A DNA stretch of 64,000 nt from Spirogloea muscicola (taxonomy: Eukaryota > Streptophyta > Zygnematophyceae > Spirogloeales > Spirogloeaceae): positions 651,796 to 715,795 of the forward strand of contig WELB01000016.1 of NCBI GenBank assembly GCA_009602725.1, given 5' to 3'. The notes beneath the pieces were generated by a model. It was not told where the DNA came from. It saw only the letters and a program-made list of their open reading frames with translations, and did not search any database. Position 1 is the stretch's first letter; each line of letters begins with the position of its first letter. Both the position numbers and the translations under genes were made by a program. Shown piece by piece: positions 1 to 64,000 of this stretch.

Positions 1-35
1 CCGGTGCCGCCGCCGCCGGCGCCGCCGCCGCCGCC

Positions 36-188
36 ATGGCCGCGGCCGCGGGCGCACGGGCTCTGCTTCTGCTGGGGCTCCGGCCGGCGCTGGGACACTA
101 CGGGACAGGCAGTTCGGTTGCCCGGGGCCCAGGGCGAGAGACCCTCCCTTCCGAAGCGAGGTTTCCAACTGGTCTCTTACCAGGCTGA
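36..188 (+). other. Possible GC-rich first exon, unassigned
   Basis: An ATG at 36 opens a 50-codon frame beginning MAAAAGARALLLLGLRPALG, an Ala/Arg/Leu-rich start of the kind seen in organelle-targeted proteins. It could be the first exon of the quinone-oxidoreductase gene whose last exon lies at 1366-1556. No middle exons are recognisable between them, and the stretch from 400 to 905 is LINE debris. GC-rich blocks in this window produce many chance open frames, so this is a weak call. Confidence 0.15.
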
Positions 189-399
189 GGCGAGAGGGCT
201 TGCCGTAGGCCGGGAGGGAGGCCGCCGCCACCCCCCTCCGCGCTCCGGCCGCGCTTCCCGCGCCAGAGGGCGGGAACCGGTGGGTCGTGGATTGTTCCGC
301 GGCGCTCATCCGACAGATCGTGGACTCTTCCGCGGCGCCGCCGTGACGCCAGCCTGGCCAGGCCACGGGGCAACGCCGTGCCGACGCTGCGGAGCCCGC

Positions 400-905
400 C
401 ACAGTGCCTCTAGTGGAACTAGTTTCTCCGACCTGCGGCTGCTCAACTGGGTTATGGAGTGGTTCGTTGCTTTTTGATTTCTTGTGTGTGCACTAAAACT
501 CTTCTCTGGCCATGTCGCACTTTGTTCACTCGTTCTTCTGGGCTGGCCTCTCACAGCCACCGCCCTCTCCTGGAAGTGTCTTTTCTTCTTTTCTTAGTGT
601 CGAGCGACGAGTGCGGAGCTCCTCCATTTGGAGAAGGTGGCTCTCCCAAAAGGGGCACAGGGCTGTGAACAGCCAGCCCGAAAAGTAGTGACAAGGTCCG
701 ACAAGGTCCACCTGAAGGTACAAAGAGCGCCCTGCCTCAGTGTGGACCTGGCTGGCTTTTACAGCCGGTCTTGTAATCTCATGCGGCTGCATAATTCATC
801 TTATTCCATGAGGCCGTGGAGCTCCCAGCTCCTGACTTTTCCGACACCGTCCACTGTTCACTGGGCTAGTCACTCCGACCTGCGGCTGCTGAGGGGTTGC
901 TGACC
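400..905 (+). repeat. LINE 3'-end debris
   Basis: Two copies of the C-terminal LINE signature SDLRLL lie at about 423-440 and 873-893. The second is followed within three codons by a stop, as in the intact LINE tails near 62.8 kb. Between them are hairpin modules of the GGCTGGC...CAGCC type, plus-oriented at about 538-560 and minus-oriented at about 660-682. These mark 5'-truncated insertions of a LINE family. No host coding sequence is visible. Confidence 0.5.
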
Positions 906-1365
906 CTACATCTGCTGTGACCACTTGCATAGCTCTGTAGTCTTAGCGTCTTTCGGCCCTTTGAACCTCGTGGTTTACATGCGGCGCCCGACTCTCGGCC
1001 GCCGGCCCAGCATGCCGGCGGCCACGCAGCAGGCGAGCGCTTCGCCGGGGAGGCCGGCCAGGCGGGCCCAGCCGCGGGCTGAGCAAGAGGCCCCAGAGTT
1101 GCAACCGCCACGGAGCGCGAGCTTCCTGAGCTTCCTTCCTCGTCCAGAATCTTTCTGTTAGCAAGCTTCTGTCTCCTCTCATCCGTGGTCTGCAGAAAGG
1201 ATAGTGCTAGGCATTAAATGCCTTATGCCTGCTGCTTTATGAGGTTGCTGACTATGGGCGTAGCTAAGCTAATCGCTGTCTCCTGACCATTACTTCAATG
1301 AATCCCTGTATGGTAAAGCACGCTCACACAAACTTGTTGTGGGCAATCTTGTCCTCCAGCTGCAG

Positions 1366-1556
1366 GGCTCCTACCACGGCCACTTGACCAGAAGGCGCGG
1401 ACAGTGTCGGAGGTGCGCAAGAATGTGTGGCCTTTGATTAAGAGTGGACAGATTAAGCCAGTCATTGACTGCATCTTTCCTCTTGCAGAGGCTGCAAAAG
1501 CACATGAACAACTTGACTCCAGTGCTCACATAGGCAAAGTTGTCCTAGTAGTTGGA
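1366..1556 (+). CDS. NAD(P)H:quinone oxidoreductase-like protein, last exon (partial)
   Basis: After an acceptor at 1361-1365 an exon reads LLPRPLDQKARTV, then WPLIKSGQIKPVID, FPLAEAAKAHEQL and HIGKVVLVVG. This is the C-terminal end of the zeta-crystallin/PIG3 quinone-oxidoreductase family (medium-chain dehydrogenase/reductase), where (K)I(K)PVID.(F)PL.EA..AH and GK(I/V)VL are characteristic. These enzymes reduce quinones with NADPH. The NADPH-binding Rossmann part is not seen here and would lie in upstream exons. The usual ending GKVVLVV is not followed by a stop. The frame runs on into inserted LINE-tail sequence, so the C-terminus has either acquired about 70 extra residues (stop at 1773-1775) or the gene is damaged. 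Confidence 0.6.
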
Positions 1557-1559
1557 TGG

Positions 1560-1870
1560 ACAGAAGAGGGCGATGGCTGTGATTGGCCAGCCCAGAGAAA
1601 GAATGAACAAAGCTCGAAGGGGCCAGAAAAAGCTAGAGCACACTGCGACTCAATTGCCACTGGGTGCTTAACATCCCCTGTTGAGAATTTAATGTTTATG
1701 CGTGCTCAGACTCATGCTTCGCACCGAACCTGCCATCTGGTATTCAGGCATCGATTAGCGACCTCCATGTGTTAATTCGTGCTTACTGAGCGGGTCAATG
1801 TGCAATGGGTGATGTACGTCAGTAGATGTGCTTGCCTTTGTACCTGGCATTTTTGGCCTTCGTTTTTGAG
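1560..1870 (+). repeat. LINE 3' tails, including a GAGCGGGTCAAT-type tail
   Basis: A minus-oriented hairpin module lies at about 1575-1615. From about 1700 a plus-oriented LINE end encodes SISDLHVLIR and then runs into TGAGCGGGTCAATG and a GATGTGCTTGCCTTTGTAC segment. The same tail occurs at 30600-30790 (plus) and, reversed, at 21840-22000, where it is the 3' end of the large LINE. It is therefore a 5'-truncated copy of that family. Confidence 0.6.
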
Positions 1871-1879
1871 CAGCCCGCA

Positions 1880-2200
1880 GGTCAGAGAAAGTAGTCTCCG
1901 GGTAGCGGGGTCCCCTGTCTACAGCCAGAGGCTGCAGCCCAAACGCGACCAGCACGCAGACGCAACGCATATGCGATTGACCGCTGCAGCCTGCAGCGAT
2001 ACTGACAGGCGCATGCGATACAGGCGAGAGAGCCTGCCGCGTCGGCCTGCTCCGCTTGGTGACGTCGAGACACAGTGGTGCGCGCTAGCCGATGCAGGAG
2101 TTCGAGCCACCGAGCGCCGAACGCCCCGTGGACGTGGTTGGCAAGGGCGAACTGAGCTCTAACAGCGGGGGCGGTGGTGTGCATGGCCAGCCCACAAAGA
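1880..2200 (-). mobile_element. LINE C-terminal fragment (minus strand)
   Basis: On the minus strand the frame reads HVHGAFGARWLELLHRLAR, then LQRSIAYALRLRAGR and AAASGCRQGTPL. This is the same C-terminal domain found at 62380-62850 and 31440-31740. It is separated by only a few bases from the plus-oriented tail before it, so the two LINE remnants are tail to tail. There is no reverse-transcriptase part, so the copy is 5'-truncated. Confidence 0.65.
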
Positions 2201-2259
2201 ATGGACAAGGTTCGAATGACCAGAAGGCGCCAAAGCGACAAAGCTATGCAGGAGACCAC

Positions 2260-2510
2260 AGCGGCTCAACAACCCCAAGCCAGCAGCCGCAAGTGGGAGT
2301 GACTAGCAGCCGGAAGAAAGAGAAGTGCGCTCCCATAGAGAAGAGAGGCTGGCAAAGCTAGCCAAAAAAGAATGACAATGTCCAAAGCCAAAGAAAGAGG
2401 AGCCGGAAGAAAGGATAGGATGCGTTCACCGGCGTCCTTCTGGACCAAGACACAAAGCAGCTACGTATTACTCAGTAACCCCTGCTAAGCAGCCTCAGGT
2501 CCTTCTGGAC
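2260..2510 (-). repeat. LINE 3'-tail fragments (minus strand)
   Basis: Read on the minus strand this contains GACCTGAGGCTGCTTAGCAG followed by a stop and a tail, matching 60553-60590 and 62808-62850. It also contains a GGCTAGC/GCCAGCC hairpin at about 2345-2372. The fragment is non-coding debris of a LINE 3' end. Confidence 0.5.
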
Positions 2511-2519
2511 CCCGAGACC

Positions 2520-3290
2520 GGCCATGCGGCGAAGGGCTCGCCGCATTGCCCGCCTCGTTCTCGTTCTGCGGCTGGGGAGGCGGAGTATCCCGGGCAGGTG
2601 TGAATCGGAGCACCCCGGGCGGATCGGGCCGGCGCACGTGCGCGACCGGCGGGGGGTTCATGCGGCCGCCACATGCCCCGTCTAGACTCCCCTCCCCTTC
2701 TCGGGAAAAGTACTCTCGCCGCGGAGCAATAGAGCGTATTAGCGCATGGCTGTCTTTTGAGGCGCAGCAACGGCTCTTTTGTCTCCGCTGACCCTCGTCC
2801 CGATCCCCTCCCCTCTGGGCTACTGTGCGCCAGGAGTTCTCCTGTCACGCCCCTCACCGCCGCCGCCATTGCCGCCGCCGCCGCCGCCATTGCAACCATC
2901 GCCGCCGCCTCCGTCGCCGCCATTGCCGCCGCCGTCGCCGCCGTCGCCGGCGGAGACTGCTGNGCCGGGGCAGGGCACTGCCGCCTGCTCGGCGCTAGCT
3001 CCCAAGGCGCGGAGGCCTGAGGGCCGCGCGAGGGCAGCCCTCCCGGGCGCTTGCGGTGCCCACGGGCGGCACTGACCCCGGCCCGGAGGCTAGGCGTGGC
3101 CGGCCGCCTCGTCTCCTGGCAGTAAGCGGAGACGATGTTCCCTCCAGATGGCCATGGCGCTCCATGTGTTTCCGGAGCTCCTTGATGGGATGCCACAGTC
3201 AGGCCCTCGTTCGGCCTCCCCTCCCGGAGCTTCAAGGTCCAGCCTGCGCATGGTGCGTTCCTTCCTAGTGCGGAGGCAATGGTGACGCCG
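2520..3290. other. GC-rich block with GCC/GCT microsatellite, no assignable gene
   Basis: About 0.6 kb of very GC-rich DNA with an imperfect (CCG/CCAT) triplet run at 2862-2950 and a single ambiguous base at 2963. All frames are partly open because of base composition. Other GC blocks of this kind in the window coincide with first exons, so a promoter or first exon is possible, but no domain or start context singles one out. Confidence 0.4.
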
Positions 3291-3638
3291 TGGCCATAAG
3301 GCAGGGCTTAGGTTCTCCCGTCAACAAGAACCCTTGCCAGGCTACAACCGTCCGTTCAGCTGCCTATCGTTATCAGCAGGGTTTAGTGCTTTGGCTTCCG
3401 GCTTGGCAGACAGGACTGGGAGTGCCAGCAGATAAGTACGCTGCCCCATCAGTGCATGTACACGGGCACGCCGGAGCACGATGGTCAGCAGTCAAGCCGG
3501 CCTGCTTAATTGGCACGGTGGAGCAGGGCTGGCACTGCGACCTTCGAACTTCAAAATCTGCACACGATGATAGAGCACTGGGCTTATGACCTCATGGTCG
3601 CAGATTTAAGCCCTGCTACACTCAGAAACCAGGCACTA

Positions 3639-3690
3639 GGGGTTTAGGGTTTAGGGCTTAGGGCTTGGGATTTAGGGTTTTGGGTTGATG
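3639..3690 (+). repeat. Interstitial TTTAGGG (plant telomere-type) run
   Basis: Consecutive GGGTTTAGGGTTTAGGG, with degenerate TTAGGGCTTGGG and TTTAGGGTTTTGGG neighbours, lies 200-260 bp upstream of the phytochrome start. TTTAGGG is the telomere repeat of most green plants. Short runs in promoters are known as telo-boxes. The degeneracy says it is internal and not a chromosome end. Confidence 0.75.
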
Positions 3691-3897
3691 GAACTACGTA
3701 GCACGGCGTGGCCAAGCGCACTTGGGAGCTGCTGGCGAGCAGATGTTAGAGGTGGAACTGAACAAGCTTGCGCTGCTTCGCCTGTCTTGCAGTCTGAAGA
3801 AGAGCCTGCATGGCTGTCACCGAGCCAGGCAGATGGCCCTTGTAGTCAAAGGTGACTGGCACCTGGCACAAGGCCGGGTGCATTGGAGGCAGCCAAG

Positions 3898-6800
3898 ATG
3901 GTTGCAGATGGCACCGTGCCACCAGCGCTGGCCACCGTCCAGGGCCATGGGGGCCTACTTGTCGTTGACAGCAAGCACTACCAGGTAAGGTAGTTTCTGC
4001 TCTGGCTTGTGACCCCGTGTCAGATTGATCCTCAACGGGTGAAGCACTTCAGCTTCTGTTTCAGAAAGATCGAGGTGTTGAAGTGGTTTAGATCTTAGTG
4101 TGCACTGTGCACTTGCCTGATAGAGACCTGTCTCAAGATGTGCAATCGTTTATTGATTTCTAAGCAACTCCAATATTAACAACAAGGTTTGTTTTCTGCT
4201 GTCACACGACGTTGCTCATCCAGATTCTATCACACAGCAGGAATTTTCTCGATGTAGTCAAGGTTGCTGCCAAAATCGACTCTGCCAGCCTGGTGGGCAT
4301 GCCGCTGTTGGACCTCTTCAGCGAAGAGGTGTGCCAGCTTGACTGCAGATATTGCATGAGCCTCTTTATGACTGAAGACATTGTAATATTAGGTGACATT
4401 CATTGCTGCAGAGCAGGAGGGCATAGTCTACAGGGAGCAAGATCTCCAAGTAGCACAAGGGAGCGGTTGGCCCCTTATTGACTGAGTGCAGCTTAATGAG
4501 CGTCCTAATTTTGACCTAATTGCAGGCTTATGCCAAGATGCAGCTAGCATCCGTGCGGGCAGACGACCGTTCTAGCTCATGCCGCATCGTTGCAGAAGGA
4601 GGTACATCAAAGAGAATGAATCACTGCCTGTGTGCTTCCTGCTGCGCTTGGCATGCACTCGGATATGTAGCCTCCCAATGGCTTGAGTTGTACTCATTGA
4701 CGGGCACAGTTGGCATGCAAGTTTGCCTGTCTCCGCCTTCCTCATGAAACTCAGTGGGTCTAACAGCCACTAGCTGCGTCTTCATTGCAGAAAGCTCTTT
4801 CCTTGTCACTGTCAACCGAGCAGGCGGATATGTGTACCTGAGTTTTGAGGAAGACACTGAAGCAGGTCTGCTCTGACTACTACTCAGCTACAATCAGGTT
4901 CCAGAGGCTACTGCTGAGACCAGGCTGTCATGATGCCACGTCTATACGGCATGTACTTACTTGGAGCAAACGACGAAAGACATCCCTCCGTCTTTGACGG
5001 ATCCTGAACCACTGCCCTTTTTACTTCTCATTTAGCATTTGTTTTGTCTATCTAACAGCAGGTAAGAAATCTTCAAGGAAGCACGACGGGCGCACCTTCT
5101 CCACTCAATTGCCGTTCCATCAACTGGCAAGGGTCGCCATCGACCACCTCCAAGCCGTACCTGCACGAGATGTAGTTAGTCTTTGTGCAGTTGCAGCCCA
5201 GGTACATGTGGCCAAGACCACAATATCAGCTATTAGAGCTCATTTTGCCAAAATGAGACCTTGCTGATTGGGTTCTTACGCAGGCCAGATTGACATGACT
5301 CTTAAGATGCGTGCTTACCAACGTTGTCTGTCTGCGTGCTCATGGTTGCAGGAGCTCCGTAATATGGCAGGATATGACAGGGTTGTCATTGGGCAGGTTG
5401 CTGAGATCGGGGACACTGCTGAGGTCTTGAGACCGGACCTCCCTCTCAGTTGCCAACTACAATGTCACCTGCAACTAAGAAGGCCTTCAATCTCTTGCAA
5501 ATCACGAACCTGCAAGCACTTGCATCTGGAAGAACATGTCCAGCATATAGCACCTGGAGCAGTGCTCCCATAGGTTTGTACTGTGTGAGTGAGGAACGTT
5601 CAGAGGGTCCGACTAGACCACAGCCCAGGGATGGGCAGATTCTGCTCCTGTGCTGACTTGATAGAATTGCCTTCTCCAGGTCATTGCAGAGAGCTGCCTA
5701 AAATCACTCCCACCCTACAAAGGCTTGCACTTTCCAATGGCAGCCTTGCCCAAGGTTGTAACATCCTCCAGGCCATCTTTATCTAAATCAATTATCCTCA
5801 TGCATCTTGTCTACACATACGCTCCCAAGATCTCGTGTGACATATGGCAACAGTGAGTGAGCAGAATGTTTCTCACGGCTGCCATATTATTAGGTGTGAA
5901 TTTAGACTTACTCGACATGTGTTCTGATATTATGTTGTCACGTGCTCTCGTGTCATCCAGGACTGGGTGAATGGTCTAAGCAAAGCAGTACCAATGCGGC
6001 TCATCTACGGTGTCGGAGCTGCTCAGGTCCCACTAGCTGGGGAGAAGACTTTGTTGCAGTCCCTTTCCCTGGTCAACTCCCCTCTTGCAGGTAAGTTAGT
6101 GTCCGCTTAGTGACACGATTTGGGTTCCCATGTCAATACTGCAGGCTTTGCTCATGGTCCTTGTTGTTTGTGTCAATTGGCAGGAGTGGATGACAAGCAA
6201 GCCGAGGTCCTTGAGAAGCTAGGGGTCAAGTCTCTCCTTCTCATGCCCATTGAGATCCCCTCAAGAGGAATGCCAAAGCTGTGGGGCATTGTTGTATGCC
6301 ACCACTATCGATCACCGTGGCTCCTTCCCAACTCGCGGAGGGCCTCTTGCATCTTCCTGATTCAGGTACGTAGGTAGCCAAGTAGTCTGTGCCAGTCAAT
6401 GACGTTTGCATCCCTGAAGTAAAGGTTTGATGTCATGAGTGCGAGTAAATAACTCCAACACTTGGCAGGTGAGACATGACTTGCGAGCACGGTATCATCA
6501 CTATCTGTCCGCTGCTGCCGTCGACGAGTGTGACAAGCATCTCTTTGGTCCCGCAACCTGCAGGCCCTTAGAGCGCACCTAGAGACAGCAGTGAAGGCTC
6601 AAGAAAGGGCTGCCGACCGCCAGATGCAAGCCATGCAGACCAGCATCTGCGACCACCTCACATACCAAGTGCCCACCTCGCTGGTAGTTGAGAAGCCTTC
6701 CATCATCGACCTCATCCCCTGTGAAGGAGTTGCACATGTCCAAGGGTTGAGCATCGTCAAAGACGGATGTTGCCCAACAGATGCCCTGGTAAAAGAACAG

Positions 6801-7515
6801 ACCTCATTTGATTCTCATGATATTGACAATATTCCAAGCTGGTTCTTGATGTGTCTCGTGCCTGCAGTAGCAAAGGTTGCAGAATGTTACTTATGAGAAG
6901 CTTGGCGTCAGTAGAGCCAGGACAGCTGTTACTTCTCTGTGATAGATCGTGATATATTAGTCATGATGTAGTCATGTTCTCGTGATTAGCATGCTAGCAA
7001 ATACGACAACAGTCAACTGCGGATGCAAAGTGGCTGCTCTATCGTATAAGCACTTACTGTCCCATATTTTTATAGGGAAGTGCCCTTGTGTCCGTGGCTA
7101 ATGACGAGCTTCACTGCATGCACTATGGATGTAGCCAATTCTGAATTGCCTCTGCTCTAACGTATACATGGACTAGGGGGTTCAAGTATCAATTGAATCT
7201 ACTCTTTATAGTGCATCCCAGGCCTTTTTGTGAGCTTTTTTCAACTGACAAGCGCAGATTCTAAAGCTGACAAGGTGGGTGGAGGAGAAGAAGATGATGG
7301 TCGATGGCCTCTACACCGTCTCCAGCTTGAAGGCTGCAGGCTTCCCAGAGGCAGACCAGCTCCTGCGAGACTCTTGTTTGTGCGGCCTGGCAGTTGTGGC
7401 AATCTCTGAAGACGACCTTGCGCTCTGGTTCCGCAGACGTGAGAACAGCCACTTGGTGCTAGCCGCGTGTTTCTCAGAAGCTGATGGGAAGCAGATTGTG
7501 CAGGAGCTTGCATGG
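3898..7515 (+). other. Phytochrome photosensory module (PAS-GAF-PHY) lacking bilin motifs
   Basis: PAS: residues 14-24 read VQGHGGLLVVD, matching the IQPHG..L knot motif. GAF: residues 162-171 read ELRNMAGYDR, with the conserved YDR. Residues 192-210 read PPYKGLHFPMAALPK, where the family has GLHFPATDIPQ, so the DIP aspartate is missing. Residues 247-262 (NSPLAGVDDKQAEVLE) cover the place where plant phytochromes have the Cys-His pair that bonds the bilin; neither residue is present. LWGIVVCHHY, the next conserved block, is intact. PHY: residues 345-352 read TSICDHLT, followed by KPSIIDLIPCEG and ALWFRRRENS; the tongue motif PRxSF is not found. Family positions are from established knowledge; the absences are read directly but depend on the intron model. 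Confidence 0.75.
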
Positions 7516-10500
7516 GTACATATTGCGTAAACTAGGCTGCTCATGCTCTTGCTGTTTAACAGTGAGCTTAGTTGAGCTGAGCAGGAAGCTCCATTGGAGG
7601 TGTGGCAGGAATGGATGTTGTGAAGGACTGGGCATGGACACATCCAGCAGCCGCAGGTTCGCCGCTCATCCAAGCTGAGGCGTACCAGTCCTCAGAGGCG
7701 TCATCAGATGTCTGGACTGCAGCTGAGGTGGGTGGCTGCGGCTCAACTTGAGCCGTATGCTGTCTGAGTTGCTGCTACATGACACTGTGAAGGAACCGCT
7801 GCTACGTAACATTGTGAAGGAAGTCAGGGTCTATCAATGTCATGGTTGACTTGGAGCCACATTACTACATTGGTCTTGAAGTATTGCATTTGGCTAACTT
7901 TCAGAAGCTGTAAGCCATGAGCCAATATGAGGTATAAGCCAAGCAAGTTTCAAAGTATGCCACAATATTTGATTGCAGAAGTTGGGACTTAGCTAAGCAA
8001 TAGTTGCTGAGATGCAACAATGTCTTATCTACTCTGTAGCTCTATCCAGAGTAGATACTTGACTAGCTCAGTCTGCATTTCTTGGGTGCTTAGGTGAATT
8101 GCCTCAAAGGTCTACGGAAGATGGCTGATGATGCTCTTAAGGGCAATAGTGAGCCCATCAAAACCATGATGCTGGTAAGGCTAGAGGTGGAAGAGCTTGC
8201 CCATACACAACTATGCTGACGCCCAGGGTGAGATGATTTGTAATATGATGGGCGTCTTTAGATGTCTGCTTGTAAGGTACGAGATAGGATGTAATCCTTT
8301 ACATGTCCTTGCACAGTGCTCCTGTTAATAGACATTTGGCTGTTGTGTTTGACCATCTTTGGTCTACCTGCTTAGATCTCAAATGCACGTTGTCGGCACT
8401 TTTACTCTCATTCTGAAAGCAGCTGTACGTCGTGCTTCCACAGGTTCGACTGAACGAAGAGAGGCTGAAAGCTATGCAGGACTTGGCCATCGTGGCAAGA
8501 GATCTGACGCACATGATGGAGATTGCCAAGACTCCAATCCTCAGCATTAACGAGCACATGGTCCTTGTAGAGTGGAACCAGAGGCTGGCGCAACTCACCG
8601 GCAAACCAAAAGTTAGTCTGCCATAGCTTTGTCTGTAAACCGGCCTTGCATCTCTAGAGACTTGTGACAACAAGTGGACTGTCAACATTGCTTAGTAGCG
8701 CTTGGTTTACAACAAGCTGCTGCTCAATTTGCCCGCCAAGATAGATACACTCACAAGCCAACAGCATAGAGCTGATTCCAGCATTGAAGTATGCTGTCTT
8801 GCAACATGAATTTGGTTCTCAAGAGTCACTGTTGAGCTGTTCTGTGTGCAGGCTAGGGTGGTGGGATGCCATTTGGCCGATGTATTGGTACCGGACTGTG
8901 TAGAGTCTGTCATTGCAGTAGTAGAGAAAGTGCTGCAAGGAAACAACCAGGACCACTTGGAGATAAATCTGAAGAGGGTGCCAACCAATGGTACCTTGCA
9001 GAAGGGTCTTGCTGGTGCTAGTGGCAAAGATACAAGCCTGTCTATGCTGGAGTTGCAGGAGGACCTGCTAATACTCATGGTTAACATGGTTCCTCAGTGG
9101 GACTCTGCGAACAAGGTCATTGGTGTCAGCATCATTGGCCAGGTTACCATCTGCCTCCACCTTACTCCTCCTCTGTATAAGGGGATGATGGGGTGACGAG
9201 CTCCTTAGCCATCCCATCTTTGGCCTTAATTAGTATCCCTGCACCTTCACATTATTGCATGTCTCGGATATCTGAGAAGGCCTGTTCTCACCCGGCAGGA
9301 TGTCACTGAGCAAAAGCTGATGATGAGAAAGGCAGCTCTTCTTGATGGAGGAGTCAAAGGCGGTGAGGGAGAAGCAGAGAAACTTTCATACAAGAAGATC
9401 ATTGACAAGGCCACCTTGCCGATCTGGGGAGTCGACCGAGAGGGCGTCATCGTCGAGTGGAACAGTGCCATGGCAAAGACGTCTGGTAAGACTGGATGTT
9501 TTGTAGATAGTGTCCTGCATTTGTGCATACAGAAGAGGCAGAGCACCATCAGCATGTTGGTCATAGGTTCTCTATGAGGTGGTCTGGTACACCGTTATAT
9601 ATGCTGGCACTCTGCTAATGTGTTGCCAGGTACATGGTATGTACCTGGCACTGAGCTCTAGGGCAGGGTGCCCTTCACTTGCTGCGATGCAGCTCGGGTG
9701 CATGCTCTACCAAGCTCATGTATTCATCAGCTTCTTACAGCTCCTTATATGGCACAGGCATATCAAAGGAGCAGGCCCTTGGGAAGCAGCTTATGGGGGA
9801 TCTTGTGGGGTCCGAGAAGGTCCTGATGGTACCAGACAAGGAGATGCTGCTGTCCTTGGATTTTGCCTTGCAGCGGGCTTTGGCCGGGCACGAGACACCT
9901 CTCACTCACCTCAAGTTTGTCAACGATGAGGGTCGGCACATCGAGAGCCTGGTTAACATGACCACACGGCGGGACGAAGCAGGGAATGCCGTCGGTGTCC
10001 TATGCTTCATGCAGGACGTGAGCATGCGCAAGGCGGTGGAGAAGGCCAACGCTGTGAGGCTGGCTGCAGAGGCGGCTGCCGATGCCAAGTCGCGTCACCT
10101 TGCGTTCCTCTGCCACGAGATCCGCAACCCGCTGAACGGCATCTTGGGCAATATCACCTTCATGGAGGATACGACGCTCACGGAGGAGCAGCGGGAGCTC
10201 GTGGAGACGACAGCCACCTGCGGTCACCAGCTGGTCAGCTCTCCAGAACCCCAAATTTACTCATGCTAATTGGGCCTACGTTTGACCATGTTACTGAATG
10301 TCCTCAAAGATTCATGTGGTCGCTTTGGAGATTTACTTATCCTTATGATGGTCAACAATGTCATACCAGCGTCATGTCTTATTTTAATCAGGTCTACAGG
10401 TCAGTTCAAGCAGCAGAAAGAGTTGTATATTTGCAACTAAGCTGCAGACTTGTATGGGAAGGTGATTTTTGCTTGTGCAGAGGAAGATTGTGGAGGATGT

Positions 10501-13500
10501 GCTGGACATAAGTAAGATCGAGGAGGGCAAGACACAGCTTGAGTTGAAAGAGCTCAAGCTACAGAAGATTCTGAATGCTATTATTAGCCAGGTACGTGTA
10601 GTACATGAATTGTATGAGGAATTCCTTTGCTTATCCTTGCATTGACTCGCATATGCAGCAAAACCTGCACCTAGAAGGGACCAAGGATCACAAAGTGATG
10701 CAGCAGTTTGCACTTCCTTGGCAGCTGTCACTGGCTGTGGGCTCACCTATGTGGCGTTGTGCAGGTTGCGATTGCAGCGACCAAGAAGGGCTTGCAGCTC
10801 TTCAGCACAGTGGAGCCGAGGTGCCTGCATTGGCGGCCTCTCGGGGACGCCCCGAGGCTGCAGCAGGTGCTGTCCAACTTTGCGTGGAACACGATCAAGT
10901 TCACGCACACTGGGTATGTGGACATCCGCATCGCCATGCAGGAGCCAAGCGCCCCCGATAGCCGCGGCCGGACGTTTGCCAAGTTCTTGTTCAAGGTCAC
11001 AGACAGCGGGGAGGGCATCTCGGAGCCGTTGAGGCGACGGCTGTTTGAGGAGTACTCGACGGGCAACAAGACGAGCACGAGCCAGTACGGCGGCACCGGC
11101 CTCGGCCTGAGCATTGTGAAGCAGCTGGCGTACCTGATGGGCGGCGAGGTCAAGTGCCAGAGCCAGCCGGGCAAGGGCTCCACGTTCTCGCTGGACGTGG
11201 ACCTGCAGGTGCTGCCGGCCGGCACCAAGGAGCCCTCGCCCTTCTCGCACCTGCTGGACGAGCCGACGGCCAGCGACTCGCTCGAGAACAGCAGCATTGA
11301 GGACGAGGAGTTTGCATTCCCACTGCCGAGCAAGGCGGATAATGAGCAGGGGGCAGGCGAGCCGCCGTCCATGCCCAGTGACGCGCCCAGCTTGCAAGCC
11401 GGCAAAGCGCAGCCGGCTAGCGAGGAGGACGAGGACAGTGGACCTGACCAGATAAGGACGGCGCAGCAGCAAGAACCCGCAGCCGTGTCCCCAAGTCCAG
11501 CTTTGGCCGGCCTTCTGGAAGCCAAGCAGCACCTCGGCCGCCGCCGGTCCTTGAATGCCATGATGCTCGACGTCCTCCTGGGCCCCGAGGCCGGGAGGCC
11601 GGAGCCGGCGGCGCACCACCGCGCTCCGCCGCCGTTCTTCAGCAAGCAGCCGGCCAGCGTGGTGCCAGTGCTGGGCGCGTGGCAGCAGGCCGGCCGCCTC
11701 GGCAGCTCGCCGCCCCAGGCAGTGGACCAGCCACCACCTGCGAGCTCGGCCGACAACCGCCAGGTGCCGCCCCAGCCGCCGGCTGCTGCGCAGCCAGCCG
11801 AGCGGCCTGCGGAGCCGCCGATGTCTCATCACCAGCCGAGGCCGCTCGACGCCGAACCCCCGCCGTCACCTTGGCGCAAGCTTGAGCTGGCGGCTAAGCC
11901 TCAGCCTGCGAGAGCCATGGCACAGAATGTCGGCGCAAGCGTCCCCCCCCCGGAGCTGGACCAGGTGGTGCAGCGGCTGGCCCTGGCGTACGGCGACTCG
12001 TGGAGCGTCCGGGTGGTGCGTGAGATTGTGAAGCCAGGCGAGGCGGCAGTGCTCGCAGAGATCACGGTCGGCGCTGCAGCCCGCCAGCAGTGGGGGACGG
12101 CCAAGGAGGCGGCGGCGGCGGCAGCGGCGTCGTCGGGCCAGGGCGGCGGCGACAGCGGCGCTGCACTCCTGCCGGCGGCGACGGCGCGGGCCCTGGCGAA
12201 CGCTGCGCTGCTGTTCCTCCCCTCTGGCGGGCTGCTGGCTGCCGAGGCCGTGCACCAGCCAGCTGCAGTGTCGTCTCACTGGAGATCGGTCGCAGCGCAG
12301 GAGATGGCCGAGTCCGGGGCAGCAGCCGTGCAGGGCCGCGAAGCGCAAGCTTCGTCGACGCACGTGTCTCCTGTCAGACGGGCATTCGGTCGCTCTGGCT
12401 CTTCGCCGGCGCTCGCCGTGTACAACATTCCCGACTTGGCGCAGCCCAGTACTCCGATTGCAAGGCTGAGTCCTCGCGCTCCAGTGGAGAGGACGGCATC
12501 GCAGCAAGGTGCTAGTGAGCGGGAGCCCGCCAGCTCCCGGCAGCCGCTGGACGTAGGCGCTGTGGTGGGTGCGTCTCTGCATCACTCAGGGCCGGCGCAC
12601 GCGGCGTTGCTGACAGCGGCGGCAGCCAAGACGAGCTCTGGCGGTCAGCTTGCCGCCGACGTTGGCCTGAGGCCGCTAGCAGCGAAGCTCAGCACACAGG
12701 GTCCCATGCTGGCCACAGCAGACGCCGTGCTGGACGCTCCTCCGATGACGTCTGGGCTCGGGCAACTAGCGCCGCCGCTGGCAAGGTCGAGCTCTGGAGG
12801 GTCCTCCGTCTTCTTCCCGGCACCGCGTCTGCCGTCGTCGTCCCCGCCACCTCAGAGGCCCCAGCTCATCCGCAAGCTGCCATACGATATGTCCGTCCTG
12901 CCGTCTGTTCCTCCTTCATCCTGCGCGTCGCCTAGGCACGCTGCTGGCACCAATGCTGGAAGTGAGTCAGGGATTAGCAGCGCGTCGACCATTGCACAGT
13001 CCCCTGGTTCAGGTCCTTCCGGAACACGTGGCTTGAAGGTACGATAGCCTTCCGCTTTGCCTTCTCAATGTTTTGTTGTAGATTGACATCATTCATGGCA
13101 TGCCCTGGCATGTGTCAGCATTTTGTTCAACCGTGGCACCTTTGCCCTCCTATACTGGTAAATTCTCTCCATTTAAAGAGACGGGTCAATACTGTTATTG
13201 ATTGAGTGTTAGCTTGCCTATGCCAGGCAGTCAATGTTGGCGCGTGTAGTGAAGTGGTCATGTAGACGAGGATTTGGACATGCCTCATGATAGCTTTGCA
13301 CGTGACTTTGTGATCCTATGCAGGCCTTGGTCATTGACGATGAACCTGTCAATGTCATGGTTGTCAAGCGGGCACTGTACAAGTACAATCTTGACCCACC
13401 TCAACAGGGCAATGGCTCTTAAGTAGGGTAGATGCTTTTGGCTTTGAGATAGCTGCTTCTTTAGAAATACTGGGCTGCTGCAGTGCATAGTCCTCGATTT

Positions 13501-14352
13501 ATGACATACTCTTGCTGGTTGTTGAAGTCTGTGTGACAGTTGCAATTAGTGCACTGAGAAGTCGTTGGCTGTGTTCTTCTTACAGAGCCAACTTTGAGGT
13601 GGAGACAGGGGCAGATGGGACTGACGTGATCTGGAGGGTTATTGAGCTAGGAGAGAAGTTTGACGCTCTCCTCCTTGATGAGAGGTGAATACTGATGTAC
13701 TTAGTGTGAATGCTTCTCTCGCTATAGACTCTGTGTCCAGGCCACCTGGGCCGCACCGTGACTGTCTTCAGTCAGCAACATGTGTGTTCAAACGTATCTC
13801 ATATGAAGCAAAGATTTGCCACGTTGTAGTGACGTTTCCTGCCAACTGTGAAGGTTGAAAGTCATGAATGGCTCTGAAGCTTGCCAGCTGGTTCGACGAC
13901 ACGAAGTTGATTGCAACCTGCCAGAGGTGCCCATCATTGGCATCTCCGCAAATGTGGAGGGGGCTGACCTAGTAATGTCATCAACTCAGCCCGACAACTA
14001 TGGGGGTCGTGCATTTGGCTGATGTTATGAGCATGGCGCCAAGATATGTCACGGTCTCATGAGGAAATTACTCAATGTCAAGCTTGTACTTGCTTGGGAC
14101 AAGAAGGCCCTGCAAATGGCTTTCTGCCTCTTCTTGTGCTGACTATGGCATTGTCACTTGCAGAAAAAGTACGCCATGTCGGGTTACTCGGCTGTCATGG
14201 GGAAGCCAATCAATGTGCGGACAGCTGGCGAACGGCTTCGCAAATACTTGATGACATACAAATCGCCCTCACCTGAAAGACGAGCTGAACTGAAGCAAGG
14301 AGACATTTTGAAGGCTAAGAAACAATTGGATGGTTTTGTTGTGTTCGTATAG
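3898..14352 (+). CDS. PHY: Phytochrome-type hybrid histidine kinase (degenerate bilin pocket)
   Basis: A 23-exon model is phase-consistent throughout and gives about 1859 residues: 3898-3984, 4224-4328, 4526-4601, 4791-4865, 5062-5201, 5352-5423, 5680-5754, 5961-6090, 6184-6365, 6564-6788, 7258-7515, 7626-7727 (start uncertain), 8094-8174, 8444-8611, 8852-9142, 9299-9485, 9758-10233, 10481-10591, 10765-13038, 13324-13382, 13586-13684, 13854-13971, 14164-14352. The domain order is PAS, GAF, PHY, PAS, PAS, HisKA, HATPase, a roughly 620-residue linker and REC. Green-lineage phytochromes are red/far-red sensors that move between cytosol and nucleus. Here the kinase side looks competent and the chromophore side does not. 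The start is the first ATG after an in-frame stop; a short open stretch at 3794-3840 could be an earlier exon. No tandem neighbours form an operon-like context. Confidence 0.85.
8444..9990 (+). other. Tandem PAS domains of the phytochrome
   Basis: Two PAS repeats are seen. The first (residues 537-689) contains AKTPILSINEHMVLVEWN and QRLAQLTGKP. The second (from about 690) contains ATLPIWGVDREGVIVEWN and, after the exon join at 9485/9758, FVNDEGRHIESLVNMTT and AVGVLCFMQDVS. The pattern of an internal aromatic VEWN and a C-terminal GVxxxxQDVS is typical of PAS cores. Two PAS domains before the kinase are the arrangement of green-lineage phytochromes. Confidence 0.75.
10070..11220 (+). other. 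Histidine kinase core (HisKA and HATPase_c)
   Basis: The H box reads FLCHEIRNPLNGI, with the phospho-accepting His at about residue 871. The dimerisation helices continue in IVEDVLDISKIEEGK. The ATP lid side has an N box with RLQQVLSNFAWNTIKFT (Asn about 989), a G1 box DSGEGI (Asp about 1027) and a G2 box GGTGLGLSIVKQL. All catalytic signatures of an active histidine kinase are therefore present, unlike in land-plant phytochromes, where the His is lost. Confidence 0.85.
11221..13038 (+). other. Long low-complexity linker between kinase and receiver
   Basis: About 606 residues, all in one exon (10765-13038), rich in Ala, Pro, Ser, Gly and Gln, with acidic Ser/Glu stretches near its start and no introns although the rest of the gene has many. 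Near residues 1235-1290 a denser patch reads LDQVVQRLALAYGDSWSVRV and then EAAVLAEITVG, with more hydrophobic order than its surroundings. The rest looks disordered. Hybrid kinases usually have linkers of tens of residues, so this is unusually long. Confidence 0.7.
13324..14352 (+). other. Receiver (REC) domain of the phytochrome
   Basis: Four exons encode the response-regulator fold. LVIDDEPVNVMVVKRAL carries the acidic pair (about D1710-D1711). LLLDERLKVMNGSEACQL carries the phospho-acceptor Asp (about 1756). PIIGISAN has the conserved Ser, and MGKPIN has the conserved Lys (about 1811). All residues needed for phosphotransfer from the His are present. A C-terminal REC is known in algal phytochromes and was lost in land plants. 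The stop is at 14350-14352. Confidence 0.85.
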
Positions 14353-15130
14353 CAAGGCTGATGACTAGTCGATTAGCTCTTGGCCATGTTCACTCCTGCA
14401 GATATGGAAAGCTCAGGTGTGCGTTGTGTTGTAATTTAGTATATTGATTATTAAGGAAAGAGGCATTTCTTCCTGTATCTCCTTGCAAACTTGGCTGGGC
14501 TGGCCTCCCACAGCCGTCGCCTTCTAATGGAAGCGACTCTCTCTCGTGCAACCTTGATCAAGCAAGATACAAGGTGTATTAGGCACTGAAGATGGTTGTT
14601 CAGAATGCCCCTCATGTATTTAGCAATTAAGAGTACGAAGGACTTGATCAAGTCATCCAGGCCCAAGCTCTGGGCATTATGAGCCAAAGAAAGAGCCCAC
14701 AGCCATGACATCATTTGACGTACATGCTGTAAGTTTTCCTGGTCAATCCTGAAATTTCCATGGGTCACAGCATCATCGTATGTGGAGCAGAATGACATCA
14801 TCTGTGTCAACAATCTGAGGCATAGAAGAAATCTCGTTTATGCCGGCCCGCGGACTATGGCCCCCACCCTCCGTGCACCCCTCCTCGGTAGCGGCAGCAG
14901 CCCACGGGCCTCCTGAGCCCCGGCCCTGCACCTACCGAAAATTTAAGTTGGTATTTGTATTCAACCTCGAAGCAGCTAGCTTAGCAGTCTGCTTGACAAG
15001 AAGCGACATCATTCATACTGAAGAAGTATATTGCTGACTTACTGACTTACTAACTATCGAGCACACAAATCAGAAGAGAGATCTCAGGAGGTTTCAACCA
15101 GTGCGGCTTATTGCAAAACATCACCGGATG
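14353..15130 (-). other. Intergenic stretch with an unassigned minus-strand ORF and a LINE-type hairpin
   Basis: A minus-strand frame of 120 codons (14451-14813) is open. It begins MLTQMMSFCSTYDDAV and has the helical segment LGLDDLIKSFVLLIAKYM. Its 3' end overlaps a plus-oriented LINE hairpin module at about 14495-14540, so the apparent C-terminus is repeat-derived. I do not recognise a family, and it may be part of an old repeat. The remainder to 15130 shows nothing further. Confidence 0.25.
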
Positions 15131-15139
15131 TACGTTGAG

Positions 15140-15357
15140 AAAGAACCATGCACAACACCTGCAGTGTCCATTGCAATTATCAGCAGTCACAGAGAGTCGT
15201 TTCGTGTTTCGTTCACCTGCTAGCCCTTCCATGCCGCTGCTCGCAGCAAGGTGGCGAAACACGCAGACCACACCCGGCTGGGGACGAGTTCGTACCCCTG
15301 GCCGTGGATGTGCACGGGGCTCTCAGGTCCGAGTGGCTCGACGTGCTAGCCATGTAA
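15140..15357 (+). mobile_element. LINE C-terminal fragment
   Basis: The plus strand carries GDEFVPLAVDVHGAL and SEWLDVLAM, matching the C-terminal LINE domain at 31440-31520 and 62540-62620. It stops abruptly where the 280-bp dispersed repeat begins, so it is a short internal scrap of a LINE, with neither its reverse transcriptase nor its tail. Confidence 0.55.
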
Positions 15358-15695
15358 AGAACCTCGCCCCTACACACGCAGTTAGGGTGAGTCGTCCTTC
15401 TTGGGTTCGGCTGGTAGGGGTTTAGGAGCGAACCCACTACACAGTGAAGCACTATCGCATAGGCGAGGTGGAAGACAGGCCCTGTGGGGCCACCGCTGGC
15501 GGTGGCGACTCCACCTCCTGGGCGCGAGCCCGCAGCTGTCCCCAAGGAGCGCAGCCACGGGCTCCCCGCAGCAAGGCCCGCGGCAGGCTGCGGCGGCGGC
15601 TGCGGCGGCAAGCAGCGGCAAGGCTGCTCCTGTCCGAACTCCCGTTGGGTCTCAGCCCAAGGCTCATCGTGCTTCTCCCGTGCCAACCCCCCTAC
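15358..15695 (+). repeat. Dispersed ~280-bp repeat, copy 1
   Basis: The stretch with CCACTACACAGTGAAGCACT, followed by a CTCCACCTCCTGGGC and CCCAAGGAGCGCAG core, is repeated at 40575-40855 and 48790-49075, in both cases just upstream of a TPX2-like gene. A partial copy lies at 16925-17042. No coding sense is shared between copies. Here it has no TPX2-like gene downstream, so it is either mobile by itself or a relic of a deleted unit. Confidence 0.55.
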
Positions 15696-15697
15696 TG

Positions 15698-16158
15698 GGA
15701 TGCGCATGAGGTCGATGACGCGGTGCACTTGATGCGCCAGAGCAGTGGCAATCCGTCGCATGGACGTGCGACGGCCCACGCACCACAGCAATCCTCCGGT
15801 CGGGATGGTGACCAGGGAGGGCTCCGGGGAGGGGAATCTGGTGGGTCATGGCTGAGCGAGATTCCCAAATGGTTCGTGTTGATAACACAATCGCGACGAC
15901 AATAGTGCCGCTCGCTGCGACATACCTCAAAGGGGCGCACGTGAGTGGTGGGACTCCCTGGAGCAGTCATCTTCGCCCGAGGTGTTGTAACAAAGGTCAA
16001 CACGAACCATTCGGACATCTCGCTCAGCCATGATTGAAGCCCTCCCCGGTCACCGGAAATTTGCCGTGGTGCGTGGGCCGTCGCACGTCCATGCAACTGA
16101 ATGCTACTGCTCTGAACGCATCAAATGCACCGCAGCATCGACCTCTTGCGCATGCCGC
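15698..16158. repeat. Inverted repeat, arms about 170 bp
   Basis: The left arm (15698-15882) and right arm (about 15996-16158) are reverse complements with shared blocks such as CATGGACGTGCGACGGCCCA and GGCTGAGCGAGA. The spacer is about 110 bp. There is no transposase and no obvious target duplication. It could be a fold-back element or an inverted duplication like the larger palindromes further right. Confidence 0.75.
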
Positions 16159-16924
16159 TCTCCGGCACGCAGCCGGACGAGGTGGGTGCGCTGTTCTCAT
16201 GGGTCCTCTCAAGGAAGGCACGAGGGAATGGGTCCAGGCCAGCCTTAGCTGCCTCCAGCTGCTCCTTGAGGAGATACATGCATTGCACCTTCCCAGCCGA
16301 CAGGCCCTCTTGGCCTGCCGCTCCGAGCGTGCCCCTCAGGGACTTGCCTTGCAGCAGGCGCTGCTGGCTCTGCAGCAGCCGCTGCCTCAGCAGCCAGCCG
16401 CTCTTCTTCCCGAGGAGGGCTAGGAGGCGCACTAGATGTGTGCGACTCCATGCTTTCAGAGGAACACTGAGTGATCAAGTCAGGCTCCAGCAGTCAGCAT
16501 AGTAAAAAATCTATACTGCAAGACAGGACATCGCAAGACTGCTGCAGCAGCGAGCGAGCAAGCAAGGCAGCGCGCTACCCCAAACCTCCAGATGACAGGC
16601 AGGCAGACAGCCGCCCAAGACCGATGCACACAGTTAATGCTGGCCACACGACTAACCTTTACCACACAAAGGCTGCAGGCTTCCTTCCCCACCTCAAGTA
16701 GGCAATATGCGGCAGGTGGTTCTCCTCAGAGGATTAGTCTGCAAGGTTGGCGCTGGTCGCGGCTGGCGCAGGGCGCACCACAGGTGCGCCCCTGCTAAGC
16801 AGCTTCCCGGACCATCGTCTGGCACGACCCGTTATCTCAACAGAAGAAATTAAGACAGGACGTCAGGAAGATCCTTGCATCATCAGCGGCCAGTACAAGC
16901 CCAATAGATGCAAGACAGCCTCTG
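16159..16924. other. No recognisable gene
   Basis: Two overlapping frames on opposite strands (16034-16423 plus and 16121-16432 minus) are open but are Gln/Leu/Ala-rich and mirror each other, so neither can be favoured. The rest, to the partial dispersed repeat at 16925, shows no motif. Confidence 0.3.
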
Positions 16925-17042
16925 GTACCGAATGTGAAGAACCTCGCCCCTACGAACGCACTTAGGGTGAGTCGTCCTTGTTGGATTCGGCTGTAGGGGT
17001 TTAGGAGTGGACCCACTACACAGTGAAGCACTAGCGCATACG
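16925..17042 (+). repeat. Dispersed ~280-bp repeat, partial copy 2
   Basis: About 110 bp near-identical to 15355-15465, including AAGAACCTCGCCCCTAC and CACTACACAGTGAAGCACTA. With copy 1 it forms a direct repeat flanking the inverted repeat at 15.7-16.2 kb. Whether that is a composite insertion or coincidence is not clear. Confidence 0.6.
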
Positions 17043-18155
17043 TACTTTGTTCCTTCTTTTTTGGGCTGGCTTTTCCAGCACCTATCCTCAATGGGCGAGC
17101 CCTTTCTTCCTGGGTTGTGAGCGGGTCGCCCCATGGCCTGCTTTGCGGCGGGCCAAAGATCCCCCTCGGCAGGGTGGATCTTGGCGACGGTTATCTTAAG
17201 TTATCTTAGCATCTACTGACTAGAGATTACTGAGAGTCCACTTGCTGCTGTCTCAGTCTTTAGCACTCCGGCTCCTTCAGACCTTGTCCATTCCTTTGGG
17301 GGATAGTTTACCGGCAGCTAGTCTGTCGGATGTGAGGCTCCTCACTCGTAACTACTAAGTGGTCCATCCTCCCCCGTTCTGCCATAGCCTCTTCAGGCCC
17401 CGCAGTCGCTGCTTAGCTCGTACTTTGGCCCCTTCGAACCTTGTCAATTCTTTTCGGGCTGGCTTCTCACAGCCCTTGCCCTCATTGGGAGAGCCACTTC
17501 TTCCCTTTGGGCTGGCCTCTCTCCCAGCCACCACTTTAATCTGGCCGCGCGTGCTCAACAGAAAGCTCTATCTTAGGACGGGCGGCACCCGCCCGCCACC
17601 TGGACGGGCCACTTGCCCGGCAAACGGCTAGCGGCCCATGTATCAGTAACAGCACCGTGTGGCCTAACCAAACGGTGGCCTAACCAAACGGTGGGTTCGT
17701 TACAAGCCAGGCTTGCGCGGCGCGCTGGGTCCCGCAGGCGAGGGAGCAGGCTGAATTCAACGCCGCTGGCTCGTTGGCCCAGTCTACTGCATGCGCCTGT
17801 CCATCTCCCTTCAACGGTCCATGGCCCACGCCTTGCACCTGCGTGCTGGCCGTGCTCTAGCTGCAGCCTCTGGCTTTCGTTAGGGGAATTGATTTCTGGC
17901 AGCTGCTCTGTCGAATTTTGAGGCTCCTCACTCGTAGTTGTTGAGTGGTACATCCAGCCCCAGTCCTGAGCTAGCGCTTGTGGCCCCTTCGTCTTTTGGC
18001 CCCTTCGAACCTTGTCAACTTTTCGGGCTGGCTTATCACAGCCCTTGCCCCCATCTGGTGAGCCACTCTCTTGCTTTCTTTCTTTCTTTCTTCCCATGCC
18101 TTGTTCAGCTTGGGCTGGCCTTTTACAATCACTGCCTTACAATGGAAGAGCAGTT
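17043..18155 (+). repeat. Cluster of LINE 3' ends and hairpin modules
   Basis: At least four plus-oriented tails follow one another. One with GGGCTGGCTTTTCCAGC lies at about 17066. Tails with CCTTGTCAATTC and GGGCTGGCTTCTCACAGCC lie at about 17445-17495 and 18020-18050. A C-terminal LINE fragment at 17730-17885 encodes SISLQRSMAHALHLRAGR. A (TTTC)n run lies at 18078-18097. The 125 bp at 17345-17470 recur almost unchanged at 62990-63115, so some insertions are recent. Confidence 0.6.
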
Positions 18156-19215
18156 CTCCAATGCTGATGTCAACAACCATGGGACATCGACTTGACCTGC
18201 CAAAGCTTTTGTTAGGCGGCACCTTGGTCGAGCACAAGAGACATAGATGTAGGAAGGTGTCTTTGTGCTGGACAGAGGCTACTCTAGGGTTCAGGAGGAT
18301 ATTTGGGAATATCAGCTGGGGGATTTGCGCCTCATCGTCACTCAGCTGCATGCAAGTGAGCCTTTGGCTGTCGGTTGACATGCAGCCTGTCAAAGACTGT
18401 ATACCTCGGGCAGATAGAATTGCAAGGAGTCTGACCCCATCTTTTACAAAAACTTCCTCTGTGAACGTGCTGCATTCTTTCACAAGATCTTACTGCTTGT
18501 TGTCATGCTTCTTCTTCAGCATGCATTCCACAATTTATTATCTTAGCACGGCATTCCATGACCTTAGAAGAAGGCAAGGGGGGTTTCAAGAAGGTTGCTA
18601 TCACATCGGCCCTATAGTCGCAGCTTCGCAACTCTTGCATAGACCTACGGCATAGCAAAGGACGCCTGAAAGCACCAAACAAACCGCGTCCACATGTAAA
18701 ACGAATGTCGGGCTTCAGCAACAGGCTGGACTTGACACCTAACGAAAGCACTTCGCCCACGTTGCATGAAGCCATGCGCGAGCGCCCCTCGGCGAGGGAG
18801 TGGTGTGTATGACGAGCATTTGGCCAAGAAGGAGACGCAGCTCGGAAAGGCGAGGGCTGAGAAAACCAGCCCACATCGACGTCAGGATGGACAGACGGTG
18901 GTCTCCGCTGATAGGGGCGCCTCGCCGGGCGATTCAAAACGTCGGGCGGCGCCAGGCAGCCGGGGGAGGCTCGCGCCGGGGCCTTCCATCTGCGCGCGGG
19001 GAGTGGCGAAGCCCCCGATGTCTGGCGGAGAGGGGGTGATCCCCTCCCTGCACCTCTCTGCTACGCCTTCAGGGCAGCTCTTCGACCGGATGTCAACCTG
19101 ATCGCGGGGAGGGGGGGCGGTCGGCCTCTCGCCTCTCGCCTGGTCGGCCTGGCGGTAGGGGAGACGCTCCTCCCTCCCTCCTATCACCAGCAGCCGCCTT
19201 CTTCTCCTTCCCCTA
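18156..19215. other. Intergenic region upstream of the MYB-CC gene
   Basis: A minus-strand frame (17971-18483) is open for 170 codons, but its C-terminal third is reversed LINE tail. The remaining part, with VRLLAILSARGIQSL, is not recognised. From about 18770 the sequence becomes GC-rich on approach to the MYB-CC start, which suits a promoter and 5' leader, but no specific element stands out. Confidence 0.3.
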
Positions 19216-19221
19216 CCGTGC

Positions 19222-19735
19222 ATGCATGCCCCAAGGGCCCCCGAGCCCGCCGGCGCCGCCGCCGCAGCCGGCGCCGCCGCCAGCGCCAGCGCCGTCGCCG
19301 CCGCCGCCGCCGCCACCACAGCCGTCCTCGTCGGCGAATGCCCTGCCAAGCCGCTGGTAAGCAAGCACCGCCGCAGGCCCGTCTCAGAGGCGGCCCGCCT
19401 GTTTCTCAGAGGTGCTGCCCGGGAAGGTGGTGAAGGTGGTGAAGATCTTGAAGCAGCGGAGCAGCATAGCCACCCCGCCGCCGCCGCCGCCGCCGCCGCC
19501 GCCGACGACTCGGCCGCCGGCGAGCCCGAGCTGGCGCCGGTTACCAAGCCACGCGCCGGTCGCCGAGCCAGCACCCGCCTCGCAATGGGCGGTGGCGACC
19601 GAGACGAGGCGGCGGATGACAAAAGTGCGCTGCCTGACGCAGCGGACGGCAGCGGCGGCAAGCGTTCGCCACCCGCGGCCGAGCCGCCGACGAAGAAAGC
19701 GGCGCATGCCAGCATACGGACCGGCCCCGTTGCAG

Positions 19736-19780
<45 letters not shown>

Positions 19781-21111
19781 ACGGCGACCGCAGGGGAGAG
19801 ATATGGCAAGCAGAGGAGAATGGCGGCGGCAGCGGGGCCCCGCCAGCGCAGGCGGGAAGCTGCAAGTCGCCTATCAAGTGGACTAAGGAGCTCAAACATG
19901 TATTCAAGAAAGCGGTGGATTTGCTTGGAGGCGCCGCAAGTTAATTTGCCCGGCTTGTTTTCTCGCTGCCGCCCTGACTCGGCCCCCGCCACGCACGCCG
20001 CCGGCGCACCGCGCGCTCACGCCTGTCGCCGCTGGGCTACTGCAGATGCGACGCCCAAGGGGGTGCTGACGGTCATACTTAAAAACCGGAACGTGAGCGT
20101 CGAGGGCATCACGTATCAGCAGGTCGCGAGCCATTTGCAGGTCAGCATTCCCAGCTCGCTCTCTCCCCACCACGGCAGCCGCCGGATCGCCGGCCTGCTG
20201 CAGCCTGCATGGCAGCTTGGCAAGCCACCCGGCAGGCAGTGGGGGCTGGGGGTGAGCCTGGTTCTTTTGCGAGCACTCATGAAGCTGTTGACGTCCCTGT
20301 GGATACTCTGCAGCGGTATTGCGCACTCCAGGCGTCCAGCCCTGGTGACTCTAGGCCTGGGTGAGACACGCCCCCGCGACCACCCCTCTCATAGCTTGCT
20401 CTTCAAGTTCCGCTAAGCACTACACATCATGTTGACAGCAAGTGTCTTTGTCACAGTCAAATTTAATGCTTCCGGGGCTGTCAAGACTACAGCAGCAGCA
20501 GTGAGATTGCTGCTTGCTGCCGATGCTCTCCCGGCCCTCTCCACGCTGGTGTTGATGCCTTGCCGCCACAACCTCACCTGGACTGTGTCTGCACCTCTGG
20601 TTTTGTGGCCCTGCCAGCTGCGGGCAGTGTACACTTCACACTGGGGAAGCGATGCAGATTCAAATGGAGATGCAGCGCCAGCTGCACAAGCAGCATGAGG
20701 TACAAAAGCCAGGCGTGACATTGCAAAAGATTTCAATCCTTGGCAAGCTATATCAAGCTGTCCGCTCGAGCAGTTGCCTGTGCGCTTGTCTATAGTTCAG
20801 GTTGGGCGGCTGACCCCTCTGAGGGCTGTCCGTCTGCTTGTGGTGTGCCGCAATAGATGCTGTTGCAGCTTAAGGCGCAAAGTAAGATCCTGGAGCAAAT
20901 TATCTTCCACCAACAGCGGGCTGCGAGCTCACTGTTGGCAATCACCTCCACTGGCACTCCTGGCAGCGGCGGCGCCCTGAGTGTGGGGGGAAAGTTATGG
21001 GGTGATTTACTAGATGCGGGTATTGGCAGCGGCAATGCTGCCGCTGATATAGTCTCCAGAGTTACTGGCTTAGAGGAGAGGTTTGACGCCCTCCTTGTCG
21101 CCCTTACGTGA
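19222..21111 (+). CDS. GARP/MYB-CC transcription factor (PHR1/PSR1-like)
   Basis: Exon 1 (19222-19939) encodes an Ala-rich, likely disordered N-terminus and then KSPIKWTKELKHVFKKAV. After a phase-compatible join, exon 2 (20046-20140) gives NATPKGVLTVILKN and ITYQQVASHLQ. Together these are a GARP/G2-like MYB domain (W..EL...F..AV..LGG..ATPK.VL...........V.SHLQ). A short exon at 20314-20360 (RYCALQASS) supplies the residues after SHLQ. The exon ending at 20699 has EAMQIQMEMQRQLHKQ, and the last exon (20857-21111) continues LQLKAQSKILEQIIFHQQ. This is the LHEQLE coiled coil that defines MYB-CC proteins. Members such as PHR1 and Chlamydomonas PSR1 bind P1BS-type sites and control phosphate-starvation genes; that role here is inference. 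The joins between 20360 and 20657 are not settled. Confidence 0.8.
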
Positions 21112-21839
21112 GAGACAAACTCGATTTCGACGAGACAATGTGAACGCTGAAAAACAGCACAAACAAATAAAGACGGCTTTGCTCTTATCGTATCGCAAGG
21201 AGGAGTACAAGTGTCTTAGCTGTTAATCATGTTCAACATCACAACAGGGGTATGTTGTGTTCCGTGTAGTACATTCTCAAGACAAAGGAGGCACTTTCTC
21301 CAGTTTCTCATTTCAGCCCTAACGATAGCAGGTCACACAGTGTACTGCACTCGATGGATGGTTTATATGTAAGCCCCTCATGCACACAGCCTATCAGTAT
21401 TTGACAAGATCTGACAATATAAGCCCAAGCTCTAGTTGCTGCGCTTGTAAAAATGCAAGAGCCACAGCCTCGAACACGATTCATGGGCATGGTTTTGTCC
21501 AATGCCATTGCTAGTGTTGCTACGGGTCGCTTCCTTGTCGTGGAGCCTTATAACATCATAATTGTGACCAGAAAATACAGGAGCATGACGGCTTTCTTTG
21601 TATTGGTACCACCTCTGCCAAGTTGCTGTTCGTGGTCAACGGTGAAGCAGCTAGGGTAGAAGCTCATTCGACAAGCACTGCACAACCTGACCCCATTGAA
21701 TAGGGCTTGTCCTTGATTAAGTATGATATACCAATGCGTGGACAAAGATTCCAGAAGCCTTTATATCATTGTGGCTTCGACTACTGCGTTGCAGGGTGGT
21801 GAAATATCAGAAAATGAGGCTCTTCTAGAGGGGGAAAAT
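21112..21839. other. 3' flank of the MYB-CC gene, no gene seen
   Basis: An AATAAA-like CAAATAAAGA lies at about 21164, some 55 bp after the MYB-CC stop, and may serve polyadenylation. Short frames on both strands (for example 21453-21659 plus) show no family features. The stretch ends where the minus-strand LINE tail begins. Confidence 0.35.
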
Positions 21840-23490
21840 TTCGTGTGTTTGAAACATGCGAAGGCCAAATGGCCAAGTACAAAGGCAAGCACATCTTAAG
21901 ACCTACATAAACTACAGTAGATTGACCCGCTCAGTAACCACGGGTCAAAACATAAAGGTCGCCACCCGAGCCTGAATACTAGATGGCAGATACGAAGCCC
22001 TTCTGCCACCAACTAGAGCTCGCCCAGCTTTCTGGTGCAAAGAATTAGCCTGAGCACGCTGCAAACAGGCCAAAACTCGTCGTCGCAAGAACAAACAGAT
22101 ATGCAGCTGGCAAGTCCATCTCAGCCGGGAACACATCTGCATGTCGTGTGTAGCCTAGGTTGGCTATATGCTATGCCTATGAAGGAGAGTAAGGAAACGA
22201 GGACCTGAGCAGCCAAAGATGTCGATTGCCGCTGGCAGGAGCTGATCACATTGGGGGTAATCGGAGTAGTGCTGCAACTTTCTTTGTTCAGCACTGCCCA
22301 CTGCGTGGCCAGCGATGTGTGTCGATGCTGGACCTTTATAGGCCTCCGTAACCACAACATCGACCAAGGCCCGTGGTACTCCACCATGTTGCACGCCCAC
22401 AATGTTAAGTGTGCGGCGATGATGACGTCCCTGGGCATCCGTGGTGATAGGCATGATGTTTTGTTCACTTCCACGACCGCACGGTACCCGGCGTCGCGCA
22501 TCAAACCTGCCAGGGCATCACGGAGGAGGTTGTGGATGCCCACCACTTCTGGTCTGGTGGGGCATCGCAGCATGTGAGTGGCGAGCTCAGCATCCTCTGC
22601 ACGGAAGCCGCACTCACACTGGCGCACCCCAATCAGGCAGTTAGGTGGGAGGCCGAGGAAGAGTTGAAGCAACGCCCGAAAGGCATCGGAGCTGATGCTG
22701 AAGGCGCTGGCCACGGCGTGTGAGGTGATCCAGTCTGTGGCTCCAGGTGTGGCGAGGGAAGTAAGTCTTGCCAGGCTCATTAAATTGTTGTGAATCTCTG
22801 GCAGCCTCCTCAAGCTTCTGCGGCGCTCATCTTCCACTGCTGTAACCAGTCTGGATTGTGCCCCTCTATCCGAAGCTTGGGCGAGGGTCGAGAATGGCGT
22901 GAGTAGGGGTTGTATAAAGGGAAAAAGAGCTGATTGCCAAGTCATGGATGCTCCTCAGATCCGCTTGGAAGGGGAAGGAGCTTTCCTCCACATTTCGTAC
23001 GGGATTGTGGAGGCAAGGGAAGCGCATGGGAAGCATAGAGGCGATTTGGTTCCAGCAGGCCAGCAAGGCTGCTTGCGCCGTCTGCTCCAACGACCGGCAG
23101 CCGAGGCCGCCCATGCGAGTGGGAAGGGAAGCCTGGAGGGAAGATGAAGCGGAGGGGAAAGAGGAAGATTGTAGAAGGGATGCCAGGGACTGCAGCAGGG
23201 AGTTGTCGAATTCCTTGTAGAGCTCGCCCACCATGCCCATTGGGGCGACTGTCCGTTGCAGGTAGCATGCCCCTTGGCTGATGCAGCGGGTGAGAATGGC
23301 CAATGCCAGCTGTGTGTCCCCAAGAAGGGAAAGGGAAGGGAGGGGGTACGAGGTGTATTTGGAGGCGTTCCCGCAAGTCCACCGCCACGTGAGCTGGTGT
23401 GCCGAGGGGGACCTTGAGAATGGCCAGCCCATTGGCAGGGGTCCGGCAGCCGTGGGGGAGCTGAAGGTTGGCGGGGAGACGGAGTGGGGA

Positions 23491-24397
23491 TCATGCCACG
23501 CTCTTCGACGGACAAACCCGCAGGCCCATCAGGTCCAGTTCACAAACGAGCAAGGGGTAAGCCGCCATGACTTCAGCTGGAGGTCCAATGATGTGTGTAT
23601 CATCGGCGTAGGAGGGGAAGAGGAGGTCTGGGTGTTGCCTCTGGGTGCACCGTATAGCCCGACAATGTGCCAAGGCAAACAGGATTGGGCTAAGGGGATC
23701 CCCCTGGCGTGTGCCAGAAGATGACCACGGCATCTTCCACGACTCTCCGGCTTGCCACAGCAGCCGCCCTGGGCGGCCATAGGCCATGAGGAAAAAGGGT
23801 ATAAGTGAAGGGAAGTGGTTGCGCAGCTCCTCCATGATGACGCTGCGCTCCACTGTGTTGAAGGCGTTACTGATATCCAGCCCAAGGACCATCGTTGAAG
23901 GGTCCACGTCGAGAGCTGCGCGGATGCCGTGGACGAGGGCCTCCGCCCCGCAGGACATGCCAGCACCAATTGGTGGGGTAATAGGTGGCTGGTCAGTTGG
24001 GGTTTCAGCTCGCTGCACACGGCCTTTGATGCCAGCCGCATGATAACCTCCGTCATCGCAATGGGTCTCATACCGCCTGTCGACTTCGCAAGGGCCAGCA
24101 GGTGGCTGGAATTGAAGCGTCGGCAATGCGTGGTGGAATGGCAGCCCTGGCGATGTGTCGGCAGGTGGACAGGAACAGGGAGAAGCTCCTCTCATCCCCA
24201 TCAAGGAAAAGGTCCTGTAGGTGCTCAAAGAGCCATCCAGAAGGGCCTCCAGACACCATCCGGGGGGCTTTGGTCAGGGCCACACGGAGCGCTTCTGCCG
24301 ATAGGTCAAGAGGACTGGGGAGCTCGCCAGCCCAGGGCTCGAGGGGGTGTTGTGGAGGGGGGTTGGAGCTGTCGCAAGATAGCCTCCGTGGCGTCAT
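23491..24397 (-). pseudogene. LINE reverse transcriptase domain (frame-broken)
   Basis: Fingers and palm motifs of a non-LTR reverse transcriptase are spread over three frames: LTKAPRMVSGGPSGWLFEHL (24397-24068), RPIAMTEVIMRLASK (24071 onward), then LGLDISNAFNTVERS, GTRQGDPLSPIL and PSYADDTHIIG in the 24228-23491 frame. The YADD box is intact, but the frame changes mean no single polymerase could be translated from this copy. Confidence 0.75.
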
Positions 24398-24413
24398 TGG
24401 TATTAGCCAGGGT

Positions 24414-25196
24414 TCAGGGCAAAGGGCCTGAGCGGCCCAGGAAAGTTCTCCTGCCCTGCCAAAGCGTCTTACGAACGCTTAATTGCCAGCTGTGGACTGT
24501 TGAGAGCCCACTCTCTGATCCATTGCGCGCTCGCCGCTGTGAGAGCGCGACCCGAGCAGCTGCTGGACGCTGCTGAGCCAAATCCTCCCATTTTCCACTT
24601 GTAAGTGCAGCCAGGCTGTCCTGGAAAGTCTTGCGGCCACTGACGCCGAAGGAGGGAAGATAGCCAAGAACAAGCTTGGGAAAAAGCATGTACAACGCCC
24701 AGGCCGCCTCGTCCATAGAGTCCGCTTCGATGCGTGCGAGGTAAGGCATAGAAACCTTGGTGCACTCACGACGTGCCCATCTGAGAATGTGGCGTAGGTT
24801 TCGAAGGCCGTCAGGGATGAGAAGGGGGGTGAGGTCCACTGGGGCAGCCCATTGCCAGCTCTCTGAAGAAGGGGGTGGTGGAGGCCGGACGGTGCCAGGC
24901 ACTTGTGAACTTGCTGCCAGCTCCTCGCGATTCTGGCGATTGCGGCAGTGATAGGCATGGACTGGCAGCCCTCTCGTGTTAAAACGTTGCTGGCATACTG
25001 GGCAAGGGACTCTCTGGTCTGGCGCATTTAGGAGGCCCGTGTGGACTGGGCTCGGGTCGTGAGACCGACCCTGCCGATAGCGAGGTCGTTCTTGATGGTC
25101 ACCAGCTGGATTGCGTCTCACGACAACAGGTCGAGGTAGCAAGGGAGGTGGAGGTACGGGTAGAGGTAACAGGGGAGGTAGAGGAGGCAATGATGG

Positions 25197-25228
<32 letters not shown>

Positions 25229-25895
25229 CAGGTGGTGGTGGTGGTGGTGGTGGTGGTGGTGGTGGTGGCGGCGGCTCCGGGACGGGGACTGGTGCAGGCA
25301 CTGGTAAGTGCACAGCTGGAGCTTGGGGAAGAGATGGGCGTTGCCTTCGAGTCGAGAGTAGATGCAGCAGACTTTGCGGCCGGCAGGAAAGAAAGGGCCC
25401 GTCCGCAGTAGAGGAGTCGCTTGACTGTGATGGGCTGATGACTACTCCGACTCGGGGGTTCCATGTTGTTGGGGCCTCGGACTCTGCATCCGAGGAGGCC
25501 GAGCCGGGGTGCGTAAGCCGAGCTATCTCATCAGGAGCAGGGACTGCAGGAAGGGGCTCGGGCTCCACAGCCGTCGTCGGGGAGGAGCTTGAAGAAGCTG
25601 AAGGGGGCGTTGAAGGAGTGGGAAGGTCGGCCACTGAGGCAATGGCAGCCCTCGTTGCAGCAGTCGAGCTGCGGGTGCCGTAAGGGCGAGGGGCGCGCCG
25701 CGACGGGCTGCGCGCCTCTCCGCGACTTTGGCAGCCGCCGCCATGGCGGTGGTGTCGGCCAGTGGGCGGTGGGCGGTGGGCGGCGGCGAGCAGCGGCGGA
25801 GGGGGCGGGGCGGGGGGGGGAGGGGGGCGTTCAGAGGCAAAATGAAGCTCTTCTAGCGGGAGGGGGGTGGCTGTGAAGCGACCAACTTGTGACAA
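24414..25895 (-). CDS. LINE N-terminal ORF with CCHC zinc finger
   Basis: A 493-codon open frame. About 280 residues are Pro/Ser-rich with long proline runs, then CPVCQQRFNTRGLPVHAYHC (C-x2-C-x12-H-x4-C) at about residue 300, then a helical region with LRHILRWARRECTKVSM. N-terminal zinc fingers followed by a Myb-like or helical segment are known in R2-type LINEs, where they bind target DNA. The frame ends just before the polymerase domain instead of continuing, one of the breaks in this copy. Confidence 0.7.
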
Positions 25896-25899
25896 GGCG

Positions 25900-26930
25900 A
25901 TGCCGTTTATGGTACACCCAACTGCAAGCCGCAGCCGCCACTGTCACGCTTTGCGGGGATTTGCTGCGGCTCCCGTGTGGAGCTGCTGCCGCCGCCGCTG
26001 CCGCTGCTGCCGCTGTGGCTGCTGCTGGCAACCTCACTACGCGACCATCGTACTGCCACGCTTGCAGTGCGCTCTGCTGGGCCGGCGCGGATCGGTGGCG
26101 TGCGCCCTAGTGAGTGCAAGGGAGCAAGCCCCTCCAGCCCCTCAAACCCTGACCCCGGCGGCACGCCCTAGCGCTGCCCAGCCTGGATCTCACGGGTCGG
26201 CGCCAACCCCAACGGTGGAGTTCCAATCGATCCACCAACCGCTAAGATCACCGGACTCCCTAGCACAGGGATAAACCCTGAGCCCCTCGGTACCCCGCCG
26301 ACACTCCACTGTGTGGGGGCCTCATAATGCGCGCATGGAGGTGGTACCGCGCGGCTCCACACATTTTTCTAGAACCTACATCATACGAGCTAGCAAGAGT
26401 CTCAGATTTCTCACAGCATGACCATCTCTCTTTCATCTTCCTCCTGCACCTTGACCAACTCGTCGTCTTGTGTGCTGGAAAGCGCACCTCATCTGCCTTC
26501 CTCTGGATATAATTTAAAGCTCAAAGACGTTTCAATGATACGAAACCTTGCAGCTGCCCGTCCTCCGTATGCTGGCAAGAGTCCAGCAGCTCAGCTGAAA
26601 TGTCTCCTCCGAGGGGGCTGTCAATAACAAGCCCAAGAGAGCAATTAGACTTATGGGCCAGAAGGGTCTAGAATGTTGGCCCAGAAGGGTCTAACAAGAA
26701 GGAGAGTTGCCTAGTCTACAAGGGGGCCCAAGCCCTGATGGCGAGCTCAGCAGCTGCTAGTTTCTTCCCTATTTTGAAGAGCAGATATATGTACGTGCAA
26801 GGACCTCCATGTTCGAGCCCTAAGCCCAGGCTTTCCATCACCCGCTTTCCATCACCCGCGTCATGTTGGCATATCTGCGAAGGGCCATCAGCCCGTTGGG
26901 AGCAGCATTTTGGTCGTCCGCGTCAACAGT
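25900..26930. other. 5' flank of the LINE, no gene seen
   Basis: 25900-26100 is a GC-rich run of alanine-type triplets in several frames and may be the LINE 5' leader. From 26300 to 26640 an A/T-richer stretch has open frames on both strands (26260-26487 minus, 26327-26512 plus) without recognisable features. 26640-26930 carries a short duplicated phrase (AGAAGGGTCTAGAA and AGAAGGGTCTAACA). Confidence 0.3.
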
Positions 26931-27930
26931 GACAGGACATGAGAGCCATAGCTGCATCAGGTGTAAAGAGAAGTGAGCTCTTCCAAAGCTCCTCCGAAGC
27001 TTTTCCAGTAGAGGCCAATAGCTGTGAGTGGCCAGCGCAGAACAAATGCATAGATTTCGAAGAGGCCAGTACTGAAGGAGGCGGGGGCTGTAGAAAGCCA
27101 GCCCACAAAAGCTGAGCACCTGCGAGGCGGCTTGCTGGCCCATGTCGGGTCGGAAGCTGACAAGTGCAAGCGCGGGCTCCCGCTCGACGACAGGGGTTTG
27201 CGGTCCCATGGCGGCGCAGCAGGAGCAGCCAAACGCTGCGGCGGCGGCGGCGGCGGCGCCTGAACTCCCAGGGTAGCCAGCCGAGGAGCTCCTGCCAGGC
27301 GGTCTGCTGGCCCCTGCTGGGGCAGAAGCCGACGCGTGCGTGCGCGGGCGCCCGGTAGGCGACAGCGCTCTGCGGTGCCAAGAGAGCCTTAGCACCTCAA
27401 GCCGGCGGCCCGTCTCCCTGAGCTGCTGCACGATATGCAGCTGGGGCTCGCCATGCTGACGCTCAGCATCGCCCAACGTCCCCTGTACCTGGCTCAAGCC
27501 CTCCACCCCTCCCCGGCAGCGCAGGCCGCCTATGAAAGCTTTGAAGTAGGTATCCTGGCCAGCACAGCGGCCCTTGTCCAACACCCGACCTTTCTGGAGA
27601 CGCCGGCTGCAGTTCACCAGGACTGCCTGCCTGTGAGCCGAGGGGGTCTGGGCTGCCGTCCGCTGGCTCGTGCCTGCCGGGCAGCGCACCTGGGGAGTAT
27701 TGCAGCTTCGGTGGCCCAGCGTTTCATCCGGCATGGGGGTCGCCTCCTGGAGCAGGCGGCAGTGGACGTGGAGACTGCTCGTTGCCATTTCAGGCGGCTC
27801 TCCGCTCAGCCCGGGATGCGCTGCTTGCGAATTACCCCGCCCTGGTGCCACGGGCCGTCCCGTTTGCACTCCTCGCACGCACGGCCGACCTCCGGGCCCG
27901 ATCTCGCTTCATGGCGGACATGCTCAGGTG
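26931..27930 (+). mobile_element. LINE thumb/connection fragment preceded by a tandem duplication
   Basis: From about 27395 the plus strand reads MQLGLAMLTLSIAQRPLYLA and then SRGGLGCRPLARACRAAHLG. This is the region after the polymerase, matching 61150-61230 of the LINE at 60.7 kb. Upstream, 27125-27205 and 27293-27373 are diverged tandem copies of a roughly 85-bp segment, and a reversed hairpin module lies at about 27088-27108. There is no polymerase or tail, so this is an internal scrap. Confidence 0.6.
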
Positions 27931-27959
27931 TATCAGATCATTCAAACCATGAACCATTC

Positions 27960-29250
27960 TATTTAGTCTGCATGCTCTGCATGTATTAGTGGGTTATATG
28001 ACCTGATCGGAATGACTGGTTCCACATAATAGCAGGTTGAAGTTGTAGGTTGTAGTTGCATGTTGTACTAGCAATGCGATTGCTACTTGTCATTGGCATT
28101 TGACTTCACAAACCATTGGAAACAACCTCCATCAAAGATGGACTTAGCAATCACTTCCTTATCTTGGGTATAGAAGGAGCAGATATTGGCGCAGATAGAA
28201 GACGCGTGGTGCGCATGACGAGACCAGGAGTTTGAAGCTTTGACGCTCTCAAGTGTTCTTCACATCACAAGCTCGCACTCCTCCGCTTATGCCGACCTCT
28301 AGTGCATTCAACCTCTCAAACACGCCCCTGCAGAGGATTACGAAGTGTCGTCCATGTCGACAACTGCAAGTATGCATGACCCTGCGCGCTATTAGGACAT
28401 TGCCTTTGAGCATGACCAAGCTTCTAGTGCTGCTCTTGCTGCACGATTCATCTCGTGCACCTCTACAACCTTCTTGTACAACAAAATCATGCTGGCCAGC
28501 TCGTCAAGGGCGATCGTACCTCCTGACATGTGCCGTTGCAGCCTCTTTATGTCGGCAGTATTTTCCCAAGAGTGAAGCGCATAATCTTGCTTCCTACAAG
28601 CATGTCGTCGATTTTCTCCTCTCGGCGCGGCATCTAGTAGATGGCTAGTACTTTCATTGAGCCAGACTCCATGGATGTCATCTTTGACTGTCCATCCTGT
28701 CCCCCCCCAGTCCCTCATTTCAGGCTGGCTCCTTACAGCCAGCGCATCGAGCCCAGTTCCTCTCCACCTTCAGTGGCAGATCGACCCTCGGCACTTCAGC
28801 AGCCACTTTGGCTATGCCATCTTTAGTAAGAGACGCGCAGCTTCTACATATTTGACCTCCCATACCAAGGACGCACATTGTTGGGCCCCACCGCTTTCCC
28901 CTCCGTCGAGAGGCATCCGTGCGCTCGTAAGCTGGATGCTTTCTGGACAATCGTGCTAGCCTGCGGTGGCTTCACTCTGATAAAGGCTCTCAACACCAAC
29001 ATCAAAGTCCTTCAGCTGAACGGCATGCACTTAACGCCTCTGAAGGATGCTCTGTGCACGCACGCAATGATCATCACAACTTTGGGCATTACTCTACGCA
29101 AGCAACGCTGGAGTCATGCACCCCATGAACAGATGAGCGAAATTGCTCAAGCCTCGGTACATCTTAATCAGAGTGCTCTGAGTGACAGTCAAATCGGTAT
29201 CCACGATATGTCGTCACGCCTCCGACCCACTTGAGTGGAGCCTCTCCACT
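27960..29250 (-). other. Unassigned region with a possible minus-strand exon
   Basis: The minus-strand frame 28392-28718 (108 codons) contains ADIKRLQRHMSGG and LASMILLYKKVVEVHEMN, a soluble helical sequence I cannot place. It lies downstream of the F-box/LRR gene on the same strand and might be one of its 3' exons or a separate gene. 27990-28100 has short GTTGTAG-type repeats. A hairpin module lies at about 28722-28745. Confidence 0.25.
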
Positions 29251-29282
29251 CTGGCAACTCTCTAGGTGCGCACCACTCCACA

Positions 29283-30200
29283 TCAAACGTGATATGTCAA
29301 TGTCCTCGGTCTGCGCCGTAGCCAGTGATGGTGGCAGCCGTGATGGAAGCGCAGCCTCCTCAGCCCAGGGCACGCCACGACAACGGCTTGGGCAGACTCT
29401 ACAGTAGGCCTCCCGCAATCGCGCAGGCAGACATCCCGCAGGAGCGGGCAAGCCAGGGCCAGCTGCCTGATGCCATCGCTCGTGACGCTGCGGCAGCCTT
29501 GCAGGCGTATCCTGAAAAGCTGGCGCATATATCTGGCGATGGATTGCAGGCCAGCATCGGTGAGGAGTGGAGCCCTCCAATCATCGAAGGACGGCGACAG
29601 TTCCAGCTCCGTGACGCGCCGGCACGCAGCAGCGATGGTTTCTATATCTGCGTCTGCAGCGGATGAGAGGTGATCAGCGTCAGAGTCGGTCACCCGCAAC
29701 TGGGTGCAGACCTCCTACTTGGGTACTAATTTCCGGACCCAGCAAAAAGTCTAGCAGCGTGTGGCAGCAGGAAGGCAGCACTTGCCGGAAGCTGGCGTCT
29801 CGGTCAGTGCAAGGCTCTCCAGTGCCGTGAGCCCAGCGACGTCGGCGAGGGGCACGGCGTGTCCCGTGTGGTGCAGTCCGAGCGCACGGACTGAGCTGCT
29901 CAACGTGCACAGAGCCTCGAAGGTGCCCTGCAGGTCCGGCACCTCGATCGTGGGCCAATCGGGGTTGAGCCTCAGCTCTACTCGCAAGTCTGTGAGCGTC
30001 GAGATGGCCGACAGGAGGCGGAGGTTGCTGGGGTGGCGGCGGCACGGCAGGAAGTCGAGGCGGAGGCTGAGGCGCGAGAGAGCCGGGAAGGTGGCGGCCA
30101 GCGCGGGGCCGAGCGCCGGGGGCTTCGCCGGGCCGCCGGCACTGCGCGGCCGGTCCCGCAGCGAGACGGCGGTGGCGGNGTCGTCCGGCAGGCCGTCCAT
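29283..30200 (-). CDS. F-box/LRR (AMN1-like) protein
   Basis: On the minus strand an ATG at 30200 begins MDGLPDD, the usual opening of an F-box, although the rest of the F-box is poor and one base is ambiguous at 30179. LRR-like repeats follow: LSRLSLRLDFLPC, LTDLRVELRLNPDWP and LTALESLALTE. A second exon (about 29710-29283) reads DIETIAAACRRVTELEL, DAGLQSIARYMRQLFRIRLQ, GIRQLALACPLLRDVCLRDC and LRRLRFHHG, classic cysteine-type LRRs of SKP1-cullin substrate receptors. A GC-type donor near 29778 would link them, but the phase is not resolved. Two related copies lie at 36.5-38.3 kb. Substrate unknown. Confidence 0.6.
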
Positions 30201-30359
30201 GGCGGCCGCGGAGGCTCGGGGGCGCAGGGGCGCGGGGAGAAACGGCGCCCGGGGGCAGCTGCCGGCGGGGCTTGAGCGCCTTGCGGCCGGGGCCCGGTCC
30301 CGGGCGCCTCCGCTCCCCGCCGCTCTTCTTCTTCCTTCCCTTGCTCATACCTCTCTATG

Positions 30360-31400
30360 CAATTTAATTCGATCAAGGGGCTCGCTCTTCCTCTTCTGGG
30401 CTGACCTCTCACAGCCATCGCCGTGCCGTGAAAGAGCTGATTTGATGTTCTTGGACCTTGTCCATCTACTCGGGGCTGGCCTGTCACAGCGCTCACGCCG
30501 CTTTGGAAAAGCTTCGCGTCCGCCCTGTTTGGAAGAGCTTCCATTTCTTATTCCCTTTCTTGCTTCTGCACTTTCCTTTCTTCCGCACTCTGGGGAAGAA
30601 CGCCTCCTCGCCATGTATCTGCCATCTAGTATCCAGGCATCGGTTAGCGACCTTTATGTTTTGACCCGTGGTTTCTGAGCGGGTCAATCTACTGTAGGTT
30701 ATGTAGGTCTTAAGATGTGCTTGCCTTTGTACTTGGCCATTTGGCCTTCGTTTGTTTCAAATACACAAAATCTTTCTCGCCGCCGTCGACTCATGCAGAC
30801 TCTCCTGCGCCGCAAGAAGGCTGCAGGGTGCGGCGGCTGGGTGGAGGGGCGGCACCCGGGGGCGCTGCCGCGGGGCTTGGGCGCGCCGGCGACGCGGGCC
30901 TCCGCGCCTTGCGGCCGGGGAGAAAACGGGGAGGCACCCGGGCCCGGCCCGGGCTTCTCCGCTCCCCGCCGCTCCGGCCCTTTATTTTCATAGCGCTTTG
31001 TTCGCCGCCTCAGCGGAGTGCCTACTTCCCTGCAGCGTCAACTCTTTTCGGGCTGGCTTCTCACAGCCCTTGCCCCCATTGGGAGAGCCACTTCTTCCTG
31101 CAGCGAGCTACTCAAATCTGATGTTGCTCACTCGCGGGTACTTAGCTTTCCTCTGCATCGTCTTGTGTTCTGTAGTGTAGTCCTTTTCTGGCTCCTCTTT
31201 CTTGGGCTTTGGACTTTGTCCATTCTTTTTGGGCTGGCTTTGCCAGCCCCTCCTCCATGGGCGAGCACTTTCTGTCTTTAGGCCCCTCCGTCATTTGGCC
31301 CCCTCAAACCTTCGTCATTTTTTTTCGGACTGGCTCTTCACAGCTCTTGCCCTCATTAGGAGAGCCACTTCTTCTTTCTTCTCTCGCTCATTCCGCAGTC
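30360..31400 (+). repeat. LINE 3' tails and a duplicated GC block
   Basis: Plus-oriented hairpin modules lie at about 30400, 30478, 31048, 31228 and 31330. A GAGCGGGTCAATC-type LINE tail encoding ASVSDLYVLTRG lies at 30600-30790, and a second end encoding SNLMLLTRGY at about 31108-31142. 30815-30990 resembles the GC-rich 5' flank of the F-box/LRR gene at 30260-30345, so part of that flank was duplicated. Confidence 0.6.
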
Positions 31401-31880
31401 CGCCAAGCGGCGGGCGCAAAGGAACGAAAATACTCAAATCACCCGGTGGGAGACGAGTTTGTCCCACTCGCCGTCGACGTACACGGAGCCTTTGGCACAA
31501 AATGGCTTGACCTGCTTCATCGCCTTGCACGGCGCGCAGTGGCCCGCCGCCACGGGCAGCAGAGCGAGCAGCCTGGCTTCAATGTTGCAGGGTCCCTCGC
31601 TCAAGTCTTCCGGATGCGCTTGGCCATCTCTTTGCAGCGGTCCCTTACCTTTGCGGTTCACTTGCATTCAGGCCGCGCTTTGGCTGCGGCCTCCGGCTTC
31701 CGTCAGGGCGACGTCTATGGCCTGCTAGCTATTCCGACTTGCATCTACTGACTAGAGGTCACTGAGAGTCCCCTTGCTGTTGTCTTAGTATTTAGCACTC
31801 CGGTTTCTTCGGAGACTGTCCATTCCTTTGGGCTGGCCTCTCACAGCCACCAATCAATCTGGCCGCGCTTCCTTTTCCAT
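31401..31880 (+). mobile_element. LINE C-terminal end with tail (plus)
   Basis: Encodes DEFVPLAVDVHGAFGTKWL, MRLAISLQRSLTFAVHLHSG and AAASGFRQGDVY, then a stop, then CTACTGACTAGAGGTCACTG and a hairpin module at about 31830. It pairs as an inverted copy with 32460-32850, about 0.7 kb away. Confidence 0.7.
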
Positions 31881-32430
31881 TGCTTTATATCGATTGGCGG
31901 GGTCGCTCTCCCCCTCTTGAGCTGACCTCTCACAGGCTCCTCACTCGTTATTGAAAATTTATCCTATTCCAGGTTTGAGATAGCGCTTCTGGCCCCTTTG
32001 TGATTTGGCCTCTTTGAACCTTGTCAATTCTTTTCGGGCTGACTTCTCACAGCCCTTGCCCCCATTGGGAGAGCCACTTCTTTCTCACAGCCATTGCCGT
32101 CCCCTGAAGGAGCTGATTTGATGTGCTTGGACCTGGGCAATTGTATCGGGCTGACCTGTTACAAGCTTCGCGCCGCTTTGGAAAAGCTCACGTCCGCCCT
32201 TTTTGTAGGAGCTCACCAATTTCTTGCTTCCGCACTCTGGGGAAGAACACCTCCTCGCCGCCGTCGAATCTGCAGACTCTCCTGCGGCGCAGGGCTCGGC
32301 TAGAAGGGCTCGGCTACACCTGCTCGGTCGCTTAAGAAGAAAGCGCGGCCAGACTGGTGGCTGACTGGTGACTGGTGGCTGTGAGAGGCCAGCCCAAAGG
32401 AGTGGACAAGGTCTGAAGGAGCCGGAGTGC
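31881..32430. repeat. Further LINE hairpin modules
   Basis: Plus-oriented modules lie at about 31915, 32036, 32085 and 32148 and a minus-oriented one at 32345-32410. The phrases CCTTGTCAATTCTTTTCGGG and GCCCCCATTGGGAGAGCCAC recur as elsewhere. No coding sequence is seen. Confidence 0.55.
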
Positions 32431-33360
32431 TAAATACTAAGACAGCAGCAAGGGGACTCACAGTACACGCTAGTCAGGGACTCTCAGTATACTCTAGTCA
32501 GAAGATGCAGGTCGGAGTAGCTAGCAGGCAAATAGACGTCGCCCTGACGGAAGCCGGAGGCCGCAGCCAAAGCGCGGCCTGCGCGCAAGTGAACCGCGAA
32601 GGCAAGGGACCGCTGCAAAGAGATGGCCAAGCGCATCCGGAAGACTTGAGCGAGGGACCCTGCGACAGCCAGGCTGCTCGCTCTGCTGCCCGTGGCCGCG
32701 GGCCACTGCTCGCCGCGCAAGGCGGTGAAGCAGGTCAAGCCATTTTGTGCCAAAGGCTCCGTGTACGTCAACGGCGAGTGGGACAAACTCGTCCCCCACG
32801 AGGTGATCCGAGTATTGGCGTTCCTTTGCGCCCGCCGCTAGGCGGACTGCGTAGCCCGCACCCTCCGACGAGCGTTTGACGCCTGGACTTATAATAGTCA
32901 GTCGTGACAACGTCGGCAATGAGCCGAGGCCCCCCGCCGAACACACTGGCGACGAGATCGGCGCGCCAGGTGTGGAGGCGGCCATCCGCCCCAGCGGTCA
33001 GAGGCATGATGCTGGTATTTGCCATCGCCACAGTGTAAACGGCCTCCACGAATATGCCAAACATGGCATTGCGCAGCAAGTCGTGGGTGCCGGTCCGCTC
33101 CCCTCTCCGTGCGCACCGGAGCATGTGGGCCGCCAAAGACGCCGCGTCAGGGCTGCGCTCGCCGCACTCGCACTGCTGTACTCCACTTAGGCAGGGTGGG
33201 TGGAGGCGTGTAGGCGGTGCACCGCCGTACGGAATGCGTCGGCCGGCATCCGGAGCGCATCGTGGATCCTCGGCTGGGGCCCACGCTGCCGCCCCTGGTG
33301 AGGATGCCGAGAGCAGCCCCGTGCGCCCCCGGAGGTCGTCCGGAGGCAAAAGCCCCATCG
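32431..33360 (-). mobile_element. LINE 3' half (minus), cut by a copia element
   Basis: The minus strand reads QQCECGERSPDAASLAAHML, GTHDLLRNAMFGIFVEAVY, RLIADVVTTDYYKS and then DEFVPLAVDVHGAFGTKWL. These are the zinc-binding and restriction-like-endonuclease parts of the same LINE clade. Upstream sequence is lost where the copia element begins near 33400. A frame change separates the last segment. Confidence 0.75.
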
Positions 33361-33419
33361 CCGTGGAGAAGGAGGCGGCATCGACCTGTGCTCTAGGTAA
33401 GACGCATCGGCAACCATGC

Positions 33420-36135
33420 TCACTATCATTCTTTCATTCCGCTGATCTTTTTGTGTTTGAACTGGTTCACAGTGATTCTTGTGGTCCAATACAGTAATGG
33501 CATTCAGTGTTATAGATACTTCCTGACCTTCAGTAGTGACTTCTCACGCTACGTGACTTGTCACTCGTGGAAGACCAGAGATGAGTGTCTATCTCAACTC
33601 AAGGGGACCGAAGCAGAAGCAGAACATCCTACTGGGAAGATGATCAGATTACTTACGTACAGTCATGGAGGTGAGTACGTTTTCCCTCAACTTCATACAT
33701 GTCCTCAAAGGAAGTGGCATTAGACATGGAAAGAGTCTCTATGCATGCCCTCAGCAGCATGGAGTTGCTGAGAGGTGGATGTGATCCATTTTAGAAAGTG
33801 CACGATGCATGATGTATGCGGCGACCAGAATCCACCAATTCTCACCAAAATGGCTGAAGCCGTTTCCACAGCAGTTTATCTGAAGGATTTACCTTACCCT
33901 CCTGACATTGCTCTTGTCGTATAGAGAATTGAGAGTACGGGTGAAGAAGAAAGGTGAATATGGAACCCATAACTCTTGCGCAGGCCATGTCAGCAGTCAC
34001 TTAATAATAATAATAAATGACTTAACTGCTGGAACTTAGATGATCCGGAAGAACAGGAACGAGCACTGCAACTGACACAGAGGAGCAGAGGGAGCAAGAC
34101 GTAGTATGAAAACAAAAAAAGGTTAAGCAACTCCTACAGCACTGACAGTAAAGAAGATCATCACGCAGAACATGGACTCCTGCGGTACACTTCGGACAAG
34201 TAGCGAAGGTACTCCCATCCAACACTGACATTGACTGTGAAAATTCATCTTCATTGCATGATGCTGCATATTCTTCACATGGAATGCATTGAAAACAGGT
34301 CATTGATGATGAAATGAGAAACAGGATATCAATGACGAAACGAGATCGCTCTCTAAGAACAAACCGTGGGGTCTTGTCAAGCTACCTGAAGGCAGGAAGG
34401 CAACAGGTTGCAAGGGGGGAATCATCGATTGAAACTGTCCGATAATACAATTGACAAGTTCAAAGCAAGGTTACTTGCAAAGCATAATGCACAGAAGGAT
34501 GGACATTATTCAACCGAGTGTGCTCCTACTCTTATGCTGACCTCCATGAGATTGCTACTTTCACTTGGAACGTCTTATGACCATGAAATGCATCAAATGG
34601 ATGTACTACAGCATTGAAGATCTGAAGGCAGAGATATACATTCAACAGCCTGAAGGGCAGATTGTGCAGGGACAAGAAGATTCTGTCCGCAGCTTGCAGT
34701 AAGCGCTGTACGTTCTGAGGCAAGCGCCGAGAGCATGGTACCAACGTCTTGACCACTATTTCTTGCTCGGAACGGTTTCTCTAAATGTCATGCTGAGCAT
34801 ACAATCCACGTGAAGGGGTCAGGTATAGAGCAACGCATTCTTGCCTAATACTTTACTATATATATTGATATTTTGCAACAAGAAATTGAAGACGTCAAAG
34901 AAGTCCTAGCTTCAGAACTGGACTGTCAGATTCAGCAGAGGTCAAACAAACATATAGCATGCAGGTCCTGAGAGTTCGTGACGCAAGGAATTGCCAATTG
35001 ACAGTGACCGGACTCTTGCATGCAATCTGCCTCTGAGAAGCTTACTATGCAGGCATGCAAGCCAGACTCCGCACCCCTAGACACAGGCGTCCATCTTACA
35101 GAAAAAGATTGCCCGAAGACTTAGAAGGAACAGAAGGCTGATATTCTACCCTACACACAAGCCTTAGGAAGTCTGATGTATATCATGTTAGGAACTCGCC
35201 CAGATGTAGCAGTAGCTGTAAGTCATGTCAGTAAATTATGGCCCTGGCTAACCCTGGCTGGTCATACCGGGTAGCCTTACACGTGTCTTGATATATCTGA
35301 CGGGAGATCTGCTTATGAATCTCTTCGTCAATATCTGATGAGTCGCAATGAGTCGCGATGTGTTACTTGGATATGCTGATTCTGACTGGGCCGGTGACCT
35401 AGACTGCAGACACTCCATAAACGGCTACATTGGTCTGATACATGGGGAAGCTATTTCTTGGAGCACAAAGACGCAGGCCCCAGTCGCACTGTCAAGAACT
35501 GAGCATATGGGCTGCTACACAATCTAAAGAAAGAAGCAGTATGGCTCAGGCAACTGTTGCTGAAAGTCGGTCTCCATCAACCTTATGCGATAAACAAACT
35601 AAATCAAAAGGCAGTCTTGCACTGGTTGCTCATATTACTCGCGTGTCAGGCATATTCGTATTCAATAAGAGTTTGTTGGAGAGCATGTACAACAGATTAT
35701 AGTATGTTTCGGATTTTGTACTACAACGGTAAGGTGGCGGATGCGCTTAGCAAAGCTCTACCCAAATCAAATTGGATTCTTGTAGAGCACAGGCAGGTGT
35801 CCTAGCCCAACTCTCCGAAGGGGAGTGTGGAAGTTGGATCGTCTGCCAGGCGCCGGCCTTCGTTGAGGAACAGTAAACCCACCACTTTAGGCTTGGCCAA
35901 ACTGAGCATCCGATTCAGTGCTGTGCAAAGTCGAAGGAGACGGCTGGGCTAGCTGAGGTGGCAGGTCCAATACCAGATTGCTTCAATCAACTAGACGCCT
36001 AATTCGCTGCTTTTTCCCACCATGACTTGTGTTCCAATATGGGCACAGCATATGGGTACAAAGCCACACCGTGTGACACGCCAAACACCACTTTTGCAAG
36101 CGCGGTCCCTTGCTCTCTCAAGTAGTCGTGTTTCC
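33420..36135 (+). mobile_element. Ty1/copia LTR retrotransposon, 5'-truncated fossil
   Basis: Pol remnants in copia order are recognisable on the plus strand: integrase core, then reverse transcriptase from about 34340, RNase H near 35450-35700, a polypurine-like GGGGAG and a 3' LTR from 35826 to about 36135. The 5' LTR and gag are absent. The copy is clearly broken, with many lesions over its length, and is old. It lies against the minus-strand LINE at 33.4 kb and the F-box gene at 36.1 kb. Confidence 0.8.
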
Positions 36136-37500
36136 CTCGCCAAAGGCTAGCCGGCGCGGCAAGGCTCACGTCTGCGACTGCTGTCGCACAAGGGGTGAAG
36201 ACGTGGACGAGGGTGGCTCCCTGTTGAATGGGGTATCGCTCATGTTGCCGTCAGTCGCCGGCCCCTCCATCGCCTGCGCTAACGCCTGCAGAGCAAACGG
36301 CAGCGGCCGGCGTCGGGCTGGCGCAACCTCGGTGCAGAGGATGTTCCACGGCATTGTCCGTGTGCGGGGGTCAGGGAGGAGGGATGGCAAGCCCTGCGAC
36401 CTGCCGTGCCGGGGGCCACAGTCGAGTGCGCGCCCAGTGGCGACCGGGGACATTGCCCGGGCGCCACTGTGCCGGCTATGCCATCTACGACGGCTGTCCT
36501 TCGCCATGGCATCGCCGCCGCCGGGCCCCCGCCTGCGCCGCCCGCTGCCGCCAGCCGCGGCCGGACGGACACGTCACACCACCGGGGGGGTTCCTTCTCG
36601 GGGATGTCGCCTGCAGCCGCGCCGGGTGCATGGCTGCCCTCTCGCCGGTCGGCGGCCCCCCGCTCGCGTCCCCGCGGCCAGCGGCCCAGCGTCTGCTCCC
36701 ACGGTGAGGACCGCCGCCATCGCCCGCCTGCCGCACTCGTCGTGCCCCGCAGCCGGGCTGGTCCGCGCTGCCGCCCGGCCCGCCGGCCTCATAGCTGACG
36801 TCGTGCGCTTGTGCCGCCTGTGGCGCCGCCTGGCCGAAGCGGCCGTCGCGGAGGTGCGCCTCCGGTACCGGGAGCTCAGCGTCAGATCCGCTGCTCCTGC
36901 CCGCGGCCGGGGTGGACGGCGCAGCTCGGCCCCCACGCTGGCCTCCACATCCCCGGCGGTGACGCTCCCATTCTATTGAACGCGTTCGAGGGTTCGATCT
37001 TTGCCTCTTGAGAGCCGTCACGACGCTCGCTAAACTGCGAGTCAGGCAAGCCGCGGGCATTCGCGGACGCGGGGGCCATGATGCCGGCCCCAGATATCTT
37101 GGCGTATGTGCAAGATCTCCGGGCCCTCTCCAACGTGTTGCGAGCGCTGAGCTCGGGCACAGACGTCGCAGCCAGTCTTTGAGAGAGGTGATCTTCTTCA
37201 CGGCTCTAGAGAGCCTCTCACTGACCTGCCCACGTGCTACTGGTGAGCCCTGCACCCTCCATACCGCCAACATATACATCTCCATCGCCCTGTGAACCTG
37301 CTGCCGATGTCAGGTTTGGAGTAGGCGGTTGCTCAGCGTGGTCACGCATGGCTCGTGCAAATGCAGACATCCATGCTATCACTGCCGCTTGCCAGTACAT
37401 CGCAGAGCTGGAGCTACACTATTGTCAGCGATGTACCACTCCAGCTTGGAGTTTGCCGCGAAATTCAAGCAGCTTCGCAGGTCCTTCGTGAGCAGTTGCA
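36136..37500 (+). pseudogene. F-box/LRR gene copy, left arm of a palindrome
   Basis: An open frame to 36979 carries IARLPHSSCPAAGL and ADVVRLCRLWRRLAEAAV, an F-box-like segment (the CR.WRRLA turn). The continuation is in another frame: LLRAVTTLAKLRV (about 37010) and FTALESLSLTCPRATGEP, then, beyond a GT donor at about 37242, ADIHAITAACQYIAELEL (37365-37420). These match the F-box/LRR gene at 29.3-30.2 kb in order. At least one frame change near 36970 and a shift after CQRC make it a pseudogene. It continues into the inverted copy on the right. Confidence 0.55.
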
Positions 37501-38290
37501 ATAACATTTTACTGATGGCGGGGTTGTGCAATTTCTCATGGGCTGCTCCATGCTGCAAAATCGTCGTTGGAAATGTCCAAGGCTGTCCAGAAGAGGCGTT
37601 GGACAATTCTCAACGCCGATGTTGCAGCATGGAGCAGCCCATGGCAGATCGCGGAACCCCGCCATCAGTGCTAGTTCTGCAAGCGCTCACGAAGTACCTG
37701 CGAAGCTGCTTGGATCTCGGCAATCGACTCCAAGCTGGAATCGGTACATTCCTGACAGCAGTGTAGCTCCAGCTCTGTGATGTGCTGGCAAGCGGCAGTG
37801 ATAGTATGGATGTCTGCATCTTCACGAATCATGCGTGACCATATTGAGCATCCGCCTCCTGCAGTGCTGACTTCAGCAGCAGGATCTTAGTGCGATTGAG
37901 ATGTATGTGAGGCGGCGTGTTGGCAGCTTGGAGATTGCGGGGCTCACCAGTAGCACGCGGGCAGGTCAGTGAGAGGTTCTGTAGAGCCGTGAAGGTCACT
38001 TCTAGCAAGGGAAAGACGTCTCTGCTCAAGCTCAGTGCTCGCAATACATTGGATAGCGCCCAGAAAGTTTGAGACATGCGCTGGAAATTCACGGGGCCGG
38101 AATCATGGAAGCCGAGGTCGCGGATACCCGTGGCTAGCGTGACTCGCAGGGCGGCTAGTGTCGTGACTGCTCTCAGGCGGTGAAGATCGTCCCCTCGAAC
38201 GTGTTCCAAAAGGAGGGCGAGGCGCGTCATGGCGAGGAATGTTGAGGCCAGCGCAGGGCCAAGCTGCGCACAGAAAGATTTTGAGTAGTA
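36930..38290. repeat. Palindrome of F-box/LRR gene copies, arms about 650 bp
   Basis: The left arm (36930-37585) and right arm (37586-38290) are reverse complements across introns and exons alike. The centre near 37585 joins TGGGCTGCTCCATGCTGC with its reverse complement, with about 60 bp of less regular sequence between. The copies face tail to tail. Divergence is moderate, so the duplication is not brand new. Confidence 0.8.
37586..38290 (-). pseudogene. F-box/LRR gene copy, right arm of the palindrome
   Basis: The minus strand reads MTRLALLLEHVRGDDL, LRAVTTLAALRVTLATGIRD, SNVLRALSLSRDVFPLLEV and LQNLSLTCPRATGEP (38230-37960). After an intron it continues ADIHTITAACQHITELELHC, ECTDSSLESIAEIQAA and a stop near 37660. 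This copy reads better than its left partner but lacks the F-box end, which would lie beyond 38290 where TPX2-like sequence begins. Confidence 0.55.
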
Positions 38291-38339
38291 GCATACTATG
38301 TCCGCTGAGTATCAGGATGTTGTGACGCCATTACTTCTC

Positions 38340-38736
38340 AGAAGCCCCATGTGCTGTTGCGTGCTTCTGCCCTAGCCGCCGCCGCCGCGCCTCCGCCGAG
38401 CCCTCTACTCCGAGCCCTGTGCCGCGGCCCACGCCACTGAGCCACGCGCCGCGCCCACTGCCCACACGGCGGCCACGTCCGCGAGCACGGCCATGCAGCA
38501 CGCCCGGCCGCGGACCGCGCCTGCACAGCAAGTCATTGTTGCGCCTTTCAGGCAAGCCGTGGCCCCTCAGTCTTGCTTCTATCTGACTGTTGGCCTTGCG
38601 CCAACGCCACGAGTGTACACCTGCGGTGTGCACTCGCCGCTTGCCTCATGTACTGCGAATCTGATGCTGGCAGCCTCGCATATCAGGTCCTTGCACATTG
38701 TGCAATTCGGCACCAGCCTCAGCGAAATTATTTTGG
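38340..38736 (+). pseudogene. TPX2-like unit, subtype 2, first-exon remnant
   Basis: GC-rich sequence with GGCGGCCACGTCCGCGAGCA and CCATGCAGCACGCCC matches the first-exon block at 45695-45790 and 58105-58170. CATATCAGGTCCTTGCAC matches 45908 and 58325. It is followed immediately by a fold-back duplication. No complete frame is present. Confidence 0.5.
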
Positions 38737-39742
38737 CGACCAAAAGCCTCAAGCGCGACCAGCGAAGCACAGAATCAGCCTTAGGTGCATGAGGTATAAG
38801 GTGTGCAGTGCATGGCCTGCAGATGCGCACCACCTATGGGACGTCTTCACCGGCCTCGTCAAGTGGCACAAAAACCAGGACAGCCCTCGCATGCCAAGAT
38901 TAGTAAGCAGCTTGGTGCAGCAGTATAAGCAAGACCACAAGGTGCTACGTTGTGCTGCTCCGGCGTGTTTGCTTTGAGGCACAGAGCACTGACCTGGCAT
39001 GTATGTGATGCAGGCGGCTGGCCAGCAGCTGAAACGCTGGAAAATGATTGATCGTCGGCTTCTTTGGGACCTGCTCAGGTGTGCAGGGAGACCTTGTCCG
39101 CTTGACCCAACGATAAGACAAGCCGTGCAAGTCAGCAGCAAATTGACAGCAGCACACGCAGGACCGGCACTCTTCTTTCGGGCCTGGCCGAAGCAGAGAA
39201 GCACGAGAAAGCTTGGGTGCAGTGGCCGGCATGGATGGACGAAGGATGCGTGTGTGCATCCATGCTGGCCACTGCACCCAAGCTTTCTCGTGCCTCTCGG
39301 CTACGGGAACATTGCCGGTCCTGCGTGTGCTGGCGCAAACTCGCTGCTGACTCGCACGGCTTGTGTCATGATCGTATTGACAAGGTCACCCTGCACACTG
39401 AGTGGGTTCATGAAGAAGCTTACAAACCCTCATCGTCCAGCGTTTCAGCTGCTGGCCAGCCGCCTGCACCACAAACTTGCCAGGTCAGTGCCCTGTGGCT
39501 CGGAGCAAGCACGCCGAGCAGCACAACTTGAAAGCACTTTTTGTTGCTGCTTCTACTGCTGCACCAAGGTGCTCACTTCTCTTAGCATGCCTGCGCTGTT
39601 GTGCCGCTTGACCAGGCCCGAAAAGACGCCCAATAGGTAGTGCGCAATCTGCAGGCCATAAACTGCAACCATGTCACCTTATGCACATAAGGCTAATGCT
39701 GCGCTTGGCTTGTCGCAGTTGAGGCATTTGGTTGCCTTAAAA
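38737..39742. repeat. Palindrome in TPX2-like unit, arms about 500 bp, spacer about 14 bp
   Basis: The left arm 38737-39244 and right arm 39259-39742 are reverse complements. The centre is almost closed: GAAAGCTTGGGTGCAGTGGC on the left mirrors GCCACTGCACCCAAGCTTTC on the right. The content is the 3' flank of the TPX2-like unit (compare 43494-44020 and 51130-51690), not its exons. Confidence 0.85.
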
Positions 39743-41425
39743 GAGCCGGCCGAGAGGCCGGTGCCCACTTGCATACGTTGGCGCTGCCAATGAAATGCTG
39801 GGAAAGCTCAGCGCTCAGACAGAGAAGTCTTGCAATCGCTCATGCACTTTAAGACCCAGGGGTAGGTGATAAGCGGCTATCGAGCCCGCTGTCAAGTCGC
39901 TGACCCGTTTGTATAGTAGGCCTCCTCGCTGAACCCTTCTAGCCCAACGAAGTAGAGTATCTCGGGCTTGTCAGTCACAGCCCCCTTGGAGGAGCCACCA
40001 CTAGCTGAGCTCCGGGCTCTTGCCTGCAAAGATGATGGCCAGCCGCAAGGTTTTGGCAAATTCATGCTGTTGATACACGTAGCAGGCCTCAAGAAGGTTC
40101 AAAAAGCAACCGAGATATGCAGCACGTTGTGCGGTTGGTGTTCATCACACAGCATTGAGGTGGGAGGGACCTTGTGGATGCGTCTTGTTGCTAACCGTTC
40201 TGCTAAGGGCACAGCCACACTTGCTCCTCAAAAGTCGTTCTGCTAATGAGACAGCTGCTTTGGCTTCTTCACCACGCATAGAATCAAGCGTCGTGTCTAA
40301 CAGCAAGAGAACGTGTACTGGCTGCTTTTATTCGGCTGCCTCGAAACCGCCATCATCGCAGATTGGTCAGGGAGCATGGTGGCAAATTGCCCTCGTTGTT
40401 CCAGATATGGCGTCCATGCTTGCAGTTCTTCACTTTGGGCTGATCACTTGGTCTGCATCGATGTATGTGCCTGCCTGAAAGCTTCTGAGCTCAAGGAGTT
40501 TGGGCTAAAGCGAAGCACAAGTCTTGTCAGCCTGGTCGTGACAATTCCTCCCGTATACAAACAGTTAGGGATTAGCACGCCGTTGTTGGCTTTGGACGTT
40601 GGGGATTAGGGAGCAAATCCCCCACACAGTGAAGCACAACGTACAGTATGCAGGGAATATCTCGCGCTGAGACGCCGACGACAGATGGCGACTGCACCTC
40701 CTGGGCACAAGCCAGCAAATCTCACCCCAGGGGAGCAGCCATAATTTTCTTACAGAGAGCCGCTGCGGTAGGCTGCAGTGCCGCGCTGCAGCAGCAACCA
40801 GAAGCTGGGCTGTGCCAGTAGGCAGCAGCAAGGCTGTGCCTCCGTATGGTGCTGAGAGGTCTAGGGTGCAGTACTGAAATGCCGAAGGACAAAATGGCTG
40901 AAATTCCGAAGGACGACGGATTGTGAGCTCCCTTCATGGATCTGCTAAAGAGCGCAGGAGCAACTCGGCCGAAGGACAAGGAATCGTGAGCTCCCTTCAT
41001 GGACCTGCTAAAGAGCGCAGGAGCAATTTGTTAGCTCGACGGAATGGTGACACAGGGCGTGCAGTAGCAGCAGTGACTTTGCACCAGTGCGGGCATGCAG
41101 GACCGCATTGCCACAAATGACAGGCACGGGAGAGCGTGGGTTTATTGCCCAAATTCGGAGGAGGCAGCAAGTAAAAGGTGCGGCCTACAGTGACGCAAGT
41201 GACGGCGAACGCCTGGAGGCGCCGTAGCAAGATGGAAGGGTGCATTCAGCACACCTGAGCGAGCAACCCACCAATTAAAGCCGGACTGCTTACTGTATTG
41301 CCCGTGACGTTGGGTTCTGCTTGCTGAGCAAGCTCCTGGAGTAGCCCGAGCCACCGAGTCCATCTCCCGAGCGTCCAGGGGCCCTCGGCGGGAAGATGTG
41401 GGCAGGATTAGGAGGAGAGGCTGTG
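39743..41425 (+). repeat. Inter-gene part of the tandem unit, with the dispersed 280-bp repeat and an insertion
   Basis: 39743-40575 matches 48190-48790 and holds no recognisable gene. 40575-40855 is a copy of the ~280-bp dispersed repeat. 40860-41425 is absent from the sister unit at 49075. This insertion contains a tandem duplication of about 66 bp (40918-40983 and 40984-41047, sharing GTGAGCTCCCTTCATGGA). Confidence 0.6.
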
Positions 41426-41559
41426 AATGGCAAGCCTTGGAGTGAAAATGTCCATGTCCGAAGTTGAACACTGGACCTCAGAATGAGAAGCGGGGGTCCT
41501 TGCTGAGCCGAAGCAGGCTATGGAGCAGGGCATGCCAGGTGGCAACGGCGGTGAGCTGA

Positions 41560-42110
41560 GGTGGACAGCCCGCGTGGCGGGGGCCACGCGCGGGGGCCGC
41601 CGAGCCGGCGTCTTCCCCGCGCACGGGCTGGCCGGGGGAGGAGCGCGGGAGATTCGTTGGGCCCCAGAGGCCAAGATGCCGTGGGGCTTTGACCATGGCG
41701 GGCCGCTGACCGGGCGGTGAGTGAAGGTGCCGCGCCGGGGGCCACGCGCGGGAGCCGCCGAGTCAGTCGCTTTTCCCGCTCGCACGGGCTGGCGGGACGA
41801 GGGAAAGCGCACGATATTCGTTCACCCCGGCAGCCAAGGTGTGCTTTCCCGCTCGCACGGGCTGGCGGGACGAGGGAAAGCGCGGGATACTGGTTCACCC
41901 CGGCAGCCAAGGTGCCCCGGGGTTTGACCTTGGCGGGGCTGGCGCGGGAGATTCGTGGGGCCCAAGGGGCCAAGATGCCTGGGATTTTGACCTTGGCGCG
42001 AGCGCGGGCCGGGCCGCTGGTCGGGCCGCGTGGAGGAGGGGCACTGAGTGACCGGGGCCGGAGCGGGCGAGTACATAAGCCAGGGGAGCCCGCCCCCAGC
42101 CGCCATTCCA
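41560..42110 (+). promoter_or_regulatory. Promoter of TPX2-like copy A, with E2F-like sites in tandem repeats
   Basis: Two near-identical 74-bp repeats (about 41768-41841 and 41843-41916) each contain TTTCCCGCTCGCACGGGC and an opposed GGCGGGACGAGGGAAAGCG. TTTCCCGC fits the E2F consensus TTTSSCGC. Further TTGGCGGGG motifs follow at about 41930. GAGTACATAAGCC at about 42068 is a plausible TATA region. The same design lies upstream of copy B. Confidence 0.5.
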
Positions 42111-42378
42111 GCCCTCTCGCCGCCAGCCCCCTCGCCGCCCCCGCGCCCCGCTCCCCGGCTCCTCCCCCGCCGCCGNGCCTAGCCCCCGCTCGCCGCTGTC
42201 CAGCCTAGGCCTCCTGCTGCTCAAGGCCGCACCACTCCCCCGCAGCCGCCGCCGCTAAGCGGCCTGCTCCCGCCGCCTCGCCGCCGCGCCTCCGCCGAGC
42301 TCTGCGCTGCCGGCCCTGGTCGCCAGCGCCGCGGGCGTCGCCGCCGCATCCACGCGCAAGCCGCCGGTGCCGCGGTAC

Positions 42379-43493
42379 ATGGCGGCCACGTTCGCGAGCA
42401 CGGCCATGGCAGCACGCTTGCCCGCGGAGGCCGCGCCCAAGGACTGGCCACTCGCGCTCCGCCAGGCCCCCGCCCGGGCAAGCCCCGGCTCCCTTTCCCT
42501 TGCCGTCGTGTGCCTGTGCCTTGCAGCCGGCCCTCCGCGCTGCTTGCGGGCCTCCTGGTTTGCCGCCTCTGGGCTTGCCCGCTGACGTGCCGCCACGCTC
42601 GCCGTGTCGCCGCCAACGACCTGGGGTGACCAGTCGTGTCTGACGTCCTGCGCCACTCCACTGTACAGGTGTCCAAATTCTTGGCCAAGGCGACTGCAAC
42701 TCCCCGCCCGACCCGGCCCGAGGCCGACAAGGCGCCTGCGCTCATCATCCTGGGGCCAGGATGGTGCAACAGCTCCCGATCGCCCCCCCTCGCCCTGCGA
42801 TTGAGGACTTTTCGCCGCTCGAGGCCAGCTGTCAGGCAGCCGCCCGAGAAGTCCCAACTACGATGCTGCAGAAGGCCGAGGTTGGTCTAATACTGCAAGA
42901 TGCCTGGATGCTTGATGCTTCGACTTCTGCTTGGTTTCTCTGGTGGACGAATGATTATGTGTTTCATAGTCCTGCCCGGGAGGCTCAGGCCCCTCGTCTT
43001 CTTCCACGTCTTCCTGGCACGCTTACTGAATTGCCCAAGTGTGCCGGTGTCTTTGCCACAGCCGCCCAAAAGGCCCGCGCCAAGACCTCCTGCCGTGCGG
43101 TGCCCTGCTCACTTGGCCAGCGCTGCACGCGCCCGACGGAGAAGATTTGTACACGACGAGGTAAACAAGCGTAGTGCCGAAGCAGCCTGCTCAACCAGGG
43201 TTAGGCAGTATTCTCCTGTCTCCCCTCGCATAAGGCGACCGTAACTGACGAGCTTGCCAGGGCTGGAAAGCTGGTAGGCTTGGCGGAGGGTGCCGAGCAT
43301 CTCCTGACTGCCGCAAAGCACCCTGACTGCGCAGGTTTGCTAGCTCCGCCGTTTATCTAAGCTGGCAACGAGGCAAGCAGACGTGGAGATGCGGAAGGAG
43401 GAAGCCCGGCAGATTGCCGAGCTGCGGCGGACGCTAGTGCACAAGGCGCTGCCGGTGCCATCATTCCGGCTGGTCTTTAGACCCCTCCCGTGA
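42379..43493 (+). pseudogene. TPX2-like gene, copy A (subtype 1), pseudogene
   Basis: The exon layout matches copy B: exon 1 from ATG 42379 (MAATFASTAMAARLPAEA), exon 2 at 42669-42880, exon 3 at 43062-43160 (KRPAPRPPAVRCPAHLASAA, ending RRRRFVHDE) and exon 4 at 43335-43493, ending QIAELRRTLVHKALPVPSF. That last motif is the signature of the TPX2 domain. Exon 2 has a length that breaks frame relative to copy B, and exon 4 has an in-frame TAG at its third codon. The copy is therefore probably dead, although transcripts could persist. Confidence 0.55.
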
Positions 43494-44029
43494 GGCACCC
43501 GACTCAGCTCCACGTAATGCTGGCCCTGCACCCAAGCTTTCTCGTGCTTCTCTGCCATGGCAACTCCTTGGAAGATCAATGCCGGTCCTGCGTGTGCTGG
43601 TGCAAGTTCTCTGGTTTGCACGGCTTGTCTGGTTTTGGGTCGAGCTGACCAGGTCTCGCTGCACACCTGAGCAGGTCAAAGAAGAAGCTGACGAGTCCTT
43701 GGCTTCCAGCATTTTTGCTGCTGGCCAGCCGACAGGACCACGTACATGCGAGGTCAGTGCTCTGTGCCTCAGAGCAGAGACGCTGTTACTTTGTGCTGAA
43801 AAGCAGCACAAAGTAACGCCTCGTGTTTTGCTTTTACTGCTGCACCAAGCTGCTGGCTGTGTTTAGCATGCCTGAGCTGTCCTGCTTATTGTGCTGCTTG
43901 TCGAGGCCGGTAAAGACATCCAATTTGTAGTGCATAACTTGCGGCCGTACCCCGCGCACCTTCCACCTCATGCTTTAACGCAAAAGCTGTGCTTGTTTGT
44001 CGCAATTAAGGCATTTGCTTGTCCAGTGA
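43494..44029 (+). repeat. 3' flank of TPX2-like unit A
   Basis: This flank is colinear with 51122-51690 and contains GCACCCAAGCTTTCTCGTGC, the sequence found at the centre of the 39.25-kb palindrome. A 20-bp hairpin made of GTTACTTTGTGCTG and its complement lies at about 43790-43820. No coding sequence is recognised. Confidence 0.5.
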
Positions 44030-44720
44030 TGACTGGTCCTGGGAGGCTGGTCCCCAGCCGGCTCAGTCAGACGACTATTGCTGGAAGTCGGCTCCATCAA
44101 CCTTCACGACATTTTACACTGATTCACTAGCGCAGTCTTGCACTGGTTGCTCATCCAATTTTCCACTCACGTACCACACACGTACATTTTCAATATCGTT
44201 TTCTTAGAGAGCATGTACAACAGAAAGTAGTATGTTTTTCTTCAGCCAGACTTCGGCCTTCGGTAAGGAAAAGGAGGAGATTCACTATACCAGGCTTGGC
44301 CAACCTGAGTATCCTATTTCAGTGCTCTGCAAAGTCGGAGGAGACGGCGGGGGTAGCTGAGGTGGCTGGTTAATTACCCCACGTTGCCTTAGTTCGCTAG
44401 ACGCATAGTGCGCTGCTTTACCCCACCAAGAGCTGTGTTCTAGTATGGTCACAGCATATGGGTACAAAGCCACACCGTGTGACATGCCAAATTCAAGTTA
44501 ATTCAAGTGCAGTGCCTTGCTCTCTCAAGTACTCATATTTCTGGGCTGCTCACCCTTGCTTTGCTCTTGCTTGCACTCGCTTGAGTCTGGTCTGTTCTTG
44601 TCTGGCTACTACTTCTCCTTTCATCAACATATTCATCACTCTAAATACTCAACTGATGGCACGGATCCTTCTTATGGCGAAGCTAACACTCGTCGATTGC
44701 AGAATATAGAGAGCACAGAG
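44030..44720 (+). mobile_element. Copia fragment: pol end, LTR and gag start (fossil)
   Basis: The RNase H end of copia pol lies at about 44030-44225, an LTR at about 44240-44640 and the first bases of the internal region to about 44720. From there the sequence switches to TPX2-unit DNA at GATGAGTCCGGAAGAC. The same three-part arrangement with the same switch point occurs at 51690-52370. It is a broken remnant, duplicated with the unit. Confidence 0.7.
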
Positions 44721-45357
44721 ACTGATGAGTCTGGAAGACTAGGCGGGCCCATTGTCAATCTGTGGATAGCGCAGCCGCGGACCTCGGCAGGTCAACAATA
44801 GCCATAGATGAGTCCGGGACACACGAACCAGCTGAAGAGGCTTGTCTTGCTGCGCAAAGGGACTCACAAAACAGTGCCGGCTGGCCTGAAGGCTTTTGGC
44901 AGAGATCCAGGATTTGAGCCGCATGAATAAAGGCATGCAGACGACCTGTTAGCGCGACACGGCAGCGGTGTCCGCTGCCCAGGTGGACGTGCGGGTGCCA
45001 CGCCCGCCCGTGGCCAGCGTCCCGAAACATTCCGACAGCCTGCCTGCGGGATGTGGGCAGCGGGGCGGTCAACCTGGGCACGGGGTAGCTTGACAACGTC
45101 GCTGGGCGAGGCCGCGAATCAGAACCGTGGGCTAATGCGGCGCCCGGGGTGGGCGGGGGCGGCACGGCGCGCCGTCCGCCTGTAACGAGAGCTATGCCAC
45201 TCTGAGCCGTTAACACTGCAAAGCGAGTGCAGCAGTGGGCTACAAAGCCTGAAAGGGCCCTGAGGTAACATAACGGCAAGCGGCGCTCGCAGGAAGTTGG
45301 CCCCTCGGCCCCCCACTTGACCCCAGCACTGCGGCTCCCCTCGACTCAGTTACTCCC

Positions 45358-45395
<38 letters not shown>

Positions 45396-48189
45396 GCCGC
45401 CGCTGTGGGTCTACTGCGGCTTCGACCCCACCGCCGAGAGCCTCCACCTCGGTGCGCCCCNGCCGGCGGCGAGCCTCCGCTGCCCAGCGCCGGCTCGCCG
45501 CCGGGCAGCCACCTGGCCACCTCCCACCTCCCACCTGTACGCGACGTGCCTCTCGCCCGCCGCCACCGCCTCCGCGCGCCCTCATCCTGCCCCCGCCGCC
45601 GCCGCGCCTCCGCGGAGCTCTCTACTCCGGGCTATGGTCGCCAGCGCCGCGGTCCATGCCGGGTTGCGGAGCCACGCCCTGCGCCGCCCTTCTGCTGGAG
45701 GACATGGCGGCCACGCTCGCGAGGCACGGCCATGCATGCAGCACGCCAGGCCGCGGCGGCCGCGCGCGCAGACCAATTGCTTGGGCTGTGGACGGCGCCT
45801 TTCCAGGCAAGCGTGCTGGCCAGCACGCTTGCAGCCGGACCCACCTTGCAGTGTGCACTCGCCGCTTGCGGGGCTCATGTCCTGCCGACTCTGATGCTGG
45901 CAGCTTCGCATATCAGATAGTTGCCCGCTTACGTGCTGCGACGCTCGCGGTGTCACCGCCAACGACCTCATCCGAAAGGCTGTGCCTGACAGCCTGCGCC
46001 CCTCACTTGCACAGGTGTACAACCACTTGACGAGGGCGACCAGAGCTCCCCAGCCAATGGCCGGTTGGACGCGACACATGCGTTGGTCATGAAGAACATG
46101 CGGCCAAGTTCGACAATGTCGTGCAACAGCACCCGGTTGACCGGCATCTTGCAGCCTTGAGGCCGTCAGAACGTCTTCCAGTGTTGCTGCCCAAGCACTC
46201 GTCCCCTGCTCACCCCCTCTTAGGTCTGTGCCGTTCCAAAGCTCCTCTACAAAGGTCGGCTCACGCGACCTTGGAGACAGGAGAAAACTGCCTAACCGCT
46301 TTAGCAGGCTGCGCCAGCCCTGCGCTTGCTTACCTCGTCGTGCAGAAGCCTTCTCCGTCGGGCGCGTGCAGCGCTGGCCAGGAGAGCAGGGCACCGCAGG
46401 GCAGAAGGTCTTGGCGCGGGCCTTCTGCGCGGCTGTGGCAAAGACACGAGCACACTTAAGATTTTCAGCTTCTAAGGGTGCCAGGGAGTTGCAGAGAAAG
46501 ACGAGGGGCCTGAGCTTCCCGGGCTGGGATATGGAAATCCATCGTCATTGATTCACAGAGACAATAGTCCGAGAGGTCAGAAGCATCAAGCTGGCATCTT
46601 GCAGGATCAGGCTGACCGCGACCTTCTGCGGCATCGATGACGGCAGCAGCTGCATTCCAGTATCGAAACGGCCTTGGCTGCTGCTCTGCACTCGGCTTTG
46701 TCGAGCACGTCCACGAGGTCTTTGGCCCTGTTGGCTGCATCACCTTCCTTTGCAGGTGTCTGCAGGTCAGAGAGCACACAGCATGTGGACCGCTAGAAGG
46801 CAACAGAAATCATAGAGGTTCACAGGCTGTGCCCTCTGACTTGCAGACACCTGCAGAGGAAGGCAATGCACCCAAGGGGGCCAAAAATGTCGTCAACGTG
46901 CTCGACAAAGCGCAGTGCAGAGCAGCAGGCTAAGGCCGTTCCGTTAGTGGAGAGCAGCTTCTGCCGCCGTCGATGCCGCGGAAGGTTGAGGTCAGCCTGA
47001 TCCTGCAAGATGCCAGCTTGATGCTTCTGACTTCTTGATTTCTTTTTGTGAAATGTCGATGTGTATCACATCCCTGCCCGAGAGGCTCAGGCCCCTCGTC
47101 TTCTCCTGCGGCTCCCTGGCACACTCGAAAGCTGAGATATCCAAGTGCGCCGGTGTCTTTGCCACAGCCGCGGGAAAGGCCCGCGTTAAGAACTCCTGCC
47201 ATGCCGTGCCCTACTGTCCTGGACAGTGCTGCACGCACCAACGGAAGGCTTCACTCGACGAGGCGAACAAGCGCAGCGCTGGCGCAGCCTGCTAAAGTGG
47301 TCAGGCAGTATTCTCCTGTCTCCCCAGGCGTAAAGCGACCTTGTCAGACGAGCTTTGCAACGGTTTGGGATGCTTACTAGGACTGCCGGATGGTGCTGAC
47401 CAGGTCCTTGCATGCTGAGCCGCCTGTCCCGCATGGCTGCTTGCAGTCACTGCTGGTGCTGCACGTACCTGATCGTTGCCGTGCTGTTGCATGGGCGTCC
47501 ACCGCATCCGATGACTGCTGCAGAGCACCCTGACTGCGCATGTTGCTCAGCTCTGCCGCTTGTCTCAGCAGGCAGCGAGGCAAGCGGAGGTAAATGGCGG
47601 GGGGAGGAAGCCCGTGAAATTGCAGAGCTGCAGAGGACTTTGGTCCACAAGCGGCTGGCAATGACGTCTTTTGGGCGAGTCTTCACACCCTCAGCGTGAG
47701 GCACTCGACTCAGCTCCACAACATGCATCCCTGCTGGCCACTGCACCCAAGCTTTCTCGTGCTTCTCCACTGCAGCAATGCCTGCATGAACAACATTGGT
47801 CCTGCGTGTGCTGAGCATGAGCATTGCAGACTCGCACGGCCCATGTCATCATCACGTCTCCCTGCACACCTGAGCAGGTCCACAAAGCCCTCATCTTTCA
47901 GCGTTTCAGCTGCACACCAGTCACCTGCACCACATGCGTGCCAGGTCAGTGTTCAGTGCCCTCACAGCAAGTACGCCAAGCAGCACATAGTAGCACCTTG
48001 TGGTCTTGCTATCACTGCTGCACCAAACTGCTTGCTTTCCTTAGCATGCGTAAGCTGTCCTGGCCATAGTGCCGCTTGACGAAGCATGGTAAAGACGTCC
48101 CATAGGCAGGGCGCAATCTGCAGGCCATACACTGCAACCATTTGATCTCATGCACCTAAAGCTACCGCTGTGCTTGCTGGTCGCAGTTG
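44721..48189 (+). pseudogene. TPX2-like unit, subtype 2, with internal fold-back
   Basis: The promoter-like part runs from 45000 to 45420. A GC-rich first exon with ATG 45704 begins MAATLARHGHACSTPGRGG and ends at a GC-type donor (CCAG|GCAAGC). An exon-2-like start lies at 46015 (VYNHLTRATRAPQPM) but soon meets stops. An exon-3 equivalent lies at 47168-47262 and an exon-4 equivalent at about 47543-47699. The latter contains REIAELQRTLVHKRLAMTSF but is out of frame with its own upstream half. Between them lies the 46.2-47.4 kb palindrome. It is not a working TPX2 gene as it stands. Confidence 0.5.
46235..47365. repeat. Palindrome in TPX2-like unit, arms about 550 bp, spacer about 40 bp
   Basis: The left arm (46235-46787) is the reverse complement of the right arm (46826-47365). 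The inner ends carry TGCAGGTCAGAGAGCACA and its mirror at 46833-46852. The arms span the exon-3 equivalent and its flanking introns. The outer ends share GACAGGAG and TTCTCCTGTCTC around 46277 and 47311. Confidence 0.8.
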
Positions 48190-49075
48190 AGGCATTTGGT
48201 TACCCACAACGTCGCTCTGCTGATGACACCCACCCTTGCGTCTCAGTCGTCGTTCTGCTAAGAGACAGCTGCTCTTGCTTCTTGATCACACATTGAACTC
48301 ATCCCACAATATCAAATGTCTTGTCCAAAAGCAGCAGATCGTGTGGTGGCTGGTCAATCCGGTTGTCGTCAAATCGCCTCTTCCGCAGATCGATCATGGA
48401 CCATGGTGTACTCATGCTGCTAGTTACTCGGACTTGATGTTGCTCACTCGTGGGTACTGAGCTTCCATCTGCAGTCCTATAGTGTCTAGATGTGTCATTT
48501 TCTTTTTCGGCACCTTTGGCTCTTTCCACCTTGTCCATTCTTTTTGGGCTGGCCTTTCCCAGCCCCTACCCTTCGTGGGCGAGCAATTCCTTTCTTTCGA
48601 AAACAGCCCTTCTCTTCAAAGGCATGGCGTCCATGCTCACAGCCAATCTTCACTTGGGCGTATTACCTGGCTGAATCAATGTATGAGCCTGGCTGCAAGT
48701 TCTGAGCTCAATACTCTGAAGCTTTGGGCGTGAACCACAAGTGAACTACAAAGCTTGTCAGCCTTGTTGTGACGACCCCACTCCTATGCAAAGATTGAGG
48801 TGTTGGCACGCCCTTGTTGGACTCAAACGTCGAGGATTCAAGGGCGCAACCCCCACACAGTGAAGGACTACGTATAGTATGCAGCGGAATGCCTTGCCCT
48901 GAGGCGCTGCCTATGTGTGGCGTCTCCACGTCCTGGGCACAAGCCAGCAGATGTCCCCGCAGGGGAGCAGGCATGGGCTTCTTACAGAGAACCCAAAAGT
49001 GAACCGCGGCTGCGGGCTGCGGTGACGGGCTGCAGCAGCAGGCAGCAGCAGGGCTGTGGCGCCGCAGCCTGTTAG
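48190..49075 (+). repeat. Inter-gene part of the tandem unit with an inserted LINE tail
   Basis: Matches 39743-40855. A LINE 3' end of about 200 bp (48405-48600, ending SDLMLLTRGY, then GGGCTGGCCTTTCCCAGCCC) is present here but absent from the sister unit near 40370. The segment 48790-49075 is the third full copy of the 280-bp dispersed repeat. Confidence 0.65.
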
Positions 49076-49229
49076 TGGCTTAAAGTGGGAATGGCCGTGT
49101 CCGGGCTTGAACACTGGACCTCAAGAAGAGAGGCGGGGGTCCTTGCTGAGCTGAGCAAGGCTGAGGAGCAGGGCATGCAACTTGGCAACGGCGGTGAGCA
49201 GAGGTGGACAGCTTGCGTGGCGGGGGCCA

Positions 49230-49690
49230 CGCGCGGGGGCCGCGGAGCCGGCTCGGCGGCCCTCGCGCGCACGGGCTGGCCGGGGGAGGAGAGCGCGGGA
49301 GATTCGTGGGTCCCCAGGGGGCCAAGATGCCGTTGGGGCTTTGACCATGGCGGGCCGCTGACCGGGCGGTGAGTGGAGGTGCCGTGGCGGGCCCACGCGC
49401 GGGGGCCCGCATAGCCAGTAGCTTTCCCGCGCGCACGGGCTGGCGGGAAGAGGAAGCGCGGGAGATTCGTTCGCCCCGGCAGCCAAGGTGCCCCGGGGTT
49501 TTGACCTTGGTGGGGCTGTCGCGGGAGATTCGTGGGGCCCCAGGGGCCAAGATGCTGTGGGGTTTTGACCTTGGCGGGGCCGCGGGCAGGGGGCTGATCG
49601 GGCCGCTTGGGGGAAGGGGCAGGAGCGTGCACTGAGTGACCGGTGCCGGAGCGGGGCGAGTACAAAGGCCAGGGGAGCCCGCCCCCAGCC
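49230..49690 (+). promoter_or_regulatory. Promoter of TPX2-like copy B
   Basis: It has one copy of the 74-bp E2F-like repeat (TTTCCCGC at 49423-49430, opposed GCGGGAAG), GGGGCCAAGATGC boxes shared with copy A, TTGGCGGGG at about 49570 and GAGTACAAAGGCC at about 49659 at the TATA position. Copy A has two of the 74-bp repeats, so repeat number varies between units. Confidence 0.5.
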
Positions 49691-49992
49691 GCCATTCCAG
49701 CCCCCTCGCCACCCCCGCGCCCCGCTCGCCNGCGCGCCGCCTCTCCGCGCGCCTCTCCCCCTGCGCCACCGCCGCCGGCCTGCCGCCGCTGCTCAGCCCC
49801 TGCTCGCCGCTGTCCGGCCTGGGCCTCCTGCTGCTCAAGGCTCGCCACTCCCCCTCAGCCGCCGCCGCCAAGCCGCCTGCTCCCGCCCCCGCCGCCAACG
49901 CGCCACCGACGAGCTCTTTGCCGTCGGCCCTGGTCGCCAGCGCCGCGCGCGTCGCCGCCGACTCCAAGCGCGCTCGGCCGGTGCCGCGGTAC

Positions 49993-51121
49993 ATGGCGGC
50001 TACGTTCGCGAGCACGGCCATGGCAGCACGCTTGCCCGCGGAGGCCACGCCCAGAGACTGGCCGCTTGCGCTCCGCCAGACCCCCGCCCGGGCAAGTCAC
50101 GACTGTCATGTCATGTCCCTGTGCCATGCAGCCGGCCCTGCGCGCTGCTTGTTGGCCTCTTGTCCTGCCAAGTCCGACGCTGGCAGCCTCGCAGGGGCTT
50201 GCCCGCTGATGGGCCGCCACGCTCGCCGTGTTGCCGTCGACAACATCGGGTGACCCGTTGTGCCTGACGGCCACTCCACTATACAGGTGTCGAGAATCTT
50301 GGCCAGGGCGACCGCATCTCCCCGCCCGACCCGGCCCGAGGCCGACAAGAGCTTCGGTGCTCATCACCCTGGGGCCAAGATGGTGCAACAGACACCTGTC
50401 GTCCCCATTCGGATTGCAACGGAGGACCGTTCGCCGCTCGGCGCAAGCTGTCAGGCCGCAGCCCCAGCTGTACTCCCGATTCCGATGCCGCAGAAGGCCG
50501 AGGTCAGCCTGATCCAGCAAGATGCCAGGATGCTTGATGCGTCGACTTCTTTCTTTTTGTTTGGTGAACAGATGATGATGGTCTTTATAGTCCTGCCCGA
50601 GAGGCTCAGGCCCCTCATCTTCTTCTGCGTCTATCTGGCACACTCACTGAAATGCCCGAGTGTGCCGGTGTCTTTGACACAGCCGCGCAAATGGCCCGCG
50701 CAAGGACGATCTGCCGTGCGGTGCCCTGTACTCTTGGCCAGCGCTGCACGTGCCCGACGGAGAAGATTTGTACACGATGAGGTAAACAAGCGTAGCGGCG
50801 AACCAGCCTGCTCACCCATGGTTAGGCAGTATCTTCCTGTCTCCCCTCGCATAAGTCGACCGTAAGAGACGAGCTTTATCAGGGCTGGAATGCTAGTAGG
50901 CCTGGCGGATGGTGCCGAGCATTACCTAACTGCTGCAAAGCACCATAACTGCGCAGGTTTGCCAGCTCCGCTTTTTACATAAGCTGGCAGCGAGGCAAGC
51001 GGACGTGGAGAAGTGGAAGGAGGAAGCCCAGGAGATTGCTGAGCTGCGTAGATTTCTCATTCACAAGCCGCTGCCTATGCCATCTTCCCGGCTAGTCTGT
51101 CAACCACACCGGTGTGGTTGA
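49993..51121 (+). CDS. TPX2-domain microtubule-associated protein, copy B
   Basis: Four exons, all phase 0 at their joins, give 192 residues without a stop: 49993-50091, 50287-50502, 50683-50781, 50957-51121. Exon 1 ends at a GC-AG donor (CGG|GCAAGT). Exon 2 has QQTPVVPIRIATEDRSPLG, like the P....AT..R units of TPX2 proteins. Exon 3 ends SAARARRRRFVHDE. Exon 4 reads KLAARQADVEKWKEEAQEI then AELRRFLIHKPLPMPS, the core of the TPX2 domain (charged helix, E(I)..LR..L..K..P.P). TPX2 proteins bind spindle microtubules and activate Aurora kinase; plant relatives also decorate cortical arrays. It is far shorter than TPX2 itself, so closer to WDL/TPXL-type proteins. Its last eight codons lie in a perfect palindrome and differ from the other copies. 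Confidence 0.6.
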
Positions 51122-51127
51122 CAGACT
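51094..51127. repeat. Perfect 34-bp palindrome at the TPX2-like stop codon
   Basis: AGTCTGTCAACCACACC is followed directly by its exact reverse complement, with no spacer. It replaces the shared ending TTTAGACCCCTCCCGTGA of sister copies and supplies the stop of copy B. It could form a strong hairpin in DNA or RNA. Confidence 0.9.
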
Positions 51128-51689
51128 CGAGGCACTGGACTCAGCTCCACAGGCGTGCATCCATGCTGGCCACTGCACCCAAGCTTTCTCGTGCTTCGCT
51201 GCCATGGCAACTCCATGAAAGAATAATGCAGTTCCTTCGTGTGCTGATGCAAGATCACTGCTGGTTTGCACGGCTTGTCTTTCGTTGGATCGAGCTGACA
51301 AAGTCTCGCTGCACATTTGACAGGTCCAAACGGAAACCGACTATCCCTAGACTTCCAGCATTCCAGCTGCTGGCCAGCCGCCAGCACCACGTACATGCGA
51401 GGTCAGTGCTCTGTGCCTCAGAGCAGACACGCCCAGCAGCACAAAGTGACACCTTGTGTCTTGCTTTTATTGCTGCACCAAGCTGCTGACTGTTCTTAGC
51501 ATGCCTGACCTGTCCTGGTTATTGTGCCGCTTGTCGAGGCCGGTAGATACGTCCCATTTGCAGTGCATAAACTTCAGCCTTACCCCACGTACCTTCCACC
51601 TCATGCACCTAACGCGAAAGCTGTGCTTGGTTGTCGCAGTCGAGGCACTTGCATGTCCAGTGATAGCTGGTTTTGAGAGGCTGGTCCCC
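51128..51689 (+). repeat. 3' flank of TPX2-like unit B
   Basis: Colinear with 43494-44029, including CACTGCACCCAAGCTTTCTC. No gene is recognised in it. Confidence 0.5.
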
Positions 51690-52370
51690 ACTTGGCTCAG
51701 ACGAATATTGCTGGAACTCGGCTCCATCAACCTTCACGACATTCTACACTGATTCACTAGGCAGTCTTGCACTGGTTGCTCACGACTCGCGTACCAAGCA
51801 TGTTAATAGTAAATATCAATTTCTTAGATAGCCTGTGTACAGAATGTAGCATGTTTTCTTCAGTCAGGCGCCGGCCTTCGGTGAGGAGAAGGAGGAGACC
51901 CACCAAACCAGGCTTGGCCAATCTGAGTATCCAACTTTGGTGCTCTGCAAAGTCGAAAACGATGGCGGGGTTAGCTGAAATTATTGGTTAAATACCAGAA
52001 TTCCACTATATTCCACTATATTCCACTTATTGTGCTGCTTTATCACACCAAGAATTGTATTCCGGTATGGGCACAGCATATGGGTACAAAGCCACATCGT
52101 GTGACATGCCGAACACCACTTCATGCAAGCGCGGTGCCTTTCTCTCTCAAGTACTCGTATGTCTGGGCTGCTTACCCTTCCACTTGCTTTGCTCTTGCTT
52201 GCACTCGCTTGAGTCTGGACTGTTCTTGTCTGGCTACTGCTTCTCCTTTCATCAACATATCCGTCAATCTAGAAACTCAACTTTTGGCACGGATCCTTCT
52301 TCTGGCAAAAGCTAATACTCGTCAATCGCAAAACACAGAGAGCACAGAGAATGATGAGTCCGGAAGACTG
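51690..52370 (+). mobile_element. Copia fragment: pol end, LTR and gag start (fossil), sister of 44.0-44.7 kb
   Basis: The parts and switch point are the same as at 44030-44720: an RNase H end to about 51855, an LTR from about 51865 to 52250, then the start of the internal region, then TPX2-unit sequence at GATGAGTCCGGAAGAC. It is broken and old, and was carried along by tandem duplication. Confidence 0.7.
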
Positions 52371-53238
52371 GGCGGGCCCATTGTCAATTTGTGGACAGCG
52401 CAGCCGCGGACCTCGGCAGCTCGGCAATGGCCATAGATGAGTCCGGAGGACACACGAACCAGCTGAAGCGGCTTGTCTTGCTGTGCAAAGGGACTCACGA
52501 AATTAGTGCCGGCTGGCCTGGAGCGCTTTTGGCAGAGATCCAGGATATGAGCGGCCTGAACACCGGCATGCAGACAACCGGATAGCGCAACACGCCAGCA
52601 GTGTCCGCTGCCCGGGCGGACGTGCGGGCGCCACGCCCGCCGGTGGCCAGCGGCCCGAAGCTTCTCGACAGCCTGCCTGCGGGATGGCGGGCCACGGGGC
52701 GGCCAATTCGGGCGCGGGTAGCTTGACGACGAGGCTGGGCGAGGCCACGAATCAGAACCGTGGGCTAATGTCGCGCCTTGGGGTGGTGGGTGGGGCGGCT
52801 TAGCGCGCCGTGCGCATGAGACAAGAAGCAGGCCACTTAAGCCGTTACACTGTTCAGGCGAAAGAAGAAAGCGCGGCCAGATTGACTCGTGGCTGCGAGA
52901 GGCCAGCCCAAAAAATGGACAAGGTCTGAAGGAGCCGGATGGCAAAAGCCGTTGCAGAAAGTGGGCTATATAACCCGAAGCCCAATGCTAAGGGACCCTG
53001 AGGTACCACACGGCAAACGGCCCGCGCAGCAAGTTGGCCCCCCACTCGGGCACCGCGGCTTCCCCTCGGCTCAGTCCCTCGCCCAGGCTTTCATCCCCTC
53101 GCCGCCGCCGCCGCTGCGCCGCCGCCCTGCGCGCCACCGCCCTGCGCGCCACCGCCGGTGCGCCGCTGCCATGACCGCCGCCGCCATGCGCGCCGCACTG
53201 GCGCCGCTGCAACTGCCCGCGCGCCGCCACTCCGCGGG
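52371..53238 (+). pseudogene. TPX2-like unit, subtype 2, 5' part, cut by a copia insertion
   Basis: Matches 44721-45590 and 57471-58080: GTCCGGAGGACACACGAACC, then CGGGCGGACGTGCGGGCGCC, then a GC-rich first-exon block (CCATGACCGCCGCCGCCATG at 53170). A minus-oriented LINE hairpin module (about 52858-52950) is inserted here and is absent from the sister unit at 45225. The block ends where the LTR of the next element starts. Confidence 0.6.
52964..52976 (+). promoter_or_regulatory. TATA-like element of the subtype 2 unit
   Basis: GGCTATATAACCC lies about 130 bp upstream of the GC-rich first-exon block. The sister copy at 45237 has GGCTACAAAGCC in the same place, so the box is lost there. Weak evidence from sequence and position only. 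Confidence 0.35.
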
Positions 53239-56200
53239 TGTGGGATTTTGATCGTCAGCCAGGCGGTGGCCTTTGGTGAGGAGAACGAGGATACCCACCG
53301 ATTCCGGCTTGGCCACCTTGAGTAAGCTATTTCAGTGCTCTGCAAAGTCGAAGGAGACTCGGGGGTGGCAGAGGTGGCAGGCCCAATACCAGATTGCTTC
53401 ATTCCACTAGACACTTAGTGCGCTGCTTTGTCACGCCAAATGCCACTTTAATCAAGCGCCGTGCCTTGCTCTCTCAAAGACGTACTTCTGGCTTGCTCAT
53501 CATTCCACTGGCTTTGCTTTTGCTTGAAACCGCTTGTTTCTGGTCTGCTCTTGTCTGGCTACCGATTCTTCTCTCATCACCAAAGCTCACTCTACACATA
53601 TCTACTGATGACATGGATTCTTCTTCTGGCAAAGCTGTTACTTGTCAGATTGGAAACAGAGATCGAATAAATTTGGACACATCAGCACCATACGACATCA
53701 ATTTTCCTGCAGCAACGGAACGCATGATTCCTCTGGACATGGAAATTGACCATGCTTCTTCAGGATCGCAATCTTTTGGGAAGTCGTTGATGGCTCACTG
53801 GCTGCTCATCGTCCATATGACAACCGGTCGATGGAAAATTAGAAGGTTTTGTCAACAGATTCTGTGAATGGAATGATAGCCGATTGACTCATGCATGGAA
53901 TCTAAGCAGAGCTAAAATCATGTATGATGACCTGATCTCTTTGTATGATAGACATTCTGTCATGAATCAATGATCTCTTAGAAAGAGATTCTACGATCAA
54001 GAATCGTTGGAATCAAAGTGCTATATCATGTCAGTGACAAATTCAATGCTTGAGTTGGAGAATCAGGACGCACAGGTCGGTAATCCTGTAGCCACGCACC
54101 CTTATTGCAAAAGAATACCTTTTTCTTACGGATCTGTTGCAAGTGTACTTGATAGCCAAGAGGAGCACTCGACGTTCGGAATTGTAGTGAGAGGCGCACT
54201 GCAAGAACTGAGTCGTAGATGTTTCAGCGGTCAGAAGAACATTCTGCAATCTGCACGTATGGCTAGTGATGTGAGCAGAGTTCTGATTTGCTTTTACTGC
54301 AAAGAGAAAGGTCATCACATCAAGGACTTTGTTTGAACGAAAGAATGCTCGGAGGGGGTAGGCCATTCGGCAACACCATGAGTTCAGAGGTACTTCCTCG
54401 TCCTCCTGCCTTGACAACCATTGAGCCAAAACTGTAGCGTAAAGGTCATGGACGTGGATACAGGAGCTCCAAACACACGTGCAACAATAGACTTCATTCC
54501 ACTTCTTTTGAGAACATCAAAGGCAAAGACGTAGTGTTCGAAATGGTAGTTCTCATGAAGTACGCGGTAAAGGAACCATTACAATATCAATGAATGTGGG
54601 GCAAGGACAGGTTGAGTGCACTCATCATGATGTCCTATATGTACCTGATCTGATGACTAACCTGTTTTCATTGCACGAATCTTCAAAGCCTTGCCAGATG
54701 GATGTCATGGTAACGTGGATAACACAGTAATAGGAAAATATAATACGAAGAGTAAGATGATTGCCAAGTCCATTTTCGACGGAGATTTGTTTCAAATGCT
54801 TTGTGAAGTCAATATGCCAATACAAGTAAGACTTTTATTGACAGTACAACTTGTGAATCTGCTCTTATGTGGCATTAACGGTCAGGGCATATAAATCTCA
54901 TACATAGCGAGCATGCAAGCTAATAACGTGGTACTTGGTTTGATTTTGATACACCTGAGCATGTCTGTGGAGGTTGTGCTCCAGGTCCGATGCATCGTCT
55001 ACCATTCTCACCATCATCATCTCGTCCCGCTGATCTTCTTGAAGTGGTTCATACTGTGGTCCAATGCAAATGACATCATGTAGTAGTCAAATATAGATTC
55101 TAATCGTCATTGATGACACTTCACGCTTTGTAACTTGCTACTTCTTGAAGACTAGAGATGAGTAAATATCCAGATCTAAGGAGTACAAAGCAGAAGCAGC
55201 AAATTTCACTGGGTAGATGATCAAAACATCCCGCATAGACAAAGGAGGTGAGTGCGGATCCCTTAACTCTGAATGCTACCTTAAAGAAAGTGGCATTAGA
55301 CACGGAAAGAGTCTCCCATACACCCCTCAACAGAATGGAGTTGCTGAGAGGTGGAATCGAACCAGTGTTGAAAGTGCACGATGCATGATGATATATGCAG
55401 CATATCTCACCACATGTCTGTGCTGAAGCCCTTTCCACAGCAGTGTACCGGAAGGATATACCATTGACAAGGACACTGCACAGAGTAACACCAGCGGAAG
55501 CGTGGAAGAAGGTAAAGCCAATTGTCTCGCATCTTATAGTATTTGAAAAGATGATTGTGTGCATACTCCTAAGGCAGTCAGCAGAACACTTGATCCAAGA
55601 AGTGCTAGATATGTATTTGTTGGATAAATTCTTAGAACCAAGGTAAGTTGCATATGGTAATGCACAAAAGGAAGGACTGGATTCTGATCCCAGTCCCAGT
55701 CTTAAGCCTCCATTTGATTGCTTCTTTCAATTAGTAATGACCTTGAAACATGACCTTGAAATGCATCAAATGGATGTTGTACGGCATTCTTCAATGGAAA
55801 CCTGGAGAATAACTATAAAGTGCAACATCCAGAAGGGCAAGTTGTGCAACGACAAGAAGATCTTGTCCGCAGGTTGCAGAAGTCGTTGTACGGTATGAAG
55901 CAAGCGCCGAGAGCACGGTACCAAACCTTGACCACGTCATATTGCAGAACAGTTTTTCTCGATCTCACTCCGAGATACAATCTACGTAAAGGGTTCAGGT
56001 ATCTGGCCTAGTATGTGACGATACGTTCATACTTTGCAAGAAAGCAATTGGAGACGTCAAAGAAGTATTAGCTTTAGAATCTGGATTGTCAGATTTAGGA
56101 GAGGTCAAACAAACATGAGGAGTGCAGGTTCTTAATGATAGTAACGCAAGAAATTGCAAATTGACCGGACTCATTGTCTACAATCTATTTTGAGAATCTA

Positions 56201-57385
56201 TGCAGGACTGCAGGCCAGCCTCCGCACCCCTAGACACAGGCGTCCATGTTACAGAAGAAATATTTGCCCGCAGAAAGAGAAGGAACAGAAGGGAGAGATG
56301 TTCCTTACCCTACAACCAAGCATTCCGAGATTAGATTACGTGTTAGGAACTCGCCCAGATGTGGCAGTAGCAGTAACTCAAGTCATTCAGATCATGTCTA
56401 ACCCTGGCTGGTTACACTAATTGCCTTACACACGTATCCTAAGATATTTGAAGGGGATTTTCCTAGGGATCTTGTCGACAACATCCTTCTTCGTCAAGAT
56501 CTGATGAGTCGCAATCTGATATGTTAATTTGATATGCTGATTCTGCCTGGGCTGGTGACCGACACAGCAGACGGTCGATTACCCGCTACATCTCTTTAAG
56601 GTATGGGGGAGCTATCTCTTGGAGCACAAAGGAACAAACCTCAGTCGCACTGCAACAACTGAAGCAGAGCGTGTGGGCAGCTACACACTCTGTCAAAGAA
56701 GCAATGTGGCCCAGACGACTATTGTTGGAACTCGGTTTCCATCGACCTTCTGCGACATATAACACTGACTCACAAGGTCGCTCAATCAATTTTCTACTTG
56801 CGTACCCGCTTGATATTTATCGATATCAGTTTGTTAGAGAGCATGTACAACAGAATGTAGTATGTTGCGAGTAATGAATGCAGCAGTTCAGGTGGCGGAA
56901 ATGCTTATTGAAGCAATACCTGATTCTTTCAGATCACAGGCAGGTGTCCTGGCCCAACTCTTCAAGGGGGAGTGTGGGAGTTGGTCGTCATCCAGGGCGC
57001 CGGCCTTCGGTGCGGGAAAGAGAGGCTCCAATCCAGGCTTGGCCAAGCTGAGCATCCTATTTAGTGCGTCTGAGATGTCGAAGGAGAAGGCGGGGTTAGC
57101 TGAGGTGGCAGGTCCTACACCAGATTGCTCTATTCTACTAGATGCTTAGTGCGCTGATTTATCCCACTATAAGTTGTTTTCCAATGTGGCAACAGCATAT
57201 GGGTGCAAAGCCAAACCTTGTGACACGCCAAACACCACTTCATGCAAGCGCGGTGCCTTGCTCTCTCTAAGTAGTCATATTTTTGGTTTGCTTACTCTTC
57301 ACTCGCTTTGCTCTTGCTGGCACTCGCTTGGTTCTGGTTTGCACTTATCTTGCTACTGATCTTTTCAATCATCAAATAATCCATT
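53239..57385 (+). mobile_element. Ty1/copia LTR retrotransposon with both LTRs (fossil)
   Basis: The 5' LTR begins TGTGGGA at 53239 and runs to about 53590; a gag start lies at about 53612. A CCHC-type zinc knuckle (CFYCKEKGHHIKDF) lies near 54290, the integrase core near 55220-55420, the reverse transcriptase near 55820-55960 and RNase H near 56600-56830. A polypurine tract AAGGGGGAG precedes a 3' LTR from 56973 to about 57385. The domain order is that of copia. The two LTRs differ a great deal by eye, so the element is old or its LTRs come from different copies. It is broken in many places. It sits inside the first exon of a TPX2-like unit. Confidence 0.85.
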
Positions 57386-58639
57386 ACCTTGGACATTCTA
57401 CCTTTTGACACGGATCCTTTTCTCTGGAAAAGCCACTAGTCTATCTGAAATAACAAAGAACACGAATGATGATGAGTCCGGAGGACCCAGCGGGCCCATC
57501 TGTCAATGCGTGGACAGCGCAGCAGCGGACCTTGGGCGCTCGGCAGTAGCAACAGAAGAGTCCGGAAGACACACAAACCAGCTGAAGGCGCCTTGTCTTG
57601 CTGCGCAAAGGGACTCACGAAGTAGTGCCGGCTAGCTTGGAGGGCTTCTGGCAGATGGCCAGGATCTGAGCGGTCTGAACACTGGCATGCTGAGAATTGG
57701 CTAGCGCGGCAGCGGTATCCGCTGCCCGGGCGGACGTGCAGGTGCCACGCCCGCCGGTGACAGCCTGCTCGCGGGATTGCGGGCAGCGGCCAATTTGGGC
57801 GCGGGGTAGTTTGACGAAACACATCCGTGGGCTAATACTGCCGCGCCCGAGGGGCGCGGGGCGGCAGGGCGCGGAAAGGGGATAAGATTGAGGGGGGGCC
57901 AATTTATATCGACACGCTGTTCAGGGCACAGACGGCAAACGGCCCGCGGGAAGTTGGCCCCCACGCGACACGGGCACCGCGGGCTCCCCCTTCGGCTCAT
58001 TCTCCCGCCTAGGCACTGCTCCCCTCGCCCATCCGCCGCAGACGCCGCCGTCGACCCGCCGCCGCCATGGCCGCCGCCGCCCTGCGCGCCGCGCCGNCGG
58101 CGGTGCATGGCGGCCACGTGCGCGAGGCACGGCCATGCAGCACGCCCGGCCGCGGCGGCCGCGCCCGCGCAGTGCTTGCGCGGTGGACGGCGCCTTTCCA
58201 GGCAAGCCAAGGGCCCTTCCCTTGCTTCCTTATGCCCGTTGGCCTTGCAGCCGGCTCCACCTTGCAGCGTGCACTCGCTGCTTGCGGCCCTCATGTCCTG
58301 CCGGCTGTGGTGCTGGCAGCCTCGCATATGAGGTGCTTGCACAGTGTGCAGTACGGCACCAGCCTCTCGGCAGCGCGGGCAACCAAAAGCCTCAACTGCG
58401 ACCTGCCAAGCACAGGGTAAGCCTTGGGTGCATGAGGTACAAGGTGGCAGCACATGGCCTGCAGATTGCGCACTACCTATAAGACGTCTCCTACCGGCCT
58501 GGTCAAGCGGCACAATAAGCAGGACGGCTCACGCATGCCAAGAAAAGCAAGTGCATGGTGCAGCAGTAGAAGCAAGACCACAAGGTGCTACTCTGTGCTG
58601 CTCGGTGATTTTGCTCTGAAGCATTGACCTGGCAAGTAT
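57386..58639 (+). pseudogene. TPX2-like unit, subtype 2, 5' part (third copy)
   Basis: After the LTR comes the start of a copia internal region (to about 57470), then GATGATGAGTCCGGAGGA and the same series of blocks as at 44721 and 52371, ending with GGCGGCCACGTGCGCGAGGC at 58109 (first exon) and CATATGAGGTGCTTGCAC at 58324. One ambiguous base lies at 58097. It runs into the largest palindrome. Confidence 0.55.
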
Positions 58640-58888
58640 GTGGTGCAGGCGGCTGGCCAGCAGCTGATACGCTGGAAGATGAGGGATCGTCAGCTTCTCT
58701 TCGGACTGCTCAGGTGTGCAGCGAGACCTTGTCAATGTAACCCGATGATGACACAAGCCATGCGAGTCCGCGGTTCTTTCCAGCACTCGCAGGACCGGCG
58801 ATGTTCTTTTAGGCAGTGCCGCAGCGAAGGAGCACGAGAAGGCTTGGGTGCAGTGGCCAGCATGCATGCACGCTGTGCACCCAGTGCC

Positions 58889-59419
58889 TCACGGGAGGGG
58901 TTTGAAGACCCGCCGGAAAGACGGCACCGGCAGCCGCTTGTGGACGAGCGTCCTCCGCAGCTCAGCCATCTGCCGGACTTCCTCCATTTGCTTTTCCACC
59001 TCCGCTTGCCTCGCTGCCAGCTGAAAGAAGCGGCGGAGCTGGGCAACCTACGCAGTCAGGGTGCTTTTCAGTAGTCAGCGGATGCTGTGGACGCCTCTGC
59101 AACAGCAGGCAATGATCAGGTTTATGCAGCACTAATTGCAAGCGGCCAATGCAGGAGAGACGACTCAGCAGGCAAGGACCTGGTCGGCACCATCCGACAG
59201 GCCTACTAGCACTCCAGCCGTGGCAAAGCTCGTCTCTTATGGTCGCTCAACGTGAGGGGAGACGGGGGTATACTGCCTTACGACGATTCAGCAGGCTGCG
59301 CCAACGCTGCGCTTGTTCACCTGGTCGTGCATAAGCCTTCTCCGTCGAGCGCGTGCAGCACTGTCCAGGAGAGCAGGGCGTGGCTCTGCAGGAGCTCTTG
59401 ACGCGGGCCTTTTACGCGG
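58889..59419 (-). CDS. TPX2-like exons 3-4, open reading (left arm of the palindrome)
   Basis: On the minus strand exon 3 (59419-59321) reads KRPASRAPAEPRPALLDSAA and ends RRRRLMHDQ. Exon 4 (59047-58889) reads VAQLRRFFQLAARQAEVEK, MAELRRTLVHKRLPVPSF and RRVFKPLP before a stop. Both are open and phase 0, with a GT donor and AG acceptors. This is the cleanest TPX2-domain C-terminus in the window. Exons 1-2 are missing because the palindrome centre lies just upstream, so it is a fragment unless spliced to something else. Confidence 0.5.
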
Positions 59420-59576
59420 CTGTGGCGAGTACACCAGCACACTCGGGTGTTTTCAGCGTCTAAGTGTGCCAGGGAGCCGCAGAAACAGACGAGGGGCTCG
59501 GGCCCCTCGTCTTTTCCTGCGCCTCTCTGGCACACATGGAGCTGAAGTACTCGAGTGTGCCGGTGTCTTTGCAACA

Positions 59577-60108
59577 GCCGCCTGAAAGGCCAGCGCCATG
59601 AGCTCCTGCCAATGCCATGCCCTGCTCTCCTAGACAGCGCTGCACGCGCCCGATGGACAAGACTTGTACACGACGAGGGCGCAGCGCTGAACCAGCCTGC
59701 TCATCCGTGCTTTGGCAGTATTCTCCTGTCTCCCCTCACATAAAGCAACTGTGATTACACGAGCTTTGCCACGGCTGGAGTGCTAGTAGGCCTGTCGGAA
59801 GGTGCCGACCAGGTCCTTGCATGCTAAGTCGTCTGTCCAGCATTGGCCGCTTGCAATCACTGCTGGTGCTGCATATACCTGGTCATTGCCTGCTGCTGCT
59901 AGGGGTCAGCAGCATCTCCTGTTTGCTGCAAAGCACCCTGACTGCGCAGCTTGCCAAGTTCTGGCGCTGGTCTCAGCTGGCAGCGAGGCAAGCGGAGGTG
60001 GAAAAGCGGAAGGAGTAAGTCCGGCAAATCGCTAAGATGCGGAGGACGCCAGTTCACAAGCCGCTGGCAATGCCGTCATTCCGGCGGGTTTTCAGACCCC
60101 TCCCGTGA
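59577..60108 (+). pseudogene. TPX2-like exons 3-4, broken (right arm of the palindrome)
   Basis: The exon-3 equivalent from 59579 begins PPERPAP and then has an in-frame stop. The exon-4 equivalent from about 59950 reads LAKFWRWSQLAARQAEVEKR, has a stop after KRKE, then continues with MRRTPVHKPLAMPSFRRVF to 60108. It is the decayed mirror of the open left arm. Confidence 0.6.
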
Positions 60109-60358
60109 GGCACTCGACTCAGCTTCACAGCGTGCATCCTGGCCACTGCACCCAAGCTTTCTCGTGCTTCTCTGCCATGGCAATCCTTGAAAAAATGATG
60201 CAGGTCCTGCGTGTTGCTGGTGTGAATTCACTGCTGACGCGCACGGGTTGTGTCATCATCGGGTCGTCTTGACGAGGTCTCCCTGCATACCTGAGTAGGT
60301 TCACAAAGCAGCTAGCAATTCCACTTCCTCCAGTGTTCCGGCTGCTGGCCAGCCGCCT

Positions 60359-60739
60359 GCAGCGGTTATGTGCCAGGGCTTCTCACAGCCCTTGCCCCCA
60401 TTGGGAGAGCCACTTCTTCTTCACAGCCCTTGCCCCCATTGGGAGAGCCACTTCGTCCTTCCCCTCCCTGGTACCCTTTCTCCGCTTGAGGTACGGTCAG
60501 CCCGGCGACCTCCTCTGGCTCTGGCCAGGGGACCCACTTCCAGGAGCCTAGCTTCTCTGACCTGAGGTTGCTTAGCAGGGGTTACTGAGTAAGACGTAAG
60601 CTGCTTTGTTTCTTGTAGTGCTTGTTTTTCTGAGCGCTTCCCCTGGCCCCCTTCTCGTACATTGTTCCTTACATTCTGGGCTGGCTTTTCCAGCCCCTAG
60701 CCTCAATGGGCGAGCCCTTCCTTCTGGAGGACAGGGGGT
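60359..60739 (+). repeat. LINE 3' tails in tandem
   Basis: The phrase CACAGCCCTTGCCCCCATTG with GGGAGAGCCACTTC occurs twice 50 bp apart (60378-60420 and 60425-60455). A LINE end with GACCTGAGGTTGCTTAGCAG lies at 60563, and a GGGCTGGCTTTTCCAGCCCC hairpin at about 60678. The right arm of the palindrome stops exactly at the first of these. Confidence 0.65.
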
Positions 60740-62850
60740 GACCAAGTGGAGGTCCTGCAAGCGGGCACGCGGCAAGGGGACCCCCTCGCCGGCTTCTCCT
60801 CTGCGCTCGCTCACCACCGGGCTCTGCAGGCTACCGCGGCGGCAGATCTAGCGGTCCTACTGCCCACCTTCGCTGACGACACCACCATGGTCGGCCCTTT
60901 GGAAGACGTGGCGGCCGCCTTCGTCAACTTCGAGCTGGGCACCCTCGGCCTGTCCACCAGGGCGTCGAAGTGCACGGCTTGGTCCCCCTGCGGCCTCCCA
61001 TCCACCCTGGCGCTGCCCCCCGGATGCCGGACTCCTGCAGACGGCTTCACCCTCCTGGGGGTCCCCATCGGCGCGCCGTCCTTCGTGGGTGGGCAGCTGC
61101 GAGCCCGCCTCGAGGAGCACCTCCAGCCTGCCGCCCGGCTCCCCGAGCTGCATGATATGCAGCTGGCTCTGGCCATGTTGACCAAGGCCATTGCGCAGAG
61201 ACCCCAGTATCTGAAGCGGGCCACCCCGCCGTCCCCAGGGGCGCTGGCGGCGTACGCGGGTTTCGACGCAGGCATGGTGACGAGCCTGCCGGCCCTGGTC
61301 CGCCACCAAGGCTTTCCCCAGTGGGGGAAAGGCTCGCCCATTGAGGATAGGGGCTGGGAAAGCCAGCCCAAAAAGAAGGAACAAAGTACGAGAAGAGGGG
61401 CCAGGGGAAGCGCTAAGAAAAGCACAGAAAAGAAACGAAGCAGCTACGAAGCACTCAGTAACCCCTGCTAAGCAGCCTCAGGTCAGAGAAGACGGGGTTC
61501 CTGGAAGCGGGTCCCCTGGCCTGAGCCCAGTCGCCTGCCGCCGGGTGTGCTGCCAGGGGAGCTGGCCGCTCATGTTCTGCGCTGTTACTACGGCGGAGAG
61601 CGGACAGCGGCCCACGACCGCCTCCGGGATGCAATGCATGGCATCCTAGTGGAGGCTGGCTTCTCGGTGGCCGCGGAGAACTCCGCCGTCATGCCGCTTC
61701 AGCAAGAGAGAGGGGCGCGCGGTGTTCCATTCCAAATGTAGGCAACTATAATAAGCTCTGACTTGGTAAGAGATGCCCCTGGTGCTCATGCGAGAAATGA
61801 CATTCATTGCACCGCACTGAAAGCCAACACTTAGAGAGTGTTAAGGGGCTGCCATACCTACTACAGACTAAGTTCGGGACTTCTGTACATGTTGGCGAGT
61901 ATTGAAATACAGGAAACCTCAGCATGCAGACATGCTGCAGATCACTTGGTTCGCCGTCTTCGAAAGAGGTCGGCACATTCTGGACAGTGCCATTTCCCCT
62001 TCGGCTTTTCTCGGATCCCTACACACTCATAGTGATACCATTCTATCCTGCACTGAGATTCCATCTTAATGAAATTGAAAGGGAGGCCAATTCTAGCCTT
62101 ACAAATGTCCTGTTAACTGGGTAATGAGCTGGCTAAGGGGGACACTAATATCCCCGAGTGAGCACATGCGTATCTGACAAGCTATACTGAGGCGCCAACC
62201 CACCACCACGGAAGCCATTAGCCTGGGCTAATGCACGACCAGCGCGCTGGTGTATCGCGAGTGCCTGAAAGCGCTGTAGACTCAATGATAGCCGCATTCT
62301 ATAGCATGCAACGATGGTTTGCGGGACACTAGAATGCCCCAAGCCAGCAAAGGGATTACGGGGTCCACGCACGTCGCGTAGACCTTGTGGCCGCCCCACA
62401 AGCCGGCGGGCCACGTCTTATCCTGGACGTGGTGATTACAGACGCAGACGATCGCTCACACCCAGCCGAATGTGCCATCAAGGCTGGATATGCGGTCGCC
62501 TGCGCCGCTCGAGCTAAGGAGCTCAAATTTGCTGATCATCCGCGGGAAGACGAGTTCTTCCCGCTGGCTATCGACACGCATGGGGCGTTGGGCGCTCGGT
62601 GGCTCGACCAGCTCGCCCGCCACGCCATCGTCCGCCGCTTCCATGGGGAGCCGGTGGACTTTCATTCAGCCGGGTTGCCAGCGCAGGTGTACCGGATGCG
62701 CTTGGCCGTCTCGCTGCAGAGGTCTATGGCCCGCGCGCTGCACCTGCGTGCCGGCAGGGCCTTCGCTGCTGCCTCTGGCTCTGGCCAGGGGACCCACTTC
62801 GAGGAGCCTAGCTTCTCTGACCTGAGGCTGCTTAGCAGGGGTTACTGAGT
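60740..62850 (+). mobile_element. LINE with RT and endonuclease parts, carrying nested LINE insertions
   Basis: Plus strand: GTRQGDPLAGFSSALAHH, LLPTFADDTTMVGPL, FTLLGVPIGAPSF and MQLALAMLTKAIAQRPQYL form one open frame to about 61318. A minus-oriented LINE tail (61325-61490) interrupts it. The zinc/endonuclease part follows (LAAHVLRC, AHDRLRDAMHGILVEAGFSV), then a second minus-oriented LINE piece (61740-62345). The end reads RLILDVVITDADD, DEFFPLAIDTHGALGARWLD, YRMRLAVSLQRSMARALHL and SFSDLRLLSRGY before the stop at 62846-62848. The 5' end is truncated within the polymerase. Confidence 0.8.
61740..62345 (-). mobile_element. LINE 3' end inserted in the LINE above
   Basis: The minus strand encodes YRMRLSLSLQRFQALAIHQR, AGRALAQANGFRGG and YSLSDTHVLTRGY with a stop near 62145. 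It is followed (62140 down to 61740) by a long 3' untranslated part that includes a short Cys/His phrase CNECHFSHEH, probably chance. The phrase GGAGGCCAATTCTAGCC at 62080 returns at 63266, in the tail cluster to the right. Confidence 0.6.
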
Positions 62851-63400
62851 GATACTTAGCTGCTTTGTGTCTTGTTGTGCTTGATTTTCTTTGCGCTTCC
62901 TCTGGCACCCTTCTCGTACTTTATTAATTCTTTTTTGGGCTGGCTTTTCCAGCCCCTATGCTCAATGGGCGAGCCCTTTCTCTTCCAAAGTTCGTAACTA
63001 CTGAGTGGTCCATCCTCCCCCGTTCTGCCATAGCCTCTTCAGGCCCCGCAGTCGCTGCTTAGCTCGTAGTTTGGCCCCTTCGAACCTTGTCAATTCTTTT
63101 CGGGCTGGCTTCTCACTCTCCTCTCTCTCTCTCTCTCTCCCTCTCACAGCCCCTGCCCCCATTGGGAGAGCCACTTCTTCTTTCTCTTCCAAAGGGGGCG
63201 GGGGCTGTGAATGGCAGTTACAACTAGTGCAAAGAGAGAAGGCGCGCGGTGCGCATGAATTTGTAAGAGAGGCCAATTCTTGCCATACAACTGTCCTGGT
63301 AACGGGGTAATGAGTTGGTAACGGGGTAATGAGTTGGCTGTGAGTGGCTGTTACTAGTGCAAAGAGAGATAAGCGGGGGGGGTTGCGCACCTGAGTGGGG
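62851..63400 (+). repeat. LINE tails, CT microsatellite and a short tandem repeat
   Basis: GGGCTGGCTTTTCCAGCCCC lies at 62938. 62990-63115 is nearly identical to 17345-17470. A (CT)n run at 63115-63147 sits inside the hairpin loop of a second module. GGTAACGGGGTAATGAGTTG is duplicated at 63297-63338, and AGTGCAAAGAGAGA occurs at 63227 and 63356. Confidence 0.6.
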
Positions 63401-64000
63401 ATAGGGCGCGCCGTTGCGGAGCCGCCGCCGCTCGTCTCGGGCCCGCTTCAGCAAGTAGACAGACAAGTGGGGCCGGGAAGGAACGGCGCTTCCAGTATAA
63501 GGCAGTGGCTGCGGAAGGCCAGCCCAAGGGCCCCGTCTCGCCGTCTCGTCAGCTTGAGCCCAGCAGTGGCGCCAGTCCCCCCCGGCGCCCCGCGCATCAG
63601 CTCCGCGCCTCGCCCGCCGCCGCCGCTCGCGGCGGCCCCGGNCGGCGTCGATGCCGGGCGCTGGTCATCGCAGGCACCGCGAGAAGGCCTCCGCGCAAGG
63701 CGGCGCCGCGCCCGCGTGAGGTGCCCCGCCCCGGCTGCGTCGGCCTCTGACGCCACTTGGCGCCGCCGCTGATCGCTGAACCAGTCGAGAGCCGAGCGCT
63801 GAGCGCCTCCGACGCCGTTGACGGCGCAGTGACGCCGCCGCCGCCGCCACCGCCACCGCCGCCAGCACCGGCAGCAGCGCCGCCAAGCCCACAAGCGGCT
63901 CGCCTCGTCGCCTGCCTGACGAGGAGGCTCAGCCGCCAGACTAGCCAGCGTGAGCGCCTACGTCCGACCTCTGCATGGAAGCCAGTGGCGTCTGAGATGG
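63401..64000 (+). other. GC-rich block, possible first exon of a gene beyond the window
   Basis: The plus frame 63395-63772 (125 codons) and minus frames are all open because of base composition. One ambiguous base lies at 63642. A reversed hairpin module lies at about 63505-63525. I can assign no family. Confidence 0.25.

Follow-up and report, generated by a model that had tools for sequence, protein, structure and literature searches.

An algal phytochrome gene with a degraded bilin pocket, probably encoding a light-blind hybrid histidine kinase

The gene described here encodes a green-lineage phytochrome that, judged from its predicted protein, is probably no longer a bilin photoreceptor and has become a bilin-free, light-blind hybrid histidine kinase with another input. 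It lies on the forward strand at positions 3898–14352 of the window (the whole stretch of 64,000 nucleotides that was analysed), and according to the exon model and its translation it consists of 23 exons separated by 22 GT-AG introns and specifies 1847 residues. The original prediction had placed it at 3898–7727; these coordinates hold for the sensory half (exons 1–12), but the gene continues to 14352. The peptides quoted in that prediction were all found in the sequence, in frame and in the order given. From the exon model and Pfam, the domain order is PAS-GAF-PHY-PAS-PAS-HisKA-HATPase-long linker-REC. Pfam matches above the curated cut-offs were obtained for PAS_2 (27.9 bits), GAF (31.8 bits) and PHY (49.0 bits), in the PAS-GAF-PHY order of phytochromes, and for PAS, HisKA, HATPase_c and Response_reg; two stretches of internal PAS were detected. 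A purpose-written spliced-profile alignment put introns 5–10 at exactly the same positions as the hand-drawn model. The features are as follows.

3898..4865, forward strand: exons 1–4, N-terminal PAS (PAS_2), by Pfam; no Cys before model residue 83.
5062..6365, forward strand: exons 5–9, GAF with ruined bilin pocket, by Pfam, alignments and spliced-profile alignment.
5680..5754, forward strand: exon 7, GLHFPMAALPK at the DIP position (Asp307>Ala, Ile308>Leu), by alignments.
5961..6365, forward strand: exons 8–9, NSPLAGVDDKQAEVLEKLG at the position of the Cys-His helix (Arg352>Ala, Cys357>Lys, His358>Gln, Tyr361>Val), by alignments and splice variants.
6564..7438, forward strand: exons 10–11, core of the PHY domain, last residues ALWFRR, by Pfam and alignment; edges up to WFR also by spliced-profile alignment.
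7585..7727, forward strand: exon 12, degenerate tongue SSIGGV...THPAAAGSPL...VWTAAE, by alignment; 5' edge and exon 11 donor provisional.
8094..9485, forward strand: exons 13–16, end of the PHY helix, then the first internal PAS and the beginning of the next, by Pfam and alignment.
9758..10591, forward strand: exons 17–18, remainder of the second PAS, then HisKA carrying the phospho-acceptor His859 (FLCHEIRNP), by Pfam and alignment.
10765..13038, forward strand: exon 19, HATPase_c with N and G boxes, followed by a low-complexity linker of about 600 residues, by Pfam and alignment.
13324..14352, forward strand: exons 20–23, receiver with acidic pair, Asp1744 (LLLD), Ser (GISAN), Lys1799 (GKP) and stop codon TAG, by Pfam and alignment.

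Scanning the window for Rfam families and tRNAs gave no matches.

Alignment with Arabidopsis PhyB identified six replacements in the pocket: Asp307>Ala, Cys357>Lys, His358>Gln, Arg352>Ala, Tyr361>Val and Tyr276>Gly, where the wild-type Tyr276 is that of PhyB chain 7rzw (chains 9irk and 9iuz have His at 276). One arginine of the propionate-binding pair and two tyrosines lining the pocket are thereby gone. The two substituted stretches had been singled out in the original prediction, and both align without gaps: GLHFPMAALPK with GLHYPATDIPQ of plant phytochrome B, so that Ala takes the place of Asp307, and NSPLAGVDDKQAEVLEKLG with GSTLRAPHGCHSQYMANMG of PhyB, with Lys and Gln in place of Cys357 and His358. 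The first cysteine of the drawn model, residue 83, lies inside the PAS domain, and there is none ahead of this domain as in bacteriophytochromes. Arg322, His403 and Pro304/Pro309 are kept, and the retention of Arg322 and His403 leaves room for a carboxylate-bearing ligand, bilin included. These retained residues, together with Cys156, Cys191, Cys292 and Cys309 in the GAF domain, speak for a protein that still binds bilin, either non-covalently or via an unusual residue, as a photoreceptor of unusual colour; moreover, the account of the algal PHYX1 phytochromes by Li et al. (2015; PMC4525182), in the sections consulted, leaves a non-conserved bilin-binding site open. We nevertheless consider this improbable, as the Asp of DIP, the conserved His, Arg352, Tyr361, Tyr276 and the PRxSF motif are all lost together, and homologues of the lost Asp, His, Arg and Tyr residues are described as chromophore contacts in the published excerpts consulted. 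The losses also exceed the cysteines named for PHYX1 in the same sections of PMC4525182, and they make bilin binding unlikely. Of the three options originally put forward, binding of something else and independence of light are favoured over non-covalent binding of bilin.

The losses were also scored over columns conserved in at least 90% of 88 bacterial references. In the GAF stretches surrounding the bilin (PhyB 303–326 and 345–374) the algal gene keeps 5 of 23 conserved columns, compared to 16 of 23 in PhyB, a working receptor used as control; the corresponding numbers are 11 of 14 and 14 of 14 for the rest of the GAF domain, and 8 of 10 and 9 of 10 for the PHY core. When only columns common to the bacteria and PhyB are counted, losses are more frequent in the bilin stretches (11/16) than in the rest of the GAF domain (3/14; p = 0.014), for stretches that were chosen after the losses had been seen. 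No significant excess was found for the paper-named chromophore neighbours only (losses 5/7 versus 9/23, p = 0.20). An earlier count, in which columns where PhyB itself differs were also scored, gave p = 0.0017 and 0.26.

Conservation of the DIP motif is built into this reference set by construction, as 80 of the 88 sequences were obtained via a DIP-containing pattern; the eight plasmid references not selected in this way (8 of 131 matching records) all carry the Asp. Among 17 PHY-domain loci in seven bacterial genomes, themselves reached through DIP-selected loci, no DIP-type motif was found in six, indicating that loss of DIP alone is not rare. PRxSF is present in 16 of these 17 loci, and in four of the five bacterial loci with a PHY score of 40–52 bits, as low as the 49.0 bits of the window.

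PRxSF does not occur in any forward frame of positions 3800–8300. The original prediction reported neither WGG nor PRxSF after ALWFRRRENS; the loss of PRxSF is firm, whereas for WGG the outcome varies with the alignment used. HMMER matched the Gly-Gly of WGG and left the Trp in a gap, MAFFT with inserted residues dropped placed Trp and Gly of ..DWAWTHPAAAG.. on the motif, and no contiguous W[GA]G is present in the gene model. The residues read past ALWFRRR (ENSHLV...) may belong to an intron: splicing from a donor at 7439 to a downstream exon brings THPAAAGSPL into alignment with the tongue sequence MHPRSSFQAF. On this alignment the tongue appears degraded and not merely absent. The junction of exons 11 and 12 allows 134 in-frame joins, among which the scores pick no clear winner.

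A wrong gene model, in which a hidden splice or a sequence error masks a normal photoreceptor, is compatible with the weak and varied splice donors, and the splice variants that we generated altered introns singly, one at a time, and not in combination. Even so, DIP, WGG and PRxSF were restored by none of 893 such variants of exons 5–13, nor was Cys-His regained in its stretch by any of 270. The alignment across DIP and Cys-His is free of gaps, and all seven N of the window fall outside the gene. We therefore give this explanation hardly any credence. D[IVLM]P occurs in the forward frames of 3800–8300 in two readings only, in introns 4 and 6. On the basis of the variants and the forward-frame search we reject a mere exon-edge error, in line with the earlier argument that the joint loss of several motifs speaks against one misplaced exon edge. 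Intron 7 contains a GCH (from 5874, SHGCHII) that was rejected as the lost Cys-His motif; it precedes exon 8, although the motif should follow that exon, and the 29 bases from the nearest AG to GT (counted by eye) would break the frame, so the match is put down to chance.

The many conserved residues lost and the ragged tongue would also suit a decaying phytochrome pseudogene, which we regard as highly improbable. The 524 sensory codons contain no stops, whereas the other two frames contain 22 and 24, although part of this openness was built in, exon edges having been picked so as to avoid stops. In addition, 22 GT-AG introns hold the frame, 8 of 10 conserved PHY-core columns are kept, and the catalytic residues of kinase and receiver are intact.

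The sequence indeed holds the phospho-acceptor His, the N and G boxes and the receiver Asp and Lys of a hybrid histidine kinase. FLCHEIRNP, predicted to be an intact phospho-acceptor site, aligns to a PhyB segment where the plant protein carries Gln, and the receiver residues, likewise predicted intact, align to those of solved receivers. The prediction of a phytochrome-derived histidine kinase with a ruined pocket is supported by the domain, residue-loss and splice tests.

By alignment score, the closest solved relatives are plant phytochromes and not bacterial ones. Among solved structures the sensory half scores best with plant PhyB/PhyA (176.7 bits, versus 76.8 for FiDCB, presumably the best-scoring non-plant chain), and so does the PAS-PAS-kinase part (208.9 bits to PhyB, versus 135.7 for the top-scoring kinase that is not labelled a phytochrome). 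Plant PhyA and PhyB, however, bind bilin and no longer have the kinase His or the receiver, whereas the algal gene shows the reverse. RpBphP4 of Rhodopseudomonas palustris is a bacterial phytochrome said to have lost its bilin and to act as a redox-sensing kinase. Algal relatives were not confirmed in one scan of viral contigs, nor in a first PhyB scan of a prokaryotic genome collection. Moss PHK1 and PHK2 share the PAS-PAS-HisKA-HATPase-REC order within green plants, but lack GAF-PHY, and their PAS domains do not cluster with phytochrome PAS domains, according to the excerpt consulted (PMC6137987). Prasinophyte phytochromes in most cases combine the PAS-PAS repeat with a kinase and a receiver, but are described as photoreversible receptors in the sections consulted of Li et al. 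2015 (PMC4525182).

The nearest description is that of charophyte PHYX1, green non-canonical phytochromes which in the same sections lack all conserved bilin cysteines, keep the kinase His and in some cases carry a C-terminal receiver (Li et al. 2015, PMC4525182). Set against this description, the algal gene shows the same features. The chances seem evenly balanced that it is an ordinary charophyte PHYX1, carried by a streptophyte alga, or else corresponds to the second, receiver-bearing phytochrome of an alga like Mesostigma (one of the two M. viride phytochromes has REC). Compared by description, the PMC4525182 sections name cysteines and are silent on loss of the Asp, His, Arg and tongue motif, whereas in the algal gene the Asp, the His, an Arg, two Tyr and PRxSF are gone as well, and a linker of about 600 residues stands ahead of the receiver. 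Assignment to PHYX1 competes with the novelty of the gene only, not with a light-blind kinase mechanism.

For such a light-blind kinase, we propose that the GAF-PHY scaffold would still fold and dimerise, that the kinase would phosphorylate its own His, and that the phosphate would pass to the Asp of its own receiver and onward via a phosphorelay. The input would be other than light absorbed by the same protein, most simply through pairing with a canonical phytochrome, or else a small molecule or redox signal acting through the GAF or internal PAS domains; the identity of this signal is guesswork. More speculatively, and rather unlikely in our estimate, a whole phytochrome may have been kept under selection without chromophore chemistry, its GAF pocket repurposed for another ligand or the protein serving as an obligate partner that relays the light signal of a canonical phytochrome into a His-Asp phosphorelay; this might even have happened in a lineage believed to be phytochrome-free.

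Phytochromes without a pigment-attachment site (PHYX1) are already known in some green algae, as described in 2015 in the sections consulted of PMC4525182, and the question whether PHYX1 binds bilin or not gains a clear, testable case. If the pocket is lost while the kinase is active, the role of phytochrome as a signalling scaffold would be separable from its role as a light sensor.

The gene (window 3898-14352, plus strand) encodes 1847 residues in 23 exons and ends in a TAG stop; its model was built from exons read by similarity, followed by in-frame joining. The 22 introns measure 93-469 bases (mean 223, 46% G+C), and the DNA of the window is eukaryotic in appearance, with 57% G+C and GT-AG introns. 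One weak edge is the acceptor of exon 22 (GTGAAG), one of two not ending in CAG. The domains below were identified with Pfam.

Domains of the gene (plus strand) with Pfam scores, all over the curated cut-offs
PAS_2, 27.9 bits
GAF, 31.8 bits
PHY, 49.0 bits
PAS, two stretches, 82 bits
HisKA, 66.9 bits
HATPase_c, 83.5 bits
Response_reg, 48.2 bits

Within exon 19, positions 11200-13038 encode an Ala/Pro/Ser-rich linker of about 600 residues separating kinase from receiver, in which Pfam gave only one sub-threshold chance match. About 200 bases 5' of the start codon, a repeat resembling TTTAGGG, the plant telomere type, is present in 6.7 copies (3640-3686). The window contains seven scattered N positions, each a single base (2963, 30179, 42176, 45461, 49731, 58097 and 63642), none within the gene.

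The original prediction held that both bilin-pocket motifs, the DIP aspartate and the Cys-His chromophore pair, are gone, and the HMMER alignment to Arabidopsis phytochrome B (PhyB) bears this out: Asp307 is replaced by Ala and Ile308 by Leu, and in the Cys-His stretch Arg352 by Ala, Cys357 by Lys, His358 by Gln and Tyr361 by Val. Further pocket changes are Tyr276 to Gly (wild-type Tyr taken from chain 7rzw; chain 9irk has His at 276) and Tyr303 to Phe, while Arg322, His403, Pro304 and Pro309 are retained. According to passages of PMC12182589, a structure paper from 2025, the chromophore is contacted, or its pocket lined, by homologues of the tyrosine pair, both propionate arginines, the Asp and the Tyr bonded to it, the second His and the last His; the residue equivalence is anchored on the match of R288 in that paper to R322. 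Attachment of the bacteriophytochrome type also appears to be absent, since no Cys precedes residue 83 of the gene model, barring an overlooked upstream exon.

It had also been argued that one misplaced exon edge would not explain these losses, and this stands. When introns 5-12 were shifted singly by up to 150 bases at either end, with GT or GC donors, none of the 893 open in-frame variants (drawn model included) restored DIP, WGG or PRxSF, and none of 270 variants of the three surrounding introns placed a Cys-His type pair in its stretch. Introns 5-10 were identical to the drawn model in an independently written spliced-profile alignment, which ended at WFR and is thus uninformative on the PHY tongue. 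A mimic of the lost Cys-His motif, SHGCHII in intron 7 (5874-5894), was rejected as being in the wrong order and the wrong frame.

At the tongue, ALWFRRRENS continues in open frame, and a donor at 7439 fits equally well, leading to SSIGGV...THPAAAGSPL...VWTAAEV, which HMMER aligned along the PhyB tongue. The 134 possible in-frame joins score 127.3-151.2 against PhyB without a clear winner; the adopted join scores 147.4, and higher-scoring ones exist. The predicted loss of PRxSF is upheld, as the motif is absent from every forward frame of 3800-8300. That of WGG is less sure: HMMER matched Gly-Gly and left Trp unmatched, whereas MAFFT, with inserted residues dropped, placed one Trp and one Gly at the motif. 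Seven bacterial genomes, also reached via DIP-selected loci, yielded 17 loci with a PHY domain; PRxSF was found in 16 of these, W[GA]G in all 17 and a DIP-type motif in 11. The six in which the latter was not found are L100, which is short with 491 residues open, and L101-L105, whose PHY matches are weak (40-52 bits); four of these five have PRxSF. A missing DIP taken alone is therefore not notable, but PRxSF survives strong divergence, which makes its absence here notable.

Conservation was scored against 88 bacterial references, 80 of them chosen with a DIP-containing pattern, using columns in which their conservation reaches 90% or more; PhyB, a working receptor, was the control. In the bilin-wrapping GAF stretches (PhyB 303-326 and 345-374) the gene keeps 5 of 23 columns (PhyB 16), compared to 11 of 14 in the remaining GAF columns (PhyB 14) and 8 of 10 in the PHY core (PhyB 9). 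Among columns shared by bacteria and PhyB, 11/16 are lost in the bilin stretches, which were drawn post hoc, versus 3/14 elsewhere in GAF (p = 0.014); counting only the chromophore neighbours named in the structure paper, 5/7 are lost versus 9/23 (p = 0.20). A cruder count, including columns where PhyB itself differs, gave p = 0.0017 and 0.26; recounting weakened the first value (0.0017 to 0.014) and brought in a control that speaks in favour. The sensory exons contain no stops in 524 codons (22 and 24 in the two other frames), in part because exon edges were picked to stay open. From these counts and the stop-free exons, we read the loss as centred on the pocket of a gene that would still make protein.

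The best Protein Data Bank match of the sensory half is plant PhyB (176.7 bits), which scores well above FiDCB (76.8) and Cph1 (76.4), among the best 60 of 102 distinct sequences. FiDCB, which we take to be non-plant, would then be the best non-plant chain. For the PAS-PAS-kinase half (37 sequences matched) PhyB again ranks first (208.9 bits), the top kinase without a phytochrome name scoring 135.7 bits. The phospho-acceptor position holds His, versus Gln in PhyB. With PhyB topping both halves and this His in place, the gene most resembles a green-lineage phytochrome with a kinase-active output and an added receiver.

The predicted integrity of the output half was likewise found in the gene model: His859 in FLCHEIRNP, NFAWNTIKFT as the N box, DSGEGIS and GGTGLGLSI as G boxes, and in the receiver an acidic pair, Asp1744 in LLLD, GISAN and Lys1799 in GKP. 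Judged by sequence, kinase and receiver thus carry the required residues. We propose that the His is likely phosphorylated using ATP, that the phosphate would probably move across the low-complexity linker to the Asp of the receiver, which lies 885 residues beyond the His, and that a phosphorelay would likely follow. Given the ruined pocket, the protein is unlikely to take its input directly from light; candidate inputs may be a dimer with a canonical phytochrome, PAS-domain sensing, or another ligand gripped by Arg322 and His403. The analysis as a whole supports the proposed phytochrome-derived histidine kinase, possibly with another ligand or independent of light.

Elsewhere in the window, peptides resembling a split GARP/SHAQKYF DNA-binding domain (SPIKWTKELKHVF..., ATPKGVL...VASHLQ) were seen by eye at 19159-20416, where two ORFs gave no Pfam match; B-type response regulators carry an output domain of this kind. 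Also present are a zinc-binding dehydrogenase piece (1317-1775, plus strand; PF13602, 48 bits), a reverse transcriptase fragment (23491-24273, minus strand; RVT_1, 38.2 bits) and, by eye only, more retrotransposon-like ORFs (60701-62848, plus strand), with no Pfam match in two ORFs tested at 60-63 kb.

A Mesostigma phytochrome with a receiver is described in the portion seen of PMC7027972, and five UTC-clade genomes are given as without PHY in that of PMC8209157. The kind of protein found here is already known through PHYX1, charophyte phytochromes without conserved bilin cysteines that retain the kinase His and, in some, a receiver, in the text seen of Li et al. 2015 (PMC4525182), which limits its novelty. 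The gene is a further case of that kind, possibly a PHYX1, in which the loss, compared by description only, is more thorough than in PHYX1 as described there.
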